Source of the DNA: Thiobacter sp. AK1
GTDB taxonomy: Bacteria > Pseudomonadota > Gammaproteobacteria > Burkholderiales > Thiobacteraceae
NCBI RefSeq assembly: GCF_039822265.1
Contig: NZ_JBAJEX010000003.1
Location: 62,001-126,000 of the forward strand
DNA: 64,000 nt
Direction: 5' to 3'
The translations under genes were made by a program, and so were the position numbers. Of this stretch, positions 1 to 64,000 are shown piece after piece. The first letter of the stretch is position 1, and each line of letters begins with the position of its first letter. The notes below the pieces were generated by a model that did not search any database, was not told where the DNA came from, and was given only the letters and a program-made list of their open reading frames with translations.

Positions 1-858
1 CAGCAACAACCCGGCATTGCCCACCAGGGCTCGCCCCGGCTCGAGCAATAGCTTGAGTCCCCGCCCTGCGAGGCGCTCGGCGAGGCGGCGCGCATACTCA
101 GCGAGATCAGGGGGGCACTCGTCACGGTAGCGAATGCCCAGTCCGCCCCCCAGATCCAAGTGCTCGAGCCGGATGCCCGCGGCCTTAAGGCGATCCACCA
201 GTTCCAGCACCCGTTCCAGGGCATCCACGAAGGGCTCCACCTGGAGGATTTGGGAACCGATGTGGCAGTCGATGCCGCGCACGACGAGATGGGGCAGCCC
301 TTGCGCTACCTGGTAGAGCTCGAAGGCGCGGGCATATTCGATGCCGAACTTGCTTTCCTTGAGGCCGGTGGAGATGTAGGGGTGGGTGCGCGGATTGACG
401 TCGGGATTGACGCGCAGGGACACCGGCGCCCGGCGTTTAAGCCCACCGGCCACTTCGTTGAGGCGGTAGAGCTCTGCTTCGGATTCCACGTTGAAGCAGT
501 GGATGCCAAGCTCGAGGGCCAGGCGCATCTCAGCCTCGGTCTTGCCCACGCCGGAGAACACTACCTTGGAGGGATCGCCCCCCGCGGCCACCACGCGCTT
601 GAGCTCGCCACCGGAGACGATGTCGAAGCCCGCGCCCAGCCGGGCAAACAAGTCGAGGATGGCGAGATTCGAGTTGGCCTTGACCGCGTAGCAGATGAGA
701 TGGGGCAGCCCGCTAAACGCGCCATCGAAGTTCCTGAAGGCGAATTCCAGCGCGGCGCGGGAATAGACATAGCACGGCGTGCCGTATTGGGCGGCGATGC
801 GGGTCAGGGGCACCGCTTCCACGCACAGCCCCTGCTCGCGATAGGCGAAAGGCGTCAC
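1..858 (-). CDS. lysA: Diaminopimelate decarboxylase, partial (N-terminal 286 codons)
   Basis: LysA makes L-lysine from meso-diaminopimelate with PLP, in the cytosol. Reading from a GTG at 858 gives an open frame of 286 codons running off the left edge, so the C-terminal third is missing. Visible family marks are the PLP-lysine motif YAVKAN (Lys about 60), a HIGSQ motif, a GGGLGIRY glycine loop and LEPGRALVGNAG near the edge. The GTG overlaps the TGA of lptM (GTGA), and AGGGAAAG lies just upstream, so the two genes are translationally coupled. An lptM-lysA pair is a common proteobacterial arrangement. The identification is secure; only the 3' end is unseen. Confidence 0.95.
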   Translation of the reverse strand, partial: MTPFAYREQGLCVEAVPLTRIAAQYGTPCYVYSRAALEFAFRNFDGAFSGLPHLICYAVKANSNLAILDLFARLGAGFDIVSGGELKRVVAAGGDPSKVVFSGVGKTEAEMRLALELGIHCFNVESEAELYRLNEVAGGLKRRAPVSLRVNPDVNPRTHPYISTGLKESKFGIEYARAFELYQVAQGLPHLVVRGIDCHIGSQILQVEPFVDALERVLELVDRLKAAGIRLEHLDLGGGLGIRYRDECPPDLAEYARRLAERLAGRGLKLLLEPGRALVGNAGLLL

Positions 859-992
859 GGTCTTTCCCTGTCTTTGTCCGCGGCGGGTGCCTGAGGGGAT
901 GTTGCAGCCGGCGGGGGCAGGTAGAGCGGCCCTTTCACGCCACAGGCTTGCAGCGCAGCCGCGAGCACCAATATCATGGGGACAAATCGCAT
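855..992 (-). CDS. lptM: LptM-like small lipoprotein
   Basis: This 45-residue protein has a short hydrophobic signal ending in a lipobox-like LQAC, followed directly by the family signature CGVKGPLYLPPP. It matches LptM (YifL), the small lipoprotein known to assist maturation of the LptDE lipopolysaccharide translocon at the outer membrane. After the motif the tail is proline/alanine-rich and then charged. Its TGA overlaps the GTG of lysA by 2 bases of shared frame change (GTGA), the usual genomic neighbour. The first ATG (992) is chosen because it gives a normal signal length; the ATG five codons later would leave it very short. The Shine-Dalgarno is weak. Confidence 0.85.
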   Translation of the reverse strand: MRFVPMILVLAAALQACGVKGPLYLPPPAATSPQAPAADKDRERP

Positions 993-1049
993 CGAGGAAT
1001 GGGATCAGGGGTGGCAGGCCAAGCCCGCATCTTAGCACACGGGGAAAAC

Positions 1050-1367
1050 ATGATGACCGAGACGGAATTCAACCGCCTGGTGGACGAGACCTTGGCCCGC
1101 ATCGAGCAAGCGATCGAGGACAGTGGAGCCGACATCGACTACGAAACCAGCGCGGGCATCCTCACCCTGGATTTCCCGGACGGCAGCAAGATCGTCATCA
1201 ACCGTCAGAGCGCCAACCAGGAGCTGTGGGTGGCCGCCCGCGCCGGCGGTTTTCACTTCCGCTGGATGGACGGTGCCTGGCGCAACACCCGCGATGGCTC
1301 CCAGCTCATCCCCTCGCTCGCCCGCTGGGTGAGCGAGCAGGCGGGCATGCCGGTAAACTTCGACTGA
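1050..1367 (+). CDS. cyaY: Frataxin-like iron-binding protein CyaY
   Basis: This 105-residue protein has the size and pattern of bacterial frataxin. It has an acidic first helix rich in Glu and Asp (EFNRLVDETL, then EDSGADIDYE) and a beta-sheet with WVAARAGGFHF and a W-x-DTR-like strand. CyaY binds iron and modulates Fe-S cluster assembly on IscS/IscU in the cytosol. The ATG at 1050 is preferred because GGGGAA lies four bases upstream; the adjacent ATG at 1053 is an equally short alternative. Longer upstream starts in the same frame run into the lptM promoter region and are unlikely. cyaY is divergent from lptM-lysA with 57 bases between the starts, a frequent betaproteobacterial layout. Confidence 0.92.
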   Translation: MMTETEFNRLVDETLARIEQAIEDSGADIDYETSAGILTLDFPDGSKIVINRQSANQELWVAARAGGFHFRWMDGAWRNTRDGSQLIPSLARWVSEQAGMPVNFD

Positions 1368-1390
1368 ACGGGAGACCGCCAAGCCGCCCG

Positions 1391-1963
1391 ATGCGCAAGA
1401 GCGCTTTCAACCTGCTGGAACTCACGGAGCGCCTGGGCAACCTGATCCGGGTCGAGATGCGCCGGCTGGGAGCGGCCTACAAGCTGCACCCCGTGCATTT
1501 GCAGGCCTTGAGCTATCTGCGTCAGGCCAACCGTTACAGCAACACCCCCCAGGCGCTCACCGAGTATCTGGGACTGACCAAGGGCACGGTGTCCCAGAGT
1601 CTGCTTTTGCTCTACCGCAAGGGGCTGGTGACCCGCTACGTGGACGAACGCGACAAGCGCGTAGTTCGCTTGAAGCTCTCCGCTTCTGGCCGGCGTCTGA
1701 TGAAGGATGCCCAACTCGCGCCCATCTGGCAGACTGCCGCCGCCAACATCAGTCCAGCGCGCAGCCGCACCACTGTGCTGGTGTTGCAGGAAACCCTGCG
1801 CAATCTCCAGGCCATGCATCAGGAACGGACCTTTGGGGTGTGTAACACCTGCGCCCATCTGCAGCGCGAGAGCGCCCGAATTTACCACTGTGGCGTCACG
1901 GGCGAACGCCTGAGCGTGCCGGAAACCCGCCAGATCTGCCGCTTGCACACCCCCCGCGCGTGA
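1391..1963 (+). CDS. MarR-type winged-helix regulator with C-terminal Cys cluster
   Basis: The first ~110 of 190 residues form a MarR winged helix: a QALSYLRQANRY first helix, a recognition region TEYLGLTKGTVSQSL, and a wing with VDERDKRVVRLKLS. The C-terminal ~45 residues carry four cysteines, in FGVCNTC, then YHC and QIC, ending in a histidine (CRLH). This spacing suggests a metal or Fe-S site that could sense iron or redox state; that is inference. It follows cyaY by 23 bases in the same direction, which fits an iron or Fe-S link. The ATG at 1391 is the first in frame after cyaY and fits the MarR N-terminus. The ligand and target genes are unknown. Confidence 0.75.
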   Translation: MRKSAFNLLELTERLGNLIRVEMRRLGAAYKLHPVHLQALSYLRQANRYSNTPQALTEYLGLTKGTVSQSLLLLYRKGLVTRYVDERDKRVVRLKLSASGRRLMKDAQLAPIWQTAAANISPARSRTTVLVLQETLRNLQAMHQERTFGVCNTCAHLQRESARIYHCGVTGERLSVPETRQICRLHTPRA

Positions 1964-1967
1964 AGAC

Positions 1968-3086
1968 TCAGGCACCCGGCATCAGCGTCACCGCCACCTC
2001 CAGCTGCCGGCTGCCGCGCAATAGGCGTAGGGTCACCTGATCACCCACCTGGAAGTCGTCCAGACGGGAGAACAGCTCGGCCACGCTACGCACCGGCCGA
2101 CTATTCACCGCCAGAATGATGTCGCCCGGCACTAGGCTGCCGTCCGGCCCGAGGGTGGCGCCCTTGAGCCCGGCCTGGGCCGCCGAGGAATCCGGAAGCA
2201 CACGCAGGATGACCACGCCCTCAACGCCGAGCAGGCGGGTCAAGCGCGCATTGAGCATCTCGTCCACCTCGATGCCCAGGGCAGGCCGAATGTAGCGGCC
2301 CTTGGCAATGAGGTGAGGCACCACCCGGTTGACGGTATCCACCGGCACGGCGAAGCCGATGCCGGCAGAGGCGCCGCTGGGACTGTAGATGGCGGTATTG
2401 ATGCCAATGAGGCGGCCGGCAGAATCCAAAAGCGGCCCCCCCGAATTGCCGGGGTTGATGGCGGCATCGGTCTGGATCAGGTGGTCGATGGTGCGACCGT
2501 CTTCGGTGGGCAGCGCCCGGTCCAGGGCGGAGACGATGCCAGTTGTGAGGGTCCAGTCCAGGCCAAAGGGATTCCCGATGGCAAACACTTTCTGTCCCAC
2601 CTTGAGGTCGTGGCTGGTGCCGATGGGCACCGGCGGTGGCCGCTTGAAGGCCACGCCGATCCTCAGCACGGCGATGTCGTGGGGCGGCGAAGCGCCCACC
2701 AGGGCGGCGCGGAAGCTGCGGCCATCGGCCAGGCGCACCGTGGCCTCGGAGGCGCCCTCGATCACGTGGAAATTAGTGATGACATGGCCTTTATCGTCCC
2801 AAATGAAGCCAGAACCGGTGCCGCGGGGGACGGTGAACACGTTGCGCGTGTAAAGATCCATCACCGTGGCGCGGGTGCTGATGAACACCACGCTGTCGCG
2901 GGATTTTTCGAAGATCTCGATGGTAGCCTTCTCATCGGCCGCCAAATCGCCCCGCGCCGTCACGGGACGTGGCTTGGCGTCGGGGCTAGGCGCGCCAAGC
3001 CAGAAGGGGGTCCCCCGCCAGAGCACGAGCAGCAACAGCAGAACCACAGCAAGCCATAACAGGGACACGATGCGACGCAAAGACAT
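1968..3086 (-). CDS. Membrane-anchored HtrA/Deg-family serine protease
   Basis: This 372-residue S1C protease has one N-terminal hydrophobic segment (about 7-23), a trypsin-like domain and one PDZ domain (about 268-368), the DegS-like layout. The catalytic triad is visible: His107 in TNFHVIE, Asp137 in PPHDIAVLR and Ser215 in NPGNSGGPL. It should degrade or sense misfolded proteins in the periplasm. It is the last gene of the eight-gene minus-strand proteostasis set, 17 bases after the psiE-like gene. In the mobile locus of heat resistance a degP homologue likewise closes the cluster. Family assignment is secure; whether it acts as a DegS-type regulator or a DegP-type degradative enzyme is not decided by sequence alone. 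Confidence 0.92.
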   Translation of the reverse strand: MSLRRIVSLLWLAVVLLLLLVLWRGTPFWLGAPSPDAKPRPVTARGDLAADEKATIEIFEKSRDSVVFISTRATVMDLYTRNVFTVPRGTGSGFIWDDKGHVITNFHVIEGASEATVRLADGRSFRAALVGASPPHDIAVLRIGVAFKRPPPVPIGTSHDLKVGQKVFAIGNPFGLDWTLTTGIVSALDRALPTEDGRTIDHLIQTDAAINPGNSGGPLLDSAGRLIGINTAIYSPSGASAGIGFAVPVDTVNRVVPHLIAKGRYIRPALGIEVDEMLNARLTRLLGVEGVVILRVLPDSSAAQAGLKGATLGPDGSLVPGDIILAVNSRPVRSVAELFSRLDDFQVGDQVTLRLLRGSRQLEVAVTLMPGA

Positions 3087-3103
3087 GACAGCTCCTCAAG
3101 GTT

Positions 3104-3583
3104 TCAGGATTGGGTAGCCCGCGTGGCCGCCTCGTCGCGCTCGCGCATCAGCCAATAAACGATGCCCAGGGCCAGGGTGGCGCCCGCCAGGGCGGCGATC
3201 TTGGCGGGGCCCGCGTCAGGATCCAGGATGACGAACTTGCGCGCCAGCGCGATCAAAGCAATCAGCACCACGGTCTTCACCTGGATGATGCTGTCCCGGC
3301 GCAGCGCCACCTTGATGATGGAGTGCTTGAACTCCATGGCGATGAGCAGGGTCATGATGGCACCGAACACGGTCTGGAACACGGTGTGATCGAGGGGGTT
3401 GAAGGCATCCACCCACAGCAGGGTAAACGCCAGGCGAATGAGCTGGATCAGGGAAATCACCACGATCACCGCGATGACCCCAGAGAGGATGAGCGCGATG
3501 ACTTCCTCGAAACGTTCGTAGAAACTCATCACTGCCCAGGCATCGCGCAGGTCTTTCCAGGCAGCAGAGGGGCGCGGCTTCAT
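3104..3583 (-). CDS. PsiE-family membrane protein
   Basis: This 159-residue protein has about four hydrophobic segments: VIALILSGVIAVIVVISLIQ, the VFQTVFGAIMTLLIAME region, VKTVVLIALIALARKF and a C-terminal helix. The sequence around FKHSIIKVALRRDSIIQVKT resembles the PsiE (phosphate-starvation-inducible E) family. Function in the family is poorly known. The ATG overlaps the TGA of the upstream antiporter gene (ATGA), and AAGGAGA lies five bases before it, so the two are coupled. A PsiE-like gene after kefB is also typical of the locus of heat resistance, which supports the call. Its contribution here may be to envelope or ion stress; that is inference. Confidence 0.8.
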   Translation of the reverse strand: MKPRPSAAWKDLRDAWAVMSFYERFEEVIALILSGVIAVIVVISLIQLIRLAFTLLWVDAFNPLDHTVFQTVFGAIMTLLIAMEFKHSIIKVALRRDSIIQVKTVVLIALIALARKFVILDPDAGPAKIAALAGATLALGIVYWLMRERDEAATRATQS

Positions 3584-5289
3584 GGAGTCTCCTTGGCGGG
3601 ATGAAGTGGAGATTGTAGCGTCTCGCGCAGGGCGGCGATGAGGCCATCAGTGCGCTCGGCATCGACACCGCTTTCCAAAAGCGCGCGCTCAGCCAGAGCG
3701 AGTCCAGCCGCCAGGCGTTCCACATAGACTTTCACCCCAGGTTCGCCCAGCAGGCGGCGCGCCTCGCGGTCGGTGAGGCTGGTGGCCAGCACCGGCACGT
3801 CGGGATGGGTGTGACGCAGGTAATGAACAATGCGCAGCGCCTGTTCGGAACGGTGGAAGGTGATCACCACCAGCCGCGCCCGCTCCACACCGGCGGCGCG
3901 CAGGGTATTGATGCGGCTGGCATCACCGTAATACACCGGCAGTCCTTCCGCGCGTGCAATCTGGTACGCCTCGTAGTCGGACTCCACGACCAGGTGGGGA
4001 ATCTCCGCCACCGCCAGCGCCTGGCTAACGATGCGCCCCAACTGGCCCGCGCCGCAGACGATGACGTGCTGTTTAAGCTGCGCGGCGCGCAAGCCCACGT
4101 CCTCTTCCTGAGGTGGCGCGGGGTGAACCGCGGTCCGGGTGAGCAGGCGGGCAATGCGTTCGTGGTGGCGGATCATTAATGGCGCCGCCCCCATGGACAG
4201 CGCCAAGGCCACCAAGGCCGCCTGGCCTTGGGGCGCCGGAATCACCCCCGACGTCATGGCGCCACTCAAAAGCAGCAAACCGAATTCACCGCCATGCCCC
4301 AGGACCACCGCGCTGCGCCAAGCATCGGCCCGCGACAGCCCCGCCAGGCGCAAAGCCGGCCAATTGAGCAGGATTTTCAAGGGCACCAGCGCCGCGAACC
4401 AGGCCAGCACCGCCAGCGGCGCGGCGAGGAACTGGCCGGCATCCACTTGCAGGCCGACGGTGATGAAGAACAGACTCAACAGCACGTCGCGGAAGGGGCG
4501 GATGTCGTCTTCCATGCGATGGCGAAAATCGCTCTCGCCCAACACTATCCCCGCGAGGAAGGCACCCAGCGCGGGCGACACCCCCAGCACATGGGCGCCA
4601 TAGGCCGCCCCCAGCACCAAAGTGAGCGCCACCAGCAAGAACACCTCCTCCACGCCGCGCCGCGCCACCCAGGCCATGAAGCGATGCAGGGGGCGGCGTG
4701 AGGCGGCCACCGCCACCACGAACAGGACCACTACGCCCGCCACCTCCACCAACACTGCGCCGGTCTGGGGCGCGCCACCGCGCGCCCAGATGGCGAGCAG
4801 GGCGAGCACGGGGATGGTGGCGATGTCCTGGAACACCAGCACGGCCATGGCCATGCGGCCGTGGCGCACGGTGAGCTCGCCCTGTTCCGCAAGCTGTTTG
4901 CCGACGATGGCACTGGAGGACATGGCCGCCGCCGCGCCCAGCAGGAAAGCCGCCCGCGCGTCCACCCCCAGCGCGCGGCTGGCGAGTCCCACCGCCAGCC
5001 CCACGAACAGCATTTGCATAAGCCCCGCCGAGAGCACGCGGCGCCAAGTGGCCCACAGGCTCGCCACGGAGAATTCCAGTCCCACCATGAACAAAAGCAA
5101 CACCACACCCACCTCGGCGAGGAAGGTGAGGCTTGCACCGGGCTGCAACAGCCCCGACACCGAGGGTCCGAGGGCGACGCCAGCAGCGAGATAGCCGAGC
5201 AGCGTGGGCAGGCGCAAGCGACTCGCCACCGCCGCGGCGATCGCCCCCGCCACCAGCAGGGCGAGGGAGAAGGAGAAGAGATCCTGCAC
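3580..5289 (-). CDS. KefB/CPA2-type cation:proton antiporter with RCK domain
   Basis: This 569-residue protein has a Na/H-exchanger membrane domain of the CPA2 type (about residues 1-385, some twelve hydrophobic stretches, including the GYLAAGVALGP and LLLFMVGLEFS motifs). A cytosolic TrkA-N nucleotide-binding domain follows (about 400-520), with the Rossmann motif VIVCGAGQLGRIV and YYGDASR. KefB-like proteins release potassium, often gated by glutathione adducts, and protect against electrophiles. It lies 12 bases after trxC and overlaps the psiE-like gene by four bases. A kefB homologue between thioredoxin and PsiE genes is the order seen in the locus of heat resistance. The transported ion cannot be fixed from sequence. 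Confidence 0.9.
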   Translation of the reverse strand: MQDLFSFSLALLVAGAIAAAVASRLRLPTLLGYLAAGVALGPSVSGLLQPGASLTFLAEVGVVLLLFMVGLEFSVASLWATWRRVLSAGLMQMLFVGLAVGLASRALGVDARAAFLLGAAAAMSSSAIVGKQLAEQGELTVRHGRMAMAVLVFQDIATIPVLALLAIWARGGAPQTGAVLVEVAGVVVLFVVAVAASRRPLHRFMAWVARRGVEEVFLLVALTLVLGAAYGAHVLGVSPALGAFLAGIVLGESDFRHRMEDDIRPFRDVLLSLFFITVGLQVDAGQFLAAPLAVLAWFAALVPLKILLNWPALRLAGLSRADAWRSAVVLGHGGEFGLLLLSGAMTSGVIPAPQGQAALVALALSMGAAPLMIRHHERIARLLTRTAVHPAPPQEEDVGLRAAQLKQHVIVCGAGQLGRIVSQALAVAEIPHLVVESDYEAYQIARAEGLPVYYGDASRINTLRAAGVERARLVVITFHRSEQALRIVHYLRHTHPDVPVLATSLTDREARRLLGEPGVKVYVERLAAGLALAERALLESGVDAERTDGLIAALRETLQSPLHPAKETP

Positions 5290-5301
5290 GGATGCAGACG
5301 T

Positions 5302-5739
5302 TCAGCGCAGTTGAGCTTGCACCCAGCGGACGATGTCCTGTGCCCCCATCGCCCCGGCCTGGCGCGCGATCTCCCGCCCGCCGCTAAACAGGACTAGGGT
5401 GGGAATGCTGCGGATGCCGTATTGCGCCCCCAGCATCTGTTCCGCTTCGGTGTCCACTTTCCCCAGGCGCACGCGGGGCTCCAAGACGCGCGCCGCCTGT
5501 TCGAACTGGGGCGCCATCATCTTGCACGGTCCGCACCAGGGCGCCCAGAAATCCACCAGCACCGGAATGTCGCTACGCTCGATGTGCTTGCCGAAGGTGG
5601 CGGCGGTGAGCGCGACGGGATGCCCGGTGAACAGGGGCCGGTGGCACTTGCCACAATTGGGATGCTGATCGAGCCGAACGCTGGGCACGCGGTTGACGGC
5701 GTGACAATGGGGACAGACGATGTTGAGGGTATCGCTCAC
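5302..5739 (-). CDS. trxC: Thioredoxin 2
   Basis: This 145-residue TrxC-type thioredoxin has an N-terminal zinc-ribbon with CPHC (Cys9, Cys12) and CGKC (Cys29, Cys32), then a classical thioredoxin fold with the active site WCGPC (Cys69, Cys72). It reduces protein disulfides in the cytosol, with the zinc module conferring redox and heat-stress behaviour in the characterised E. coli homologue. The start is GTG at 5739, with GGAG about eight bases upstream. It sits between ftsH (28 bases before) and the kefB-like gene (12 bases after), in the same order as the thioredoxin of the locus of heat resistance. Confidence 0.93.
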   Translation of the reverse strand: MSDTLNIVCPHCHAVNRVPSVRLDQHPNCGKCHRPLFTGHPVALTAATFGKHIERSDIPVLVDFWAPWCGPCKMMAPQFEQAARVLEPRVRLGKVDTEAEQMLGAQYGIRSIPTLVLFSGGREIARQAGAMGAQDIVRWVQAQLR

Positions 5740-5767
5740 GATGTTTCTCCGAATAGGGGCATTGCAG

Positions 5768-7615
5768 TTAGCTGGAAACGGCTGTGGCTAGGGCCGAAGC
5801 GGGTTTTTTCAAATCAACGGTGAGCGCCTGGATGGCCGCCTCGTCCAGCGTCTCTCGCGCCAGCAGCTCTGCTGCACAGCGATCCAGCACGTCTCGGTTG
5901 TCGGCAAGAATGCCGTAGGCCCGCGCAAACACATCCATGACGATGCCGCGCACGGCGGCGTCAATACGCGCCTGGGTGGATTCCGCCACCCGGCAGCCGC
6001 CGGCGGCCAGTTCCGGCACATCCAGGAAACGCGGGCGCTGGGCTTCGAAGGCAATGTAGCCGAGATCCTCGTCCATGCCGTAGCGGGTGATCATGTCGCG
6101 GGCAATGTCGGTGGCCTTGGCCAGGTCGTCGGCCGCGCCGGTGGACAGTTCGCCGAAAACCAGTTTCTCGGCGGCGCGTCCGCCCAAGAGCACGGCGATC
6201 TTGTTCTCCAGTTCCTGCCGCGTCATGAGATAGCGATCCTCGGTGGGACGCTGGATGGTATAGCCGAGGGCGCCGATGCCACGGGGGATGATGGAAACCT
6301 TGTGCACCGGATCGGTCCCTGGCAGCGCCAAAGCAACCAGCGCATGGCCCATCTCGTGATAGGCCACGGTCCTGCGTTCCCGCTCGTTGAGCACGCGATT
6401 CTTCTTCTCCAGCCCCGCCACGATGCGTTCGATGGCGGCGGTGAAGTCGGAGAGCTCCACCGCATCGGCCTTGCGGCGCGTGGCCATGAGGGCGGCCTCG
6501 TTCACCAGGTTGGCCAAATCGGCCCCGGAAAAGCCAGCGGTGAGTGCAGCGACCTGTTCCAGATCCACGTTGGCAGCGAGCTTGATCTTCTTTGCGTGCA
6601 CCTTGAGGATGGCCAGACGTCCTTTCTTGTCGGGCCGGTCCACCAGCACCTGGCGGTCGAAGCGGCCGGCGCGCAGCAGCGCCGGATCCAGGATTTCAGG
6701 GCGGTTGGTGGCGGCAAGGATGACGAGCCCCACGGAGGAATCGAACCCATCCATTTCCGTGAGAAGCTGATTGAGGGTTTGCTCTCGTTCGTCGTGGCCG
6801 CCGAGAGGGTTCGCCACGCCACGCGCGCGTCCCAGCGCATCCAGTTCGTCGATGAAAATGATCGCCGGTGCTTTCTCCCGCGCCTGCTCGAACAGATCCC
6901 GCACCCGCGCGGCGCCCACGCCCACGAACATTTCCACGAACTCCGACCCCGAGATGGAAAAGAAGGGCACTCCGGCTTCTCCCGCCACCGCCTTGGCGAG
7001 CAGGGTCTTGCCCGTGCCAGGTGGCCCCACCAACAGCACCCCCTTGGGAACGCGCGCGCCCAGCCGTCCATATTCCTGGGGATTTTTCAGGAACTCCACC
7101 ACTTCGCGGAGTTCGGCCTTGGCCTCGTCCACCCCCGCCACGTCATCGAAGGTGACGCCCGTGTCCTTCTCCACATAGACCTTGGCGCGGCTCTTGCCGA
7201 TGGTCATGAAGCCGCCCATGCCTTGTTTCTCGGCGAACTTGCGAAACAGAAAGAACCAGACGGCAAAGAAGATCACCGCCGGCAGCACCCAGGACATGAG
7301 GTCGCGCAGGAAGGTGCTCTCCACCACCCGCGTGTAGGGCACGTTGTATTGGGCGAGCCGCGCGGCAAGGTCTGGTTCCACCCGGTTGGCAACGATCACC
7401 GTCTTGCCCTTGGCATCGGGTGCCCTGAGCTTGCCGGTGATCAATTTGTCCGTGATGAACACCTCTTCCACCCGGCCTTCCTTGAGCGCCTGTTCGAATT
7501 CGCTGTAGGGCACGAGCTCCACGGTGCGCGCCGTCTGCCACCAGTTCTGCAGCATCAAAAGCAGGGTGATGGCGACGATCCAATAAATGAGATTCCATTG
7601 GGTTTTCTGTTCCAT
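5768..7615 (-). CDS. ftsH: ATP-dependent zinc metalloprotease FtsH
   Basis: This 615-residue protein has two N-terminal membrane segments (about 8-24 and 107-124) flanking a periplasmic domain, an AAA module with Walker A GPPGTGKT (197-204), Walker B IIFIDE (252-257) and second-region-of-homology [19 protein letters not shown], and the zinc site HEMGH (420-424). FtsH degrades membrane and short-lived soluble proteins at the inner membrane. The ATG at 7615 is chosen because AAGGAAA lies just upstream and the longer frame extends antisense-free into htpX only as noise. The local setting with chaperone genes, rather than rrmJ/folP, suggests this is a second, stress-related FtsH copy; the housekeeping copy would be elsewhere (inference). 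Confidence 0.96.
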
Positions 7616-7632
7616 CGTTTTTCCTTTATCGT

Positions 7633-8565
7633 CTAGCGCCAGATCCCAAGAGGATGCCAGCGCGGAGGCCGCACGTGCGAACCCGGCCATTGCCAGTCCT
7701 GCGCTTCGGCCGACCCTTGTTTGAGCGCGCGCAGGCGCGCGATGCGCTCCTCGGTGGCGGGATGGGTGCGTAGCCAGGACGGCTCGGGATTGCCCCAACC
7801 CGGCATCAGCCAGCTCTTCCAGGAGCGGCTCACCCGCTCGATTTTCGCCAGGGCCGCCGCCAGCCCCTCCGGATCGCCAGTGAGGCGCGCCGCCATCAGG
7901 TCGGCATCGAACTCGCGCACCCGCGACAAGCCAAGCTGGGCAAGTAGGGCGAGCTGCGGCGAGAACAAGAGCAGCAACAGCCCTGGCCACTGGATGTCCA
8001 CCGCCCCCGCAAGCCACGCCGGTAAGGATACGAGCAGCAGCATTTGCGCCACCAAGGCGACCAAGGCCGTCAATCGGCTCACGTAATCCGCCAGCCCCAT
8101 CACCCGGAGGTCGTCCTGGGCGATGTGGGCGATCTCGTGGGCGAGCACTCCCGCCAGCTCGCGCCAGTCAAGATTGCGAAGCAGTCCCTCGGTGAGGACG
8201 ATGTGTGAATCGTCCCGGCTCCCCACGGCGAAGGCGTTCGCCACGGGACTGCCCACCCAATAGAGGCGCGGCGCACGCGCAAGCTGGGCGCGCGCCGCCA
8301 GCTTTGCCACCAGTTGTTCCAGCGCCGGCGCCCCGGTGAGGGGCCGCGCGCCGTAGAGGCGCAGCGTAAGCCGCGTCGCCGCGGCCGGTTCGACGGCCAA
8401 CGCCACCACCGCCGCACCCAGCGCCGCCCACAGGCCAGATTCCCCAAGGAGCAGCCAGCCGGCTTGCGCGGCGATGGCCAACAACACGCCCGCAAGCAAC
8501 AGGCTCTGCAACCGGTTGGCGCGGGCGTGGCGCCGCCACGTTTCGTCGGACACGTCCGGCTTCAC
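7633..8565 (-). CDS. M48-family (HtpX-like) membrane zinc peptidase
   Basis: This 310-residue protein has a pair of hydrophobic helices near 20-60, the zinc motif HEIAH (His143, Glu144, His147), a second hydrophobic pair (about 165-208) and the third ligand in REFDAD (Glu218). It matches the HtpX group, inner-membrane proteases that clear misfolded membrane proteins together with FtsH. The start is GTG at 8565 in a GTGA overlap with the stop of cbpM, so translation is coupled. ftsH follows after 17 bases. The C-terminal [14 protein letters not shown] is also typical of M48 peptidases. An M48 peptidase is present in the locus of heat resistance as well. Confidence 0.92.
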
Positions 8566-8873
8566 AGCTCACCCAGGCAGCGCAGACGCCGGCGCAGACG
8601 ATCGGTTTCCTCCATGAGGTCGGCCACCAGCGCGGCGAGCTCTGGCACGGCCTCGAAGTCCCGCTCCAGGCTGCGCATGCGGCGCGCGCGGGTGAGGGCC
8701 TCCTCGGCGAAACGCCACACGCCTCCCACGCTCTCGGCATGGGGAAACAACCCTGCCTCCAGATGGGCGAGCAGCCACTCGGGTTCCACGTCGCAGGCAG
8801 CCGCCACCTGCTCCAGGGTAAGCCAGCTCTCAGAGAGCAGGGTGCCGATCAATACCTCTTCGTCGCTCATCAT
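8562..8873 (-). CDS. cbpM: CbpM-like chaperone modulator
   Basis: This 103-residue protein resembles CbpM, a MerR_2-type helical protein that binds the J domain of CbpA and inhibits its co-chaperone and DNA-binding activity. Visible features are an N-terminal [26 protein letters not shown] segment (shown here only as a description of the winged-helix-like region), then [19 protein letters not shown] and a C-terminal amphipathic helix. It is encoded directly after cbpA with an ATGA overlap, the diagnostic neighbourhood. A second ATG follows at once (MM start); either could be used. It overlaps the GTG of the htpX-like gene by four bases. Confidence 0.85.
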
Positions 8874-9811
8874 GTCCTCCCGGCACGCGGGTCGAAGGCG
8901 AGCTCCCGCGCCATGGTTTCATAAAGTTCCCTCGCCCGCGGCGTATCCGCTGGCGGCAGCACCACTTGCAGGGTGAGCAAAAGATCCCCCGGGGGATCGG
9001 AGGGAATACCCTTGCCCCGCACCCGCAATTGCCTGCCCGACTGGGCACCGGGCGGGATGCGCACCTTGACCACGCCGTCAGGCAACTCCACCGGCACCAC
9101 CGCACCCAGGGCCGCTTCCCAGGGCGCCACCGCTAGGCGCATGTGCAAGTCCCTGCCCTGCACCTGGAAACGGGGATGGGGATGGAAGTGCACCTCAAGC
9201 AGCAAATCCCCAGGAGGGCCGCCGCCGATGCCAGGCGCACCTTGCCCCGCGAGGCGGATGATCTGGCCTTCACGCACGCCCTTGGGAATCTTCACGTTCA
9301 GGGTGCGTGTATCCAGCACCAGGTGGCCACTGGCGTCGAGCCGGGGCGCGCGCAGGGTGATCTGGCGCGTAGCGCCCGTGAAGGCATCGGCCAGATCGAG
9401 ATAGACCTTGGCGTGATGGTCTTCGCCCTGGGCGCGGAAGCCACTGCTGCGACGGCTGCGCCCGCCAAAGCCGCCAAACAGTTGCGAGAAGAAATCGGAG
9501 AATTCCGCCGCCTCGTGGGGGGAGAAGCCATGGCTGGAGAACTCGAAGCCCGCATCCCAGCCGGGCGGCGGCCGGAATTCTTCGCCGGAACGGTAACCTT
9601 GGGCGGCGAGCTGGTCGTAAGCGGCGCGCTTCTCCGGGTCCGAGAGCACGGCGTAGGCCTCGTTGATCTCCTTCATGCGCTTTTCCGCATCCGGCTCCTT
9701 GGACACATCCGGATGGTATTTGCGCGCGAGTTTACGGAAGGCCTTCTTGATCTCGTCAGCCGTCGCGTCGCGGGAAACGCCCAGCACTTCGTAGTAGTTC
9801 TTGAATTCCAT
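8870..9811 (-). CDS. cbpA: DnaJ-class co-chaperone CbpA
   Basis: This 313-residue class B DnaJ homologue has an N-terminal J domain ([13 protein letters not shown], catalytic HPD at 33-35), a Gly/Phe-rich linker with [11 protein letters not shown], and two C-terminal substrate-binding domains ([14 protein letters not shown], then [14 protein letters not shown]). It lacks the cysteine zinc finger of DnaJ proper. It stimulates DnaK ATPase activity in the cytosol and can bind DNA in E. coli. The ATG at 9811 is preferred because AAGGA lies about eight bases upstream and the J domain begins at once. It is the first gene of the minus-strand proteostasis operon, divergent from hsp20. Confidence 0.95.
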
Positions 9812-9848
9812 GCCTTGTCCTTGTCGTGGCGTAAGCGGCAAGCAACAG

Positions 9849-9875
9849 ATATGAGGGCCACCCCTCACCAATCAA
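9849..9875 (-). promoter_or_regulatory. Candidate sigma-32 promoter for cbpA operon
   Basis: On the minus strand TTGATT is followed after 12 bases by CCCTCATAT, resembling the heat-shock consensus CTTGAAA / CCCCATNT. It lies about 40 bases upstream of the cbpA start. The match is partial and judged by eye. Confidence 0.3.
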
Positions 9876-9910
9876 GGGGCCGCAAGCGCCGGTCTGATGG
9901 ATCATCTGGG

Positions 9911-9938
9911 TTGAAATCGGAAAAGGACGCCCCGAATT
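9911..9938 (+). promoter_or_regulatory. Candidate sigma-32 (heat-shock) promoter for hsp20
   Basis: The sequence shows TTGAAA (9911-9916), 13 bases, then CCCCGAATT (from 9930). This is close to the sigma-32 consensus CTTGAAA-N13ish-CCCCATNT. It lies about 80 bases upstream of the hsp20 start, in the right orientation, and the gene is a typical heat-shock target. The -10 half is imperfect. Confidence 0.5.
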
Positions 9939-10015
9939 GTCCATATAGGAAGAATGCTCGCACATTTCCGTTTTCGCTGCTTTAATGACCATAGGACAGA
10001 AGAAAGGAGATGACC

Positions 10016-10516
10016 ATGAAACTGGGTTTGCGCGAAGTCGGAAGCCTGTGGGACAGCGTCACGGAAGGCTGGCGTCATCTCTGGGAGTCGGCGCGTGGGG
10101 CCTTGACGCGCTTTCGCCCCGGCGAGAAAACCAACCTGCCCAAGCCAGAGGAAGTGGAGGACGAGTCCTTTCTGCCGGCGCTAGGCTGGGCCATGTTGGG
10201 CGGAGAAGTGTTCGAGGACGATGAGCGCGTGGTGGTACGCCTGGAAGTGCCCGGCATGGACAAGGCGGATCTGGACATCCAGGTGGAAGGCGACAGTCTG
10301 ATCGTCTCGGGCGAGAAGCGTTTCGAACGTGAGGCCACCGAGGGGCGCTGGCATACCCTGCAATGCGCCTACGGCAGCTTCCGGCGCATGATTCCCTTGC
10401 CCGCACCGGTGAGAAGCGAAGAGGCTCGCGCCAGTTACAAAAATGGGGTGCTGCGGGTTGAGCTCCCCAAGCTTGTGCCCGGCCGGCGCTCGCCCCGCTC
10501 AATCCCCGTGGAATGA
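10016..10516 (+). CDS. Small heat-shock protein, Hsp20/alpha-crystallin family
   Basis: This protein has an alpha-crystallin domain of about 90 residues in its second half, with VVRLEVPGMDKADLDIQV, then YGSFRRMIPLP and the closing YKNGVLRVELPK motif (the conserved A-x-x-x-n-G-v-L element). Small Hsps hold unfolding proteins for refolding by DnaK/ClpB. It is divergent from the cbpA-ftsH operon and its likely sigma-32 promoter lies at 9911. The ATG at 10016 is preferred over the one at 10010: AAGGAG ends at 10009, which leaves six bases of spacing for the former and none for the latter. The N-terminal arm has an aromatic-rich segment (LWDSVTEGWRHLWES). The gene fits a leading hsp20 of a heat-resistance-type cluster. 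Confidence 0.93.
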   Translation: MKLGLREVGSLWDSVTEGWRHLWESARGALTRFRPGEKTNLPKPEEVEDESFLPALGWAMLGGEVFEDDERVVVRLEVPGMDKADLDIQVEGDSLIVSGEKRFEREATEGRWHTLQCAYGSFRRMIPLPAPVRSEEARASYKNGVLRVELPKLVPGRRSPRSIPVE

Positions 10517-10555
10517 GGTTTCCCGCAACTGCTACGAAAGAAGGAGCGTTCCATC

Positions 10556-10924
10556 ATGACCATTCCCATCATCGACGCCATTCAGGGAAAGATCATTGTG
10601 CGCAATCACTACGGCGAGCTGGTGGAGCTCGACGAGTGGTCGCCCGACATCGCACGCAAGCTTGCCGAGCAGGAAGGCATCACCCTCACCGACGAGCACT
10701 TCCAGGTGCTGAATTTCCTGCGGGATTATTTCATCAACCAGAACGGCAGCACGGAGGACGCGCACCAGATCCTGCGTTCCACCGAAGAGTATTTCGCCGA
10801 CAAGGGCGGCCGCCGCTGGCTCTATCAGCTCTTTCCCCACGGCCCCATGGTGCAGGGCATGAAGATCGCAGGCCTGCCGGTACCGCCCCACGCCACCGAT
10901 CCTTCCTTCGGCAGCGTGAGCTGA
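10556..10924 (+). CDS. DsrC/TusE-family protein lacking the redox cysteines
   Basis: The 122-residue product matches the DsrC/TusE fold along its length, with DEWSPDIARKLAEQEGITLTDEH-type motifs, FLRDYF, RRWLYQLFPHGPMVQG and KIAGLPVPP. DsrC and TusE carry sulfur on a C-terminal cysteine and often a second one in the QGCKIAGLP element. Here that element reads QGMKIAGLP, the tail ends in FGSVS, and the protein contains no cysteine at all. It therefore cannot act as a persulfide carrier and resembles the cysteine-free regulatory paralogues described for this family. It follows hsp20 by 39 bases in the same direction, so both may be heat-shock co-transcribed. AAGGAG precedes the ATG by about ten bases. 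Confidence 0.85.
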   Translation: MTIPIIDAIQGKIIVRNHYGELVELDEWSPDIARKLAEQEGITLTDEHFQVLNFLRDYFINQNGSTEDAHQILRSTEEYFADKGGRRWLYQLFPHGPMVQGMKIAGLPVPPHATDPSFGSVS

Positions 10925-10927
10925 CCG

Positions 10928-12322
10928 TCACGCCCCTAGGGTCGCCCGTGCGCGGGCAATGGCTGCGCGTACGGCCGCCGGGGCCGTGCCGCCCAAATGA
11001 TTACGCGCCGCAAGCGACCCTTCCAGGGTGAGCACCGCGAACACGTCGGCATCGATCACGGGTGAGAACTGCCGCAATTCCTCCAAAGGCAGGTCGGCCA
11101 GGTCGCAGCCCTTGGCCTCCGCGTGGCGCACGGCGCGCGCCACCGCCTCGTGGGCATCGCGAAAGGGCACGCCCTTCTTCACCAGGTAATCGGCAAGATC
11201 CGTGGCAGTGGCGTACCCTTCCCGCGCCGCCTGGCGCATGGCCTGCGTGTTCACCGTGATGGCGCCCATCATGTCCGCGAACAGGGTGAGCGCATCGAGC
11301 AAGGTATCGACGGTGTCGAAAAGAGGTTCCTTGTCTTCCTGATTGTCCTTGTTGTAGGCCAAGGGCTGGGCTTTCATGAGGGTCAAAAGCCCCATCAGAT
11401 GGCCATAGACACGCCCGGTCTTGCCCCGCACCAGTTCCGGCACATCCGGGTTCTTTTTCTGGGGCATGATGGAGGAGCCGGTGCAGAAACGGTCTGCGAG
11501 CCGGATGAAGTCGAAGCGCGGGCTCATCCACAGAATGAGTTCCTCGGACAAGCGCGACAGATGCATCATCACCAGGGAAGCACAGGCGGTGAATTCGATG
11601 GCAAAGTCGCGGTCGGACACGGCATCCAGGGAGTTCTCGCACAAACCCTCGAAGCCCAGCAGCTCTGCCACCCGTTCCCGGCGAATGGGATAGGTCGTGC
11701 CGGCAAGGGCCGCAGCCCCCAGGGGCAGTCGATTCACGCGCCGCCGGCAGTCGGCCAGCCGCGCCTGATCCCGCGCAAACATTTCCTGGTAGGCCATCAA
11801 ATGATGGGCAAAGGAAACCGGCTGCGCCACCTGCAGATGGGTAAAGCCCGGCATGATGGTCTCGGTATGCTGCTCCGCCAGGTCCAGAAGCGCGATCCGC
11901 AGCGCCCGGACTCGCGCCTGGATCTGGTCGATGGCATCGCGCAGCCACAGGCGCACGTCCGTGGCCACCTGGTCGTTGCGCGAGCGTGCCGTATGCAGAC
12001 GCTTGCCCGCCTCACCGATGAGCTCGGTGAGACGGCGCTCGATGTTCATGTGCACGTCTTCCAGATCCACCGACCAGGGAAAGCGATCGCTTTCGATCTC
12101 CTCGCGAATGCGCGCCATGCCCGCCTCAATGGCGGCGAGATCGGAGGCAGCCAGCAGCCCCACCTCGCTCAGCATGCGCGCATGGGCGAGCGAACCTTGA
12201 ATGTCGAACAAGGCCAGCCGCCGGTCGAACAAGACCGAGGCGGTGAAGCGCTTCACCAGCTCGTCCACGGGTTCGGAAAAGCGTCCCGACCACCTGCCAT
12301 TGGGCGATTTTTCTTCTTGCAT
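10928..12322 (-). CDS. argH: Argininosuccinate lyase
   Basis: This ~464-residue enzyme splits argininosuccinate into arginine and fumarate, the last step of arginine synthesis. Family motifs are visible: the N-terminal [38 protein letters not shown] and the fumarase-superfamily signature [11 protein letters not shown]. The ATG at 12322 is adopted; a TTG just before it (12325) sits better relative to an AAGG seven bases upstream and may be the true start, adding one residue. It is convergent with the DsrC-like gene (three bases apart) and divergent from the AlgZ-like kinase with only about 29 bases between starts. Confidence 0.97.
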
Positions 12323-12351
12323 CAAGGATATGCCTTAACCACAATAGGGAG

Positions 12352-13401
12352 GTGGCAAGTATAAACCATCCCCACCCCGTTACCCTGCCCAATTTCGCCA
12401 ATCTGGGTACTATCCTGCGCATCCTGGTGCTTGCCAACGTCATGGGCTTGGCAGCAGCCCTCGTCATTGCACCCAGCCTGACCCAGATCTGGCGCGCCTT
12501 GCAGGAGGTTTCCCTGCATCTGCAGCCGGTGGTGCTAGCGAGTCTCGGCCTCATGTCTCTCGTCAACCCCTGGCTTGCCCGCCTGCCCTATGTCTGGGGC
12601 GCAGCGCTGGTTGTGGCTGTGGTGACGGCCATCGCCGTGGGCCATGAGTTTCTGCTCGCGCATCTGTTCCAATGGGAGGTGAAAGGCGACACCGGCGGTG
12701 TAGTCGCCCTGAGTCTGCTGGCGAGCACCGCCATCCTGGGTTACTTCCACATGCGCGCTCGCATCCTTTCTCCGGCAGTGACAGAGGCGAGACTGCAAGC
12801 CCTGCAGGCGCGCATCCGGCCCCATTTCCTATTCAACAGCATCAACGCCGTGTTGAGCCTGGTGGGCAGCGATCCGCGGCGCGCGGAGCGGGCGCTTTTG
12901 GACATGGCCGATCTGTTTCGCGTGCTGATGGGCAACAACCGGGAATTGGTGACCCTGGAGAGCGAGCTCAACTTAAGCTGGCAATATCTGGAGCTGGAGC
13001 AGCTGCGTCTGGGCAACCGGCTGAAAGTGGTCTGGCACATCGACAAGATGCCCAAGGACGCCCTGGTGCCGCCGCTCATCTTGCAGCCCCTGCTGGAAAA
13101 TGCCGTCTATCATGGGGTGGAGCCGGTGGCGGAACCCGGCGAGATCGTCGTCAACATCTACCGCCACCGGCACCAGGTGCATCTGGTCGTGAAGAATCCC
13201 TGCCCCACCACCGCTGGTCGTCATCATGCGGGCAACCGCATGGCGGTGCAGAATATCCGCGAGCGGCTGGCGCTGCACTTCGATGCCGAAGCCACCATGA
13301 AGGCGGAACGGCTGGGCGACACCTATCAGGTGCACATCATCCTTCCTTACACCCGGGCCAAGAATGAACCGAGAACCCTTGAGCGTGCTGATCGTGGATG
13401 A
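12352..13401 (+). CDS. algZ: AlgZ/LytS-type sensor histidine kinase
   Basis: This 349-residue protein has four or so hydrophobic segments in residues 20-132 and then a His_kinase domain of the LytS class: the phosphoacceptor motif RPHFLFNSINA (His158) and the N-box PLLENAVYHGV. A C-terminal ATPase region contains NIRERLALHF. It lacks a typical HisKA dimerisation domain, as expected for this class. The start is GTG at 12352, with AGGGAG almost abutting it, so the exact start is uncertain. It overlaps the response-regulator gene by 38 bases. argH-algZ-algR-hemC is the same order as in Pseudomonas, where AlgZ/AlgR controls alginate and type IV pili; the target here is unknown. Confidence 0.88.
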   Translation: MASINHPHPVTLPNFANLGTILRILVLANVMGLAAALVIAPSLTQIWRALQEVSLHLQPVVLASLGLMSLVNPWLARLPYVWGAALVVAVVTAIAVGHEFLLAHLFQWEVKGDTGGVVALSLLASTAILGYFHMRARILSPAVTEARLQALQARIRPHFLFNSINAVLSLVGSDPRRAERALLDMADLFRVLMGNNRELVTLESELNLSWQYLELEQLRLGNRLKVVWHIDKMPKDALVPPLILQPLLENAVYHGVEPVAEPGEIVVNIYRHRHQVHLVVKNPCPTTAGRHHAGNRMAVQNIRERLALHFDAEATMKAERLGDTYQVHIILPYTRAKNEPRTLERADRG

Positions 13402-14155
13402 CGAGGCACCGGCGCGGCTGCGTCTAAGCGATCTGCTGCACGACCTGGCCATGGAGCTGCCCGTCCGCATTGCGGGCGAGGCCAGCAACGGACGCGAAGC
13501 CCTCGATGCCGTGTGTGCGCTCAGGCCGGACGTGGTCCTGCTGGACATTCGCATGCCAGAGATAGATGGCATCGAAACCGCCGAGCATCTGCTTGAGCTG
13601 GAACATCCCCCGGCAGTGATTTTCACCACCGCCTATGACGATTACGCCGTGCGTGCCTTCGAGGTGAACGCCATCGACTACCTGCTCAAGCCGGTGCGCG
13701 CGGAAAGGCTGGCCGCAGCCCTCAACAAGGCCCAGGGCTTAAGCCGTCCGCGCTTGGAAGCAATTAAGCACGCGGCCGGTCACCCGCGCAGCCACCTGGC
13801 CATCACCGACCGGGGCCGCATTGTGCTGGTGCCTATCCACGAAGTGATCTACCTCAAGGCGGAGCTCAAGTACGTGACGGTACGCACTGCGGCTAAGGAA
13901 TATCTGATCGAGGAATCCTTGAGCCGGCTTGAGCAGGAGTTCGGCGAGCGTTTCGTGCGCATCCACCGCAACTGCCTGGTAGCGCGCGCCCACGTGGCAG
14001 GTTTCAAGCGAGTCAAGGAGGGAGAAGGGGAGGGGGAACATGCCGGCAGCGGCTGGGTGGTCATGCTCAAAGGCATCCCGGAAACTCCGCCGGTATCACG
14101 CCGCCAGCAGCATGTGATCCGGGAATTCAAGAGCGGCCAGCGGGCAACCCATTGA
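13364..14155 (+). CDS. algR: AlgR-type LytTR response regulator
   Basis: This 263-residue regulator has an N-terminal receiver domain with acidic VDDE, phosphoacceptor Asp61 in LLDIRMPEIDG, the conserved Thr in FTTAYDDYAV and Lys in YLLKPV. A LytTR DNA-binding domain follows (about 150-250), with RGRIVLVPIHEVIYLKAE and FVRIHRNCLVAR. An acidic/glycine insert (KEGEGEGEHAG) interrupts the end of the LytTR domain. It overlaps the kinase gene by 38 bases, so the two make a cognate pair. In pseudomonads AlgR activates virulence, alginate and pilus genes. Whether the MSHA-like pilus set at the right of this window is a target cannot be seen from sequence. Confidence 0.9.
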   Translation: MNREPLSVLIVDDEAPARLRLSDLLHDLAMELPVRIAGEASNGREALDAVCALRPDVVLLDIRMPEIDGIETAEHLLELEHPPAVIFTTAYDDYAVRAFEVNAIDYLLKPVRAERLAAALNKAQGLSRPRLEAIKHAAGHPRSHLAITDRGRIVLVPIHEVIYLKAELKYVTVRTAAKEYLIEESLSRLEQEFGERFVRIHRNCLVARAHVAGFKRVKEGEGEGEHAGSGWVVMLKGIPETPPVSRRQQHVIREFKSGQRATH

Positions 14156-14259
14156 CCCGCTCGCCCCGCCACGTCGCCTACCTGCGAGCAGGGCAAGCCG
14201 CCGCGCTGCCGGGGTTTCGAGGTTTTGCCGCCACGAGGATCTGAATGCGAAGAAGCCGA

Positions 14260-14279
14260 AGCGCGCGAAGCGCTCTTTT
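14260..14279 (+). terminator. Possible intrinsic terminator after algR
   Basis: AGCGC-GCGAA-GCGCT forms a five-pair stem with a five-base loop, followed by CTTTT. It lies about 105 bases after algR, in the 200-base gap before the convergent thioredoxin-like gene. The stem is short and the T run brief. I see nothing else in this gap. Confidence 0.35.
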
Positions 14280-14355
14280 GGCGAGTCCGCGCTGCGTGCG
14301 CGGCGCCATTGAAGATGGCCGCGGCAAGGTCCGCTTGGTTGTCTAGGGCCGCGCC

Positions 14356-14895
14356 TCAGTTGGCCGCGGTGCGCGCCTCGCCCCGCACCCGCGCCTGGGC
14401 GGCATGGATGGCCTCATCCAGCGGGCCGCCATAGAAATCGGGATTGGCGATGCCCACCAGGGGGAGCGCCACTTCCCGGCCGCGGGTATCGAGGAACTTG
14501 ATCGTGGGCGTCATGCTGATCTGGTAGCGAGAGGCGAACTCGGCATGGGTGGTCACGCGGCCATCGAAATCGACTAGGCGCTGGGTGCTGCCCGCATCGA
14601 TTTCCACCATCACCACCTTGTCGTCGTAGTCGGCATTGCGCGTGGTGGGAATGAGGAAACCGTCGCGCACCTGGGCGCAGTAATGACAGCCGGCCGAGCT
14701 GAACAGCACGAGAATGGCGGCGCGGCGGGCGGCGGCATCGCGCGCCACCTTGGTGAAATCGCGCGCCATGGGCAGCACGCCGCGCTCCACCGCTCCCGCC
14801 GGCGTCGCGGCAAGCCATGCTAGAATCGCCGCGAGCAAGGCCAGCTTGGGCGTTGCGAAATCGAACTTCGCGAATCGCAGTTCCCAGGTCTTCAT
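14356..14895 (-). CDS. Periplasmic thioredoxin-like protein (CHYC active site)
   Basis: From the ATG at 14895 this is a ~179-residue protein with a signal peptide ([18 protein letters not shown]) and a thioredoxin fold carrying the redox motif AGCHYC. The cis-proline loop appears as [10 protein letters not shown]. This is the SoxW/thioredoxin-related pattern; such proteins reduce or deliver electrons to periplasmic thiols, but the partner is unknown. The start at 14895 is preferred over the ATG at 14916 because it leads straight into the signal sequence and has GGAG upstream. It is divergent from hemC, whose start lies about 80 bases away. Confidence 0.8.
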
Positions 14896-14977
14896 TTCTG
14901 CTTGTCTCCGTTCCATGCCTGTTGCGTCAGGCCATTGTCGTCGTCATTTGGTTCCATTGGCCCCCGGGGAGAACACC

Positions 14978-15904
14978 ATCAGCGAACTGATCATTGCCTC
15001 GCGCGAAAGCCAGCTTGCCCTGTGGCAGGCGCGCCACGTCCAGGCACAACTGGCCGCATTATACCCGGACTGGCAAGTATCCATCCTGGGCATGACCACC
15101 ACCGGCGACCAGATCCTGGACGCGCCGCTGGCCAAGATCGGCGGCAAGGGCTTGTTCGTGAAAGAGCTGGAGGTGGCCATGGCCGAGGGCCGGGCCCACA
15201 TCGCCGTGCATTCTATGAAGGACGTGCCCATGGTGCTGCCCGAGGGCTTCGCCCTGGCCGCCATCGGCCCGCGGGAAGACCCGCGGGATGCCTTCGTGTC
15301 AAATGACTATGCTCGGCTTTCCGAGCTGCCCGCAGGCGCGCGCGTGGGCACCTCCAGCTTGCGCCGCCAGGTCCAGCTCAAGGCGCGCTTCCCCCATCTG
15401 GTGATCGAACCGCTGCGAGGCAACGTCCAGACCCGGCTGCGCAAGCTGGACGAAGGCCAGTATGCTGCCATCATTCTGGCCGCCGCCGGCTTAAAGCGCC
15501 TGGGGCTCGCCCATCGCATCACCGCTGTGCTCACACCGGAGGAGAGTCTGCCCGCGGTGGGCCAGGGGGCGCTGGGCATCGAGTGCCTTGCCGCGCGCAC
15601 GGATCTCATCGAGCGTCTCGAGGCCTTAAACGACCCGGCCAGCGCGGCCTGCGTACAAGCGGAGCGAGCCATGAGCCGCAGGCTTGCGGGCAGCTGCCAG
15701 ACGCCCCTGGGCGGCTACGCCACTCTCAGCGGCGACACGCTTACTCTCACCGGTTTCGTGGCGGACTTGCAAGGGCAGCGCATGGTGCAAGATCGTCTCT
15801 TAGGCCCAGTTGCCGATGCCGAGCGCATTGGCGTGGCGCTCGCCGAGAACCTGCTTTCCCGCGGGGCCGACCGCATCCTCGCCGAGCTCGGGGTTCTGCC
15901 ATGA
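14978..15904 (+). CDS. hemC: Porphobilinogen deaminase (hydroxymethylbilane synthase)
   Basis: HemC condenses four porphobilinogen units into hydroxymethylbilane. Motifs include [16 protein letters not shown] at the start, [14 protein letters not shown](VQ)[13 protein letters not shown] and the cofactor-attachment site [11 protein letters not shown]. The start is unusual. The only good Shine-Dalgarno (GGGGAG, ending about 14971) sits six bases before an ATC at 14978, which would give a family-length protein beginning (M)[10 protein letters not shown]. In-frame alternatives are ATG 14915 and TTG 14948 or 14957, which add 7-21 unconserved residues and lack a Shine-Dalgarno. Its stop overlaps the ATG of hemD, so the heme genes are coupled. 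Confidence 0.93.
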
Positions 15905-16698
15905 ACACGCAAGCCGGGCCCTTGGCAGGGTTGGGTATTCTGGTCACCCGCCCCGCTCACCAGGCCCAGCATCTGGCCGAGCGTATCCGCGCCGCGGGCG
16001 GCGAGCCCATCCTGTTTCCCGTGCTGGAAATCGTCGATGTGGCCGATCTCGCGCCCCTCAACGCCCTCATCGACCATCTGGACCAATTCGATCTCGCCAT
16101 CTTCATCAGCCCCAATGCCGTGGCCAAGGCGATGAACCTGATCCTGGCGCGGCGCACCCTGCCCGCCAGCCTGGCCATTGCCGCAGTGGGGCAAGGCAGC
16201 GCCCGGGCGCTGAAAGAACGTGGGGTGCACGCGGTGATCGCGCCCACGGGCCGCTTCGACAGCGAGGCACTGCTGGAGCTTGCGCCCCTGAAGGCGGTGC
16301 AAGGTAAACGGGTGGTGATCTTCCGCGGCGAAGGCGGACGCGAGCATCTCGCCGAAGTGCTGGCAAGCCGCGGCGCCCGGGTGGAATACGCCGAGTGCTA
16401 CCGCCGCGCGCGACCCCAAGGGGAGAGTGCGCGCCTGCTGCACCTCTGGGCGCGAGGGGCACTCCATGCCATCACGGTCACCAGCAGCGAGAGTCTGCAC
16501 AACCTGTTCGAGTTGGTGGGCAAGCTGGGCCAGCAGTGGCTACGGGCGACCCCCCTGTTCGTGCCGCACGAGCGCATCGCGCAGGCGGCGCGCACGCTGG
16601 GACTTTCCCACGTGATCCTCACCCCACCTGGCGACGAAGGGCTTGTGGCCGGCCTCATCGCCTGGCGCCAGGGCCAATCCGCTAGAATATCCCAATGA
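15901..16698 (+). CDS. hemD: Uroporphyrinogen-III synthase
   Basis: This 265-residue protein follows hemC with an ATGA overlap and has the two-lobed HemD pattern: [22 protein letters not shown] at the N-terminus, [29 protein letters not shown] in the middle and a C-terminal lobe with [11 protein letters not shown]. It cyclises hydroxymethylbilane and inverts ring D to give uroporphyrinogen III. HemD is poorly conserved at the residue level, so position in hemC-D-X-Y is the strongest support. It overlaps hemX by four bases. Confidence 0.92.
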
Positions 16699-17741
16699 GC
16701 GAGCATCCCATCACGCCCGCGGCGCCACCGTCCGTCCCTAGAAAGCACCTCATCACCGCCTCGCGCCTGCTAGCCGCGCTCGCACTGGCAACGGCGCTGG
16801 GCGTGTGGCTCTACACCACGCGCGAGATCCATGCGCTAGAGGCAGAGCTGGCACGCAAGCTATCAGCCATCGAGACGCGCAGCAACGAAAGCCGTGTCCT
16901 CGCGAGCCAGGCCCAGGAGTCCATGCGCGAGCTGCTGGTGAAGATCGGCGTGCTGGAGCAAAAGCTGCAGGAGTCCCGAGACCAGCAGCTCGCCCTGGAA
17001 ACCCTCTACCAGGAGCTGGCGCGGGGACGCGATGAGGCCACTCTGGCCGAGATCGAGCAACTGGTGTACTTCGCCAGCCAGCAACTGCAACTGTCCGGCA
17101 ACGTGAAGGCCGCGCTGATTGCCCTGCAGAATGCAGAGAGCCACTTAAGCCGCAGTGACAAACCCCAGTTCCACCGCCTGCGCCAAGTGATCGCGCGGGA
17201 CGTGGAACGTCTGCGCACCTCTCCCAGCGTCGATGTGGCAGGACTCTCCCTACGCCTGTCCGAACTCACCGACACGGTGGATGAGTTGCCGCTGTTTCCC
17301 GCGCAGCCGGCGCTCGCGTCGGGGAAGCCGTCTGCCACAGCCGCGTCAAGCCCGAGCGGCCTGGCCTGGTGGAAGCGCTTCGCGGCCGAGGTGTGGTCCG
17401 ACTTGACCCAACTCGTGCGCATCCAGGACACCGGCCGGGCCGAGCTGCCGCTCCTGCCGCCGGAGCAGGCGTACTACGCCCGTGAGAATCTCAAGCTGCG
17501 TCTGCTCATGGCGCGGCTCGCATTGGCCCAGCACGACGAGGCTTCCTACCGGCGCGATCTGAAGGCCGCCCAGACCTGGCTTGCCCGCTATTTCGACACC
17601 GACGACAAGCGGGTCAAGGCCGCGGCCGGGCTTTTGCGCCAGCTGGCGGAAAGCCCGGTGCGAGTGGATTTGCCCGACATCTCAGCCAGCGTGGCCGCGG
17701 TGCGGGATTTCCGGCTGGCAGCGGAGCGGGGAACCCGGTGA
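16695..17741 (+). CDS. hemX: HemX-family membrane protein
   Basis: The 348-residue product has a short proline-rich cytosolic start, one membrane helix (about 23-41), then a long coiled-coil rich in Glu, Gln and Leu (about 46-120) and a periplasmic globular tail. This is the HemX pattern. The family is often annotated as uroporphyrinogen-III methyltransferase, but no SAM-binding methylase motifs are present, so that enzymatic name would be wrong here. It is thought to organise heme synthesis at the membrane. It overlaps both hemD and hemY by four bases. Confidence 0.87.
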   Translation: MSEHPITPAAPPSVPRKHLITASRLLAALALATALGVWLYTTREIHALEAELARKLSAIETRSNESRVLASQAQESMRELLVKIGVLEQKLQESRDQQLALETLYQELARGRDEATLAEIEQLVYFASQQLQLSGNVKAALIALQNAESHLSRSDKPQFHRLRQVIARDVERLRTSPSVDVAGLSLRLSELTDTVDELPLFPAQPALASGKPSATAASSPSGLAWWKRFAAEVWSDLTQLVRIQDTGRAELPLLPPEQAYYARENLKLRLLMARLALAQHDEASYRRDLKAAQTWLARYFDTDDKRVKAAAGLLRQLAESPVRVDLPDISASVAAVRDFRLAAERGTR

Positions 17742-18943
17742 AGGCGCTCACTTGGTTTCTGGCCGTCGTCGCCGCGGCCATCGCCCTGGTGTTGGCCATC
17801 AAGACCAATGTCGGCTACGTGGTGGTGGTCTATCCGCCCTATCGCTTCGATTTCTCCCTCAACTTCTTGATCATTGCTCTCCTGGTGGGCTTCTTCGTGC
17901 TCTACGCCGTGGTGCGTCTGGCCGTGCATACCTGGCGTCTGCCCGCCTACGTGCGCCGCTTCCGGCGCGAACGGCGGCGGGAAAAGGGTCGGCGCGCCAC
18001 CCTGGAGGCGGAACTGGCCTTCGCCGAAGGTCGCTGGGCCAAGGCCGAGCGGCTCGCGCAGCAGGCCATGGATCTGGGCGAAGCGGTGCTGCTCAATGCG
18101 CTGCTCGCTGCGCGCGCGGCCCACGCCCAGCGCAACTTCAAGGCGCGTGATGCCTATCTCGCCCGCGCTGAGAAGGCCAGTCCCGCTCAACCCACGGCCC
18201 GGCTCATGACCCAGGTGGAGTTGCTGCTGGATGCGCGCGACGTGCAGGCCGCCCTGCCCCTTTTGAACCAGCTCCAAGGCCTCGCCCCGAAACACATCGG
18301 CGTGCTGCGCCTCAACCTCAAGGCCCAGCAGCTCGCTCGCAACTGGGATCAGCTGCTCGCCGTTTTGGCACAACTGGAAAAACGCGAAGCCATCGAGCCG
18401 GTGCAGGCAGAGCAGCTACGCCTCAACGCGCACCTGGAAAACCTCAAGCGCAAGGCCCACAGCACCGAAGCCCTCGCCCAATACTGGGAACGCATGGCCC
18501 CCGAAGACCGTAGCCGCACCCAGCTCGCCGCGAGCGCAGCCCGACTGTTTCTGGCCCTGGGCGGCACCCGACAGGCGCGTGAGATCATCGAGCAGAGCCT
18601 GGAAAAACAATGGGACAGCGGACTGGCCGCACTCTACGGGGAATGCGCGGACCGGGACGTGCTCCGGCAAATCGAACAGGCGGAGAAATGGTTGCCCGCC
18701 CACCCCCAAGATCCCGCGCTTTTACTTACCTTGGGTCGCCTGTGCGCGCGCCAGGAATTGTGGGGCAAGGCCCGCTCCTACATCGAGGCCAGCCTCGCCG
18801 TGGAACCCACGCGGGAGGCCCACCTTGCCCTCGCCGAACTACTGGAACGTATGAACCAGCCGGACGAGGCCTGTCGCCATTACCGCGCCAGCCTCGCCCT
18901 GGAAAGCGCGCAAGCGCCACGGCTTACGTCCCATCGAGACTGA
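17738..18943 (+). CDS. hemY: HemY-family TPR membrane protein
   Basis: This 401-residue protein starts with two hydrophobic segments (about 2-24 and 45-65), with the HemY motif YVVVVYPPYRFDFSLNF between them, followed by TPR-like helices. It is the non-oxidase HemY of gamma- and betaproteobacteria, a partner in late heme synthesis, not the HemY protoporphyrinogen oxidase of Bacillus. It is the last gene of the coupled hemC-D-X-Y set. A 234-base gap follows, in which I see no gene, only a convergent flavoreductase gene on the other side. Confidence 0.9.
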   Translation: MKALTWFLAVVAAAIALVLAIKTNVGYVVVVYPPYRFDFSLNFLIIALLVGFFVLYAVVRLAVHTWRLPAYVRRFRRERRREKGRRATLEAELAFAEGRWAKAERLAQQAMDLGEAVLLNALLAARAAHAQRNFKARDAYLARAEKASPAQPTARLMTQVELLLDARDVQAALPLLNQLQGLAPKHIGVLRLNLKAQQLARNWDQLLAVLAQLEKREAIEPVQAEQLRLNAHLENLKRKAHSTEALAQYWERMAPEDRSRTQLAASAARLFLALGGTRQAREIIEQSLEKQWDSGLAALYGECADRDVLRQIEQAEKWLPAHPQDPALLLTLGRLCARQELWGKARSYIEASLAVEPTREAHLALAELLERMNQPDEACRHYRASLALESAQAPRLTSHRD

Positions 18944-19177
18944 CCAAGGCGTAGGCGACACGCTGCGCGCGGGGCCGCACGCCCACAAGGGAAATCCAGA
19001 CCACGTCCTCACCGCGCCGCCGCTTCCTGGATTCCGGCTCGCCTGTGGCGCGCGGGATGCAGCAAGGGTTTCATCGGCGCCAAATAGGCGTTTGAGCACC
19101 GTTTATTGCTTCCTTGAAAAACGAAGGACGAGCGCAGGCGCGCTTTCTAGGGCTTCCCGCGGGCGCCCTCGCGCCGT

Positions 19178-20212
19178 TCAGGTCGTGGGCTGCGGCTGGC
19201 TGTCCTTGGCAGGAGTGAAGGCATCGGAATAGAACGCCTCCTCCGGCAAGCCCGCCGCCACCAGCACGCGATGGGCTTCGCTCACCATCTCCGGTGAACC
19301 ACAGGCATAAACTTCGTAACTCTTGATGTCGGGATGATCGGCCAGGGCGCAGTCTTGGACGTGGCCCGTGCGTCCGTTCCATTGGTCTTCCGCCGTGGGC
19401 CGCGACAGCACCGGCACGAAGGTGAAGTTGGCCTGCGTCTGCGCCCATTGCTGGGGCAGGTCCAGCATGTAGAGATCGTCCCGGTGGCGACCACCCCAGT
19501 AAAGGGTGATGGGGCGCCTGATACCCACGTGGAAGGCATGTTCCAGCATGCTCTTGATGGGCGCGAAACCGGTGCCGGTGGCCAGCATGATGATGGGTTT
19601 ATCGCTGTCTTCCCGCAGGAAGAACGTTCCCAACGGCCCTTCGAAGCGCAGGATGGTCTTTTCCTGCATGGTGGTGAAGACGTATTCGGTGAAGGCACCG
19701 CCCGGCACGTGGCGCACATGGAGTTGCAACAGGGCATCGTCATGGGGCGCATTGGCCAGCGAGAAACTGCGCCGCTTGCCATCCTTGAGCAGGATATCGA
19801 TGTATTGGCCCGCCAGGAACTGCAGGCGCTCGCTGGCAGGGAGCTTGAGATAGAGCACCGCCACATCGTCGGAGACCCGCTCGATCTTCTGCACCCGGCA
19901 GGGAATGGTCTTGATCTGGATATCGCGCGCAGCGCTCACCTCGCGTGATTCGATCACCAGATCGGACAGCGGGCGCGCGCGGCAGAACAAGGCGAAACCG
20001 GCGGCTTTTTCCTCGTCGGTGAGCGCCGTGCTCTGGTAATCCCCATAATCCACTTGGCCCGAGAGAATCTTGCCCTTGCAGGAACCACAGGCCCCATTGC
20101 GACAGCCGTAGGGCAGGGTGAAGCCATGGCGTAGGGCGGATTCTAGGACGGTTTCCTGGTCTTCCGCCTCATAGCGATGGCCACTGGGCTGGATGGTGAT
20201 GTAAAACGGCAT
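19178..20212 (-). CDS. 2Fe-2S flavodoxin/ferredoxin-NAD(P) reductase-type oxidoreductase
   Basis: From ATG 20212 (GAGGA upstream) this is a 344-residue protein. Its N-terminal plant-type ferredoxin domain has cysteines at 37, 42, 45 and 77 in the C-x4-C-x2-C pattern. FAD- and NAD(P)-binding reductase domains follow, with RRSFSLAN, a GPLGTFFL strand, LATGTGFAPIKSM and a C-terminal YACGSPEMV. This is the layout of CDP-6-deoxy-delta-3,4-glucoseen reductase (AscD-like) and of phenol or methane monooxygenase reductases. No partner oxygenase or sugar genes are nearby, so the physiological acceptor is unknown. In betaproteobacteria such genes are common as stand-alone reductases. Confidence 0.88.
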   Translation of the reverse strand: MPFYITIQPSGHRYEAEDQETVLESALRHGFTLPYGCRNGACGSCKGKILSGQVDYGDYQSTALTDEEKAAGFALFCRARPLSDLVIESREVSAARDIQIKTIPCRVQKIERVSDDVAVLYLKLPASERLQFLAGQYIDILLKDGKRRSFSLANAPHDDALLQLHVRHVPGGAFTEYVFTTMQEKTILRFEGPLGTFFLREDSDKPIIMLATGTGFAPIKSMLEHAFHVGIRRPITLYWGGRHRDDLYMLDLPQQWAQTQANFTFVPVLSRPTAEDQWNGRTGHVQDCALADHPDIKSYEVYACGSPEMVSEAHRVLVAAGLPEEAFYSDAFTPAKDSQPQPTT

Positions 20213-20243
20213 GACGAATCCTCGAGAGCGGGAACAATCCCGG

Positions 20244-20249
20244 TATAAT
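20244..20249 (+). promoter_or_regulatory. Possible -10 element (TATAAT) for SDR gene
   Basis: A consensus TATAAT lies 28 bases before the ATG at 20277, in the 64-base divergent gap. No clear -35 hexamer is seen 17 bases upstream, so this rests on the -10 alone. Confidence 0.35.
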
Positions 20250-20276
20250 CCAGGCCCCTTCCTGGATGGTTGCAAC

Positions 20277-21143
20277 ATGAGACGGTTGTTGATCGTGGGG
20301 TGCGGCGACGTGGGCCTGCGCGCGGTGAAGCGGCTTTTGCCGGCGTTCCATGTCTATGCGCTCACGCGCGACCGGACGCGCGTGAGCGTTTTGCGGGCCA
20401 TGGGCATCACGCCCATCGTCGGTGACCTGGACCGTCCCGAAACACTCACCAAACTCGCGGGCCTGGCCCACTGCGTGATGCACTTCGCGCCGCCGCAGAA
20501 CGAAGGCGAGGTGGACCGACGCACACATCACCTGCTCGCCGCGCTGGACAGGGGCGTGATGTTACCACAGCGGCTGGTGTATATCAGCACGACCGGTGTG
20601 TATGGTCATTGCGAAGGCCAATGGGTGACCGAGACGCACCCCGTGCGGCCCACCACCGCCCGCGCCAAGCGTCGGCTGTCGGCAGAAACCCAGTTGCGGG
20701 AATGGGGAAAGCGCCAGGGCGTGACGGTGTCCATCCTGCGGGTGCCCGGGATCTATGCCCAGGATCGCCTACCTTTGAAGCGGCTGGAAGCGGGCCTGCC
20801 CACCCTGGTGCCGGAGGAGGATAGCTACACCAATCACATCCATGCTGACGATCTCGCACGCATTGCCGCCGCCGCCATCTTTCGCGGCCGGCCGGGACGC
20901 GTCTACAACGCGGTGGACGATTCCCACATCAAGATGGGGGACTGGTTCGACCTCCTCGCCCGCCGTCACAATTTGCCGCCGCCGCGCCGCATCACCCGTG
21001 CCGAGGCGCAGACGGTGCTGCCCGCCAACTTGCTGTCGTTTCTCAACGAGTCCCGTCGCGTCGCCAACCAGCGCCTCAAGCGCGAGCTCAAGGTGAGGCT
21101 CGTCTATCCGGACGTGGAAACAGGCACCCGCCCTGTGGCGTGA
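20277..21143 (+). CDS. NAD-dependent epimerase/dehydratase-like SDR (YeeZ type)
   Basis: This 288-residue protein starts with a Rossmann motif (LLIVGCGDVGLRA) and has the extended-SDR features STTGVYG (Ser/Thr and Tyr region), RVPGIYAQDRLPL and HIHADDLARI. It differs from classic epimerases by the GCGDVG glycine pattern, as in YeeZ-like proteins of unknown substrate. The ATG at 20277 is chosen because the Rossmann strand begins immediately; upstream in-frame codons would overlap the divergent reductase gene. The substrate cannot be deduced from sequence. Confidence 0.82.
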   Translation: MRRLLIVGCGDVGLRAVKRLLPAFHVYALTRDRTRVSVLRAMGITPIVGDLDRPETLTKLAGLAHCVMHFAPPQNEGEVDRRTHHLLAALDRGVMLPQRLVYISTTGVYGHCEGQWVTETHPVRPTTARAKRRLSAETQLREWGKRQGVTVSILRVPGIYAQDRLPLKRLEAGLPTLVPEEDSYTNHIHADDLARIAAAAIFRGRPGRVYNAVDDSHIKMGDWFDLLARRHNLPPPRRITRAEAQTVLPANLLSFLNESRRVANQRLKRELKVRLVYPDVETGTRPVA

Positions 21144-21298
21144 TTCAGCGCCGACTTTGCATAGAGGGTGGGAAGGCGCGCCCATGAGCGAGGCGGTTTG
21201 CGAGACGGTTTATCGCCAGGTTGGGCGCCCGGCAAAGCGCGCGCGCAAAAGACCGCTCAAAGGCAGGCGCGGCCCGCATCTTGTTGGATAATCTGGGT

Positions 21299-21676
21299 TC
21301 AATCTTCGCGCCTGAACTGGCCTTCGATGACCTCGCGCGCCTGTCCCGGCGCGCGTGACTTGCCGCGCGGCCACAGCAACACCCCCAGCGCCAACAAGTC
21401 GGATACCAGGCCCGGGAAGGCCAGTAGGAATCCCGCCAGCATCACGCGCCCTGACGCAACCAAGGCCTGCAACGGATCGCGGCCTTCGACCAGGGCCGCG
21501 GCCAGCCGCCCGGCCAGTGCGAACTGCTCCTCGCGCAGGAGCATGAGGCCGGCCACGAAGCTGATGATCAACCACACAAGCAGCCACCAGCCGAGCTTTT
21601 GCGCCACGAGGACCATGACCAGCACCTCGATGGTGGGGAAACCCAGTAAAATGAGCGGGAGTATAAAAATGCGCAT
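21299..21676 (-). CDS. fxsA: FxsA-family membrane protein
   Basis: This 125-residue protein starts at ATG 21676 with a hydrophobic stretch (IFILPLILLGFPTIEVLVMVLV), a second one (WWLLVWLIISFVAGLMLL) and a third (MLAGFLLAFPGLVSDLLALGVLL). The FxsA signature FPGLVSDLLA is clear. In E. coli FxsA is a suppressor of F exclusion of phage T7; its normal role is unknown. It is divergent from cutA with 11 bases between the starts. The segment before the ATG has no clear Shine-Dalgarno. Confidence 0.87.
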   Translation of the reverse strand: MRIFILPLILLGFPTIEVLVMVLVAQKLGWWLLVWLIISFVAGLMLLREEQFALAGRLAAALVEGRDPLQALVASGRVMLAGFLLAFPGLVSDLLALGVLLWPRGKSRAPGQAREVIEGQFRRED

Positions 21677-21687
21677 GGAGGATAAGA

Positions 21688-22017
21688 ATGGAGGCGGTGC
21701 TGGTGATTTCGAATCTGCCCGATCAGGACAGCGCGCAGGCGCTGGCACAAGAAGCGGTCACGGCGCGGCTTGCGGCCTGCGTGAACGTTCTGGCGCCCTG
21801 CAGCTCAGTCTATCGGTGGCAGGGTAAGCTGGAAAGGGCGATCGAAGTGCCAGTCTTGTTCAAAACGTCCAAGCAGCGCTACCCCGAGCTGGAAGCCTTC
21901 ATCCGCGCCCGCCACCCTTACGAACTTCCGGAAATCGTAGCAGTCCCAATCGAGACTGGCCTGCCCGCCTATCTGCATTGGCTGGCGCTCGAGATCACCC
22001 CTAAACCCCTACAATAA
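21688..22017 (+). CDS. cutA: CutA1 divalent-cation tolerance protein
   Basis: This 109-residue protein is CutA: ISNLPDQDSAQALAQ at the start, RLAACVNVLAPCSSVYRWQGKLE in the middle and a C-terminal HPYELPEIVAVP. CutA is a small trimeric protein linked to copper tolerance. GGAGG lies six bases before the ATG. It is followed after 19 bases by dsbD, the same cutA-dsbD order as in E. coli, which also supports the call. Confidence 0.95.
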   Translation: MEAVLVISNLPDQDSAQALAQEAVTARLAACVNVLAPCSSVYRWQGKLERAIEVPVLFKTSKQRYPELEAFIRARHPYELPEIVAVPIETGLPAYLHWLALEITPKPLQ

Positions 22018-22036
22018 CAGCGAACGGAAACTTGCG

Positions 22037-24319
22037 ATGAGATTCTTTGCCGCCCTTGCCCTGTTGGTGTCCTTGGTCGCTAATGCCGCAGAAGATGGCG
22101 AGCTATTGGAACCAGAAAAGGCTTTCGCCTTTTCCGCACGTGCGTTGGATGCCGCCACGCTGGAAATCCGCTACCGCATCGCCGAGGGTTATTACCTCTA
22201 CCGCGACAAGTTCCGCTTCGAGGTGGAGCCCAAATCCATCGCCCTGGGCACGCCCCAGTTGCCGCCAGGCAAGGTGAAGCAGGACGAGTTTTTCGGTCGC
22301 GTCGAGACCTATCGCGGCACGCTTACCTTCAAGCTGCCGCTGGTGCGGCCGGCGCCGGGCCAGACCCTGACGCTCAAGAGTATCTCCCAGGGGTGCGCCG
22401 ACGTGGGCGTGTGCTATCCGCCCCTCGCCCAGACGATCAAGCTCACCCTGCCTGATACAACGCCCAGGGCGGTGGGCGGCCTTGCCGCGCTGAAGGATCT
22501 GGGAACCGAGCTGGGTGGCGAGTCCGACCTGCTGCCGCCGGATCAGGCCTTCAAGGTATCGGCGGTAGTGCGGGATGCCCGCGCCGCGGAGGTGATCCTG
22601 GAGCCCGCGCCCGGCTATTACCTCTACCGCGACAAGCTCAAGTTCAAGGTGGTGGAAGGGCCGGCCAGCGTGACCGAGGTCATGCTACCCAAGGGCGAGC
22701 AGAAAGACGACCCCAACTTCGGCAAGACTGAGGTATATCACCAGCGGGTGGTGGCAGAGCTGCGTCTGGCCCGAAGCCGGGAGGGCGCAGCCCGCATCGT
22801 GCTGGAAGTCGGCTGGCAGGGCTGCGCCGACAAGGGCGTGTGCTACCTGCCCGCCAGCCGTCGTTTTCCCCTCAACCTTCCGGCCGTCGCCGCCGCTCAG
22901 CCTGGGGCCGCTTCCCCGGCCCCCGCGCCCGAGGCCACACCGCCCGCGTCCCCGGCGGAGGCGACGCAGCCCATCCGCGCGGCTCAAACCTCCCCCCAAC
23001 CGTCCCCCAAGGGCGCGACTCAGCCCGAGGACGAATCTTCGACCATCGCCCGCTTATTCCAGGGGGGCAGCTTTTGGCTGATCATCGCCAGCTTCTTCGG
23101 CTTCGGACTGCTGCTGGCGCTTACGCCCTGCGTTTTCCCGATGATCCCCATCCTGTCCGGCATCATTGTCGGCCAGGGCAAGCAGCTCACCAAGATGCAG
23201 GGTTTCGTGCTGTCTCTGGCCTACGTCCTGGGCATGGCGGTGACCTATGCCATCGCCGGTGTGGTGGCCGGACTATCGGGCGCGTTGATCTCCTCGGCGC
23301 TGCAAAATCCCTGGGTGTTGGGCGCCTTCGCGCTGATCTTTGTGGCCCTGGCCTTGTCCATGTTCGGCTTCTACGAGCTACAGATGCCCAACTTCATCCA
23401 GAGCCGTTTCACCGAGAAGGCCAACCAGATCAAAGGGGGCAACCTCACCGGCGTATTCGTCATGGGCGTGCTGTCGGCGGTGATCGTGGGGCCCTGTGTG
23501 GCCGCCCCGCTGGCCGGCGCGCTCCTCTATATCGGTCAGACCCGCGACGTCTGGCTAGGCGGCTTCGCCCTGTTCGCCATGGCCCTGGGGATGGGCGTGC
23601 CGCTGCTGCTGGTGGGCGTGGCCGGCGGCGCGCTACTACCCCGGGCCGGCGCCTGGATGAACGCGGTCAAGGCCTTCTTCGGTGTGATGCTGCTAGGCGT
23701 CGCGATCTGGCTTGTCTCGCCGGTGATTCCCGCCTGGCTAAACATGCTGCTTTGGGCGGCGTTGTTGATCGTCTCCGCCATCTATCTAAATGCCCTCGAC
23801 CCGCTGCCAGCGGGGGCCCCGGGTTTCCGCAAATTCTGGAAGGGCGTGGGGGTGATTGCGCTGCTGGTGGGCACCTCGCTGTTGATCGGCGCCCTGTCCG
23901 GCAGCCGCGATATCCTGCAGCCCCTGGCGGGCCTGCGCGCGGCGCCTGCGGCGGCCAGCGAAGCCACCGGCCTCAAGTTCGAGAAGGTGGCCGCGAAAGA
24001 TTTCGACACGCGGCTCGCCGCCGCGCGCGGCACACCGGTGATGGTGGACTTCTACGCGGACTGGTGCGTTTCCTGCAAGGAAATGGAACGTTTCACCTTC
24101 AGCGATCCGCGGGTGGTGGCGCGCCTTGCGGGCGTGACCCTGCTTAAGATCGACGTGACCCAAAACGACGAAGCAGACAAGGAACTGCTCAAACGCTTCA
24201 ACCTGTTCGGCCCACCCGGCATCATCTTCCTCGATGGCGAAGGCAAGGAACGCTACCGGGTGGTGGGCTATCAGCCGCCCGAGAAATTCCTGAAAAGCAT
24301 CGACGCCGCGCTGAAGTGA
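22037..24319 (+). CDS. dsbD: Thiol:disulfide interchange protein DsbD with duplicated alpha domain
   Basis: This 760-residue protein carries electrons from cytosolic thioredoxin to periplasmic thiols. Unlike the usual single one, it has two tandem alpha domains after the signal peptide: residues ~19-140 with YYLYRDK (52-58) and the redox pair in QGCADVGVC (Cys120, Cys126), and ~160-282 with YYLYRDK (194-200) and QGCADKGVC (Cys263, Cys269). A Pro/Ala-rich linker leads to the eight-helix beta domain, with LALTPCVFPMIP and VGPCVAAPL. The C-terminal gamma domain has ADWCVSC. It follows cutA by 19 bases and precedes a TlpA-like gene by four. Confidence 0.96.
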   Translation: MRFFAALALLVSLVANAAEDGELLEPEKAFAFSARALDAATLEIRYRIAEGYYLYRDKFRFEVEPKSIALGTPQLPPGKVKQDEFFGRVETYRGTLTFKLPLVRPAPGQTLTLKSISQGCADVGVCYPPLAQTIKLTLPDTTPRAVGGLAALKDLGTELGGESDLLPPDQAFKVSAVVRDARAAEVILEPAPGYYLYRDKLKFKVVEGPASVTEVMLPKGEQKDDPNFGKTEVYHQRVVAELRLARSREGAARIVLEVGWQGCADKGVCYLPASRRFPLNLPAVAAAQPGAASPAPAPEATPPASPAEATQPIRAAQTSPQPSPKGATQPEDESSTIARLFQGGSFWLIIASFFGFGLLLALTPCVFPMIPILSGIIVGQGKQLTKMQGFVLSLAYVLGMAVTYAIAGVVAGLSGALISSALQNPWVLGAFALIFVALALSMFGFYELQMPNFIQSRFTEKANQIKGGNLTGVFVMGVLSAVIVGPCVAAPLAGALLYIGQTRDVWLGGFALFAMALGMGVPLLLVGVAGGALLPRAGAWMNAVKAFFGVMLLGVAIWLVSPVIPAWLNMLLWAALLIVSAIYLNALDPLPAGAPGFRKFWKGVGVIALLVGTSLLIGALSGSRDILQPLAGLRAAPAAASEATGLKFEKVAAKDFDTRLAAARGTPVMVDFYADWCVSCKEMERFTFSDPRVVARLAGVTLLKIDVTQNDEADKELLKRFNLFGPPGIIFLDGEGKERYRVVGYQPPEKFLKSIDAALK

Positions 24320-24323
24320 CACC

Positions 24324-24851
24324 ATGGGTGGGCGGGCACAATGGCTGCTGATCGGGGTGGTCGCCCTCGCCGCCCTCGGCCTGGGGCTGTGGGTGGGCGA
24401 GCGCCACAGCCGTCCCGAGCCGCCCAATGGCATGACGCCGGAGCGCCTCTACGCCCTGACCTTTGCCGATCTGGAAGGCCGACCCCAGGCGCTTGGCCGC
24501 TGGCACGGCCAGGTGGTGGTGCTCAACTTCTGGGCCACCTGGTGCCCCCCCTGCCGCGCCGAAATGCCGGAATTCGTCCGGGTACAGCAACGCTATGGCG
24601 CGCGCGGCTTCAGCTTCGTGGGCATCGCCCTGGACGAGCCGGCGGCCGTGCAAGCCTTCGCACGGGAGCTTGGCATCAACTATCCCCTGCTGATCGGCGG
24701 CGCCCAAGGGGCGACACTCGCCCGCAGCCTGGGCAGCCGGGGGGCGCTGCCCTTCAGCGTCATCCTGGACCGGCAAGGACGCATCGTCGCCACCCGTCTG
24801 GGTACGCTTAGCGAATCCGAGCTCCATCAGCTCTTGCCCCCTATACTGTAA
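24324..24851 (+). CDS. TlpA-like membrane-anchored thioredoxin
   Basis: This 175-residue protein has an uncleaved or signal N-terminal helix (about 7-24) and a TlpA/ResA-type thioredoxin domain with WCPPC (Cys74, Cys77) and the cis-proline region GALPFSVILD. It starts four bases after dsbD, so the DsbD above is its likely electron donor. TlpA-like proteins reduce periplasmic cysteines, often in cytochrome c or oxidase maturation. Which client it serves here is unknown. Confidence 0.85.
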   Translation: MGGRAQWLLIGVVALAALGLGLWVGERHSRPEPPNGMTPERLYALTFADLEGRPQALGRWHGQVVVLNFWATWCPPCRAEMPEFVRVQQRYGARGFSFVGIALDEPAAVQAFARELGINYPLLIGGAQGATLARSLGSRGALPFSVILDRQGRIVATRLGTLSESELHQLLPPIL

Positions 24852-24932
24852 AGGGGCGCGCTGACCGCATGCTTGCGTCATCTTCGCCGAAGATATGGAC
24901 AAATTCGCCCCAATTGCGGCAAACTTGCGCCC

Positions 24933-25433
24933 ATGAAAAAGAAAGCCCCCGCCGCGCAGGCGGCCAGCTCGGGGAGCCAGGGCCGGCCCGCCGGCCCCAA
25001 CAAGAAAAACATCCTGGTTCTCCATGGGCCGAACCTCAACCTCCTGGGCAGCCGCGAGCCGGAGCACTATGGGCGCGTCACGCTAGCGCAGATCGATGAA
25101 CGACTGAAACGGCTGGCGCAAGCTGCCGGGGCGCGGCTTCAGACCTTCCAGAGCAATGGGGAGGCCGCGTTGATCGAGCGCATCCACGCGGCCCGCGACG
25201 AAGGGGTGGATTTCATCCTGATCAACCCGGCGGCCTTCACCCACACCAGCATCGCCCTGCGGGATGCCCTCACCGGCGTGGGCATTCCCTTCATCGAGGT
25301 GCATCTTTCCAACGTGTTCGCGCGGGAGCCCTTCCGCCATCACTCCTACCTCTCGGACCGGGCGGTGGGCGTCATCAGCGGTCTCGGGGCGCTTGGCTAC
25401 GAGCTGGCCCTCACCTACGCGCTAAACAATTGA
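24933..25433 (+). CDS. aroQ: 3-dehydroquinate dehydratase, type II
   Basis: This 166-residue enzyme of the shikimate pathway has the type II motifs [50 protein letters not shown] and [19 protein letters not shown]. The first ~24 residues (Lys/Ala/Gly/Pro-rich) precede the normal N-terminus and may be a disordered extension, or the true start lies further in. No strong Shine-Dalgarno is seen at the ATG. It is followed by accB and accC, a standard proteobacterial order. Confidence 0.94.
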
Positions 25434-25446
25434 GGAAGCCATCGTC

Positions 25447-25899
25447 ATGGATTTGCGCAAGCTCAAAAAGCTGATCGACCTCGTCCAGGAATCCGGCATC
25501 GCCGAGCTGGAGATCACGGAGGGCGAGGAAAAAGTCCGCATCACCCGTACCCAGGCAGGCGGCCAGGTCACCTACGCGGCACCCCCATTGCAGCACGTAC
25601 TGGCCGCACCGACACCGGCTCCCCAGGCGACCCCCGCTGCGGCGGCGGAACCGCCTGTGCCGGAAGGCCACGTGGTGAAATCGCCCATGGTGGGCACCTT
25701 CTACCGCGCGCCCTCGCCGGGCGCCAAACCCTTCGTGGAAGTGGGCCAGACGGTGAACGCGGGCGATACCCTGTGCATCATCGAAGCCATGAAGCTGTTG
25801 AACGAAATCGAGGCCGACATCGGTGGCGTGATCAAAGCCATCCTGGTGGAGAACGGCCAGCCCGTCGAGTACGGCGAGCCGCTGTTCATCATCGGTTGA
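25447..25899 (+). CDS. accB: Biotin carboxyl carrier protein of acetyl-CoA carboxylase
   Basis: This 150-residue protein has an N-terminal helical region, an Ala/Pro-rich flexible linker (about 50-75) and a C-terminal biotinyl domain with [15 protein letters not shown] and the biotinylation site EAMKLLNE (Lys116). It carries CO2 between biotin carboxylase and transcarboxylase in fatty acid synthesis. AGGAA precedes the ATG. accC follows after a 115-base gap that holds no other gene. Confidence 0.96.
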
Positions 25900-26014
25900 G
25901 ACGCCGGCCAGACAAGACGACACGGGACATGGCGTCGAGGCGGCGATGGTCTTTCCCCACGCCCCAACGGCCTTGGACCCGCCCATCCCGTGGTGAACTA
26001 AACGCAGATCATCC

Positions 26015-27370
<1,356 letters not shown>

Positions 27371-27383
27371 GGGGCACCTGCCC

Positions 27384-28289
27384 ATGGCCTGGCAAATCCT
27401 GAAGATACATACCGACGCAGCAAGCGCCGAGCGTCTGTCCGACGCCCTGCTGGAGCGGGGGGCGCTCTCCGCGGGCATCGAGGATGCCCATGCCGGCACG
27501 GCAGCCGAGCAGGCCTTGTTTGGCGAGCCCGAAGGCCAGCCTGGTGGACAAAGCCCGCCTAGCCTGTGGCAGGACAGCTTGGTCACCGCCCTGTTTCCCC
27601 CTCAGGTGGACGTAGGCTCGGCGCTCGCCGCCGCGGCGCAAGCCGCTGGCTTGCCCACGCCGGCTTGCGAGGTGGAAGCGTTGCCGGAACAGGATTGGGT
27701 GCGCCTCACCCAGTCCCAGTTCGAGCCCATTTCCATCTCGCCGCGTCTGTGGATCGTTCCCAGCTGGCATCGAGCCCCCGATCCTGCCGCCATCAATCTG
27801 GTGCTCGACCCGGGCCTCGCCTTCGGCACCGGCAGTCATCCCACCACCCGCCTGTGCCTCGAGTGGCTCGACGAAGCGCTCACACCTGGCGCGTCGGTGC
27901 TGGATTACGGCTGTGGTTCAGGCATCCTGGCCATCGCCGCCAAGAAGCTGGGAGCGGGCGAGGTGGCCGGGGTGGACATCGATCCCCAGGCGGTGGCGGC
28001 TGCACGCGAGAATGCCGCAGCAAACGGCGTGGCCATCGCCTTCGCTTTGCCCGGTGAGCTGTCTGGGGCACAATACGACGTCGTGCTGGCCAACATTCTC
28101 GCCAACCCCCTGCGCCTGCTCGCGCCCGCCCTGGCCGCTGCGGTGCGCCCGGGTGGAACGATCGTGCTATCGGGCCTGCTTGCCCAACAGGCGGAGGAGA
28201 TGAACGCCCTGTACGCCCAGTGGTTCGCCATGGCACCGCCCGTTTACCAAGAAGGCTGGGCGCGCTTAACCGGCGTGCGCCGACCATGA
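27384..28289 (+). CDS. prmA: Ribosomal protein L11 methyltransferase
   Basis: This 301-residue protein has a short N-terminal substrate-recognition domain and a SAM-dependent methylase domain with LDPGLAFGTGSHPTTRLCLEWL, VLDYGCGSGILAIAA, GVDIDPQAV and the NILANPL catalytic region. PrmA trimethylates L11 at three positions. Its TGA overlaps the ATG of the next gene (ATGA). accC-prmA is a common betaproteobacterial neighbourhood. Confidence 0.95.
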   Translation: MAWQILKIHTDAASAERLSDALLERGALSAGIEDAHAGTAAEQALFGEPEGQPGGQSPPSLWQDSLVTALFPPQVDVGSALAAAAQAAGLPTPACEVEALPEQDWVRLTQSQFEPISISPRLWIVPSWHRAPDPAAINLVLDPGLAFGTGSHPTTRLCLEWLDEALTPGASVLDYGCGSGILAIAAKKLGAGEVAGVDIDPQAVAAARENAAANGVAIAFALPGELSGAQYDVVLANILANPLRLLAPALAAAVRPGGTIVLSGLLAQQAEEMNALYAQWFAMAPPVYQEGWARLTGVRRP

Positions 28290-29221
28290 GCATGCAGACC
28301 ACCTGCCCCTCCTGCCAGACCGTCTTCCGGGTCACCACGGAACAGCTGGACATGCGTGCGGGCAAGGTGCGCTGCGGCAAATGCGCCTTCGTCTTCAACG
28401 CCTTCGACACGCTGGTCACGCCCATCGAGACGGTGAGCTTGATGGCGCCTTCCGACGGAGCGCCCGCCAGCGAGCACATCACCCTAAAGCCTGCCCCCCT
28501 CAGCGTGGCCGAGCCCCTGACCGCCTCTTTCCCCCTGCCCACGGACGAACAGATCGAACGGGAAACGGAGGAGATCAACCGCAGCATCGCCGAGACGGAC
28601 CAGTTGGAAAGCCTGCGGCCCCGGGAGGATCGCGGGAGGAAGCGCGCCCGGCCGCGTCTGGAGATCACGCCCGAGCTAAAGGAAAAGCTGGAGAATCTGC
28701 AGGAGGAACTCACCCTCCAGGAAAAGCGCGCGCGCCGGCGTCGCCTCGCCTGGGCGGCCGGCTCGCTTTTGCTGGCGGTCGTCGCGCTGCTAGAGGTTGC
28801 CTATTTCCAGCGCGTCTGGCTTGCGTCCCGCTATCCCCAGATACGCCCGGCCTTGGAATTCATGTGTGGACTCGCCCGCTGCAAGATCGGACTGCCCGCG
28901 GAAGCCGAGAAGATACGTCTGGAGTCTTCGGAGCTAAAGGCCGATGCCGAGCGGCCCCAGGGCGTGCTGCTCACGGCGACGCTGCGCAACCTCGCGCCCT
29001 GGCCCATGGCCTACCCCCATCTGGAACTCACCCTCACCGACAGCAACAGTCGGCCGGTGGCGCGACGCCATTTCGGCCCGAGGGACTACCTGCCCACAGG
29101 GGTCCAACTGCAACAGGGCATGCCCCCCAACGAGGAAGTGACGGTGAAGCTATCCCTGGAAGTGGTAGGCGTGGATGCTACCGGCTACAAGCTTTTCGTG
29201 TACTACCCGCAGGGCGGCTGA
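28286..29221 (+). CDS. Zinc-ribbon, DUF3426-type membrane protein
   Basis: This 311-residue protein begins with an MJ0042-type zinc ribbon (Cys7, Cys10, Cys30, Cys33, in TTCPSCQTVF and VRCGKCAFVFNAFDTL). A charged linker follows, with LKEKLENLQEELTLQEKRARRRR before one membrane helix (about 173-194). The C-terminal domain (about 200-311) looks like a DUF3426 domain, with ATLRNLAPWPMAYP and LELTLTDS and a late-competence-like beta pattern. It sits coupled to prmA, as in many betaproteobacteria. Function is unknown; the orientation would place the zinc ribbon in the cytosol and the C-terminal domain in the periplasm. Confidence 0.8.
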   Translation: MSMQTTCPSCQTVFRVTTEQLDMRAGKVRCGKCAFVFNAFDTLVTPIETVSLMAPSDGAPASEHITLKPAPLSVAEPLTASFPLPTDEQIERETEEINRSIAETDQLESLRPREDRGRKRARPRLEITPELKEKLENLQEELTLQEKRARRRRLAWAAGSLLLAVVALLEVAYFQRVWLASRYPQIRPALEFMCGLARCKIGLPAEAEKIRLESSELKADAERPQGVLLTATLRNLAPWPMAYPHLELTLTDSNSRPVARRHFGPRDYLPTGVQLQQGMPPNEEVTVKLSLEVVGVDATGYKLFVYYPQGG

Positions 29222-29277
29222 CCACGATTGATCGGCATCCCGGAAACGGAAATCCGGGTACGGCCATGGGCGGCTTT

Positions 29278-29304
29278 CTGCGTTCCCGCGTGCGGGGGAC
29301 GCAG
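29278..29304. terminator. Hairpin in convergent gap, possible terminator
   Basis: CTGCGT-t-CCCG-CGTG-CGGG-gg-ACGCAG forms a two-part stem of ten pairs with a four-base loop. It lies between two convergent genes (ending at 29221 and 29338). No U tract follows on either strand, so a classical intrinsic terminator is not certain. Confidence 0.4.
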
Positions 29305-29337
29305 ACATTCGTCACGCCTTGACGCATTCCGGGCTAG

Positions 29338-31113
29338 TCACTGGATCTCGCCCATGGCGGCGACCTGGGTTGCGTACCAGAACACGCCCTGGTCCAGAAT
29401 CTCATAGCCCACGTTGAGCGCCCGCAGCGCACGCGTGCGCAGGGGCTTGCCGCCCAGGCGCCAGCTTGTGCGGATGAGCACGGCAGCAGGCGCGGGCGTG
29501 GCACCATCGGGCACGATGCGCTGATAATAGGGGCGCGCCAGGAGCGGCTGGGTATCCAAGGTCCAGCCGTGGGGACCATGGAACAGGTCCCAGGCGCGCG
29601 TCACGAGGGTGCGCGCCCGTTCCCGGTCACCCAGGCTTTCGTCTAGCAGCGCGTAGGCCAGCAGCCCCTCGGCCACATAGGCATAGTCCTCCAAATCCGC
29701 CGGCCCCAGGACCTGGCCGCTGGCAATGCCCTTGCGGAGGCCCTGATCCGTCATCAAGCGTTGCACCAGAAAATCCCGCACCGCCCGTGCCGCTGGCCGA
29801 TAACGGGGTTCGTCCTGGGCGGCGCGCGCAAGCGCGGCAAGCGCCAGGCCGTTGAGCCCCGCCAACAGTTTCTCGTCGCGTAAGAGTCCGCGCCGTGCGC
29901 GCTCCGCCTTGAGGCGCGCATGGATGGCCCTAAGCCGCGCGGTTTCCGCGGCCGTGGGGACGATGCGCGCCATGGGCAGATAACCGAGCTCGAAGGATGG
30001 CGGCTCGCCAAGCCCCCAGATGCGCTCGACCAGGCTGTAATCCGCAGCATCGAGTAGCCGCGCCAGTTCCGCCTTGTCCCAGAGATAGACACCGCCTTCG
30101 CGCCCTGCCTCGTCCACCGCCGAGGTGCTGGTCACGAAACCACCGGAGACATCACGCAAGTTTTCCAGCATGAAGTCCAAGGTCTCATAAGCGATGTCTC
30201 GGTATTCGGGGCGGGCTAGCAGGCGCGATGCGTCCAAATATACGGCTGCCAGCTGGGCGTTGTCGTAGAGCATTTTCTCGAAGTGGGGCGTGTGCCAGTC
30301 CGGATCCACGGTGTAGCGGAAGAAGCCGCCTGCCACGTGGTCACGCAGACCTAGCCGCGCCATCTGGTCCAAGCTGAGACGCAGGAATTCCGCCAGTCTG
30401 GGATTGGGCTTGCGGCCCTCGATGGCGAGCAGCGCAGCGAGCTGGGGTGCATGGGGAAACTTGCTCACCTTGCCGAAGCCGCCCTGGAGGACATCGGCGT
30501 GGGCGAGGGCTTCCTCGACGAGACGCTGCTGGTAGAGCACGCCGATGGCAGGGGCGAAGCGCGCCTCCACCGTCAGGGGCGGCGGTGGCGGCAGTGCCGC
30601 TTCCCGCGCCAGCCGCGCAAGCTGCGGCCCTTCCTCGTCCCAGCGCGCGGCCAGGCGCTGCACGGCTTGCAGAAATTCCGCTGGCGGCGCATAAAGCAGC
30701 GCGAATAGGGGGTAGCCCTCGGGCGTGATGAAGACGTTCAACGGCCAGCCAGACTGGCCGCGAGTGGCCTCGGCAAAGGCCTGTAGCTGTGCGTCCAGCG
30801 CAGGATCGAGTTCCCGGTCCACCTTGACCGGAATGAAATGGGCATTGAGGAAGGCAGCGATCTCGGGATCGCGGTAGCTCTCCTTTTGCATCACATGGCA
30901 CCAATGACAGGAGAAATAGCCCAGGGAGACGAACAAGAGCTTGTTCTCGCGGCGCGCCCGCGCCACGGTTTCGGCATTCCATTCCTGCCAGGCCGTGGGG
31001 TCGGTGCCATGCAGGGCGAGATAGGGCGAGGGATGATGCCGCAGCCGGTTGGCCAGGGGTTCGGCCTGCAATGCTGGCGCGAAGAGCAGAAGAACGAGAA
31101 GAAGGGTGCGCAT
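29338..31113 (-). CDS. DUF255/thioredoxin-domain protein (YyaL/SSP411-like), exported
   Basis: From ATG 31113 this is a 591-residue protein. A signal peptide (RTLLLVLLLFAPALQA) is followed by a thioredoxin-like DUF255 domain with GYFSCHWCHVM (Cys69, Cys72) and QSGWPLNVF, then an alpha/alpha-barrel of glycosidase-like helices (about 250-560), with VAGGFFRYTVDPDWHTPHFEKML and GLNGLALAALARAA. The family is widespread (YyaL; human spermatogenesis-associated 20) but of unknown activity. Most family members are cytosolic, so the apparent signal peptide is notable. It follows tatC by 40 bases in the same direction. A longer in-frame start at 31200 would overlap tatC and is rejected. Confidence 0.85.
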   Translation of the reverse strand: MRTLLLVLLLFAPALQAEPLANRLRHHPSPYLALHGTDPTAWQEWNAETVARARRENKLLFVSLGYFSCHWCHVMQKESYRDPEIAAFLNAHFIPVKVDRELDPALDAQLQAFAEATRGQSGWPLNVFITPEGYPLFALLYAPPAEFLQAVQRLAARWDEEGPQLARLAREAALPPPPPLTVEARFAPAIGVLYQQRLVEEALAHADVLQGGFGKVSKFPHAPQLAALLAIEGRKPNPRLAEFLRLSLDQMARLGLRDHVAGGFFRYTVDPDWHTPHFEKMLYDNAQLAAVYLDASRLLARPEYRDIAYETLDFMLENLRDVSGGFVTSTSAVDEAGREGGVYLWDKAELARLLDAADYSLVERIWGLGEPPSFELGYLPMARIVPTAAETARLRAIHARLKAERARRGLLRDEKLLAGLNGLALAALARAAQDEPRYRPAARAVRDFLVQRLMTDQGLRKGIASGQVLGPADLEDYAYVAEGLLAYALLDESLGDRERARTLVTRAWDLFHGPHGWTLDTQPLLARPYYQRIVPDGATPAPAAVLIRTSWRLGGKPLRTRALRALNVGYEILDQGVFWYATQVAAMGEIQ

Positions 31114-31153
31114 GGGGGCTTCCGCTATACGGGAGGCGAGTGTCTTTGCGGCA

Positions 31154-31960
31154 TTAGGAGCCGCGCTTTTGTTCTGTCTCGATGCGATCCAACTCGGCAT
31201 CCAGTTCCGACTCGGAAAGCGGCCGATAGGGCGTCTCCTCGGGACGGGCGCGGCTCACCAGCCGCGCCAGGAGGATTCCCACCTCGTACAAAAGCCACAG
31301 GGGCACGGCCAGCATGAACTGGGACACCACATCCGGCGGCGTGAAGATGGCGCCCACCACGAAGGCCCCGACGATGATATAGGGACGGATCTTGCGCAGT
31401 TTCTCCACGCTCACCAGGTCCACCTTCACCAACAAGACCACCGCCACCGGTACCTCGAAGGTGATGCCGAAGGCGATGAATAGGGTGATAACGAAATCGA
31501 GATATTTGCCGATGTCGGTCATCACTGCCACGCCTTCCGGCGCCACATGGGTGATGAAGCCGAACACCACGGGAAACACCAGGAAATACGCAAAGGCCAT
31601 GCCCACAAAGAAAAGCAGCACGCTCGAAACCAGAAGGGGTAGGGCGAAGCGCTTTTCATGGGCATACAAGCCGGGGGCGACGAAGGCCCAGATCTGGTAC
31701 AGGATATAGGGCAGGGCAATGAGAAAAGCCGCCAGCGCGGTCACTTTCATGGGGACGAAAAAGGGTGTGGTGACCTCGGTGGCAATCATTTGTCCCCCCT
31801 TGGGCAGACTGGCGAGCAGGGGCTTGGCCAGCAGGGTGTAGAGAGTGTTCGCCCCGGGGTAGATGAACAAAATGATGAAGACCACCACCACCGCCGCCAC
31901 CATGCGCAACAGCCGGTCGCGCAGCTCGAGGAGGTGTGAGATGAAGGTCTGTTCGCTCAT
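31154..31960 (-). CDS. tatC: Sec-independent protein translocase TatC
   Basis: This 268-residue protein has six membrane helices and the TatC hallmarks: HLLELRDRLLRM at the N-terminus (substrate twin-arginine binding), FFVPMKVTALAAFLIALPYILYQ, and FVAPGLYAHEKRF. It is the receptor of folded twin-arginine substrates. Its ATG overlaps the stop of tatB by four bases. A charged C-terminal tail (ELDAELDRIETEQKRGS) is somewhat longer than in E. coli TatC. Confidence 0.97.
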   Translation of the reverse strand: MSEQTFISHLLELRDRLLRMVAAVVVVFIILFIYPGANTLYTLLAKPLLASLPKGGQMIATEVTTPFFVPMKVTALAAFLIALPYILYQIWAFVAPGLYAHEKRFALPLLVSSVLLFFVGMAFAYFLVFPVVFGFITHVAPEGVAVMTDIGKYLDFVITLFIAFGITFEVPVAVVLLVKVDLVSVEKLRKIRPYIIVGAFVVGAIFTPPDVVSQFMLAVPLWLLYEVGILLARLVSRARPEETPYRPLSESELDAELDRIETEQKRGS

Positions 31961-32418
31961 GGCGCGGGGTTGTGCGGCGGGATATGCTGCGCGGGCGGCT
32001 CGCTCAGAGGCGGCAGCGGCAGCTCCAGCTGGGGCGAGGGCTCGGCAGGCGGCGCAGCGGCCTCATCCGGCGCGGAGCGCGTGACTTCCACCGGTCTGGG
32101 TTCTTCGACGAACTCCAGGGAACCCACGGATTCCGGAACCGATTTGAGAATCTGCCCGGTCTCGCCCACTTGCTCATGCAGCGCCTGTTCCACGCCGGTC
32201 ACCGCATCCTTCGCCTCCTGCAGGCTGGCGGAGAGTTTCATGATCTCCTCATTGTGCATCTCACGCTTGATCTCGGCCTTCACGTCCGAGACATAGCGCT
32301 GGAAGCGGCCGAGCAGATGCCCTGCGGTGCGGGCGACCTTGGGCAGGCGCTCCGGCCCCAGCACGATGAGAGCCACCACGCCGATCACCAGCAGCTCGGA
32401 AAAGCCGATGTCGAACAT
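31957..32418 (-). CDS. tatB: Sec-independent protein translocase TatB
   Basis: This 153-residue protein has the TatB start (MFDIGFSELLVIGVVALIVLGPERLPK, described here by its MFDIGFSELL and GPERLP elements), with a single N-terminal membrane helix, an amphipathic helix and an acidic/proline-rich tail. It forms the receptor complex with TatC. The gene follows tatA by 70 bases and overlaps tatC by four. Confidence 0.96.
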   Translation of the reverse strand: MFDIGFSELLVIGVVALIVLGPERLPKVARTAGHLLGRFQRYVSDVKAEIKREMHNEEIMKLSASLQEAKDAVTGVEQALHEQVGETGQILKSVPESVGSLEFVEEPRPVEVTRSAPDEAAAPPAEPSPQLELPLPPLSEPPAQHIPPHNPAP

Positions 32419-32488
32419 GTTCAGCCGTCCGGCTTCAGCCCAGCCATTGAGCCCGAGCCGTCACTTTGGGGGGACGCGCAGCAAGCAT

Positions 32489-32710
32489 TCAACCATGGGT
32501 CTTGTCCTTGACCTCACCCTCCACCGTGGTGCCCGTGGGTTTGGCCTCCACCTGCTTGGGCGCCTCGGCCGCGCCTTCTTTCATGGCATCCTTGAAGCCT
32601 TTCACCGCGCCACCCAGGTCGCTGCCCAGATTGCGCAGCTTCTTGGTGCCGAACACGAGCAGGACGATGGCCAGAACGATGAGCCAGTGCCAGATACTGA
32701 AAGAACCCAT
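32489..32710 (-). CDS. tatA: Sec-independent protein translocase TatA
   Basis: This 73-residue protein has the TatA pattern [21 protein letters not shown], then [21 protein letters not shown], an amphipathic helix with the conserved [10 protein letters not shown] hinge. It oligomerises to form the Tat translocation element. The ATG at 32710 is chosen because GGAGGA lies directly upstream and the helix starts at once; the longer frame from 32761 would run into hinT. It follows hinT by 19 bases, a common hinT-tatA arrangement in betaproteobacteria. Confidence 0.96.
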
Positions 32711-32729
32711 GTTTCGCTCCTCCGGAAAA

Positions 32730-33068
32730 TCAGATTTTTGGAATACGCTCGCCGCCACCAAACACGTGCAGATGCAGATGAAAGATTTCCTGCCCGCCGC
32801 CGCGACCGGTGTTGATCATGGTGCGGAAACCCTCGGTGAGCCCATGTTCCCGCGCCAGGCGCGGCGCCAACAACAAGAGCTTGCCCAACAGCGCCTGGTG
32901 CGCCGGCCCGCAATCGGCCAAGCTCGCCACGTGGGCCTTGGGAATCAGAAGCAAATGCACCGGCGCGATGGGATGGATGTCATGGAACACCAGTACATCC
33001 TCGTCCTCATAGGCCTTGCGGCTGGGCAGCTCGCCCCGCACGATCTTGCAGAAAATGCAGTCTTCCAT
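32730..33068 (-). CDS. hinT: HIT-family nucleotide hydrolase HinT
   Basis: This 112-residue protein has the N-terminal zinc-type [13 protein letters not shown], the [14 protein letters not shown] strand and the histidine triad HLHLHVF near the C-terminus. HinT hydrolyses purine nucleoside phosphoramidates. It lies 19 bases after hisE and 19 before tatA, so it is part of the his-tat transcript. The ATG at 33068 is preferred because CIFCKI begins three codons later, as in known HinT. Confidence 0.95.
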
Positions 33069-33087
33069 TTCGCCCCTCTCACACCGG

Positions 33088-33408
33088 TCATGATTCCCGG
33101 CGCGAGGCCTTCTCCACGATACCGGAGACACCTTCACGCCGAGCGAGTTCTGCCAGCACGTCACGCGGCCCCAAGCCTTGGCTTGCCAGAAGCACCAAGG
33201 TGTGAAACCACAGATCGGCCACCTCGTACACCAGTTGCCCGCGCTCACCCCCCTTGGCAGCGATGAGGGTTTCCGCCGCCTCTTCGCCCACCTTCTTGAG
33301 GATGGCATCGAGTCCCTGGGCATACAGCCGCGCCACGTAGGAAGTCTCGGGATTGGCGCCCTTGCGCGCCTCCAGGGTGGCGGCGAGCTTGTCTAGGATG
33401 TCGTTCAT
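33088..33408 (-). CDS. hisE: Phosphoribosyl-ATP pyrophosphatase
   Basis: This 106-residue all-alpha MazG-like protein has [24 protein letters not shown] and the metal-binding E-x-x-D pattern in [15 protein letters not shown]. It performs the second step of histidine synthesis, turning PR-ATP into PR-AMP. As in most betaproteobacteria, it is separate from hisI. It lies 10 bases after hisI. Confidence 0.95.
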
Positions 33409-33418
33409 GGCTGGCGGC

Positions 33419-33805
33419 TCATTTGCGGTAAATCAGCGCCGGGTCCTTGAGGACAGGCTCCACGTCCACCCAGCGGTCGCCGTCCAGTCGCCGGTAGAAG
33501 CAACTTTCGCGGCCGGTATGGCAGGCAATGCCACCCACCTGCTCCACGGTGAGAAGAATCACGTCGCCATCGCAGTCCAGACGGATTTCCTTCACCTTCT
33601 GCACGTGGCCTGACTCCTCGCCCTTGTGCCAGAAACGGCCGCGGGAGCGGGACCAGTACACCGCCTCGCCAGTAGCGGCGGTCCTGGTCAGGGCCTCCCG
33701 ATTCATCCAGGCCACCATGAGCACCCGACCGCTGGCTGCTTCCTGGGCGATCACCGGCACCAGGCCATCTTCGCTGAAGCGTACTTCGTCAAGCCAATCT
33801 GCCAT
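33419..33805 (-). CDS. hisI: Phosphoribosyl-AMP cyclohydrolase
   Basis: This 128-residue enzyme performs the third histidine step. It has [32 protein letters not shown] and the metal-site DCDGD plus the cysteines in [15 protein letters not shown]. The form is the free-standing HisI without a fused HisE. It lies 45 bases after hisF. Confidence 0.96.
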
Positions 33806-33850
33806 GGCGCCTTCCGGACAAAAAAGCCATTTTACACGTCTGGCGCACGC

Positions 33851-34612
33851 TCAGAGGCGCACTTCGATGCCATGGCGCGACAGGTATTCCTTGGCCTCAC
33901 GCACGGTGTATTCGCCGAAATGGAAGATGCTCGCGGCTAGCACCGCATCAGCATGACCCTCGAGAATGCCGGCCACCAGATGGTCGAGATTGCCCACGCC
34001 GCCGCTGGCGATCACCGGAATGTCCACGGCATCCGCCACCGCCCGCGTCAAGGCAAGGTCAAAGCCCTGCCGGGTGCCATCGCGATCCATGGAAGTGAGC
34101 AGGATCTCGCCCGCGCCCAGAGTTTCCACCCGGCGTGCCCAAGCCACGGCGTCGAGGCCGGCATTCTTGCGCCCACCATGGGTGAAGACTTGCCACTTGC
34201 CGGGTGCCGTCTCCTTGGCATCGATGGCCACCACGATGCACTGGTTGCCGAAACGCGCCGCGGCCTCCTCCACCAGTTGCGGGTTTTGCACGGCCGAGGT
34301 GTTCATGGATACCTTGTCGGCGCCCGCGTGCAGCAGGCGGCGCACGTCCTCGGCGGAACGCACACCGCCGCCCACCGTGAGGGGAATGAACACCTGCGAG
34401 GCCACCGCCTCGACCACTTGCAGGATGATGTCGCGCTCGTCGGAGCTGGCGGTGATATCGAGGAAGGTGAGCTCGTCCGCCCCTTGCTCGTCGTAGCGAC
34501 GGGCGATTTCCACGGGGTCGCCCGCGTCCTTGAGGTTGACGAAGTTCACCCCCTTCACCACGCGGCCGGCGGTCACGTCGAGACAGGGGATGATGCGTTT
34601 GGCCAGGGCCAT
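33851..34612 (-). CDS. hisF: Imidazole glycerol-phosphate synthase, cyclase subunit
   Basis: This 253-residue TIM barrel has [18 protein letters not shown], the catalytic Asp in the start strand and [10 protein letters not shown] with the second Asp. IASGGVGN and [14 protein letters not shown] close the barrel. With HisH it makes imidazole glycerol phosphate and AICAR. It follows hisA by 21 bases. Confidence 0.97.
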
Positions 34613-34633
34613 GGCGTGGGCAGGCCGACCCTG

Positions 34634-35395
34634 CTAGCTCTTCTGCGCCGCGCGCTGGGCACCCAGCTCGTCGGCCAGCTTCTGCGCTGCCGCGAAATCC
34701 AGCGAACCTTGGTAGATGGCGCGGCCGGTGATGGCCCCCATGATGCCCTCGTCTTCCACCGCACACAAAGCGCGGATGTCGTCCAGATTGGTGATGCCGC
34801 CGCTGGCGATGACGGGAATGGAAAGCTCCCGCGCAAGCCGCACGGTGGCTTCGATGTTCACACCTGAGAGCATGCCGTCGCGGCCGATGTCGGTGTAGAT
34901 CACGGCCTCGACGCCATAGCCTTCGAATTTCCTGGCCAGGTCCACCACATCATGGCCCGTGACCTTGGACCAGCCGTCAACCGCCACCTTGCCGTCCTTG
35001 GCGTCCAGTCCCACCATGATATGGCCGGGGAAGGCATCGCAAGCCTCGTGCAAAAAGCCCGGGTTCTTCACCGCCGCAGTACCGATGATGACGTAGCTCA
35101 CGCCGTCGTCCAGGTAGCGCTCGATGGTGTCCAGGTCGCGGATACCGCCCCCGAGTTGCACCGGGATTTCCGTCCCCACCGCCTCGATGATGGCTTGGAT
35201 GGCCTTTTCATTCACGGGTTTGCCGGCGAAGGCACCGTTGAGGTCCACCAGATGCAGACGGCGTGCGCCTTGGGCCAGCCAATGGCGGGCCATGGCGGCG
35301 GGATCATCGGAGAACACGGTGGCTTGCTCCATGATACCCTGCTTGAGACGGACGCAATGTCCATCCTTGAGGTCGATGGCGGGAATGATCAGCAT
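34634..35395 (-). CDS. hisA: 1-(5-phosphoribosyl)-5-[(5-phosphoribosylamino)methylideneamino]imidazole-4-carboxamide isomerase
   Basis: This 253-residue TIM barrel is a paralogue of HisF. It has [15 protein letters not shown] at the N-terminus with the catalytic Asp, [31 protein letters not shown] with the second Asp and [12 protein letters not shown]. It catalyses the Amadori rearrangement of ProFAR. It follows hisH by 10 bases. Confidence 0.97.
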
Positions 35396-35405
35396 TGCAG
35401 AACTC

Positions 35406-36080
35406 TCACAGGCAGACCGATGGGGTACAGGCGGCGCCGGCGCCGCCGTCCCAAAGCACGAAATTGCCCAGCAGAGTCAGGCCAGCGGCCTGGCTCTTTT
35501 CCGGGTGGAATTGCACCGCGAACACGTTCTCCCGCGCCACGGCACTGGTGAAGGGAAAGGGATAGAGACTATATCCCGCCACCAGATCGGGGGTGGCCGG
35601 TTCGCAGTAATAGCTGTGCACGAAATAAAAGCGCGCGCCGTCGGCGATGCCGTTCCACAGGGGATGGGGCTGGACCTGGTACACCTGGTTCCAGCCCATG
35701 TGGGGCACCTTGAGCCTCTCGCCCTGCGCATCGTGCATGGCCTCGCCGGGAAACCGCAGCACCCGCCCCGGCAGGATGCCCAGGCCCGGGGTGTCGCCTT
35801 CCTCCGAATGTTCGAATAGCATCTGCATGCCCAGACAAATGCCGAGGAAGGGCTTGCTGCGCGCCACCTCAGCCACCAGTTCGCGCAAGCCCCGGGCATC
35901 GAGCTCGCGCAGGCAGTCGGCAGCATGCCCCACGCCCGGAAATACCACCCGCCCGGCGCGCCGGATCACATCGGGATCGCTGGTCACACTCACCCTCGCC
36001 CGCGGTGCCACGTGCTCCAGGGCCTTGGAGACCGAGCGCAGGTTGCCCATTCCATAGTCGATGACGGCAATGTCGGTCAT
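35406..36080 (-). CDS. hisH: Imidazole glycerol-phosphate synthase, glutamine amidotransferase subunit
   Basis: This 224-residue class-I amidotransferase has [17 protein letters not shown], the nucleophile elbow GICLGMQML (catalytic Cys) and the HFHPEKSQ-type motif reading [15 protein letters not shown] (catalytic His and Glu). It supplies ammonia to HisF. The ATG at 36080 matches the family N-terminus exactly. hisB lies 43 bases upstream. Confidence 0.96.
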
Positions 36081-36123
36081 GGTCAAACGGGGCCGGGAGC
36101 GACGTGTCACACGGGCAAATGGA

Positions 36124-36711
36124 TTACAAGCTTCCCTTGGTGGAAGGCATGATGCCGGCCGCCCTAAAGTCCCGTTCCACCGCCATGCGCAGCGCGCGCC
36201 CAAAGCCCTTGAACACACTCTCTGCCTGATGGTGCGCGTTGAGGCCACGCAGATTGTCCACGTGCAGGGTGAGCTGGGCGTGATTGACGAAACCCTGGAA
36301 GAATTCGCGGATCAGGTCCACGTCGAATTCCCCCACCCGTGGGCGCGTGAACTCCACCTGGAACACCAGGCCAGGCCGCCCCGAGAGATCCACCACCACC
36401 CGCGACAAGGCTTCGTCCAGGGGCGCGTAGGCATGGCCCATGCGGCGAATACCCTTCTTGTCGCCCACCGCCATGGCGAATACCTGACCGAGGGTGATGC
36501 CCACGTCCTCGACGGTATGGTGGGCATCAATGTGCAGATCGCCCTGCGCCGTTACCTCGATGTCGAACAGGCCATGCCGGGCCACCTGCTCGAGCATGTG
36601 ATCGAGAAAGGGCACACCGGTGGCGATGCGGGCCTGGCCGCTGCCATCGAGATTGATGCGGGCGGCGATGCGCGTTTCCAGGGTGTGGCGTTGGCTGGCA
36701 GCTTCGCGCAT
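36124..36711 (-). CDS. hisB: Imidazoleglycerol-phosphate dehydratase
   Basis: This 195-residue monofunctional HisB has two metal-binding repeats: [13 protein letters not shown] with [11 protein letters not shown], and a second [22 protein letters not shown] region. It lacks the N-terminal histidinol-phosphatase domain found in enterics, so that activity must be encoded elsewhere. The start at 36711 gives the family length; longer in-frame starts overlap the 3' end of hisC. The Shine-Dalgarno is weak. Confidence 0.95.
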
Positions 36712-36764
36712 GGGGCATTCGATGTCGTGTGAAGCGCGGTTCATGGGGCAGGTGGAAGATCTGG

Positions 36765-37826
36765 TCAAAGGCAGGTCGCTAGGCTGTGCAGGAATCGGCC
36801 GTTTTCCTCGGGCGTGCCCACGGTCACCCGCAGGCAGCCCGCAAGCATGGGGTGGGCCCGGTTCAGGTTCTTTATCAGGATGCCCTGTCGCTTCAAGCCT
36901 TCGAAAGTCCGCTCCGCATCCGGCACGCGGAACAGGATGAAATTCGCATCGCTGGGGTAGGGCTCAACGCCCGGCAGGGCTTTCAGGGCGCGGAACAGTT
37001 CCCCGCGCGCCTCGCGAATACATGCCGCTTGCTCTTCGAGCACCGCCATCGCCCCCAGCACCCGCTCCGCCACCACCTGGGTGAGGGCGTTGACATTATA
37101 CGGCAAGCGCAGCTTGCCAAGCTCCGCAAGCCAGGCGCGCGCGCCCACCAGAAACCCTAGGCGCAGACCCGCCAGCCCCAGCTTGGACAGGGTGCGCATC
37201 ACCAGCAGATTCGGGTAGTCGGCCAAGCGCGGCAGCACGCTTTTGCGGGCGAAAACGTGGTAGGCCTCGTCCACCACCACCAGCCCCGGCGCCGCGGCCA
37301 GGATTTCCAGCAGGGTCGCCTCGTCGAACAAATTGCCGGTGGGATTGTTGGGATAGGCGATGAACACCAGCGCCGGCTGGTGGGTGCGGATGGCCGCCAG
37401 GGTCGCCTCCCGGTCGAGGCGAAAGTCCGGTTTGAGGGGCACGCCCACGTAACGCAAGCCGGCAAAGGTGGCGATCATGCGGTACATGACGAAGGACGGC
37501 TCCAGGCCGAGCACAATCGCACCCGGCCGCGCCACCGCGAAGGCGAGGATCTGGATGAGCTCGTCGGAACCATTGCCCAATAGGATGTCCCACTCGGGCC
37601 CAATACCCATAGTCTGTCTGAGCCGCGCCTTGAGTCGCACCGCTTCCGCGTCCGGATAGCGGTTGATGTCGGTGTGCGCCACAAGCTGCGCGATTTCCGC
37701 ACGCAGCGCCTCCGGCAACGGGTAGGGGTTCTCCATCGCGTCCAGCTTCACGTAGCCGGTGGCCTCCGGCACGTGGTAGGGGGTTAGCGCGCGGATTTCG
37801 TCGCGTATGAGTTGGTCGGGGTTCAT
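36765..37826 (-). CDS. hisC: Histidinol-phosphate aminotransferase
   Basis: This ~353-residue type I PLP aminotransferase has [45 protein letters not shown] and the PLP-lysine motif [15 protein letters not shown]. The ATG at 37826 ([11 protein letters not shown]) is chosen; an ATG two codons earlier is equally possible. The longer frame upstream carries no conserved residues. It follows hisD by 67 bases. Confidence 0.96.
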
Positions 37827-37893
37827 GGGCATATCCACGCCATAGGGGTCTCGCGCTTGGCCCCTGCCCGCCGGCCGGAGCGCGCGAGGCACG

Positions 37894-39198
37894 TCAACGA
37901 TGGGGAATCCGATATTCCGCCGACTTGGCATGGGCCTCTAGGCCCTCGCCATAGGCCAGGGTGGCAGCAATGCGGCCCAGGCTATGGGCTCCCTCGGGCG
38001 AAACCTGGATCAGGCTGGAACGTTTCTGGAAGTCATACACCCCCAGGGGGGAGGAAAAACGTGCAGTGCGCGAGGTAGGCAACACGTGGTTGGGACCCGC
38101 ACAGTAATCGCCCAAGGCTTCGCAGGTGTTGCGGCCCATGAAGATGGCGCCCGCGTGGCGAATTTTCTTCGCCCAGAATTCGGGCTCTGCCACGGATAGC
38201 TCCAGATGCTCGGGAGCGATGCGGTTGGCGAGGGCCACCGCCTCTTCCAGATCCCGCACATGGATCAAGGCACCCCGGCCTTCCAGCGACGCGGTGATCA
38301 CCTTCCGGCGTGGCATCTGCTCGAGCAGCCGTTCCATGCTGACCGCAACCCGGTCGATGAATTCGGCGTCCGGACACAGTAGGATGGACTGGGCGAGCTC
38401 GTCGTGCTCGGCCTGGGAGAAGAGATCCATGGCAATCCAGTCCGGCTCGGTCTTGCCGTCGCAGATCACCAGGATCTCCGAAGGCCCCGCCACCATGTCG
38501 ATGCCCACCACCCCGAACACGCGACGCTTAGCGGCGGCCACATAGGCATTGCCGGGGCCCACGATCTTGTCCACCTGGGGGATGGTCGCCGTGCCGTAGG
38601 CCAGCGCTCCCACTGCCTGCGCCCCGCCGATGGTGAACACCCGATTCACTCCGCACACCGCGGCGGCGGCCAGGACCAGGTCATTTACCACGCCGCCTGG
38701 CGTGGGAACCACCATGACCAGCTCCGCTACCCCGGCCACCTTGGCCGGAATGGCATTCATCAACACCGAGGACGGGTAGGCCGCCTTGCCGCCCGGCACG
38801 TACAGGCCGACGCGATCCAGAGGCGTGACCTGCTGGCCCAGCACGGTGCCGTCCGGTTCGGTATAGGTCCAGGACTGCAGCACTTGGCGCTCGTGGTAGG
38901 CGCGCACCCGGTCGGCAGCCACCACTAGGGCATCGTGCACGTCCGGATCCAGCCCCGCGAGCGCCTGGGTCAGACGCACCTTGGGCAGTTCCAGGGCGGC
39001 CACGGAGGGCGCATCGAGCCGGTCGAACTGGCGCGTGTAGTCCAGCACGGCGGCATCCCCCCGGCGCTTGACGTCCTCCAGGATACGGGCAACGCTGGCT
39101 TCGATGGCGGCATCCTGGGCCCCTTCGAAGGCAAGCAGCTGTGAAAACCGTGCCTCGAAATCGGCATCGGCAGTGGCCAGACGGCGCAGTTTCAACAT
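37894..39198 (-). CDS. hisD: Histidinol dehydrogenase
   Basis: This 434-residue enzyme performs the last two oxidation steps to histidine. It shows [38 protein letters not shown], the zinc-site region [16 protein letters not shown], and [20 protein letters not shown]. It overlaps hisG by seven bases, so the two are coupled. Confidence 0.97.
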
Positions 39199-39845
39199 GG
39201 AGCATCTCCCACGGCCGCGGCGAACTGTTCGAGCAGAGGTTGGATCTGCCCGTACTTGAGTTTCAAAGCAGCCTGATTCACCACCAGCCGGGAGCTGATG
39301 GGCATGATCTCTTCTACCGCGACCAGGTTGTTGGCTTTCAGGGTGCCACCGGTGGAGACGAGATCGACGATGGCGTCGGCCAAGCCCACCAGGGGGGCGA
39401 GTTCCATGGAGCCGTAGAGCTTGATCAGATCCACATGCACGCCCTTGCCGGCGAAATGCTCGCGTGCGGTCTTCACATACTTGGTCGCCACGCGCAGACG
39501 CGCCCCCTGGCGCACCCGTCCGGCATAGTCGAACCCTTCAGGCGCCGCCACCATCATGCGGCAGCGGCCGATCTTAAGATCCAGCGGCTGGTACAGCCCG
39601 GTGCCGCCATGCTCCAGCAACACGTCGCGGCCCGCAATGCCCAGATCGGCGCCCCCGTGCTGCACATAGGTGGGCACATCGGTGGCGCGCACGATGATGA
39701 GTCGCACATCGGGCCGGTTGGTGCCGATGATGAGCTTGCGCGAGGACTCCGGATCCTCCAGCGGCTGAAGTCCCGCAGCCTTTAGAAGCGGCGTAGTTTC
39801 CTCGAAAATCCGGCCCTTGGACAGGGCAATGGTAATCCCAGACAC
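39192..39845 (-). CDS. hisG: ATP phosphoribosyltransferase, short form
   Basis: This 217-residue protein is the short-form His[35 protein letters not shown], and the PRPP-binding stretch [15 protein letters not shown]. It catalyses the committed step of histidine synthesis. The short form lacks the C-terminal regulatory domain and needs the HisZ subunit, for which no gene is present in this window. hisG leads the his operon here. The 174-base gap upstream, before the divergent sulfatase-like gene, holds a plausible AT-rich stretch near 39870 but no promoter I can defend. Confidence 0.95.
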
Positions 39846-40019
39846 GGCGGGCTTTCGCGCAAAATTGTGATTTTACTGGATCCCTGTAGTTTCGCCTAAG
39901 TTCCGGTTCCGGATCTGCCGGCTCCCCCCCTGCGAGCCCCTGTTGCCCCAGCCGAGCCAAGCCAGGGTTGAATAGCCAGCCCCGGTTTGTAGCGCAGGCG
40001 CCCGTTGACATACCATGAC

Positions 40020-41987
40020 ATGTTTTCCGCAGACGAATTCAGCATGCGCAAAGAACGCCTACCCCCACGCCTGGTGCCGGTCTTAGCCCTCGTCGCCAGT
40101 TCGATCACCATCGCCATGATCACCCGCATCGCGCTGATGCTGCGGCCAGAGGTGGGGCTACCCTCGGGCCTGACGCCCTATCTGCAGATTTTTGGCTTTG
40201 GCCTGTTGTTTGACCTCGCCGCGGCAATTTACTTCGTGACGCCGGTGTTCGTAATGCTCGCCCTGGTGCCTGACCGCTTCGCGCGCTGGCACGTCTGGCG
40301 TGCCATGGTCATGCTGGCGCTGGCCGTTTTGACCTTCGTGCTGCTGCTCACCGCGGTGTCCGAGTGGTTTTTCTGGGAAGAATTTGGAGCGCGCTTCAAC
40401 TTCATCGCCGTTGACTACCTCATCTACTCCCAGGAAGTTCTGGGCAACATTCGCGAAAGCTACCCGGTGGGCAGAATCATGCTCGGGCTGGCGCTGGCTG
40501 CGGTGTTGTGGTGGGTTCCCTTCGCGCGCCGGATTTATGCCTTGGCCGGCAGGCCCTGGGCCTGGCAATCTCGGCTGGCTTGGTTTGTGGGCTGGAGCAC
40601 GCTGCTGGCGGGCCTCATCATGGGGCTAAACGGTGACCTGAAAAACCAGAGCAGCAGCGATTCGGTCAACGAGCTGGCTGGCAACGGAATCTATGCCTTC
40701 TTTGCTGCCGCGCGCGCAAACGAACTCGACTTCGAACGTTTTTATGCCACCCTGCCGGAAAAGGAGGCCTTCGCCACGACGCGCCGCCTGCTCATGGAAG
40801 ATGGCGGCAGCTGGCGAGCCGATCAACCGGCCGGCGGGCTTGAGCGTCATATCGCTGGCAGTGGCCGGTCTAGGCGCCTCAATGTCGTGCTGGTGAGTAT
40901 CGAGAGCATGGGTGCGGAGTTTCTCGGTGCTTATGGCGACCCGCGCGGGTTGACGCCGGTAATGGATCGCCTGGCTAAGGATAGCCTGTGGTTTTCCAAC
41001 GTCTACGCCACTGGCAATCGCACGGTGCGTGGACTTGAGGCGCTGTCCCTGAGCCTGCCGCCGACGCCTGGCCAGTCCATCGTGCGCCGGCCCAGGAACG
41101 AGCACTTGTTCTCCCTTGGAAGCCTCCTAGGGGAATTCGGCTACCAGGTGTACTTCGCCTACGGTGGGTATGGCTATTTCGACAACATGAACGCCTTTTT
41201 CGGCGCCAACGGCTACCAGATCATCGACCGCACGGACATCCCGAAGCACGAGATCGGCTTCGCCAACATCTGGGGGGTGGCCGATGAATACCTGTTCGAC
41301 CACGTCATCCAGAAGATGGACCACGTCTTGGAGAACACGCCGCCGGGGGCGCCCGCTCGCCCTTTCTTCGTTCACATCATGACCACCAGCAATCACCGGC
41401 CCTATACCTATCCTGCCGGCCGCATCGACATTCCCCCCGGCTCCGGGCGCGAAGGCGCAGTGAAATATGCTGACTACGCAATCGGCCATCTGCTCGCACA
41501 AGCACGCAAACATTCCTGGTACGACGACACCCTGTTCGTGATCACCGCCGATCACGGCGCCAATGCCCGCGGTACCGTCAACATCCCGGTGGACAAGTAC
41601 CGGATTCCCGTGTTTTTCTACTCACCGAAGCACATCTCGCCGCAGCGGATCGACCGCTTGATGTCGCAGATCGACATCGTGCCGACCCTACTGGGCGTGC
41701 TGGGTCTGGACTACGACAGCAAGTTTTTCGGGCGGGATGTCCTCCACGCGCCGCCCTCCGCTGACCGCGCCTACGTCGCCAATTACCAGACGCTGGGCTA
41801 CATCAAGAACGGCCGTATGGTGGTGCTGCGACCCAAGCGCAAGGTGGACGTGTTTGAGCTCGACGAGCGGAATCTACCGAGGAGCCGAGTCGAAGACGCC
41901 GACCTCGCCCGAGAAGCGATCGCCTGCTATCAAACCGCAGCCTATGTGTTTCGCCACGGCCTCTATGCCGCGCGCTCCCGTCCCTAG
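40020..41987 (+). CDS. LtaS/MdoB-type membrane sulfatase-fold phosphotransferase
   Basis: This ~655-residue protein has five hydrophobic segments in its first ~200 residues and a periplasmic alkaline-phosphatase/sulfatase domain. The domain has VLVSIESMGAEFLG (metal ligand Glu), the nucleophile region YATGNRTVRGLEAL (Thr), and the metal motif TADHGANARG. This is the pattern of lipoteichoic acid synthase and of the phosphoglycerol transferases that modify osmoregulated glucans or lipid A. The start is uncertain: ATG 40020 and ATG 40044 are both possible and neither has a Shine-Dalgarno. It is the only plus-strand gene within the mla-his-tat run and converges with murA 41 bases away. Confidence 0.87.
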   Translation: MFSADEFSMRKERLPPRLVPVLALVASSITIAMITRIALMLRPEVGLPSGLTPYLQIFGFGLLFDLAAAIYFVTPVFVMLALVPDRFARWHVWRAMVMLALAVLTFVLLLTAVSEWFFWEEFGARFNFIAVDYLIYSQEVLGNIRESYPVGRIMLGLALAAVLWWVPFARRIYALAGRPWAWQSRLAWFVGWSTLLAGLIMGLNGDLKNQSSSDSVNELAGNGIYAFFAAARANELDFERFYATLPEKEAFATTRRLLMEDGGSWRADQPAGGLERHIAGSGRSRRLNVVLVSIESMGAEFLGAYGDPRGLTPVMDRLAKDSLWFSNVYATGNRTVRGLEALSLSLPPTPGQSIVRRPRNEHLFSLGSLLGEFGYQVYFAYGGYGYFDNMNAFFGANGYQIIDRTDIPKHEIGFANIWGVADEYLFDHVIQKMDHVLENTPPGAPARPFFVHIMTTSNHRPYTYPAGRIDIPPGSGREGAVKYADYAIGHLLAQARKHSWYDDTLFVITADHGANARGTVNIPVDKYRIPVFFYSPKHISPQRIDRLMSQIDIVPTLLGVLGLDYDSKFFGRDVLHAPPSADRAYVANYQTLGYIKNGRMVVLRPKRKVDVFELDERNLPRSRVEDADLAREAIACYQTAAYVFRHGLYAARSRP

Positions 41988-42028
41988 AGCGCGGCCGGAA
42001 TCGTGCGGCGGGCCGCTTGCGTTATCGT

Positions 42029-43345
<1,317 letters not shown>

Positions 43346-43393
43346 TCACGCGTCGCAATCGTCTGGGCGCCGCAGCGCTGGTGCCGAAATTTG

Positions 43394-43630
43394 CTAGCGC
43401 TTCGCCCAGTCCTCGGGCGTGAAAGTCTTCATGGAGAGGGCGTGGATTTCCTCGCGCATGCGATCGCCCAGCGCGGCATACACGGCCTGGTGCTGCTGCA
43501 CCATGCTCTTGCCGCGGAAGACGGGGCTGACGATCACCGCCTCGAAATGCTGGCCATCACCGCGCACCTCAACGTGGTCGCAGGGCAGGCCCTGGCGGAT
43601 GTAGTGCTCGATCTGTTCCGGAGTCACCAT
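43394..43630 (-). CDS. ibaG: BolA-family protein IbaG
   Basis: This 78-residue protein has the BolA fold: IRQGLPCDHVEVRGDGQHFEAVIVSP, KSMVQQHQAVYAAL and a C-terminal ALSMKTFTPEDW. IbaG (YrbA) lies next to murA in E. coli too and partners with monothiol glutaredoxins in Fe-S handling. Here it lies between the ABC exporter permease (four bases away) and murA (99 bases). Confidence 0.93.
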   Translation of the reverse strand: MVTPEQIEHYIRQGLPCDHVEVRGDGQHFEAVIVSPVFRGKSMVQQHQAVYAALGDRMREEIHALSMKTFTPEDWAKR

Positions 43631-43634
43631 AGCG

Positions 43635-44387
43635 TCAGTAGCGGAGCTTGTAGCCGGACCTGAGTAGTTGCAAAGTGGCCAATGATAAGGCCAAACAGGC
43701 CAAGGTCACAATGAATAGGCTGCGCGCCGGAGGCACGTCGGACAGGCCGAAGAAGCCATAGCGAAAGCCGTCGATCATGTAGAAGAACGGATTGAAATGG
43801 GAGGCTGCCTGCCAGAAGGGCGGCAGGGAATGGATGGAATAAAACACGCCCGCGAGAAAAGTCAGGGGCATGATGAGGAAGTTCTGGAAGCCCGCCATCT
43901 GGTCGAACTTTTCGGCCCAGATGCCCGCCACCACGCCCAACGCTCCCATCAGGGCGCTGCCCAGCAGAGCAAAGCCCAGGGCCCATGCAGGATGCCGTAG
44001 CGGCACGGGGGTAAACCACACCGCCACCAGCAGCACGCCCATACCCACCACCATGCCACGCACCATGGACGCCGCGACGTAAGCGAGAAAAAACTCCCGG
44101 TAGGAAATGGGTGGCAACAGCACGAACACGATGTTGCCGGTGATCTTGGACTGGATAAGACTGGAAGAGCTGTTGGCGAAGGCATTCTGCAGCACCGACA
44201 TCATGACCAGGCCAGGAATCAGAAATGCCGTATAGGGCACACCAGGATAGACCTCGTGGCGGGACAGGACATGGGAAAAAATCAGCAAGTAAAGCAGCGC
44301 CGTGATGATGGGCGCCAGGATGGTCTGCAGCGAAACCTTCCAGAAGCGCAGCAACTCCTTGTAGAACAGGGTGAGGAAGGAGGTCAT
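43635..44387 (-). CDS. ABC-2-type transporter permease (YadH-like)
   Basis: This 250-residue protein has six membrane segments and the ABC-2 pattern: FLTLFYKELLRFWKVSLQTILAPI, an NIVFVLLPPISYREFFLAYV region and FLAGVFYSIHSLPPFW. It is encoded with an ATGA overlap after its ATPase. Such YadGH pairs neighbour the Mla genes in many betaproteobacteria; the substrate is unknown. Confidence 0.9.
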   Translation of the reverse strand: MTSFLTLFYKELLRFWKVSLQTILAPIITALLYLLIFSHVLSRHEVYPGVPYTAFLIPGLVMMSVLQNAFANSSSSLIQSKITGNIVFVLLPPISYREFFLAYVAASMVRGMVVGMGVLLVAVWFTPVPLRHPAWALGFALLGSALMGALGVVAGIWAEKFDQMAGFQNFLIMPLTFLAGVFYSIHSLPPFWQAASHFNPFFYMIDGFRYGFFGLSDVPPARSLFIVTLACLALSLATLQLLRSGYKLRY

Positions 44388-45292
44388 GGCTGGCTTTGCA
44401 TCAAGTGGATGAACACTTCCTCCAGATCCGGCTTCACCAGGTCGAGATCGGCTATTACGGCCCCCTGCGTGCGCAGCAGGCACAGCAAGTTTTCCAGCTC
44501 GGCCATGTCGTTCAAGCGCAGCGTATAGCGGTCACCGCTGGCGACAACCTTTCCTTGCAGCTCCGGCGGCAGGCGCCCCTCGCGCAGAGTGAAGCTCGCG
44601 TATTTCTCGGTAAAACGAGAAAGCAGGTTTTGCTTTGTGTCGAGGGCGATGATGCGACCCTGCTTGAGCATGGCGATGCGGTTGCACAGGGCCTCCGCCT
44701 CTTCCAGGTAGTGGGTGGTGAGCAAGACGGTGTGGCCTTCGCGATTGAGCATCTGGATGAACTGCCACAAGCTCTGGCGCAGCTCCACGTCGACGCCGGC
44801 GGTGGGCTCATCGAGGATGATCACCGGCGGCTTGTGCACCAGCGCCTGCGCCACCAGCACGCGCCGCTTCATGCCCCCCGAAAGTTTGCGCATGTTGGTG
44901 TCCGCCTTGTCCGCAAGGCCAAGCCCGTCAAGCAGGGCGTCGATCCAGGCATGGTTGTCGCGCAAGCCGAAATAGCCAGACTGGATTTCCAGCGTCTCAC
45001 GCACGGTGAAGAAGGGATCGAATACCAGTTCTTGAGGCACGACGCCCAGCGCCCGGCGTGCGGCGCGGTAATCGCGCACCACGTCATGGCCCATGACGCG
45101 CGCACTGCCCAGGGTGGCACGCGCAAGCCCCGCCACGATGTTGATCAAAGTGGATTTGCCAGCGCCGTTGGGCCCCAGCAGGGCGAAGAATTCGCCGGCC
45201 TCCACGGTGAGATCCACGCCACGCAAGGCGTGCAGTTCACCAAAGCGCTTGTGGACCGCGCGCACCTCCAGCGCAGGGGGGCTGCCGCTCAT
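44384..45292 (-). CDS. ABC transporter ATP-binding protein (YadG-like)
   Basis: This 302-residue ATPase has Walker A GPNGAGKST, signature LSGGMKRR and Walker B VIILDEPTAGVD followed by LTTHYLEEAEAL. A C-terminal extension (about 220-302) is typical of ABC-2 exporters. It overlaps mlaB by four bases upstream and the permease by four bases downstream, so the three are coupled. Confidence 0.94.
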   Translation of the reverse strand: MSGSPPALEVRAVHKRFGELHALRGVDLTVEAGEFFALLGPNGAGKSTLINIVAGLARATLGSARVMGHDVVRDYRAARRALGVVPQELVFDPFFTVRETLEIQSGYFGLRDNHAWIDALLDGLGLADKADTNMRKLSGGMKRRVLVAQALVHKPPVIILDEPTAGVDVELRQSLWQFIQMLNREGHTVLLTTHYLEEAEALCNRIAMLKQGRIIALDTKQNLLSRFTEKYASFTLREGRLPPELQGKVVASGDRYTLRLNDMAELENLLCLLRTQGAVIADLDLVKPDLEEVFIHLMQSQP

Positions 45293-45579
45293 GCCTCCTC
45301 GGGCAACAGTTCAGTCACGCCGTAGAGGACAGCCAGGCTCTTGAGACTCGCGGGAAGATGGGCGAAGCGCAGGCGGCGGCCCAGCCGCGCCGCCTGCCGC
45401 TGCCACTCCAAAAGCAGGCTCACCGCGGCGGAATCCACGTCGGTGACCTCGGCGAGATCCACCAAGGTGACCTCGGGCGCGAGCAGGGCAGCGCCTTGCG
45501 CCAGCAGCGCGCGCGCATTGGATATGTGGATGGGGCCGCTGACTGTCAGCCGGTCCCCTTCCCGGCGGATGGCACTCAT
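45289..45579 (-). CDS. mlaB: STAS-domain protein MlaB
   Basis: This 96-residue STAS-domain protein has ISNARALLAQGAALL, then VTLVDLAEVTDVDSAAVSLLLEW and a helix in SLAVLYGVTELL. MlaB is the small cytosolic subunit that stimulates the MlaFE lipid transporter. It starts at the base where mlaC stops (TGATG) and overlaps the next ATPase gene by four. Confidence 0.9.
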   Translation of the reverse strand: MSAIRREGDRLTVSGPIHISNARALLAQGAALLAPEVTLVDLAEVTDVDSAAVSLLLEWQRQAARLGRRLRFAHLPASLKSLAVLYGVTELLPEEA

Positions 45580-46205
45580 CAGTTCTTCCGGGTAGCCGGC
45601 TGGCCGACCTGGGCATTCTTCTCCGCCAGGGCATGGATCAGCCGCTCGATGCCGCCCTGCTGGATTTCCTGAGCGAAGCTGGAACGGTAGTTCACCACCA
45701 GGCTCACCCCTTCCACCGTGATGTCATAGACCTTCCAGCCATCCGCCGTCTTCACCATCTGGTAATCGATGGGGATGGGCTGCCGGCCTGGCTCGATGAC
45801 CACGGTCTTGACCGTCACGTCGGTATCGTTGGGACCGACGCGCAGCGGCTTGTATTCGATGGTCTGGTTCTTGTAGTTGGCAAGCGACATGGCATAGGTG
45901 CGCACCAGCAGATCGCGGAATTCCTTCGTAAGCCGCTGCTGCTGTTCCGGCGTCGCCTCGCGCCAGTAGCGCCCCACGGCGAGACGCGTCATGCGGGTGA
46001 AATCGAAATGGGGCAGCACCTTGGCATCCACCAGGGCATAGATCTTTTTCTGGTCGCCCTTCTGGATGTCCTTGTCGGACTTGATGATGTTCATCACCTC
46101 GCTGGCCACCGATTTTACGAGTTCATCCGGCGGCAGGGTGTTGGCGCTGGCCATGAACGGCAGGGCGGCAAAAAACAGGGCAAGATAGGCGAGCAGTTTT
46201 TTCAT
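45579..46205 (-). CDS. mlaC: Periplasmic phospholipid-binding protein MlaC
   Basis: This 208-residue protein has a signal peptide (KLLAYLALFFAALPFMASA) and a Ttg2D/MlaC domain with FDFTRMTRLAVGRYWREATPEQQ, FRDLLVRTYAMSLANYKNQ and a WKVYDITVEGVSLVVNYRSSF strand. It shuttles phospholipids between the inner and outer membrane. mlaD lies 36 bases upstream and mlaB follows directly. Confidence 0.95.
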   Translation of the reverse strand: MKKLLAYLALFFAALPFMASANTLPPDELVKSVASEVMNIIKSDKDIQKGDQKKIYALVDAKVLPHFDFTRMTRLAVGRYWREATPEQQQRLTKEFRDLLVRTYAMSLANYKNQTIEYKPLRVGPNDTDVTVKTVVIEPGRQPIPIDYQMVKTADGWKVYDITVEGVSLVVNYRSSFAQEIQQGGIERLIHALAEKNAQVGQPATRKN

Positions 46206-46241
46206 GCAATGGTCCTCTCTACAAGGCCCGTTGGGCCGAAT

Positions 46242-46712
46242 TCACTTGGTGCCCTCTCCTTCGGCCGCCTTGCTGTAGAGGAACTGGCCGATCAGGTTTT
46301 CCAGCACCATCGCGGACTGGGTCTTGGCGACCTTGTCGCCGTCCTTGAGATTCTCGGCATCCCCGCCCGGGTCGAGCCCGATGTACTGCTCGCCCAACAG
46401 GCCGGAGGTGAGGATCTTGGCGAAAGTGTCCTTGGGGAACTGGTAGCGCTTGTCCACGTTGAAGGTAACGCGAGCGCGGAAGGTCTGGTTGTCGAACTGG
46501 ATGTCGGCGACCCGCCCCACCACCACGCCGGCGCTCTTCACCGGCGCGCGCACCTTGAGCCCGCCGATGTTCTCGAATTCCGCCCAAAGGCGATAAGTCT
46601 CGTTGTTGTTGAAAGTGCCCAGGTTGCCGACCTTGAAGGCCAACACCAGAAGCGCCGCCATGCCAGCGACCACGAAGGCGCCCACCCAGAGGTCCATCGT
46701 CGTGCGTTCCAT
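46242..46712 (-). CDS. mlaD: MCE-domain protein MlaD
   Basis: This 156-residue protein has one N-terminal membrane helix (LWVGAFVVAGMAALLVLAF) and an MCE domain with YRLWAEFENIGGLKVRAPVKSAGVVVGRV, LTSGLLGEQYIGLDPGGD and a C-terminal helix. It forms the hexameric ring of the MlaFEDB transporter. It lies five bases after mlaE. Confidence 0.96.
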   Translation of the reverse strand: MERTTMDLWVGAFVVAGMAALLVLAFKVGNLGTFNNNETYRLWAEFENIGGLKVRAPVKSAGVVVGRVADIQFDNQTFRARVTFNVDKRYQFPKDTFAKILTSGLLGEQYIGLDPGGDAENLKDGDKVAKTQSAMVLENLIGQFLYSKAAEGEGTK

Positions 46713-46717
46713 TACGC

Positions 46718-47512
46718 CTATACTCCCCGAAACATGAATGCGGTCAATACGAAATCCAGCGCCAGCACGGCCAGCGAAGAGGTCACCACGGTGCGGGTGG
46801 TGGCATGGGACACCCCTTCCGCCGTGGGCGGCGCATCATAGCCCTCGAACAGGGCGATGGCGGTCACGGCGATGCCAAATACGACGCTCTTGATCACGCC
46901 GTTGACGATGTCTTCACGGAAATCCACTGCCGCCTGCATCTGCGACCAGAACTGCCCCTCGTCCACGCCGATCAACACCACGCCCACCAGATAGCCGCCG
47001 AAGACGCCGATGGCGGAAAACAGGGCAGCCAGAAGCGGCATGGAAATCACCCCGCCCCAGAAGCGCGGTGCCACCACCCGCGCAATGGGGTCCACCGCCA
47101 TCATTTCCATCGCCGAGAGTTGCTCGGTGGCCTTCATCAAGCCGATTTCCGCCGTGATGGCGGAGCCCGCGCGGCTGGCAAACAGGAGCGCGGCCAGCAC
47201 TGGCCCCAGCTCCCGCACCAGGGACAGGGCCACCAGCGTGCCCAGGGCCGATTCAGACCCGTACTTTTGCAACGTCTCGTAGCCCTGTAGCCCGAGCACC
47301 ATGCCCACGAACAGGCCAGACACCAAGATGATGATCAGGGAGAGCACGCCGCTGAAGTAGATCTCCTTGATGGTGAGATGAAAGCGCCGGAAACTCGCGC
47401 CGGAATGAAGCAGGGTGGCCAGGAAGAAGCGCGCCGCGTAGCCCATGCGCCAGACCGCATCCACCACGCGATGGCCGATGGCCCGCACCGCGGCCAGCAA
47501 GCGCTCAGCCAT
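46718..47512 (-). CDS. mlaE: MlaE-type lipid transporter permease
   Basis: This 264-residue permease has the MlaE (DUF140) pattern: [67 protein letters not shown], and a C-terminal [10 protein letters not shown] helix. It overlaps the end of mlaF by eight bases. The ATG at 47512 is preferred over the longer frame, which would lie inside mlaF. Confidence 0.95.
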
Positions 47513-48317
47513 GGGCCGCCTCCAGTCCCAGATCGGCCCGGTAGGGCGGCGCCGGATAGTGATAGGCCATCGGCCCGTCGATCTCGCCATGCACGAACTG
47601 ATGCACGAAGGGCGTATCGGAGTTGCGGATCTCCTCCGGCGTGCCCTTGGCGATCACCACACCATCGGCCATGAAGTAGATGTAATCCACGATCTGCAAC
47701 GACTCCTGAACGTCATGGGTGACGATGATGGAAGTGGCGCCCAGGGCATCGTTCAAGCGGCGTACCAGATTGCCGATCACGCTCATGGCGATGGGATCGA
47801 GGCCCGTAAACGGTTCGTCATACATGATCAGCATAGGGTCGAGGGCGATCGCCCGCGCCAGCGCCACTCGCCGCGCCATGCCCCCCGAAAGTTCCGCTGG
47901 CCGCATGTTCCACACGGCATGCAAGCCCACGGCGTGCAGCTTCATCATCACCAGATCGCGGATGAGCTCTTCCGGCAGGTCGGTGTGCTCGCGCATCTGG
48001 AAAGCCACGTTGTCGAACACGGTCATGTCCGTGAACAGGGCGCCGAACTGGAACAGCATACCCATGCGCCGGCGCAAGGCATAAATGCCTTCGCTGTCCA
48101 GCTCGCTGGTGACCTGGCCATCCACCACCACCTGGCCGCTAGTGGGAAAGATCTGCGCGCCGATCAGGCGCAAAAGCGTGGTCTTGCCACAACCGGACAG
48201 ACCCATGATGGCCACTACCTTGCCGCGCGGGATGCTCATGTTGATGCCCTTGAGCACCGGCCGCACGTCGTAGGTGAAATTCACGTCCCGGATTTCGATC
48301 AGGTTCTCGCAAGCCAT
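47505..48317 (-). CDS. mlaF: Lipid transporter ATPase MlaF
   Basis: This 270-residue ATPase has Walker [10 protein letters not shown], signature ELSGGMARR and Walker [14 protein letters not shown], with [11 protein letters not shown]. It drives MlaFEDB-mediated phospholipid transport that keeps the outer membrane asymmetric. It is the first gene of the mla-yadGH-ibaG-murA set. The ATG at 48317 gives the family start [14 protein letters not shown]; the longer frame upstream has no conserved content. Confidence 0.96.
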
Positions 48318-48361
48318 GGGGAAGCGCGCAAAAGTCGTTATTGTACTCAAAGCGCGGACGC

Positions 48362-48853
48362 TCAGTAACCGAGCACTTCCAGCAGGGTCCGCACCGCCTC
48401 GATGCGCGCAAGGTCGGCATCCAGGGAAATGATATAGAGTCGCTGCCCCTGGGCGTAGGCTTGCTGCCCTTTTTCCTGGATGCGTTGCGCGAGCAGCTTG
48501 AGATCGGCGTTGGCATCGAACCAGATGATCCAGGCATGGCGCTCCGGTCCCAGCGCCACACCCCGTTCTCCCAGGGCGGCAAGCCGGGCCTGGTCTTCCG
48601 GGGAGAACGGCCCCGGCGGATGCTCCAGCAGGAAGCGGAAACGCTCCAGGGTCTCCGCGGCCCAAGACGAAAGCGTCTCCGGCGCGGTGTGCGCCCACAG
48701 GGCATGGGTCAGGAACACACAGTCGAACTGGGTGGCGTAGTAGGACAAACGCCATTCCGTCGGGAGGTCTTCCGGATAGAAGGCGCCCAGCCAATGCCCG
48801 TGCTCCCAACCCATGGCCCCCAGGGCACAGAAGTGCATGGCAGATTGCGTCAT
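48362..48853 (-). CDS. Uncharacterised protein with DUF72-like N-terminus
   Basis: I do not firmly recognise this 163-residue protein. Its first ~50 residues (GAMGWEHGHWLGAFYPEDLP, then EWRLSYYATQFDCVFL) look like the start of DUF72 (YecE-like) proteins, which have FYP-x-x-LP and LxYYAxxFxxVE there. The full DUF72 barrel is about 240 residues or more, so this one is short, and the E/N after the YYA motif is missing (FLTHALW instead). It may be a diverged or shortened relative. It lies 44 bases upstream of mlaF on the same strand. Confidence 0.5.
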   Translation of the reverse strand: MTQSAMHFCALGAMGWEHGHWLGAFYPEDLPTEWRLSYYATQFDCVFLTHALWAHTAPETLSSWAAETLERFRFLLEHPPGPFSPEDQARLAALGERGVALGPERHAWIIWFDANADLKLLAQRIQEKGQQAYAQGQRLYIISLDADLARIEAVRTLLEVLGY

Positions 48854-48923
48854 GAACAGGCATTATCCACCAGGCTCAGGCGTTTGAGGTCGTCTGCGCC
48901 TTCGCTATCCTGCCCATCATCCC

Positions 48924-49967
48924 ATGCACTTCGATCTCTTCCACGAACTGGCCATGCCACCCGCCCTCGGCCGCAGCGAGGCGCAGGCCGTGGACGACTG
49001 GCTACAGGAACTTATGCTGGCCGATAACCTAGGCTTTCGCTGCGCCTGGCTGGTGGAACACCACTTCACACGCCATTATTCCCACAGCTCCGCCCCCGAC
49101 TTGCTGCTTGCTGCGGCGGCCATGCGCACCCGCCGGCTGCGCCTGGGGCTAGGGGTGATTCCCTTGCCCCACCACCATCCCGTGCGGGTGGCGGAACGGG
49201 TGGCCACGCTGGACGTGCTCTCCCACGGCCGGCTCGAAGTAGGCATCGGCCGGGGCTTCGCCCCCCAGGAGTACCGGGTGTTCGGCGCGCCCATGGAGGA
49301 AAGCCGTGCCCGTACCGAGGCTGGGCTCGCGGTGCTACGGGCGAGTTTCGCGCGGGGACCGGTAACCCTCGCCGACGGCACCCAGGTGGACATCCTACCC
49401 AAGCCCCTGCAGGCCGCGCCGCCCCTGTGGGCCGCGGCGGTGAGTCCCGAGAGTTTCCACTGGGCGGCAGGTCAGCAGCTCAATCTGCTGGCCGGCCCCT
49501 TCAAGCCCTGGTTCATGACCCGCGCCGACATCGCAGCCTACCGCGCCGCCTGGCAGGGTGATGAGCCACCCGCCATCGGCATGACGCTGGGCGTGTTCTG
49601 CCTACCAGACGGACGCCGCGCGCGCCGACTGGCGGCACCGGCCTTCGAGTGGTTCTATGGGGAACTCCTGCGCGTGACCCTGCCCGTGTTGGAACGGCTC
49701 TATCCCAGCTATGAACACTTCCGCGAACTGGGCCGTTTCCGACACCTGCTGCGCCTGGGCGTCGATCTCGCGGTGTTGCGCCGCTTCGGCATGGCGGTGG
49801 TCGGTTCCCCCGCGGAGTGTATCGACCGGCTCTCATCGCTGGCCGAGGCAGGGGTCACGCACGTGCTGTGCGCGGTAGGCGCGGGCGCCATGCCCACGGA
49901 GCTTACGCGCGAGTCCCTCCAGGTGCTCGCCAGCGAGGTGATACCGGCCCTGCAAAGAGACGACTGA
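48924..49967 (+). CDS. LLM-class (luciferase-like) flavin-dependent oxidoreductase
   Basis: This 347-residue TIM barrel has AMPPALGRSEAQAVDDWLQELMLADNLGF in its early helix and WLVEHHFTRHYSHSSAPDLLLAAAAMRT, the family signature. Further motifs are LGLGVIPLPHHHPVRVAERVATLD and GRLEVGIGRGFAPQEY. It is related to bacterial luciferase alkanal monooxygenases and F420- or FMN-dependent reductases. The cofactor cannot be fixed from sequence; FMN is likely in a betaproteobacterium. It overlaps the next gene at TGATG. Confidence 0.87.
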   Translation: MHFDLFHELAMPPALGRSEAQAVDDWLQELMLADNLGFRCAWLVEHHFTRHYSHSSAPDLLLAAAAMRTRRLRLGLGVIPLPHHHPVRVAERVATLDVLSHGRLEVGIGRGFAPQEYRVFGAPMEESRARTEAGLAVLRASFARGPVTLADGTQVDILPKPLQAAPPLWAAAVSPESFHWAAGQQLNLLAGPFKPWFMTRADIAAYRAAWQGDEPPAIGMTLGVFCLPDGRRARRLAAPAFEWFYGELLRVTLPVLERLYPSYEHFRELGRFRHLLRLGVDLAVLRRFGMAVVGSPAECIDRLSSLAEAGVTHVLCAVGAGAMPTELTRESLQVLASEVIPALQRDD

Positions 49968-50851
49968 TGCGGGTGTGTGTCACGGGTGCTGCTTCCCATC
50001 TCGCGCACGCGCTGCTGCCCGCCCTCTGCGCGCGACCCGAGGTGGAAACGGTGATCGGCTTGGATCTGCGCCCCACCGGCTTTGTCCACCCCAAGCTCAC
50101 GCACTACATCGCCGACCTGCGCGCGCCCCACCACCACTGGCTCGCCGGCTGCGACGCGCTCGTGCACCTGGCCTTCGTCGTGCTGCGCGGACACATGCCG
50201 GCCCACACCATGCGCGCGATCAATGTGGAAGCTACCCAGCGCCTGTTCGAAACCGCGGCCCGGATGGGCATCGCACGCCTTGTGCACCTATCCAGCGCGG
50301 CCGTCTATGGCCACGGCGAGAATCTGACGGAAGACGCCCCGCTCTCACCCCTGCCGGGTTTCCTTTATGCGGCCCACAAGGCGATGCTGGAGGCCTGGTT
50401 CGAGGACTGCCTGCCCCAGGCCGTGCGCTTGCGCCCCCACGCCATCCTAGGCCCATGCTGTCAGCCCTTGTTGCGCACGCTGTTGCGGCTGCCGCTGGGG
50501 GTGGCGCTAGCCAAGAGCAGCCCACGTCTGCAGTGCGTGCACGAGCAAGACGTGGTGGCCGCCATCCTCGCCGTCCTGTTCGCGCCGGGCGACGTCCGTG
50601 GTCCCTACAACCTGGCCGCGCCGGGCTATTTCACGCTCGACGATCTGGGCCGCCGCCTACGCTTGCCCCCGCCCGTCGCGCGCGGGTTGCTCTACACCGC
50701 CTGGCGTTTGACCGGCTTCGGCGGCGAACCCGACTGGGTCGCGGGGCTTAGCCACTCGCTCACCCTCGACTGCAGCCGGGCGCGGTTGCAGCTTGCTTGG
50801 CAGCCACGCCATGACGTGCGCGCCACCCTCGCTGCTATCATGGCCCCATGA
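49967..50851 (+). CDS. NAD-dependent epimerase/dehydratase-family SDR
   Basis: This 294-residue extended SDR begins with a variant Rossmann motif (CVTGAASHLAHALLPAL), followed by VIGLDLRP, LVHLAFVV, HLSSAAVYGHGEN and YAAHKAMLE (the YxxxK dyad). RLRPHAILGPCCQP and VHEQDVVAAI follow. The substrate is unknown. The ATG at 49967 shares its first base with the upstream stop (TGATG), and its end overlaps the ABC ATPase gene by four bases (ATGA). Confidence 0.85.
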   Translation: MRVCVTGAASHLAHALLPALCARPEVETVIGLDLRPTGFVHPKLTHYIADLRAPHHHWLAGCDALVHLAFVVLRGHMPAHTMRAINVEATQRLFETAARMGIARLVHLSSAAVYGHGENLTEDAPLSPLPGFLYAAHKAMLEAWFEDCLPQAVRLRPHAILGPCCQPLLRTLLRLPLGVALAKSSPRLQCVHEQDVVAAILAVLFAPGDVRGPYNLAAPGYFTLDDLGRRLRLPPPVARGLLYTAWRLTGFGGEPDWVAGLSHSLTLDCSRARLQLAWQPRHDVRATLAAIMAP

Positions 50852-51561
50852 CTGCCGCGATTTCCATCGAAGGCGTGTGCAAGACCTATGCCGGCCGAGC
50901 CGTGCTACGTGAGGTGACGCTGCAAGTGCCGGCCGCTACCACCTGGGGCCTGGTGGGCGCGAATGGCGCCGGCAAGACCACGCTCATCAAATGCCTGCTG
51001 GATTTCTGCGCCCTCGACGCCGGTCGCATCAGCCTACTGGGACGGCCCCATAGGACAGTGGAAGCGCGCCGCGTCATCGCCCATCTTCCGGAAAACTTTC
51101 TGCCGCCCCACTACCTCACCGGGCGCGAATTCGTGCGCTATCTGCAAACGCTGCGTGGAATCCCCTATAGCGAGGCAGACACACAGGCTGCCTGCGCGGC
51201 GCTCGATCTCGATTCCCAAGCCTTGGACCGCCCAGCGCGTACCTATTCCAAAGGCATGACACGCAAGTTGGGGCTGGTGGCCTGCCTGGTGAGCGGGGCG
51301 CAGTTGTTTGTCCTGGACGAGCCCATGAGCGGCCTGGACCCCAAGGCGCGTGCCCTGCTCAAGGACGCGCTTGGCCGCTTGGCGGCGGACGGCCGAACCG
51401 TGTTCATGAGTACCCACGCCCTGGCCGACGTGGAAGAGCTGTGCAATGCCATGGCCATCCTGCACGAAGGCACGCTGCGCTTCACCGGCACGCCGGCGGC
51501 TTGCCGCGCCCAGTTTGGTGCCGCCACCTTGGAGGCCGCCTATCTCGCCACCATCGCCTGA
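50848..51561 (+). CDS. ABC transporter ATP-binding protein without adjacent permease
   Basis: This 237-residue ATPase has Walker A GANGAGKTT, a signature reading YSKGMTRKLGL (SKGM instead of SGGQ), Walker B LFVLDEPMSGLDP and the switch MSTHALADVEEL. It resembles ABC-2 exporter ATPases of the CcmA/YadG kind. No membrane partner is encoded beside it; the next gene is a response regulator 97 bases on. It is coupled to the SDR gene. Confidence 0.88.
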   Translation: MTAAISIEGVCKTYAGRAVLREVTLQVPAATTWGLVGANGAGKTTLIKCLLDFCALDAGRISLLGRPHRTVEARRVIAHLPENFLPPHYLTGREFVRYLQTLRGIPYSEADTQAACAALDLDSQALDRPARTYSKGMTRKLGLVACLVSGAQLFVLDEPMSGLDPKARALLKDALGRLAADGRTVFMSTHALADVEELCNAMAILHEGTLRFTGTPAACRAQFGAATLEAAYLATIA

Positions 51562-51658
51562 AACGGCCTTGGTTTCCGCGCGCCGCTTCTGGCACAATGC
51601 CAGAAAAAGCGAGAATTGTTGAACCCGGCGCAGAGGCTTTCTTTTCTGGGAGTTCCCC

Positions 51659-53104
51659 GTGGCAACACCGCAGAATGAGAAGCCCGTTCTCCTCATCGTC
51701 GATGACGATCCTCTCATCAGCGAAACCCTGAGTTTCGTGCTCGCCAAGCGGTTTCGGGTGCTGACCGCAGATTCCCGCGCCCGGGCCCAGCTGCTCTTGC
51801 AGGAGCTAAACGCGCCGCCCGAGCTGGCGCTGGTGGACCTGGGCCTGCCGCCGCTCACCCATCTGCCGGATGAGGGGTTCCATCTCATATCGGAACTGCT
51901 GGCCTATTCGCCCGACATCAAGATCCTGGTTCTGTCCGGCCAGAACGACGAGGTCAACGCGCGCCATGCGCGCACGCTGGGCGCCATCGATTTCATCGCC
52001 AAGCCCTGCGATCCCGGGACCCTGATCGGTCATCTGGAACGGGCGCTGCAAGCGCGGCGCGCGGAGGTGGCAGCCCAGGCCCAGGCCGAGGGCGATGCCA
52101 CCTGCGGCCTGGTGGGCGCAAGCCCCCCGGTGGCCAAGCTGCGCCAGCAAATCGCCCAGTTCGCGGACTCGCCCTTTCCGGTATTGATCGAGGGCGAATC
52201 CGGGAGTGGCAAGGAACTGGTGGCGGCCTGCCTACATCGGCTCTCCAGCCGCCGGCGCAAGGCCTTCCTCGCCCTCAACTGCGCAGCGATCTCGCCCACC
52301 CTGGTCGAACCCACCCTGTTTGGCTACAGCAAGGGCGCCTTCACCGGCGCGCAGAATGCCCGTTCCGGCTATTTCGAGGATGCCAGCGACGGCACCCTGT
52401 TTTTGGACGAGATCGGCGAACTACCCTTCGAGCTGCAGGCTAAACTCTTGCGCGTGCTGGAAAACGGCGAATTCCAGCGGGTAGGCGAGACCCAGACCCG
52501 TCACTCCAACGCACGCATCATCGCCGCCACCAACCGCGATCTGCGCGCCGAGATTCGCGCCGGCCGCTTCCGCGCCGACCTCTACCACCGCCTGTCCGTC
52601 TTCACCATTGCCGTGCCGCCGCTCAGAGAACTCGCCGAGGACAAGCTCGCCCTGCTCGACCACTTCCGTGCCTTCTACGCGCGCCAGGCCCATGTGGCGC
52701 CCTTCGAACTGGACCAACAGGCCACGGAACGCTGGATGAGCTACCACTTTCCCGGCAACGTGCGTGAGCTGCGCAACATCGTCATCCGGCTCACCACCAA
52801 GTATGCGGGGCAGAATGTGACCGCCCAACAACTGGAGGACGAGCTCGATACCCAGGTCTATGCCGCGAGCCCCCTGGAGCTTCTCACCAGCGCGGAAGCG
52901 GTGACGGAAATGGCGCGCAAGCATTTGCAAAGCCAGGCCAATTTCAATCTCGACCAAATGCTCAAGCAATGGGAGAGAAGCTACGTGGAAGCAGCCCTGA
53001 AACTCACCCATGGCAATCTGAGCCAGGCAGCCAAGCTGCTCGGGGTGAACCGCACCACGCTCTACAGCCGCATGCAGTCCTACGAGAACGCGGCTCGCGA
53101 GTAG
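51659..53104 (+). CDS. Sigma-54-dependent NtrC-type response regulator
   Basis: This 481-residue activator has an N-terminal receiver domain (VDDD acid pocket, phosphoacceptor Asp in LALVDLGLPP, Lys in FIAKPCDP). A sigma-54 AAA domain follows with Walker A GESGSGKE, the sigma-54 loop GAFTGA and FLDEIGELP. A C-terminal Fis-type helix-turn-helix reads LTHGNLSQAAKLLGVNRTTLY. The DLGLPP receiver element resembles the PEP-CTERM-associated regulator PrsR, but assignment to that subfamily is not certain. The start is GTG at 51659 with GGAG six bases upstream. It leads the MSHA-like gene set by 19 bases; a candidate target promoter lies at 63795. Confidence 0.9.
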   Translation: MATPQNEKPVLLIVDDDPLISETLSFVLAKRFRVLTADSRARAQLLLQELNAPPELALVDLGLPPLTHLPDEGFHLISELLAYSPDIKILVLSGQNDEVNARHARTLGAIDFIAKPCDPGTLIGHLERALQARRAEVAAQAQAEGDATCGLVGASPPVAKLRQQIAQFADSPFPVLIEGESGSGKELVAACLHRLSSRRRKAFLALNCAAISPTLVEPTLFGYSKGAFTGAQNARSGYFEDASDGTLFLDEIGELPFELQAKLLRVLENGEFQRVGETQTRHSNARIIAATNRDLRAEIRAGRFRADLYHRLSVFTIAVPPLRELAEDKLALLDHFRAFYARQAHVAPFELDQQATERWMSYHFPGNVRELRNIVIRLTTKYAGQNVTAQQLEDELDTQVYAASPLELLTSAEAVTEMARKHLQSQANFNLDQMLKQWERSYVEAALKLTHGNLSQAAKLLGVNRTTLYSRMQSYENAARE

Positions 53105-53123
53105 GAAACAAAACGGCCTTCGC

Positions 53124-54482
53124 GTGTACCTGGAGTTTTTCGGTCTTTCGAAGCCACCCTTCCGCATCACCCCCAATACGGAATTCTTCTTCCCGGGGGG
53201 CAACCGGGGTGCCATCCTCGATGCGCTGATCTACGCTATCCGCCATGGCGAGGGCATCGTCAAGGTGGTGGGCGAAGTGGGCAGCGGCAAGACCATGCTC
53301 TGCCGCATGCTGGAGGATAGCCTGCCGGAGACGGTGGAGACGGTTTATCTCGCCAATCCCAGCGTGCAGCCCGGCGAGATCCTGCACGCCATCGCCTTCG
53401 AGCTGCACCTGTCCTTGGCGCCGGACGCGCCACGACTGCAAGCGATGCAGGCTCTCTACGACTACCTACTGCAGCGCCACGCCGAGGGCCGACAGGTGGT
53501 GTTGTTCGTGGAGGAAGCCCAGGCCATGCCGCTGGCCACGTTGGAGGAGATCCGGCTGCTGTCCAATCTGGAAACCCAGCACCACAAGCTGCTGCAAATC
53601 GTGTTGTTCGGCCAGCCGGAGCTGGACGAGCTGCTGACCGACCCCGCGATCCGCCAGCTGCGGGAACGCATCGTCCACAGCTTCCATCTCGATCCCCTCA
53701 ATGCCACCGACACCCGCGCCTATCTCAATTTCCGCATGCGCCAGGCGGGTTACAAGGGGCCGGACGTGTTCGGCCCCGCGGCGGTGCGGGAAATCCAGCG
53801 TGCCTCCCTAGGACTGACCCGGCGCATCAATATCATCGCCGACAAGGCGCTGTTGGTCGCCTACACCGAGCGTACCCACGAGGTCAATGCGCGCCATGTG
53901 CTGGCTGCAGCCAAGGATTCCGAGTTCATCGATTTCGCTCATCCCAGTCGTCGGCGCCTGTGGGCAGGCGGGGTGGCGCTAGTTCTCCTCGGTGCGGTGG
54001 CGGGTTTCGGGGCGGGGCGCCTTTTGCCGGCTGCAGCACCGCCGGCGCCTATGGCCACCCTCGCCAGGGCGCCCCTGGCGGCACCGAGCGCTTCCTCTCC
54101 CGCAACGCCCAAGACCACGATTCCGCCTGGCCTTGCCGCGGCGCGCTTGACCGCCACCGAAGCATGGCTGGCCAAGGCGCCCGCCGATACCCTCAGCATC
54201 CATGTCCAACTCATTTCCGGCACGGACCTGAACAAGCTCGAGCTCTACTTGGAGGAGCTCGCCAAACTCGTTGAAATAGAGAAGGTTTTTGTGTACCGTA
54301 CCCAAGCGGGTGGCAAACCCGCCGTCAGCGTGCTCTACGGCAGCTTCCCCGACCCGGCCGCCGCCAAGCAAGCCATGTCCCGCTTGCCCGCCGCGCTGCG
54401 TGCGCAGCGGCCTTATCTGCGCAGCGTCCGCGGCGTGCGCGAGGAAATCCGCAAGACCCGCGAGAGCCACGAAGCGGGATAG
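53124..54482 (+). CDS. mshM: MshM/ExeA-like AAA ATPase with SPOR-like C-terminus
   Basis: This 452-residue protein starts as ExeA/MshM ATPases do (MYLEFFGLSKPPFRITPN, described by FFGLSKPPF), with Walker A GEVGSGKT, Walker B VVLFVEEAQ and sensor motifs. After one membrane helix (about 281-300) comes a Pro/Ala linker and a C-terminal region (about 350-440) with HVQLISGTD and SVLYGSFPDPAAAKQAM, a SPOR-like peptidoglycan-binding pattern. This is also the layout of GspA. The protein likely helps place the secretin in the cell wall. The start is GTG at 53124. Confidence 0.82.
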   Translation: MYLEFFGLSKPPFRITPNTEFFFPGGNRGAILDALIYAIRHGEGIVKVVGEVGSGKTMLCRMLEDSLPETVETVYLANPSVQPGEILHAIAFELHLSLAPDAPRLQAMQALYDYLLQRHAEGRQVVLFVEEAQAMPLATLEEIRLLSNLETQHHKLLQIVLFGQPELDELLTDPAIRQLRERIVHSFHLDPLNATDTRAYLNFRMRQAGYKGPDVFGPAAVREIQRASLGLTRRINIIADKALLVAYTERTHEVNARHVLAAAKDSEFIDFAHPSRRRLWAGGVALVLLGAVAGFGAGRLLPAAAPPAPMATLARAPLAAPSASSPATPKTTIPPGLAAARLTATEAWLAKAPADTLSIHVQLISGTDLNKLELYLEELAKLVEIEKVFVYRTQAGGKPAVSVLYGSFPDPAAAKQAMSRLPAALRAQRPYLRSVRGVREEIRKTRESHEAG

Positions 54483-54498
54483 AGAGGAGCAAGCGATC

Positions 54499-56241
54499 GT
54501 GAGGCGTCCTGGCATCCTTCCCCTGACCGGCTTGTGCCTGCTGCTCATCGGGGGCTGCGCCAACGAAGTGCGCATCCCACTCTCGCAAGGGCACATCGCG
54601 CCGCCTGCGCCCGCGATGCGCGAGATTCCCGCACCAGTGACCGCTGCGCCGCGCCTGCCGCCGCCCAAGCCAGCGGTGAAAGCACCCACCTACAGCGTGG
54701 TGGTCACGGAAGTGCCGGTGAAAGAACTCCTTTTCGCCCTGGCGCGGGATACTGGGCTCAACATCGACGTGCATCCCAACATCCAAGGGATCGTGACCCT
54801 CAATGCCATCAACGAGACCTTGCCCGCCATCCTCGATCGCATCGCCCAGCAGGTGAACATCCGCTGGAAGCTGGAGGGACGCACCCTGATCGTCACGCCC
54901 GATACGCCCTACCTCAAGACCTATCGCGTTGATTACGTGAATATTCAGCGCAAGACCAGCTCCACCATCGGCGTCTCGGCGCAAGTGGCCACTACCGGCA
55001 GTGGCACGGCTGTGGCGCAGCAAAGCACCGGCAGCAACAGCTCCACCACCACCGTCACCAGCACCTCCAGCAATGAGTTCTGGGAGGTGCTCGCCGCCAA
55101 CATCCGCGACATCCTGCGCAGCACGCGCGCCCAAACCCTGTCGGCGGAGGAGCGCAACGCGCGCGTGGAGGCCCTGCGCGCCGCGCGTGAAGAGCGCCTC
55201 CAGCAGGCGAGCGCGGTGGCCCGCGCCGGACAGGCCGCGCCCACCCTGTTCAAGGAGGTGTTCGGTCAGGGTGCCCAAGCCGCTCTCGAAGAACGGAAGG
55301 ACGATGTGATCGTCAATCCCGTGGGTGGCACCGTGATGGTGATGGCCACCGAGGCGCAGCACAGGCTGGTGCAGCAGTATCTGGATGGCGTGCAGGCGGC
55401 GGCCAACCGCCAGGTGCTGATCGAGGCCACCATCGTCGAGGTGGTCCTCAAGGACGAATTTTCTGCTGGCATCGACTGGCAGCGGGCATTGACCGCCGCC
55501 GCGGGCACGGGATTCTTCTTCGGCACCAATGCCAACCTGGTCACCAGCGCGCCCTTCTTCACCCTCACCTACAACAACGCCAACCGCGACTTTACCGCCG
55601 CCGTGAAGCTTCTCGAATCCTTCGGCGAGGCGCGGGTGCTGTCGAGCCCAAAGCTCATGGTACTCAACAACCAGACCTCCATGCTCAAGGTGGTGGACAA
55701 TTTGGTGTATTTCTCACTGGAGGTGCAGCAGGGCACGCAGACGGCGGGCGGCATCATCGTCCAACCCACCTTCACCACCACCGCCCATACGGTGCCGGTG
55801 GGTGTGGTCATGGCAGTCACCCCCCAGATCAACCCCGACGGCCGAGTGACCTTGGTGGTGCGTCCCACCATCACGCGCAAGGCGGGCGATGCAGCCGACC
55901 CCAATCCCGAGCTCAAGAAGGTGGGCGTGACCAACACCGTGCCGGTGATTCAGGTGCGGGAAATGGAATCCGTGCTGCAAGTGGCCAGCGGCGAAACCGT
56001 GGTGCTGGGCGGCCTGATGCAGGATGACAGCGCCCGAAATCGCGATGGCCTGCCAGGTCTGACGGACAACCCGGTCACCAACTTCCTCACCGGCCGCCGC
56101 GAGCGCAAGGCGAGGCAGACGGAGCTGGTGGTGTTTTTGCGTCCGACCGTGGTGACGCATCCCTCGCTATCGAGTGATGAACTCTCCTTCTATCGTCGCT
56201 GGCTACCCACGCCCGCGCCAACCTCCCCATCCTCGCCATGA
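54499..56241 (+). CDS. mshL: MshL-type outer-membrane secretin lipoprotein
   Basis: This 580-residue protein starts at GTG 54499 (AGGAG nine bases upstream) with a lipoprotein signal (LCLLLIGGC). It has secretin N-domains with LNIDVHPNIQGIVTLNAINETL and the Ser/Thr-rich insertion SSTTTVTSTSSNEFWEVL, then a secretin domain with VLSSPKLMVLNNQ and the GETVVLGGLMQDD signature. It should form the outer-membrane pore for an MSHA-type pilus. It lies 16 bases after mshM and overlaps mshN by four. Confidence 0.9.
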   Translation: MRRPGILPLTGLCLLLIGGCANEVRIPLSQGHIAPPAPAMREIPAPVTAAPRLPPPKPAVKAPTYSVVVTEVPVKELLFALARDTGLNIDVHPNIQGIVTLNAINETLPAILDRIAQQVNIRWKLEGRTLIVTPDTPYLKTYRVDYVNIQRKTSSTIGVSAQVATTGSGTAVAQQSTGSNSSTTTVTSTSSNEFWEVLAANIRDILRSTRAQTLSAEERNARVEALRAAREERLQQASAVARAGQAAPTLFKEVFGQGAQAALEERKDDVIVNPVGGTVMVMATEAQHRLVQQYLDGVQAAANRQVLIEATIVEVVLKDEFSAGIDWQRALTAAAGTGFFFGTNANLVTSAPFFTLTYNNANRDFTAAVKLLESFGEARVLSSPKLMVLNNQTSMLKVVDNLVYFSLEVQQGTQTAGGIIVQPTFTTTAHTVPVGVVMAVTPQINPDGRVTLVVRPTITRKAGDAADPNPELKKVGVTNTVPVIQVREMESVLQVASGETVVLGGLMQDDSARNRDGLPGLTDNPVTNFLTGRRERKARQTELVVFLRPTVVTHPSLSSDELSFYRRWLPTPAPTSPSSP

Positions 56242-57287
56242 GCCTGTTGATGAAGGCATTGAAGAGTGTGGAGCGAGCGCCCAGCGCGCCAGACTGGGCA
56301 CTCGAGCCCATGATGGGCGATGAGGCACCACCCCGCTCCGCCCAGGCGGCGGCGGACCTGATCCGCGCCCATGGAGAAGAAAGCGGCAATCGGCGTCTGG
56401 TCGCGCTCCTCGTCCTGCTGATCGCGGTGGTGGTGGGTCTGGCTGCCTATTTCTACGTGGCGGTTTACATGCCCTGGCTGTTTTTGCCCAAACCGCCCGC
56501 GCCGTCCGCGCCTCCTGCGGCGCCCCCCACCCCTTCCCCAGCATCGCCGGCGCCGCAGCCCAATGCCCCCGCGCCGGAACGCGTGCCGCCCCTGGAGGTC
56601 ATGGTGAAGCCGACACCCCGCGCCTCACCCGCCGTCAGCCAGGAGCAAGCGGCCCCGCTGCAGCCGCCCAGCGCCGTAGGCCAGCCACTGATCAGACCCT
56701 CGACCCAAGGCAACGTAGCCGAGCCGTCGTCGGACCTGGCCCAGGCCTACGCCCTCTTGGAAGCGGGGCGCGAGGCCGAGGCGGAGGCGGCCTACCTGAA
56801 ACTGCAAGCGCGCCATCCCGACAACCCGGACGTGCTGCTCGCGCTCGCCGTGATCGCGCAGAATCGCAACGAGAACGAACAGGCCGCGCGCTTGTATTCC
56901 CGCGTGCTGGAAAAGGATCCCCGCAACGGCTACGCCCAAGCGGCCCTGGTGGCGCTCATCGGCCGCGGGGAACCCGCGCGAGCGGAGGCCCGCCTGCGCG
57001 CGCTGATCGCCGAGCGGCCCGCCGCCTATCTCCATTATGCGCTGGGTAATCTGCTCGCCGCCCAGGGACGCTGGCACGAGGCGCAGCAGGCCTATTTCGA
57101 GGCACAGCGGCTGGAACCCGAGGTGGCGGATTACGCCTTCAATCTCGCGGTGAGCCTGGAACATCTTGGCGAGGCACGTTTGGCGGCGGAATACTACCGG
57201 CGCGCCCTGCGCCTCGCGCAGCAGCAGGGCAGCGCCCATTTCGACCCCGCAACGACGCAGGCGCACCTGCGTCAACTCAGCCCGTGA
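56238..57287 (+). CDS. mshN: MshN-like TPR membrane protein
   Basis: This 349-residue protein begins SLLMKALKSVERA, has a membrane helix (about 53-75), a long Pro/Ala-rich linker (about 85-160) and C-terminal TPR repeats (AQAYALLEAGREAEAEAAYLKL, then ARLYSRVLEKDPRNGYAQAAL and AAEYYRRAL). This is the pattern of MshN, an accessory protein of MSHA-type pili. It overlaps mshL by four bases. Confidence 0.82.
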   Translation: MSLLMKALKSVERAPSAPDWALEPMMGDEAPPRSAQAAADLIRAHGEESGNRRLVALLVLLIAVVVGLAAYFYVAVYMPWLFLPKPPAPSAPPAAPPTPSPASPAPQPNAPAPERVPPLEVMVKPTPRASPAVSQEQAAPLQPPSAVGQPLIRPSTQGNVAEPSSDLAQAYALLEAGREAEAEAAYLKLQARHPDNPDVLLALAVIAQNRNENEQAARLYSRVLEKDPRNGYAQAALVALIGRGEPARAEARLRALIAERPAAYLHYALGNLLAAQGRWHEAQQAYFEAQRLEPEVADYAFNLAVSLEHLGEARLAAEYYRRALRLAQQQGSAHFDPATTQAHLRQLSP

Positions 57288-57290
57288 GCC

Positions 57291-58997
57291 GTGTCCGAAC
57301 AACGCCGCAAGCTCCGTCTCGGTGACCTGCTATTGCAGCAGGGCCTAATCACCCAGGACCAACTGCGCATCGCTCTCAAGGAGCAGGAAAAAAGCCAATT
57401 GCCCCTGGGCCGGCAACTGGTGGCGTTGGGCTTTGTCACCGAAGCGGTGATCCGGGACACCGTGGCCCACACCATCGGCCAGGAGAGCGTGGATCTCGCC
57501 ACCGTGGTGGCCGATCTGGAGGCCCTCAAGCTGGTGCCGGAAGAATTCGCGCGCCGGCACAACCTGCTGCCGCTGGCCTTCGATGCCGACAAGCGCCTGC
57601 TGGTGGTGGCGGTAGGCGACATCTTCAACGTCATGGCCCTGGACCAGCTGCGCGCCCTGGTGGGGCCGCAGGTGGAGATCAAGCCCCTCTTGGCGGGGCT
57701 TGCCCAGCTTTCGGAATACATCGACCTGTTCTATGGCTATGAGCTCTCGGTGGATGGCATCCTGCGCGAAATCGAGACCGGCGAGGTGGACTATGCCAGC
57801 CTGCTCACCGCCAGCGGAGAGATGGAATACACCCAGCCGGTGGTGCGCCTGGTGGGCAGCTTGCTGGCAGATGCTGTCAAGCGTGGAGCCTCCGACATCC
57901 ACTTCGAGCCGGAATTCGCCTTCCTGCGCATTCGCTACCGCATCGACGGCGTGCTGGAACAGATCCGAAGCCTGCACAAGACCTATTGGCCGTCCATCGC
58001 AGTGCGGCTCAAGGTGATGAGCGGCATCAACATTGCCGAGACCCGCGCCGCCCAAGATGGGCGCTTCTCTCTCAACCTCAATGGCCGGCCCATCGATTTC
58101 CGCGTCTCCACCCAGCCCACCATCTGGGGTGAGAACATCGTGTTGCGCATCCTGGACCGCGAGCGGTCCATCATCCCGCTGGAAGCCATGGGCTTGCCGC
58201 CTGCCACGCTGGCAACCCTGCAGCGCATGATGGCGCGGCCCGAGGGCATTCTCATCGTCACCGGCCCTACCGGCTCCGGCAAGACCACCACGCTCTATTC
58301 CCTGCTCGCCCATATCAACGACGAGACCATCAACATCATGACGCTCGAGGACCCGGTGGAATATCCAGTCACCCTCATGCGCCAGACCTCGGTCAACGAA
58401 ACAGTGAAGATGGACTTCGTCAACGGCATCCGTTCCATCATGCGCCAGGACCCGGACGTGATTCTGGTGGGGGAGGTGCGCGACCGGGAGACGGCAGAAA
58501 TGGCCTTCCGCGCCGCCATGACCGGGCATCAGGTGTTCACCACCCTGCACACCAACTCTGCCCTGGGCGCTTTTCCGCGGCTCATGGACATTGGCATCTC
58601 ACCGGAGATCATGGCCGGCAACATCATCGGTGTCATCGCCCAGCGCTTGGTGCGCCTGCTCTGCCCCCACTGCAAGGCGCCGTACGCCCCCACCCAGGAG
58701 GAATGCGCGCTGTTGGGTGAGGCAGCGAAGGACAGCGTGATCTATGGACCGGTGGGCTGCCCCCACTGCCGTTACAAGGGCTACAAGGGGCGCATGGCGC
58801 TCATGGAATTGTTGTACATGGACAACGAGCTGGATGAGCTAGTGGCCATGCGCGCCCCCCTGCATGAGCTGCGCGCCGCAGCGCTTGGCAAGGGCTTCCG
58901 GCCGCTGGCCGAGGACGGCATCCGCCGCGTGCTGGAAGGCAAGACCAGCCTGAACGAAGTGGCGCGCGTGGTGGACCTCACCGGCCGCCTACGCTAG
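57291..58997 (+). CDS. mshE: MshE/PilB-type pilus assembly ATPase
   Basis: This 568-residue ATPase has an N-terminal GspE-II/MshEN domain (RKLRLGDLLLQQGLITQDQLRIAL), a middle domain with ASDIHFEP, Walker A GPTGSGKT near residue 325, an Asp box with MTLEDPVEYP and a His box with TGHQVFTTLHTN. A CPHC...CPHC zinc element follows near residues 457 and 490. It powers pilus polymerisation. MshEN domains of characterised homologues bind cyclic di-GMP. The start is GTG at 57291. Confidence 0.92.
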   Translation: MSEQRRKLRLGDLLLQQGLITQDQLRIALKEQEKSQLPLGRQLVALGFVTEAVIRDTVAHTIGQESVDLATVVADLEALKLVPEEFARRHNLLPLAFDADKRLLVVAVGDIFNVMALDQLRALVGPQVEIKPLLAGLAQLSEYIDLFYGYELSVDGILREIETGEVDYASLLTASGEMEYTQPVVRLVGSLLADAVKRGASDIHFEPEFAFLRIRYRIDGVLEQIRSLHKTYWPSIAVRLKVMSGINIAETRAAQDGRFSLNLNGRPIDFRVSTQPTIWGENIVLRILDRERSIIPLEAMGLPPATLATLQRMMARPEGILIVTGPTGSGKTTTLYSLLAHINDETINIMTLEDPVEYPVTLMRQTSVNETVKMDFVNGIRSIMRQDPDVILVGEVRDRETAEMAFRAAMTGHQVFTTLHTNSALGAFPRLMDIGISPEIMAGNIIGVIAQRLVRLLCPHCKAPYAPTQEECALLGEAAKDSVIYGPVGCPHCRYKGYKGRMALMELLYMDNELDELVAMRAPLHELRAAALGKGFRPLAEDGIRRVLEGKTSLNEVARVVDLTGRLR

Positions 58998-59009
58998 TCT
59001 GTTGCCGCG

Positions 59010-60212
59010 ATGCCCGCTTTCCAGTATTCCGCCGTGGATCGCGATGGACGCCGCTTGCGCGGACGCATGGACGCCGCCAACGAAGCCGACCTGGAACAGC
59101 GCTTGAAGCGCATGGGGCTGGATCTCATCACCTGCCGGGTGCAGACCGACGCGGCTCCCCTGTTCGGCCGTCCGGTGTCGCGCCGGGACTTGATCAACTT
59201 TTGCTTCCAACTGGAACAGATCACCCGCAGCGGAATCCCTCTTTTGGACGGCGTCGCCGACCTCGCCGCCACCCTGGACAATCCGCGCTTCCGGGAAGTG
59301 GTGGCGGCGGTGCACGAGGACATGGTGGGCGGGCGCATGCTGTCCGACGCGCTCGCCAATCATCCTACGGTGTTCGATGCGCTCTTCGTCAGCCTGATCC
59401 GCGCCGGCGAGCAGACCGGCAATCTGCCGGAGGTGTTGGCCAATCTGGCGGCGACCCTCAAGTGGCGGGACGAACTCGCGGCCCAGACCAAGCGCCTGCT
59501 CATCTATCCCACCGCGGTGCTGATCGTGGTGGGCGCGGTGATTGTGTTCTTGATGCTGTATCTGGTGCCGGAGCTCACCACCTTCCTGCGCACCATGCGC
59601 CAAGAACTTCCCTGGCAAACTCGCGCCCTCATCGCCATCTCCGATTTCGTGGGGCGCTACTGGCTCCTGCTTTTCCTGCTGCTTGTGACAAGCCTGGGCC
59701 TTCTGCTGCTGGCATCGAAACGCGGTGGCAACGCGCGACTCACCTGGGACTATCTCAAGCTGAACCTGCCGCTCATCGGCCCCATTCTGCAGAAGATCCT
59801 GCTGGCGCGCTTCGCCAACTTCTTCGCACTGCTTTACGGGTCGGGCATCACGGTGTTGGATGCGCTGGCCGCCTGCGAAGGCATCGTCGCCAACCGCTAT
59901 GTGGCTGACGGCCTGCGCCGCGCGGCGCAGCAGATCGCGGGTGGCGAAAGCATCACCGAGAGTTTTCGCAACACTGGTCTATTTCCACCGCTGGTGCTGC
60001 GCATGATCCGCGTGGGCGAGACCACCGGCGCCTTGGACGCGGCTCTGATGAACGTCACCTACTTTTACAACCGGGACGTGCGCGAATCAGTGGAACGGGC
60101 CCTCAAGCTGCTGGAGCCGGCGCTGACCGTCTTGTTGGGTCTCATCCTCGCGGCCATCCTGTTTGCGGTCCTCGCCCCGGTCTATGATATTTTGGGCACG
60201 GTCAAGCTATGA
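59010..60212 (+). CDS. mshG: MshG/GspF-type inner-membrane platform protein
   Basis: This 400-residue protein has two GspF-type repeats with FCFQLEQITRSGIPLLDGV and FANFFALLYGSGITVLDAL, each followed by membrane helices (about 170-190, 215-235 and 370-390). It is the platform for the assembly ATPase. It lies 12 bases after mshE. Confidence 0.92.
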   Translation: MPAFQYSAVDRDGRRLRGRMDAANEADLEQRLKRMGLDLITCRVQTDAAPLFGRPVSRRDLINFCFQLEQITRSGIPLLDGVADLAATLDNPRFREVVAAVHEDMVGGRMLSDALANHPTVFDALFVSLIRAGEQTGNLPEVLANLAATLKWRDELAAQTKRLLIYPTAVLIVVGAVIVFLMLYLVPELTTFLRTMRQELPWQTRALIAISDFVGRYWLLLFLLLVTSLGLLLLASKRGGNARLTWDYLKLNLPLIGPILQKILLARFANFFALLYGSGITVLDALAACEGIVANRYVADGLRRAAQQIAGGESITESFRNTGLFPPLVLRMIRVGETTGALDAALMNVTYFYNRDVRESVERALKLLEPALTVLLGLILAAILFAVLAPVYDILGTVKL

Positions 60213-60239
60213 GCGCGCCGCGCCGACCGCCAGCCGCCG

Positions 60240-61721
60240 ATGCCCGCTAGAATCCTGCTCAATCTCTCCGCTCCCCGTGTCACTTGGGGCGTGTTCCATG
60301 CCGGACGGCTGGGACAGGTGACCAGCCTGCCAAACGATGGCAGCGCACAGGCCCCTTTCCTCGAGCTGCTCGCCGCCCATCCCCGGCGGCCCGTGTATGT
60401 CATGCTGGACGTGGTAGAAGAGGACTTCCGCGTGGAGACCTTGCCCCATGCCTGGGGCCGCGCCCGGCGCGAGATGGTAGAGCGCAAGCTCGCCCAATAT
60501 TTCCGCACCACGCCTTACCGCGCCGCTTGCCTCCAGGGCCGCGTGGCGGGGCGGCGCCGGGATGATCAGTATTTGTTCATGGCCCTCACCAGCCAAGACT
60601 TGCTCCGCCCCTGGCTTGCGCGCCTCGCGGCGCAGAACGCGCCCCTGGCCGGCATCTATCTGTTGCCTTCGGTGAGCACGGCCTTGGTAGCGCGCCTCGA
60701 TGGTGCCGGCGCACGGCTACTGGTCTCGCGGCAAAGCGGCGGTCTGCGCCAGAGCCTGTTCGTGGACGGCCATTTGCGCATCAGCCGTCTCACCCCGCTG
60801 GAGGATGCCTCCGCCGCCGCGCTAGAAGGCGTGTTGCCGGAAGAGATGGAAAAGAGCCGACTGTTTTTCTACAACACGCGGCTGCTTGCGCGCGATGCGC
60901 CTTTACTCGCCTGGGTGCTCGATCCCACAGGTGAGCTGGCCGCCGCGTGCCGCCAGGTGCCCACCGAACCCGGCTTCCGCTGCGAGCCGGTGGGGGCCGA
61001 GCGTCTCGCCCGCGCCATGGGTCTGCCCACCCACCGCCTGCCCCACGACATGGATGCCCTGATGCTGTGCCTGCTCGGACGTCACGTCCCGGCCTGCAAT
61101 CTGGCCCAGCCTCAGCAGGTGCGCGGTTTCGTGGAGCAGCGCCTGCGCCGCGTCGCCTATGGCCTCGCCGCCAGCATCGCTTGCCTGGGCGTGGCGTACG
61201 CCGGCGGAAGCTTCTACCAGAGTCAAAATCTGCGCCAACAGGCCGCGTTGGCGCGCGCCGAGGCCAACCAGGTTCGAGCCCGCTATGAGGACGTCACGCG
61301 CACCTTCCCCGCCGCGCCGGCCACTGCCGGGCAGATGCGCGCCGCAGTGGAGACAGTGGCCATGCTCAACGCCCAGCGCCGCACGCCCGAGGCGGCGCTA
61401 CGCCTGGTGGGAGGCGTGCTGCCCGCCTTTCCACAGGTTAAGCTGGTGCGCTTTGCCTGGAATGCCGAGACAGGGACCGCGGAACAGATCGAGCTCAGCG
61501 CCGAAATTCACCCCTTCGATGGCGATTACCGCGTTGCGCTGGCGCTCATCCAGCGACTGGCCGATAGTCTGCGCGCCCAGGCCGGCGTGAAGGAGGTGAA
61601 CGTGGTCGAGCTACCGGTCAACCTGGATCCCAAGACGCCCCTATCCGGCAACAGCGCCGAGATACCAGCCAGCGCGAGCGCCCCATTCAGGCTGGCGCTG
61701 CGCCTGGAGCGCGCGCCATGA
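60240..61721 (+). CDS. mshI: MshI-like pilus biogenesis protein
   Basis: This 493-residue protein has a PilM/GspL-like N-terminal cytosolic part (MPARILLNLSAPRVTWGVF, then LEDASAAALEGVLPEEMEKSRLFFYNTR), one membrane helix (about 310-326) and a periplasmic PilN-like part with a coiled-coil. It would correspond to the fused or PilM/PilN-like component of the MSHA system. Support comes from layout and context more than from motifs. Confidence 0.7.
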   Translation: MPARILLNLSAPRVTWGVFHAGRLGQVTSLPNDGSAQAPFLELLAAHPRRPVYVMLDVVEEDFRVETLPHAWGRARREMVERKLAQYFRTTPYRAACLQGRVAGRRRDDQYLFMALTSQDLLRPWLARLAAQNAPLAGIYLLPSVSTALVARLDGAGARLLVSRQSGGLRQSLFVDGHLRISRLTPLEDASAAALEGVLPEEMEKSRLFFYNTRLLARDAPLLAWVLDPTGELAAACRQVPTEPGFRCEPVGAERLARAMGLPTHRLPHDMDALMLCLLGRHVPACNLAQPQQVRGFVEQRLRRVAYGLAASIACLGVAYAGGSFYQSQNLRQQAALARAEANQVRARYEDVTRTFPAAPATAGQMRAAVETVAMLNAQRRTPEAALRLVGGVLPAFPQVKLVRFAWNAETGTAEQIELSAEIHPFDGDYRVALALIQRLADSLRAQAGVKEVNVVELPVNLDPKTPLSGNSAEIPASASAPFRLALRLERAP

Positions 61722-62320
61722 ATGCCGGCGCCTGGCTCGCAAAGTGGCTTTTTCCGCTGGCAGCGCTTGGCGCGGCTAGCGTCTTCGCGGCATGGCTCTT
61801 CAGCGTGAGTTTGGCCGCCGTGGGCGAGGCCCGGCGCGTTTTGGAGCAAGAGCAAAGCCGTTTGGCGGCGGCCCGTGCCCGCCTCAATCAGGTGGACGAA
61901 GAACGCCGCGCCCTGGAGCGCTATGCGCCGGCCTACCGGGCGCTGCTCGCGGCCGGCATCGTCGGCCCGGAGCAGCGTGTGAATTGGATCGATGCCGTGC
62001 GGGCGGCAAGCCAAAGTCTGCGCGGCTTCGCCGTGGATTATCGGCTAGCGGCCCAGCAACCGGCCCGCCTTTTGGCCGCGCCGGCGGGCGTGGTGGTGCA
62101 TGAAAGCCTGATGGAACTCAACCTCAAGCTGCTGCACGAAGGCGACCTGCTCGCCTTCCTCTCGGCCCTGGACAACCAGCACGCGGGCCTGGCGCTCCCC
62201 CGCTCCTGCACCATCCAGCGGCTCGCAAGTGGCCCGTTCAGCGCCCGCTTCGAGCCCAAGCTCGTCGCCGAGTGCAGCCTGGTCTGGATCACCTTGAGCC
62301 CGGTGGAGCGCCAACCATGA
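61718..62320 (+). CDS. mshJ: MshJ/PilO-like pilus biogenesis protein
   Basis: This 200-residue protein has one N-terminal membrane helix (about 9-28), a coiled-coil (VGEARRVLEQEQSRLAAARARL) and a compact periplasmic domain, the PilO/GspM/MshJ pattern. It overlaps mshI and the next gene by four bases each. Confidence 0.68.
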   Translation: MNAGAWLAKWLFPLAALGAASVFAAWLFSVSLAAVGEARRVLEQEQSRLAAARARLNQVDEERRALERYAPAYRALLAAGIVGPEQRVNWIDAVRAASQSLRGFAVDYRLAAQQPARLLAAPAGVVVHESLMELNLKLLHEGDLLAFLSALDNQHAGLALPRSCTIQRLASGPFSARFEPKLVAECSLVWITLSPVERQP

Positions 62321-62802
62321 AGCGCCTCGCCCTGCTGGCGCTGGCCGTCTTCCTCGCGCCTGCGTGGGCAGACGATCTGGGACGCCTCTTTTTCACGCCC
62401 GATGAGCGCGCCCTCCTGGATTTGGCGCGGCGTACCCAGGCGACAGCAGGGGCGGGTCAGGACCCAGGCGTAGGCATCACCCTCAATGGCGTGGTCATCC
62501 GCAGCGACGGCCGACAGACGGTGTGGATAAACGGTCGCCCCCAGGCGAATGCCCGTGCGCGCGCCCCCGGCACCGCCTTCATTCCCCTCGATGGCAAACA
62601 GGTGCGGCTGCGGGTCGGACAGACCCTGGACCCCCTCACCGGCCAGGTGCGGGAAGGCACGCCCCGTGCCGCAGCCCCGGCGGCGAGCGACGCCCCACCG
62701 GTGGCCCCGCCCAAGGGCGCAACTAAGCCCCGCCACCGCGGCGAAACCACGGCCACTTCCAACCCCGAGAATCATGAAGCCAGCGACTGGGCGTCGCCGT
62801 GA
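62317..62802 (+). CDS. mshK: MshK/PilP-like periplasmic protein
   Basis: This 161-residue exported protein has a signal peptide (RLALLALAVFLAPAWA) and a small domain with LFFTPDERALLD, ITLNGVVIRSDGRQTVWINGRP and VRLRVGQTLDP, a beta pattern like PilP/GspC/MshK. The tail is Pro/Ala-rich and disordered. It overlaps mshJ by four bases and the next gene by 29 bases. Confidence 0.7.
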   Translation: MKRLALLALAVFLAPAWADDLGRLFFTPDERALLDLARRTQATAGAGQDPGVGITLNGVVIRSDGRQTVWINGRPQANARARAPGTAFIPLDGKQVRLRVGQTLDPLTGQVREGTPRAAAPAASDAPPVAPPKGATKPRHRGETTATSNPENHEASDWASP

Positions 62803-63664
62803 CACGGGTGAACAGGGCGCCGCCTTGTTCCTGGTGCTCCTCCTGCTGCTGGTGGGAGGCGGCCTCGTCTTCGTCAGTCGGATCAAAAGTGCCCAGGTGG
62901 AGTTGGAAGCGCAGCGCAAAACCAGCGCGGCCCTCGCCGTGGCCAAGCAGGCCCTGTTGGGTTACGCCGTGCTGGATCCCGGAAGCGCAAAGCTCAACCC
63001 GGGCCGTCTGCCCTGTCCGGACCAGGACAACGATGGCAATGCCCAAGGGGCAGCCTGTGCCACCCCCTATGTGGGGTGGTTTCCCTGGCGCACCCTGGAC
63101 ACAGGCGACCTCCGCGACGGCACTGGGCAACGCCTCTGGCTCCTGGTGGATGGCGCCTTCCGCAGCGGCGGTGGGCCGCTCAACACCAACACACAACCCA
63201 GCCTCACCCTGGATGGGCAGCCGGTGGTGGCCGTGCTATTCGCCCCGGGGCCCGTGCTTGACCGCCTCGGCCAGGTGCGGCCAGGCAGCGGGCCATTCTC
63301 GGCACCCAGCGCCTACCCCAACTACCTGGAAGGCGTCACCCGAAGCCCGCCGGCCGTCCACACCGCGCCCTCCTCCGACACCTACAACGACAGCGTGCTC
63401 GCCCTCACGCCCCAGACCCTCTTCACCCTCGTGACCCAGCGCATGGCGCGGGAACTCGCCGCAGTCAACCCCCCGCCCTACAGCGCAACCACCGTCGCCG
63501 ACCTGAACAAACCCTCGCTTTGGATTGCCAACCAGTGGGATGACGCCCTCGATCCCAGCTCCACCGTCAGCCCCACCGCCATCACCCTCAAGTTCAGAAA
63601 CTGCGCCATCGTCTACACCATCACGGGCAAAGACGCGGTGACCCGCGACCGACCGTCCTGCTAA
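62774..63664 (+). CDS. Prepilin-like protein lacking the +5 glutamate
   Basis: This 296-residue protein starts at ATG 62774 with a positively charged leader (KPATGRRRDTGEQG) and a hydrophobic helix AALFLVLLLLLVGGGLVF. The cut would fall at Gly15; position +5 is Leu, not Glu, as in GspK-like tip pseudopilins. The mature part has GRLPCPDQDNDGN, a cysteine in AACAT, then VGWFPWRTL, and DLRDGTGQRLW, a pattern I associate with betaproteobacterial prepilin-type proteins. It overlaps the mshK-like gene by 29 bases and may be a minor pilin. Confidence 0.68.
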   Translation: MKPATGRRRDTGEQGAALFLVLLLLLVGGGLVFVSRIKSAQVELEAQRKTSAALAVAKQALLGYAVLDPGSAKLNPGRLPCPDQDNDGNAQGAACATPYVGWFPWRTLDTGDLRDGTGQRLWLLVDGAFRSGGGPLNTNTQPSLTLDGQPVVAVLFAPGPVLDRLGQVRPGSGPFSAPSAYPNYLEGVTRSPPAVHTAPSSDTYNDSVLALTPQTLFTLVTQRMARELAAVNPPPYSATTVADLNKPSLWIANQWDDALDPSSTVSPTAITLKFRNCAIVYTITGKDAVTRDRPSC

Positions 63665-63713
63665 GCCCAGCGATCCCAGCACCCCGCAGGGCAGCCCATC
63701 CGTAGGCCGCGTT

Positions 63714-63730
63714 TGTCGGAAAAATTTACA
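63714..63730. promoter_or_regulatory. Candidate activator palindrome
   Basis: TGTCGGAAAAATTTACA is an imperfect inverted repeat (TGT...ACA around AAATTT). It lies 65-80 bases upstream of the sigma-54 promoter, where an enhancer-binding site for an NtrC-type activator is expected. Assignment to the regulator at 51659 is inference. Confidence 0.4.
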
Positions 63731-63762
63731 CTTGCAGCCGAGGCAGTTGGGCCCGCTCGATG

Positions 63763-63775
63763 CAACAGATTGATT
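63763..63775 (-). promoter_or_regulatory. IHF-type site
   Basis: On the minus strand AATCAATCTGTTG matches the IHF consensus WATCAANNNNTTR at every fixed position. It sits between the upstream palindrome and the sigma-54 promoter, the usual place for IHF-induced looping. Confidence 0.55.
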
Positions 63776-63794
63776 AAAAGAGACAATCACGCAG

Positions 63795-63811
63795 TTGGCA
63801 CGGATGGTGCT
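63795..63811 (+). promoter_or_regulatory. Sigma-54 (-24/-12) promoter
   Basis: TTGGCACGGATGGTGCT matches the sigma-54 consensus YTGGCACGRNNNTTGCW with one mismatch (G for the first T of TTGC). GG at 63797-63798 and GC at 63809-63810 are separated by the required ten bases. The transcription start would lie near 63822, about 70 bases before the ATG of the next gene. Confidence 0.75.
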
Positions 63812-63890
63812 TAGCGATGGCTGCAGGAACCCATTCGGCCCGTCTCCAATGCAAGGGGCGGGTAACACTGAAGTTGATCAGGAGGTAACC

Positions 63891-64000
63891 ATGAATATCG
63901 GACTAAAGCCTTCGTCGTGGACAAGGCGGCTTAACCTAATTGGCGTGATGGTTGGTTTGGGATGGGCAGGCGCTTCGTTGGCTGCCCCCCTTCCTGCGGG
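63891..64000 (+). CDS. Exported protein, 5' end only
   Basis: Only 36 complete codons are visible before the right edge. They encode a positively charged start (KPSSWTRRLN), a hydrophobic stretch (LIGVMVGLGWAGASLA) and a likely signal-peptidase site near ASLAA. A near-perfect Shine-Dalgarno, AGGAGG, lies five bases before the ATG. The sigma-54 promoter and IHF site just upstream suggest a strongly regulated, abundant secreted product. Whether it is a pilin partner, a PEP-CTERM protein or unrelated cannot be told from this fragment. Confidence 0.7.
   Translation, partial: MNIGLKPSSWTRRLNLIGVMVGLGWAGASLAAPLPA

Follow-up and report, generated by a model that had tools for sequence, protein, structure and literature searches.

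The alpha domain of DsbD has been described as a single hub that recognises every client, and the locus studied here raises the question of what a DsbD does with two of them. In E. coli, according to the parts of the sources consulted, the gamma domain donates electrons to alpha, which gives them to CcmG, DsbC and DsbG (PMC7347389; PMC3961690). A preliminary description of a 64-kb stretch of DNA from Thiobacter sp. AK1 (hereafter the window) had claimed that its dsbD gene encodes two tandem alpha domains, each with YYLYRDK and the redox motif QGCAD-x-GVC. This was borne out by Pfam, by separate scoring of the two copies and by their cysteine pairs. The features of the locus are given here by window position; D1 and D2 are the two alpha types discussed below.

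21688..22017, forward strand: cutA, the upstream neighbour (Pfam CutA1)
22037..24319, forward strand: dsbD with two alpha domains, 760 aa (open reading frame; Pfam; NCBIfam NF001419)
22037..22090, forward strand: probable signal peptide, residues 1–18 (by eye from MRFFAALALLVSLVANAA)
22094..22456, forward strand: alpha1 domain (type D1), residues 20–140 (DsbD_N stretch)
22283..22297, forward strand: alpha1 cap loop DEFFG, residues 83–87, equivalent to E. coli D68–G72 (alignment)
22388..22414, forward strand: alpha1 redox motif QGCADVGVC, with Cys120 and Cys126
22514..22885, forward strand: alpha2 domain (type D2), residues 160–283 (DsbD_N stretch)
22709..22723, forward strand: alpha2 cap loop DPNFG, residues 225–229, with Asn at the position of E. 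coli F70 (alignment)
22817..22843, forward strand: alpha2 redox motif QGCADKGVC, with Cys263 and Cys269
22886..23056, forward strand: proline/alanine-rich linker from alpha2 to the membrane domain, residues 284–340 (low pLDDT)
23057..23746, forward strand: beta (membrane) domain, residues 341–570, with Cys365 and Cys487 (Pfam DsbD_TM)
23963..24316, forward strand: gamma domain, thioredoxin-like, residues 643–760, with CVSC at 677–680
24324..24851, forward strand: TlpA/ResA-like thioredoxin, downstream neighbour and possible client (Pfam Redoxin, AhpC-TSA)

The product scores 692.6 bits against the curated NCBIfam model for DsbD (NF001419, protein-disulfide reductase; cut-off 330) and has the other hallmarks of the family, namely the C-x5-C alpha (here twice), a membrane domain with two cysteines and a gamma domain with CXXC. 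Pfam finds DsbD_N in two stretches (whole-protein E 2.9e-65), DsbD_TM at residues 346–564 (E 2.4e-100, whole profile covered) and thioredoxin-like matches that fall within residues 650–756. Both alpha domains are complete, matching DsbD_N across nearly the whole profile, and are the only DsbD_N matches in a search of the source genome. There alpha1 and alpha2 scored separately at 118.4 and 108.5 bits (E 3.4e-34 and 4.0e-31) against a cut-off of 25, so neither is a chance match. The limits first proposed for them, about residues 19–140 and 160–282, were roughly right, the profile-based limits being about 20–140 and 160–283. The two domains are 39% identical and share the YYLYRDK and C-x5-C motifs. 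The protein has only eight cysteines, one pair per domain (120/126, 263/269, 365/487 and 677/680), and in 50 aligned doubled proteins Cys365 and Cys487 of beta and both gamma cysteines are invariant.

Structure prediction agrees with two alpha modules. An AlphaFold2 (AF2) model, with 49 doubled relatives in the alignment, has a mean pLDDT of 82.7 and predicts both alpha domains as well folded (pLDDT per ten-residue block mostly 83–96 for alpha1 and 92–97 for alpha2); its best PDB matches are nDsbD and cDsbD. With a pTM of 0.51 the model does not predict the mutual arrangement of the domains, and the linkers between them are of low confidence, residues 288–331 lying below pLDDT 50 nearly throughout. 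An Rfam search of the window yielded no match at gathering scores.

The DsbD proteins of E. coli (b4136) and Neisseria meningitidis resemble the window protein in their alpha–beta–gamma order, C-x5-C alpha and CXXC gamma domain, and in E. coli, as in Thiobacter sp. AK1, cutA lies directly upstream of dsbD; E. coli DsbD, however, has one alpha domain and that of Thiobacter sp. AK1 two. The nine distinct DsbD alpha chains found in the PDB all match alpha1 (at best 77 bits) better than alpha2 (at best 61 bits). Another DsbD-like membrane reductase, ScsB of Proteus and Caulobacter, has two tandem N-terminal immunoglobulin-like domains; only one of the two is known to carry catalytic cysteines, the first domain being without them, and an scsC-like gene lies alongside. 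Compared with these features of ScsB, Thiobacter sp. AK1 DsbD differs in carrying C-x5-C in both N-terminal domains, and its two adjoining genes are cutA and the TlpA-like gene rather than an scsC-like gene.

Tandem alpha domains turned out to be ordinary and widespread in the relatives of Thiobacter sp. AK1. DsbD_N occurs in tandem within one gene in 31 of 89 class genomes, sampled one per family (81 with any DsbD_N), in 13 of 80 order genomes (79 with any) and in 4 of 120 phylum genomes (60 with any), the last four all belonging to the same class by a count by eye. Each count includes the genome of Thiobacter sp. AK1 itself, and frequencies of doubling are drawn from these three genome samples only. 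The idea that a doubled alpha is rare thus fails on the class and order figures and, because the feature is shared by so many class genomes, we regard two alpha domains in place of the family's single one as a variant rather than a bar to membership. A set of 80 named-record loci, chosen by similarity to the window protein and hence not a frequency sample, has 43 doubled among the loci listed, including records of Thiobacillus, Hydrogenophilus, Sulfuricella, Thiogranum and Sedimenticola; Nitrosomonas and Nitrosospira are single. The long N-terminal extensions at L119, L133, L272 and L276 were considered as hiding places for an alpha domain, and none was found there by Pfam, nor by our own alpha profiles at the same four loci and L138. 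Most likely these four extensions represent DNA upstream of the gene that is not translated but was read in the wrong frame.

The earlier view of DsbD as a one-alpha protein agrees with the parts of the literature consulted, but not with the genomes, where doubling is common. Among titles and the starts of abstracts, with most subscription papers beyond reach, we found no description of a doubled catalytic alpha domain. XC_0531, the DsbD of Xanthomonas campestris, is encoded by a gene of 2307 bp with neighbours cutA, aroQ and accB, and has CXXC at 683–686 (PMC5488342, in the section covered). Its gene size and place are as expected for a doubled DsbD, and from these two features we infer that it probably is one; the word ‘domain’ is absent from the main text of that paper and doubling is not mentioned in the section covered.

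Judged by their sequences, alpha1 and alpha2 are two old and distinct types and not a fresh repeat. In a tree of 173 alpha domains (55 D1, 55 D2 and 63 single) D1 and D2 separate, with 48 D2, 24 single and one D1 domain on one side of the split and 54 D1, 39 single and seven D2 domains on the other; the one D1 and seven D2 domains are exceptions on the unexpected side, and the SH-aLRT support of 94 is below the tool's mark for good support. That mark is carried by a D1-rich set (support 97) of 49 D1 domains and 14 singles, which come from beta- and gamma-proteobacterial records alike. As a rule, then, the copies of one protein are not nearest relatives, which argues against repeated recent duplication; compared with each other inside one protein, they are 30–55% identical (median 40%, n = 73). 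A classifier with D1 and D2 profiles built from doubled proteins and scored on held-out domains placed 55 of 55 D1 and 51 of 55 D2 domains correctly in 10-fold cross-validation (106 of 110), and gave D1-minus-D2 scores of +35.7 for alpha1 and −21.3 for alpha2 of Thiobacter sp. AK1. First copies were D1 in 31 of 31 cases in the class sample and 13 of 13 in the order sample, and second copies D2 in 28 of 31 and 13 of 13, respectively, some of these copies having also been in the training set. The proteins behind the classifier and the residue counts (73 doubled, 92 single) form a non-random sample and are related to one another, which makes Fisher tests on them descriptive.

Both domains look functional: the alpha cysteines are kept in 73 of 73 D1 and 73 of 73 D2 domains, dN/dS is well below 1, and each type is also found alone. 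By the Nei–Gojobori method, with one same-genus relative, dN/dS is 0.14 for alpha1, 0.28 for alpha2, 0.46 for the linker, 0.08 for beta and 0.18 for gamma; across 90 doubled proteins, the D2 distance exceeds the D1 distance in 81% of pairs. Because alpha2 evolves faster, it may be the lesser partner. A mirror-tree comparison of which alpha pairs with gamma showed no difference between alpha1 and alpha2. Outright decay of alpha2, with alpha1 doing the work, would go along with the roughly twofold dN/dS and with the non-canonical cap loop of alpha2, but we consider it very improbable in view of the invariant alpha2 cysteines, a dN/dS that is well below 1 in this one genome pair, the high-confidence fold in the AF2 model and the many lineages that have the D2 type only.

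The two types differ around the active site. In the alpha domain of E. coli, a cap loop (D68-E69-F70-Y71-G72) shields the active site, with F70 packing on the cysteines; across 134 sequences, each from a different genus, 53% have Phe or Tyr at position 70 and 85% at position 71 (PMC7347389, in the parts consulted). We found position 70 to be aromatic in 63 of 73 D1 domains against 23 of 73 D2 domains (48/55 and 19/55 in a thinned set); among singles the figures are 10/14 for the D1 type, 3/54 for the D2 type and 19/24 for undecided ones. Position 71 is aromatic in 71/73 D1 and 67/73 D2 domains. D2 domains probably close the active site differently, the residue at position 71 being the likely shield. 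In the thinned set, the cap loop is followed by Arg in 46/55 D1 and by His in 34/55 D2 domains, QGC is preceded by Ser in 30/55 D1 and by Tyr in 36/55 D2 domains and followed by Asp in 50/55 D1 and by Glu in 38/55 D2 domains, and the C-x5-C loop has a small or hydrophobic residue in D1 and often Lys or Arg in D2 (25/55). In the first three of these respects, singles of each type show the same leanings. Alpha2 of the window protein is D2-like in its cap (DPNFG) and in having the His and the Lys; its QGCAD, however, retains the Asp and is preceded by Trp.

Single-alpha DsbDs of either type exist. The classifier called 17 of 45 order singles D1-like, 15 D2-like and 13 between; for 43 class singles the numbers are 1, 15 and 27, and the alpha domain of E. 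coli DsbD (+1.6) also lies between the types. These typed singles represent 45 of 66 order and 43 of 50 class genomes with only non-tandem DsbD_N, the remainder being proteins that were not retrieved or genomes without a canonical DsbD or a recovered membrane domain. In the order, 15 of 17 D1-type and 11 of 15 D2-type singles are the sole DsbD_N match of their genome. A tree of the order and near relatives sets 18 D1 domains with 17 D1-type singles against 18 D2 domains with 20 D2-type singles (branch support 100/96), and a topology that unites the 37 singles is rejected (p-AU 2e-6). The groups of singles in this tree were named by the classifier before tree building, with 13 between-type singles left out; four singles sit on long branches and the bootstrap was not fully settled (0.988 against 0.99). 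Since singles of both types fall on their own sides of this branch, the simplest history is one duplication followed by loss of either copy. D1 and D2 would then derive most simply from one duplication before the beta- and gamma-proteobacterial carrier lines parted, with many losses since, and we infer that domains were duplicated and lost, not swapped between lineages.

On the membrane-domain tree, doubled proteins occur in two large groups (37 rows, support 86, and 56 rows, support 91), in both of which they are mixed with single forms. These two groups and E. coli's group of eight meet at a fork without resolution, which is compatible with either one or two alpha domains in the ancestors of E. 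coli DsbD; a very long branch sets apart two more doubled proteins, both from the same family. This tree requires at least 15 switches between the doubled and the single state, and another membrane-domain tree at least 19; as the trees are unrooted, many losses are assumed, repeated gains are compatible with them, and they do not strictly separate gain, loss and exchange of domains. It is quite possible, though somewhat less likely than not, that DsbD in much of the class (the Gammaproteobacteria in a broad sense, judging by the named relatives) goes back to a two-outlet ancestor whose alpha types serve different clients, many singles being relics of reciprocal loss. Alpha domains taken as orthologous between species would then often be different paralogues, and what is known of E. 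coli alpha would not simply transfer to the D2 type.

A single DsbD of Thiobacillus thioparus (L063) was considered as a recent loss of alpha2 and rejected: the same genome holds a doubled DsbD, so L063 is a second DsbD copy and was not counted as evidence of loss, although it is still one row in the alpha tree, the classifier, the membrane-domain tree and the neighbourhood counts. T. thioparus DSM 505 (L063; L191/L195) thus has a doubled DsbD plus a second, single D1-type DsbD, the latter without cutA upstream.

How might two such domains work on one gamma? The reading that we favour, with a probability of roughly 0.6, is one electron input with two parallel periplasmic outlets, formed by old paralogous alpha types that arose in one duplication and were variously lost. 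By analogy with E. coli DsbD, cytoplasmic thioredoxin would reduce the membrane domain, beta, which would reduce gamma. Gamma would then reduce either alpha1 or alpha2, each of which would pass electrons to periplasmic thioredoxin-like clients, of the kind known from E. coli (CcmG, DsbC and DsbG), with perhaps the TlpA-like neighbour among them. Transfer could instead be serial, gamma reducing only the membrane-near alpha2, alpha2 reducing alpha1, and alpha1 alone meeting clients farther out. The order alpha1–alpha2–beta–gamma along the chain speaks for such a relay, the low-confidence linkers of the model are probably flexible, and the deficit of aromatics at position 70 in alpha2 looks as though alpha2 were less shielded. 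We nonetheless hold a relay to be improbable: lineages keep either type alone, among the typed order singles mostly as the sole DsbD_N, so each type must be able to accept and deliver electrons, which makes two parallel outlets more likely than a relay. To our knowledge, moreover, no exchange between two alpha domains has been described. Either type alone seems to suffice, as far as can be judged from the singles of today, in which gamma may have become adapted.

An excess of redoxins in doubled genomes gives modest support to the idea that the doubled protein has more clients. The genome of Thiobacter sp. AK1 has 13 redoxins above the Pfam cut-off and two DsbC-type proteins, with no match to ResB. 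Matches to TIGR00385 in the class sample average 9.6 per doubled genome and 4.8 per genome with non-tandem DsbD_N only (size-stratified permutation p 1e-4), counted at E up to 1e-3, so that TlpA/ResA types are included, and leaving protein location aside; genome size differs as well, at 3.23 Mb for doubled against 2.56 Mb for the others. The excess recurs in the order subset (12 doubled genomes, the source genome excluded, against 45; p 3e-4). An independent-pairs test on well-supported branches left two usable pairs, hence the use of phylogenetic regression (PGLS) and of 16 greedy matched pairs on all branches, with five long rows dropped and seven genomes without a recovered membrane domain absent. 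PGLS on the membrane-domain tree with genome size gave a factor of about 1.3 (126 genomes, 42 doubled; p 9e-5), and of the matched pairs 12 show more redoxins in the doubled genome and one shows fewer; per Mb, the doubled genome is higher in 7 of the 16 pairs (p 0.80). DsbC_N is found in 30 of 31 doubled and 37 of 50 non-tandem-only genomes, and within 2.3–4.2 Mb in 23 of 24 and 26 of 30.

The larger number of redoxins to serve would also suit two redundant copies, that is, equivalent outlets that raise throughput without dividing the clients, as would the conservation of the cysteines and most core residues in both alpha domains and the fact that either type can be missing. Equivalence sits badly, however, with the type-dependent leanings of residues around the active site (Arg/His, Ser/Tyr, Asp/Glu), which recur in the singles, and we think simple redundancy unlikely. 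Under the favoured reading of two parallel outlets, a division of clients between D1 and D2 is plausible; the two sets of clients first suggested have indirect support from these residue differences and from the redoxin counts, though none from the per-Mb comparison. The single-alpha DsbD of one lineage, moreover, need not be equivalent to that of another. Two alpha types on one gamma, each also found alone elsewhere, permit a direct comparison of the residues that decide on clients.

The TlpA-like gene, said at the outset to lie four bases downstream, does start at 24324, four bases past the dsbD stop; its product is below the cut-off of every NCBIfam model among the matches listed. As a reason for the doubling it was rejected: where the DNA reaches far enough, the gene directly downstream is TlpA-like at 33 of 50 doubled and at 25 of 39 D2-type single loci, a like frequency that leaves the doubling unexplained, and at 2 of 6 D1-type single loci; among singles of the order tree with enough DNA, it follows 6 of 11 D1-type and 10 of 18 D2-type genes. 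Upstream, cutA is directly adjacent in 50 of 50 doubled, 39 of 39 D2-type and 5 of 6 D1-type single loci with enough DNA, and it is upstream in 13 of 17 D1-type and 18 of 20 D2-type singles of the order tree; doubled and single genes thus occupy the same locus. Elsewhere in the window, a 366-aa frame on the reverse strand (19178–20278) resembles by eye a flavin reductase, with a motif of plant-type ferredoxins early in the sequence.

Alpha domains also occur on their own. Fourteen loci with short DsbD_N frames were read, and nine of them, with aroQ and accB downstream, have a stand-alone, apparently secreted alpha in the place of dsbD (L304, L305, L306, L308, L309, L310, L314, L315 and L317), with no match to the beta domain of the window protein. 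Seven of these loci have cutA upstream, and seven (all but L309 and L317) have a TlpA-like gene no more than about 270 bases downstream, a pattern that points to a partnership between alpha and the TlpA-like protein in general. All of the nine genomes except G061 and G085 contain another DsbD_N match, located in a frame of 706–756 aa, which is a possible donor for the stand-alone alpha. At L311 (G275, about 3455–4430), a 326-aa frame after cutA is apparently an alpha fused to a gamma-like thioredoxin with no membrane domain between them. L307, L312, L313 and L316 hold more stand-alone alpha frames (161–176 aa) without cutA or aroQ matches, and that at L316 has an N-terminus that is lipoprotein-like by eye.
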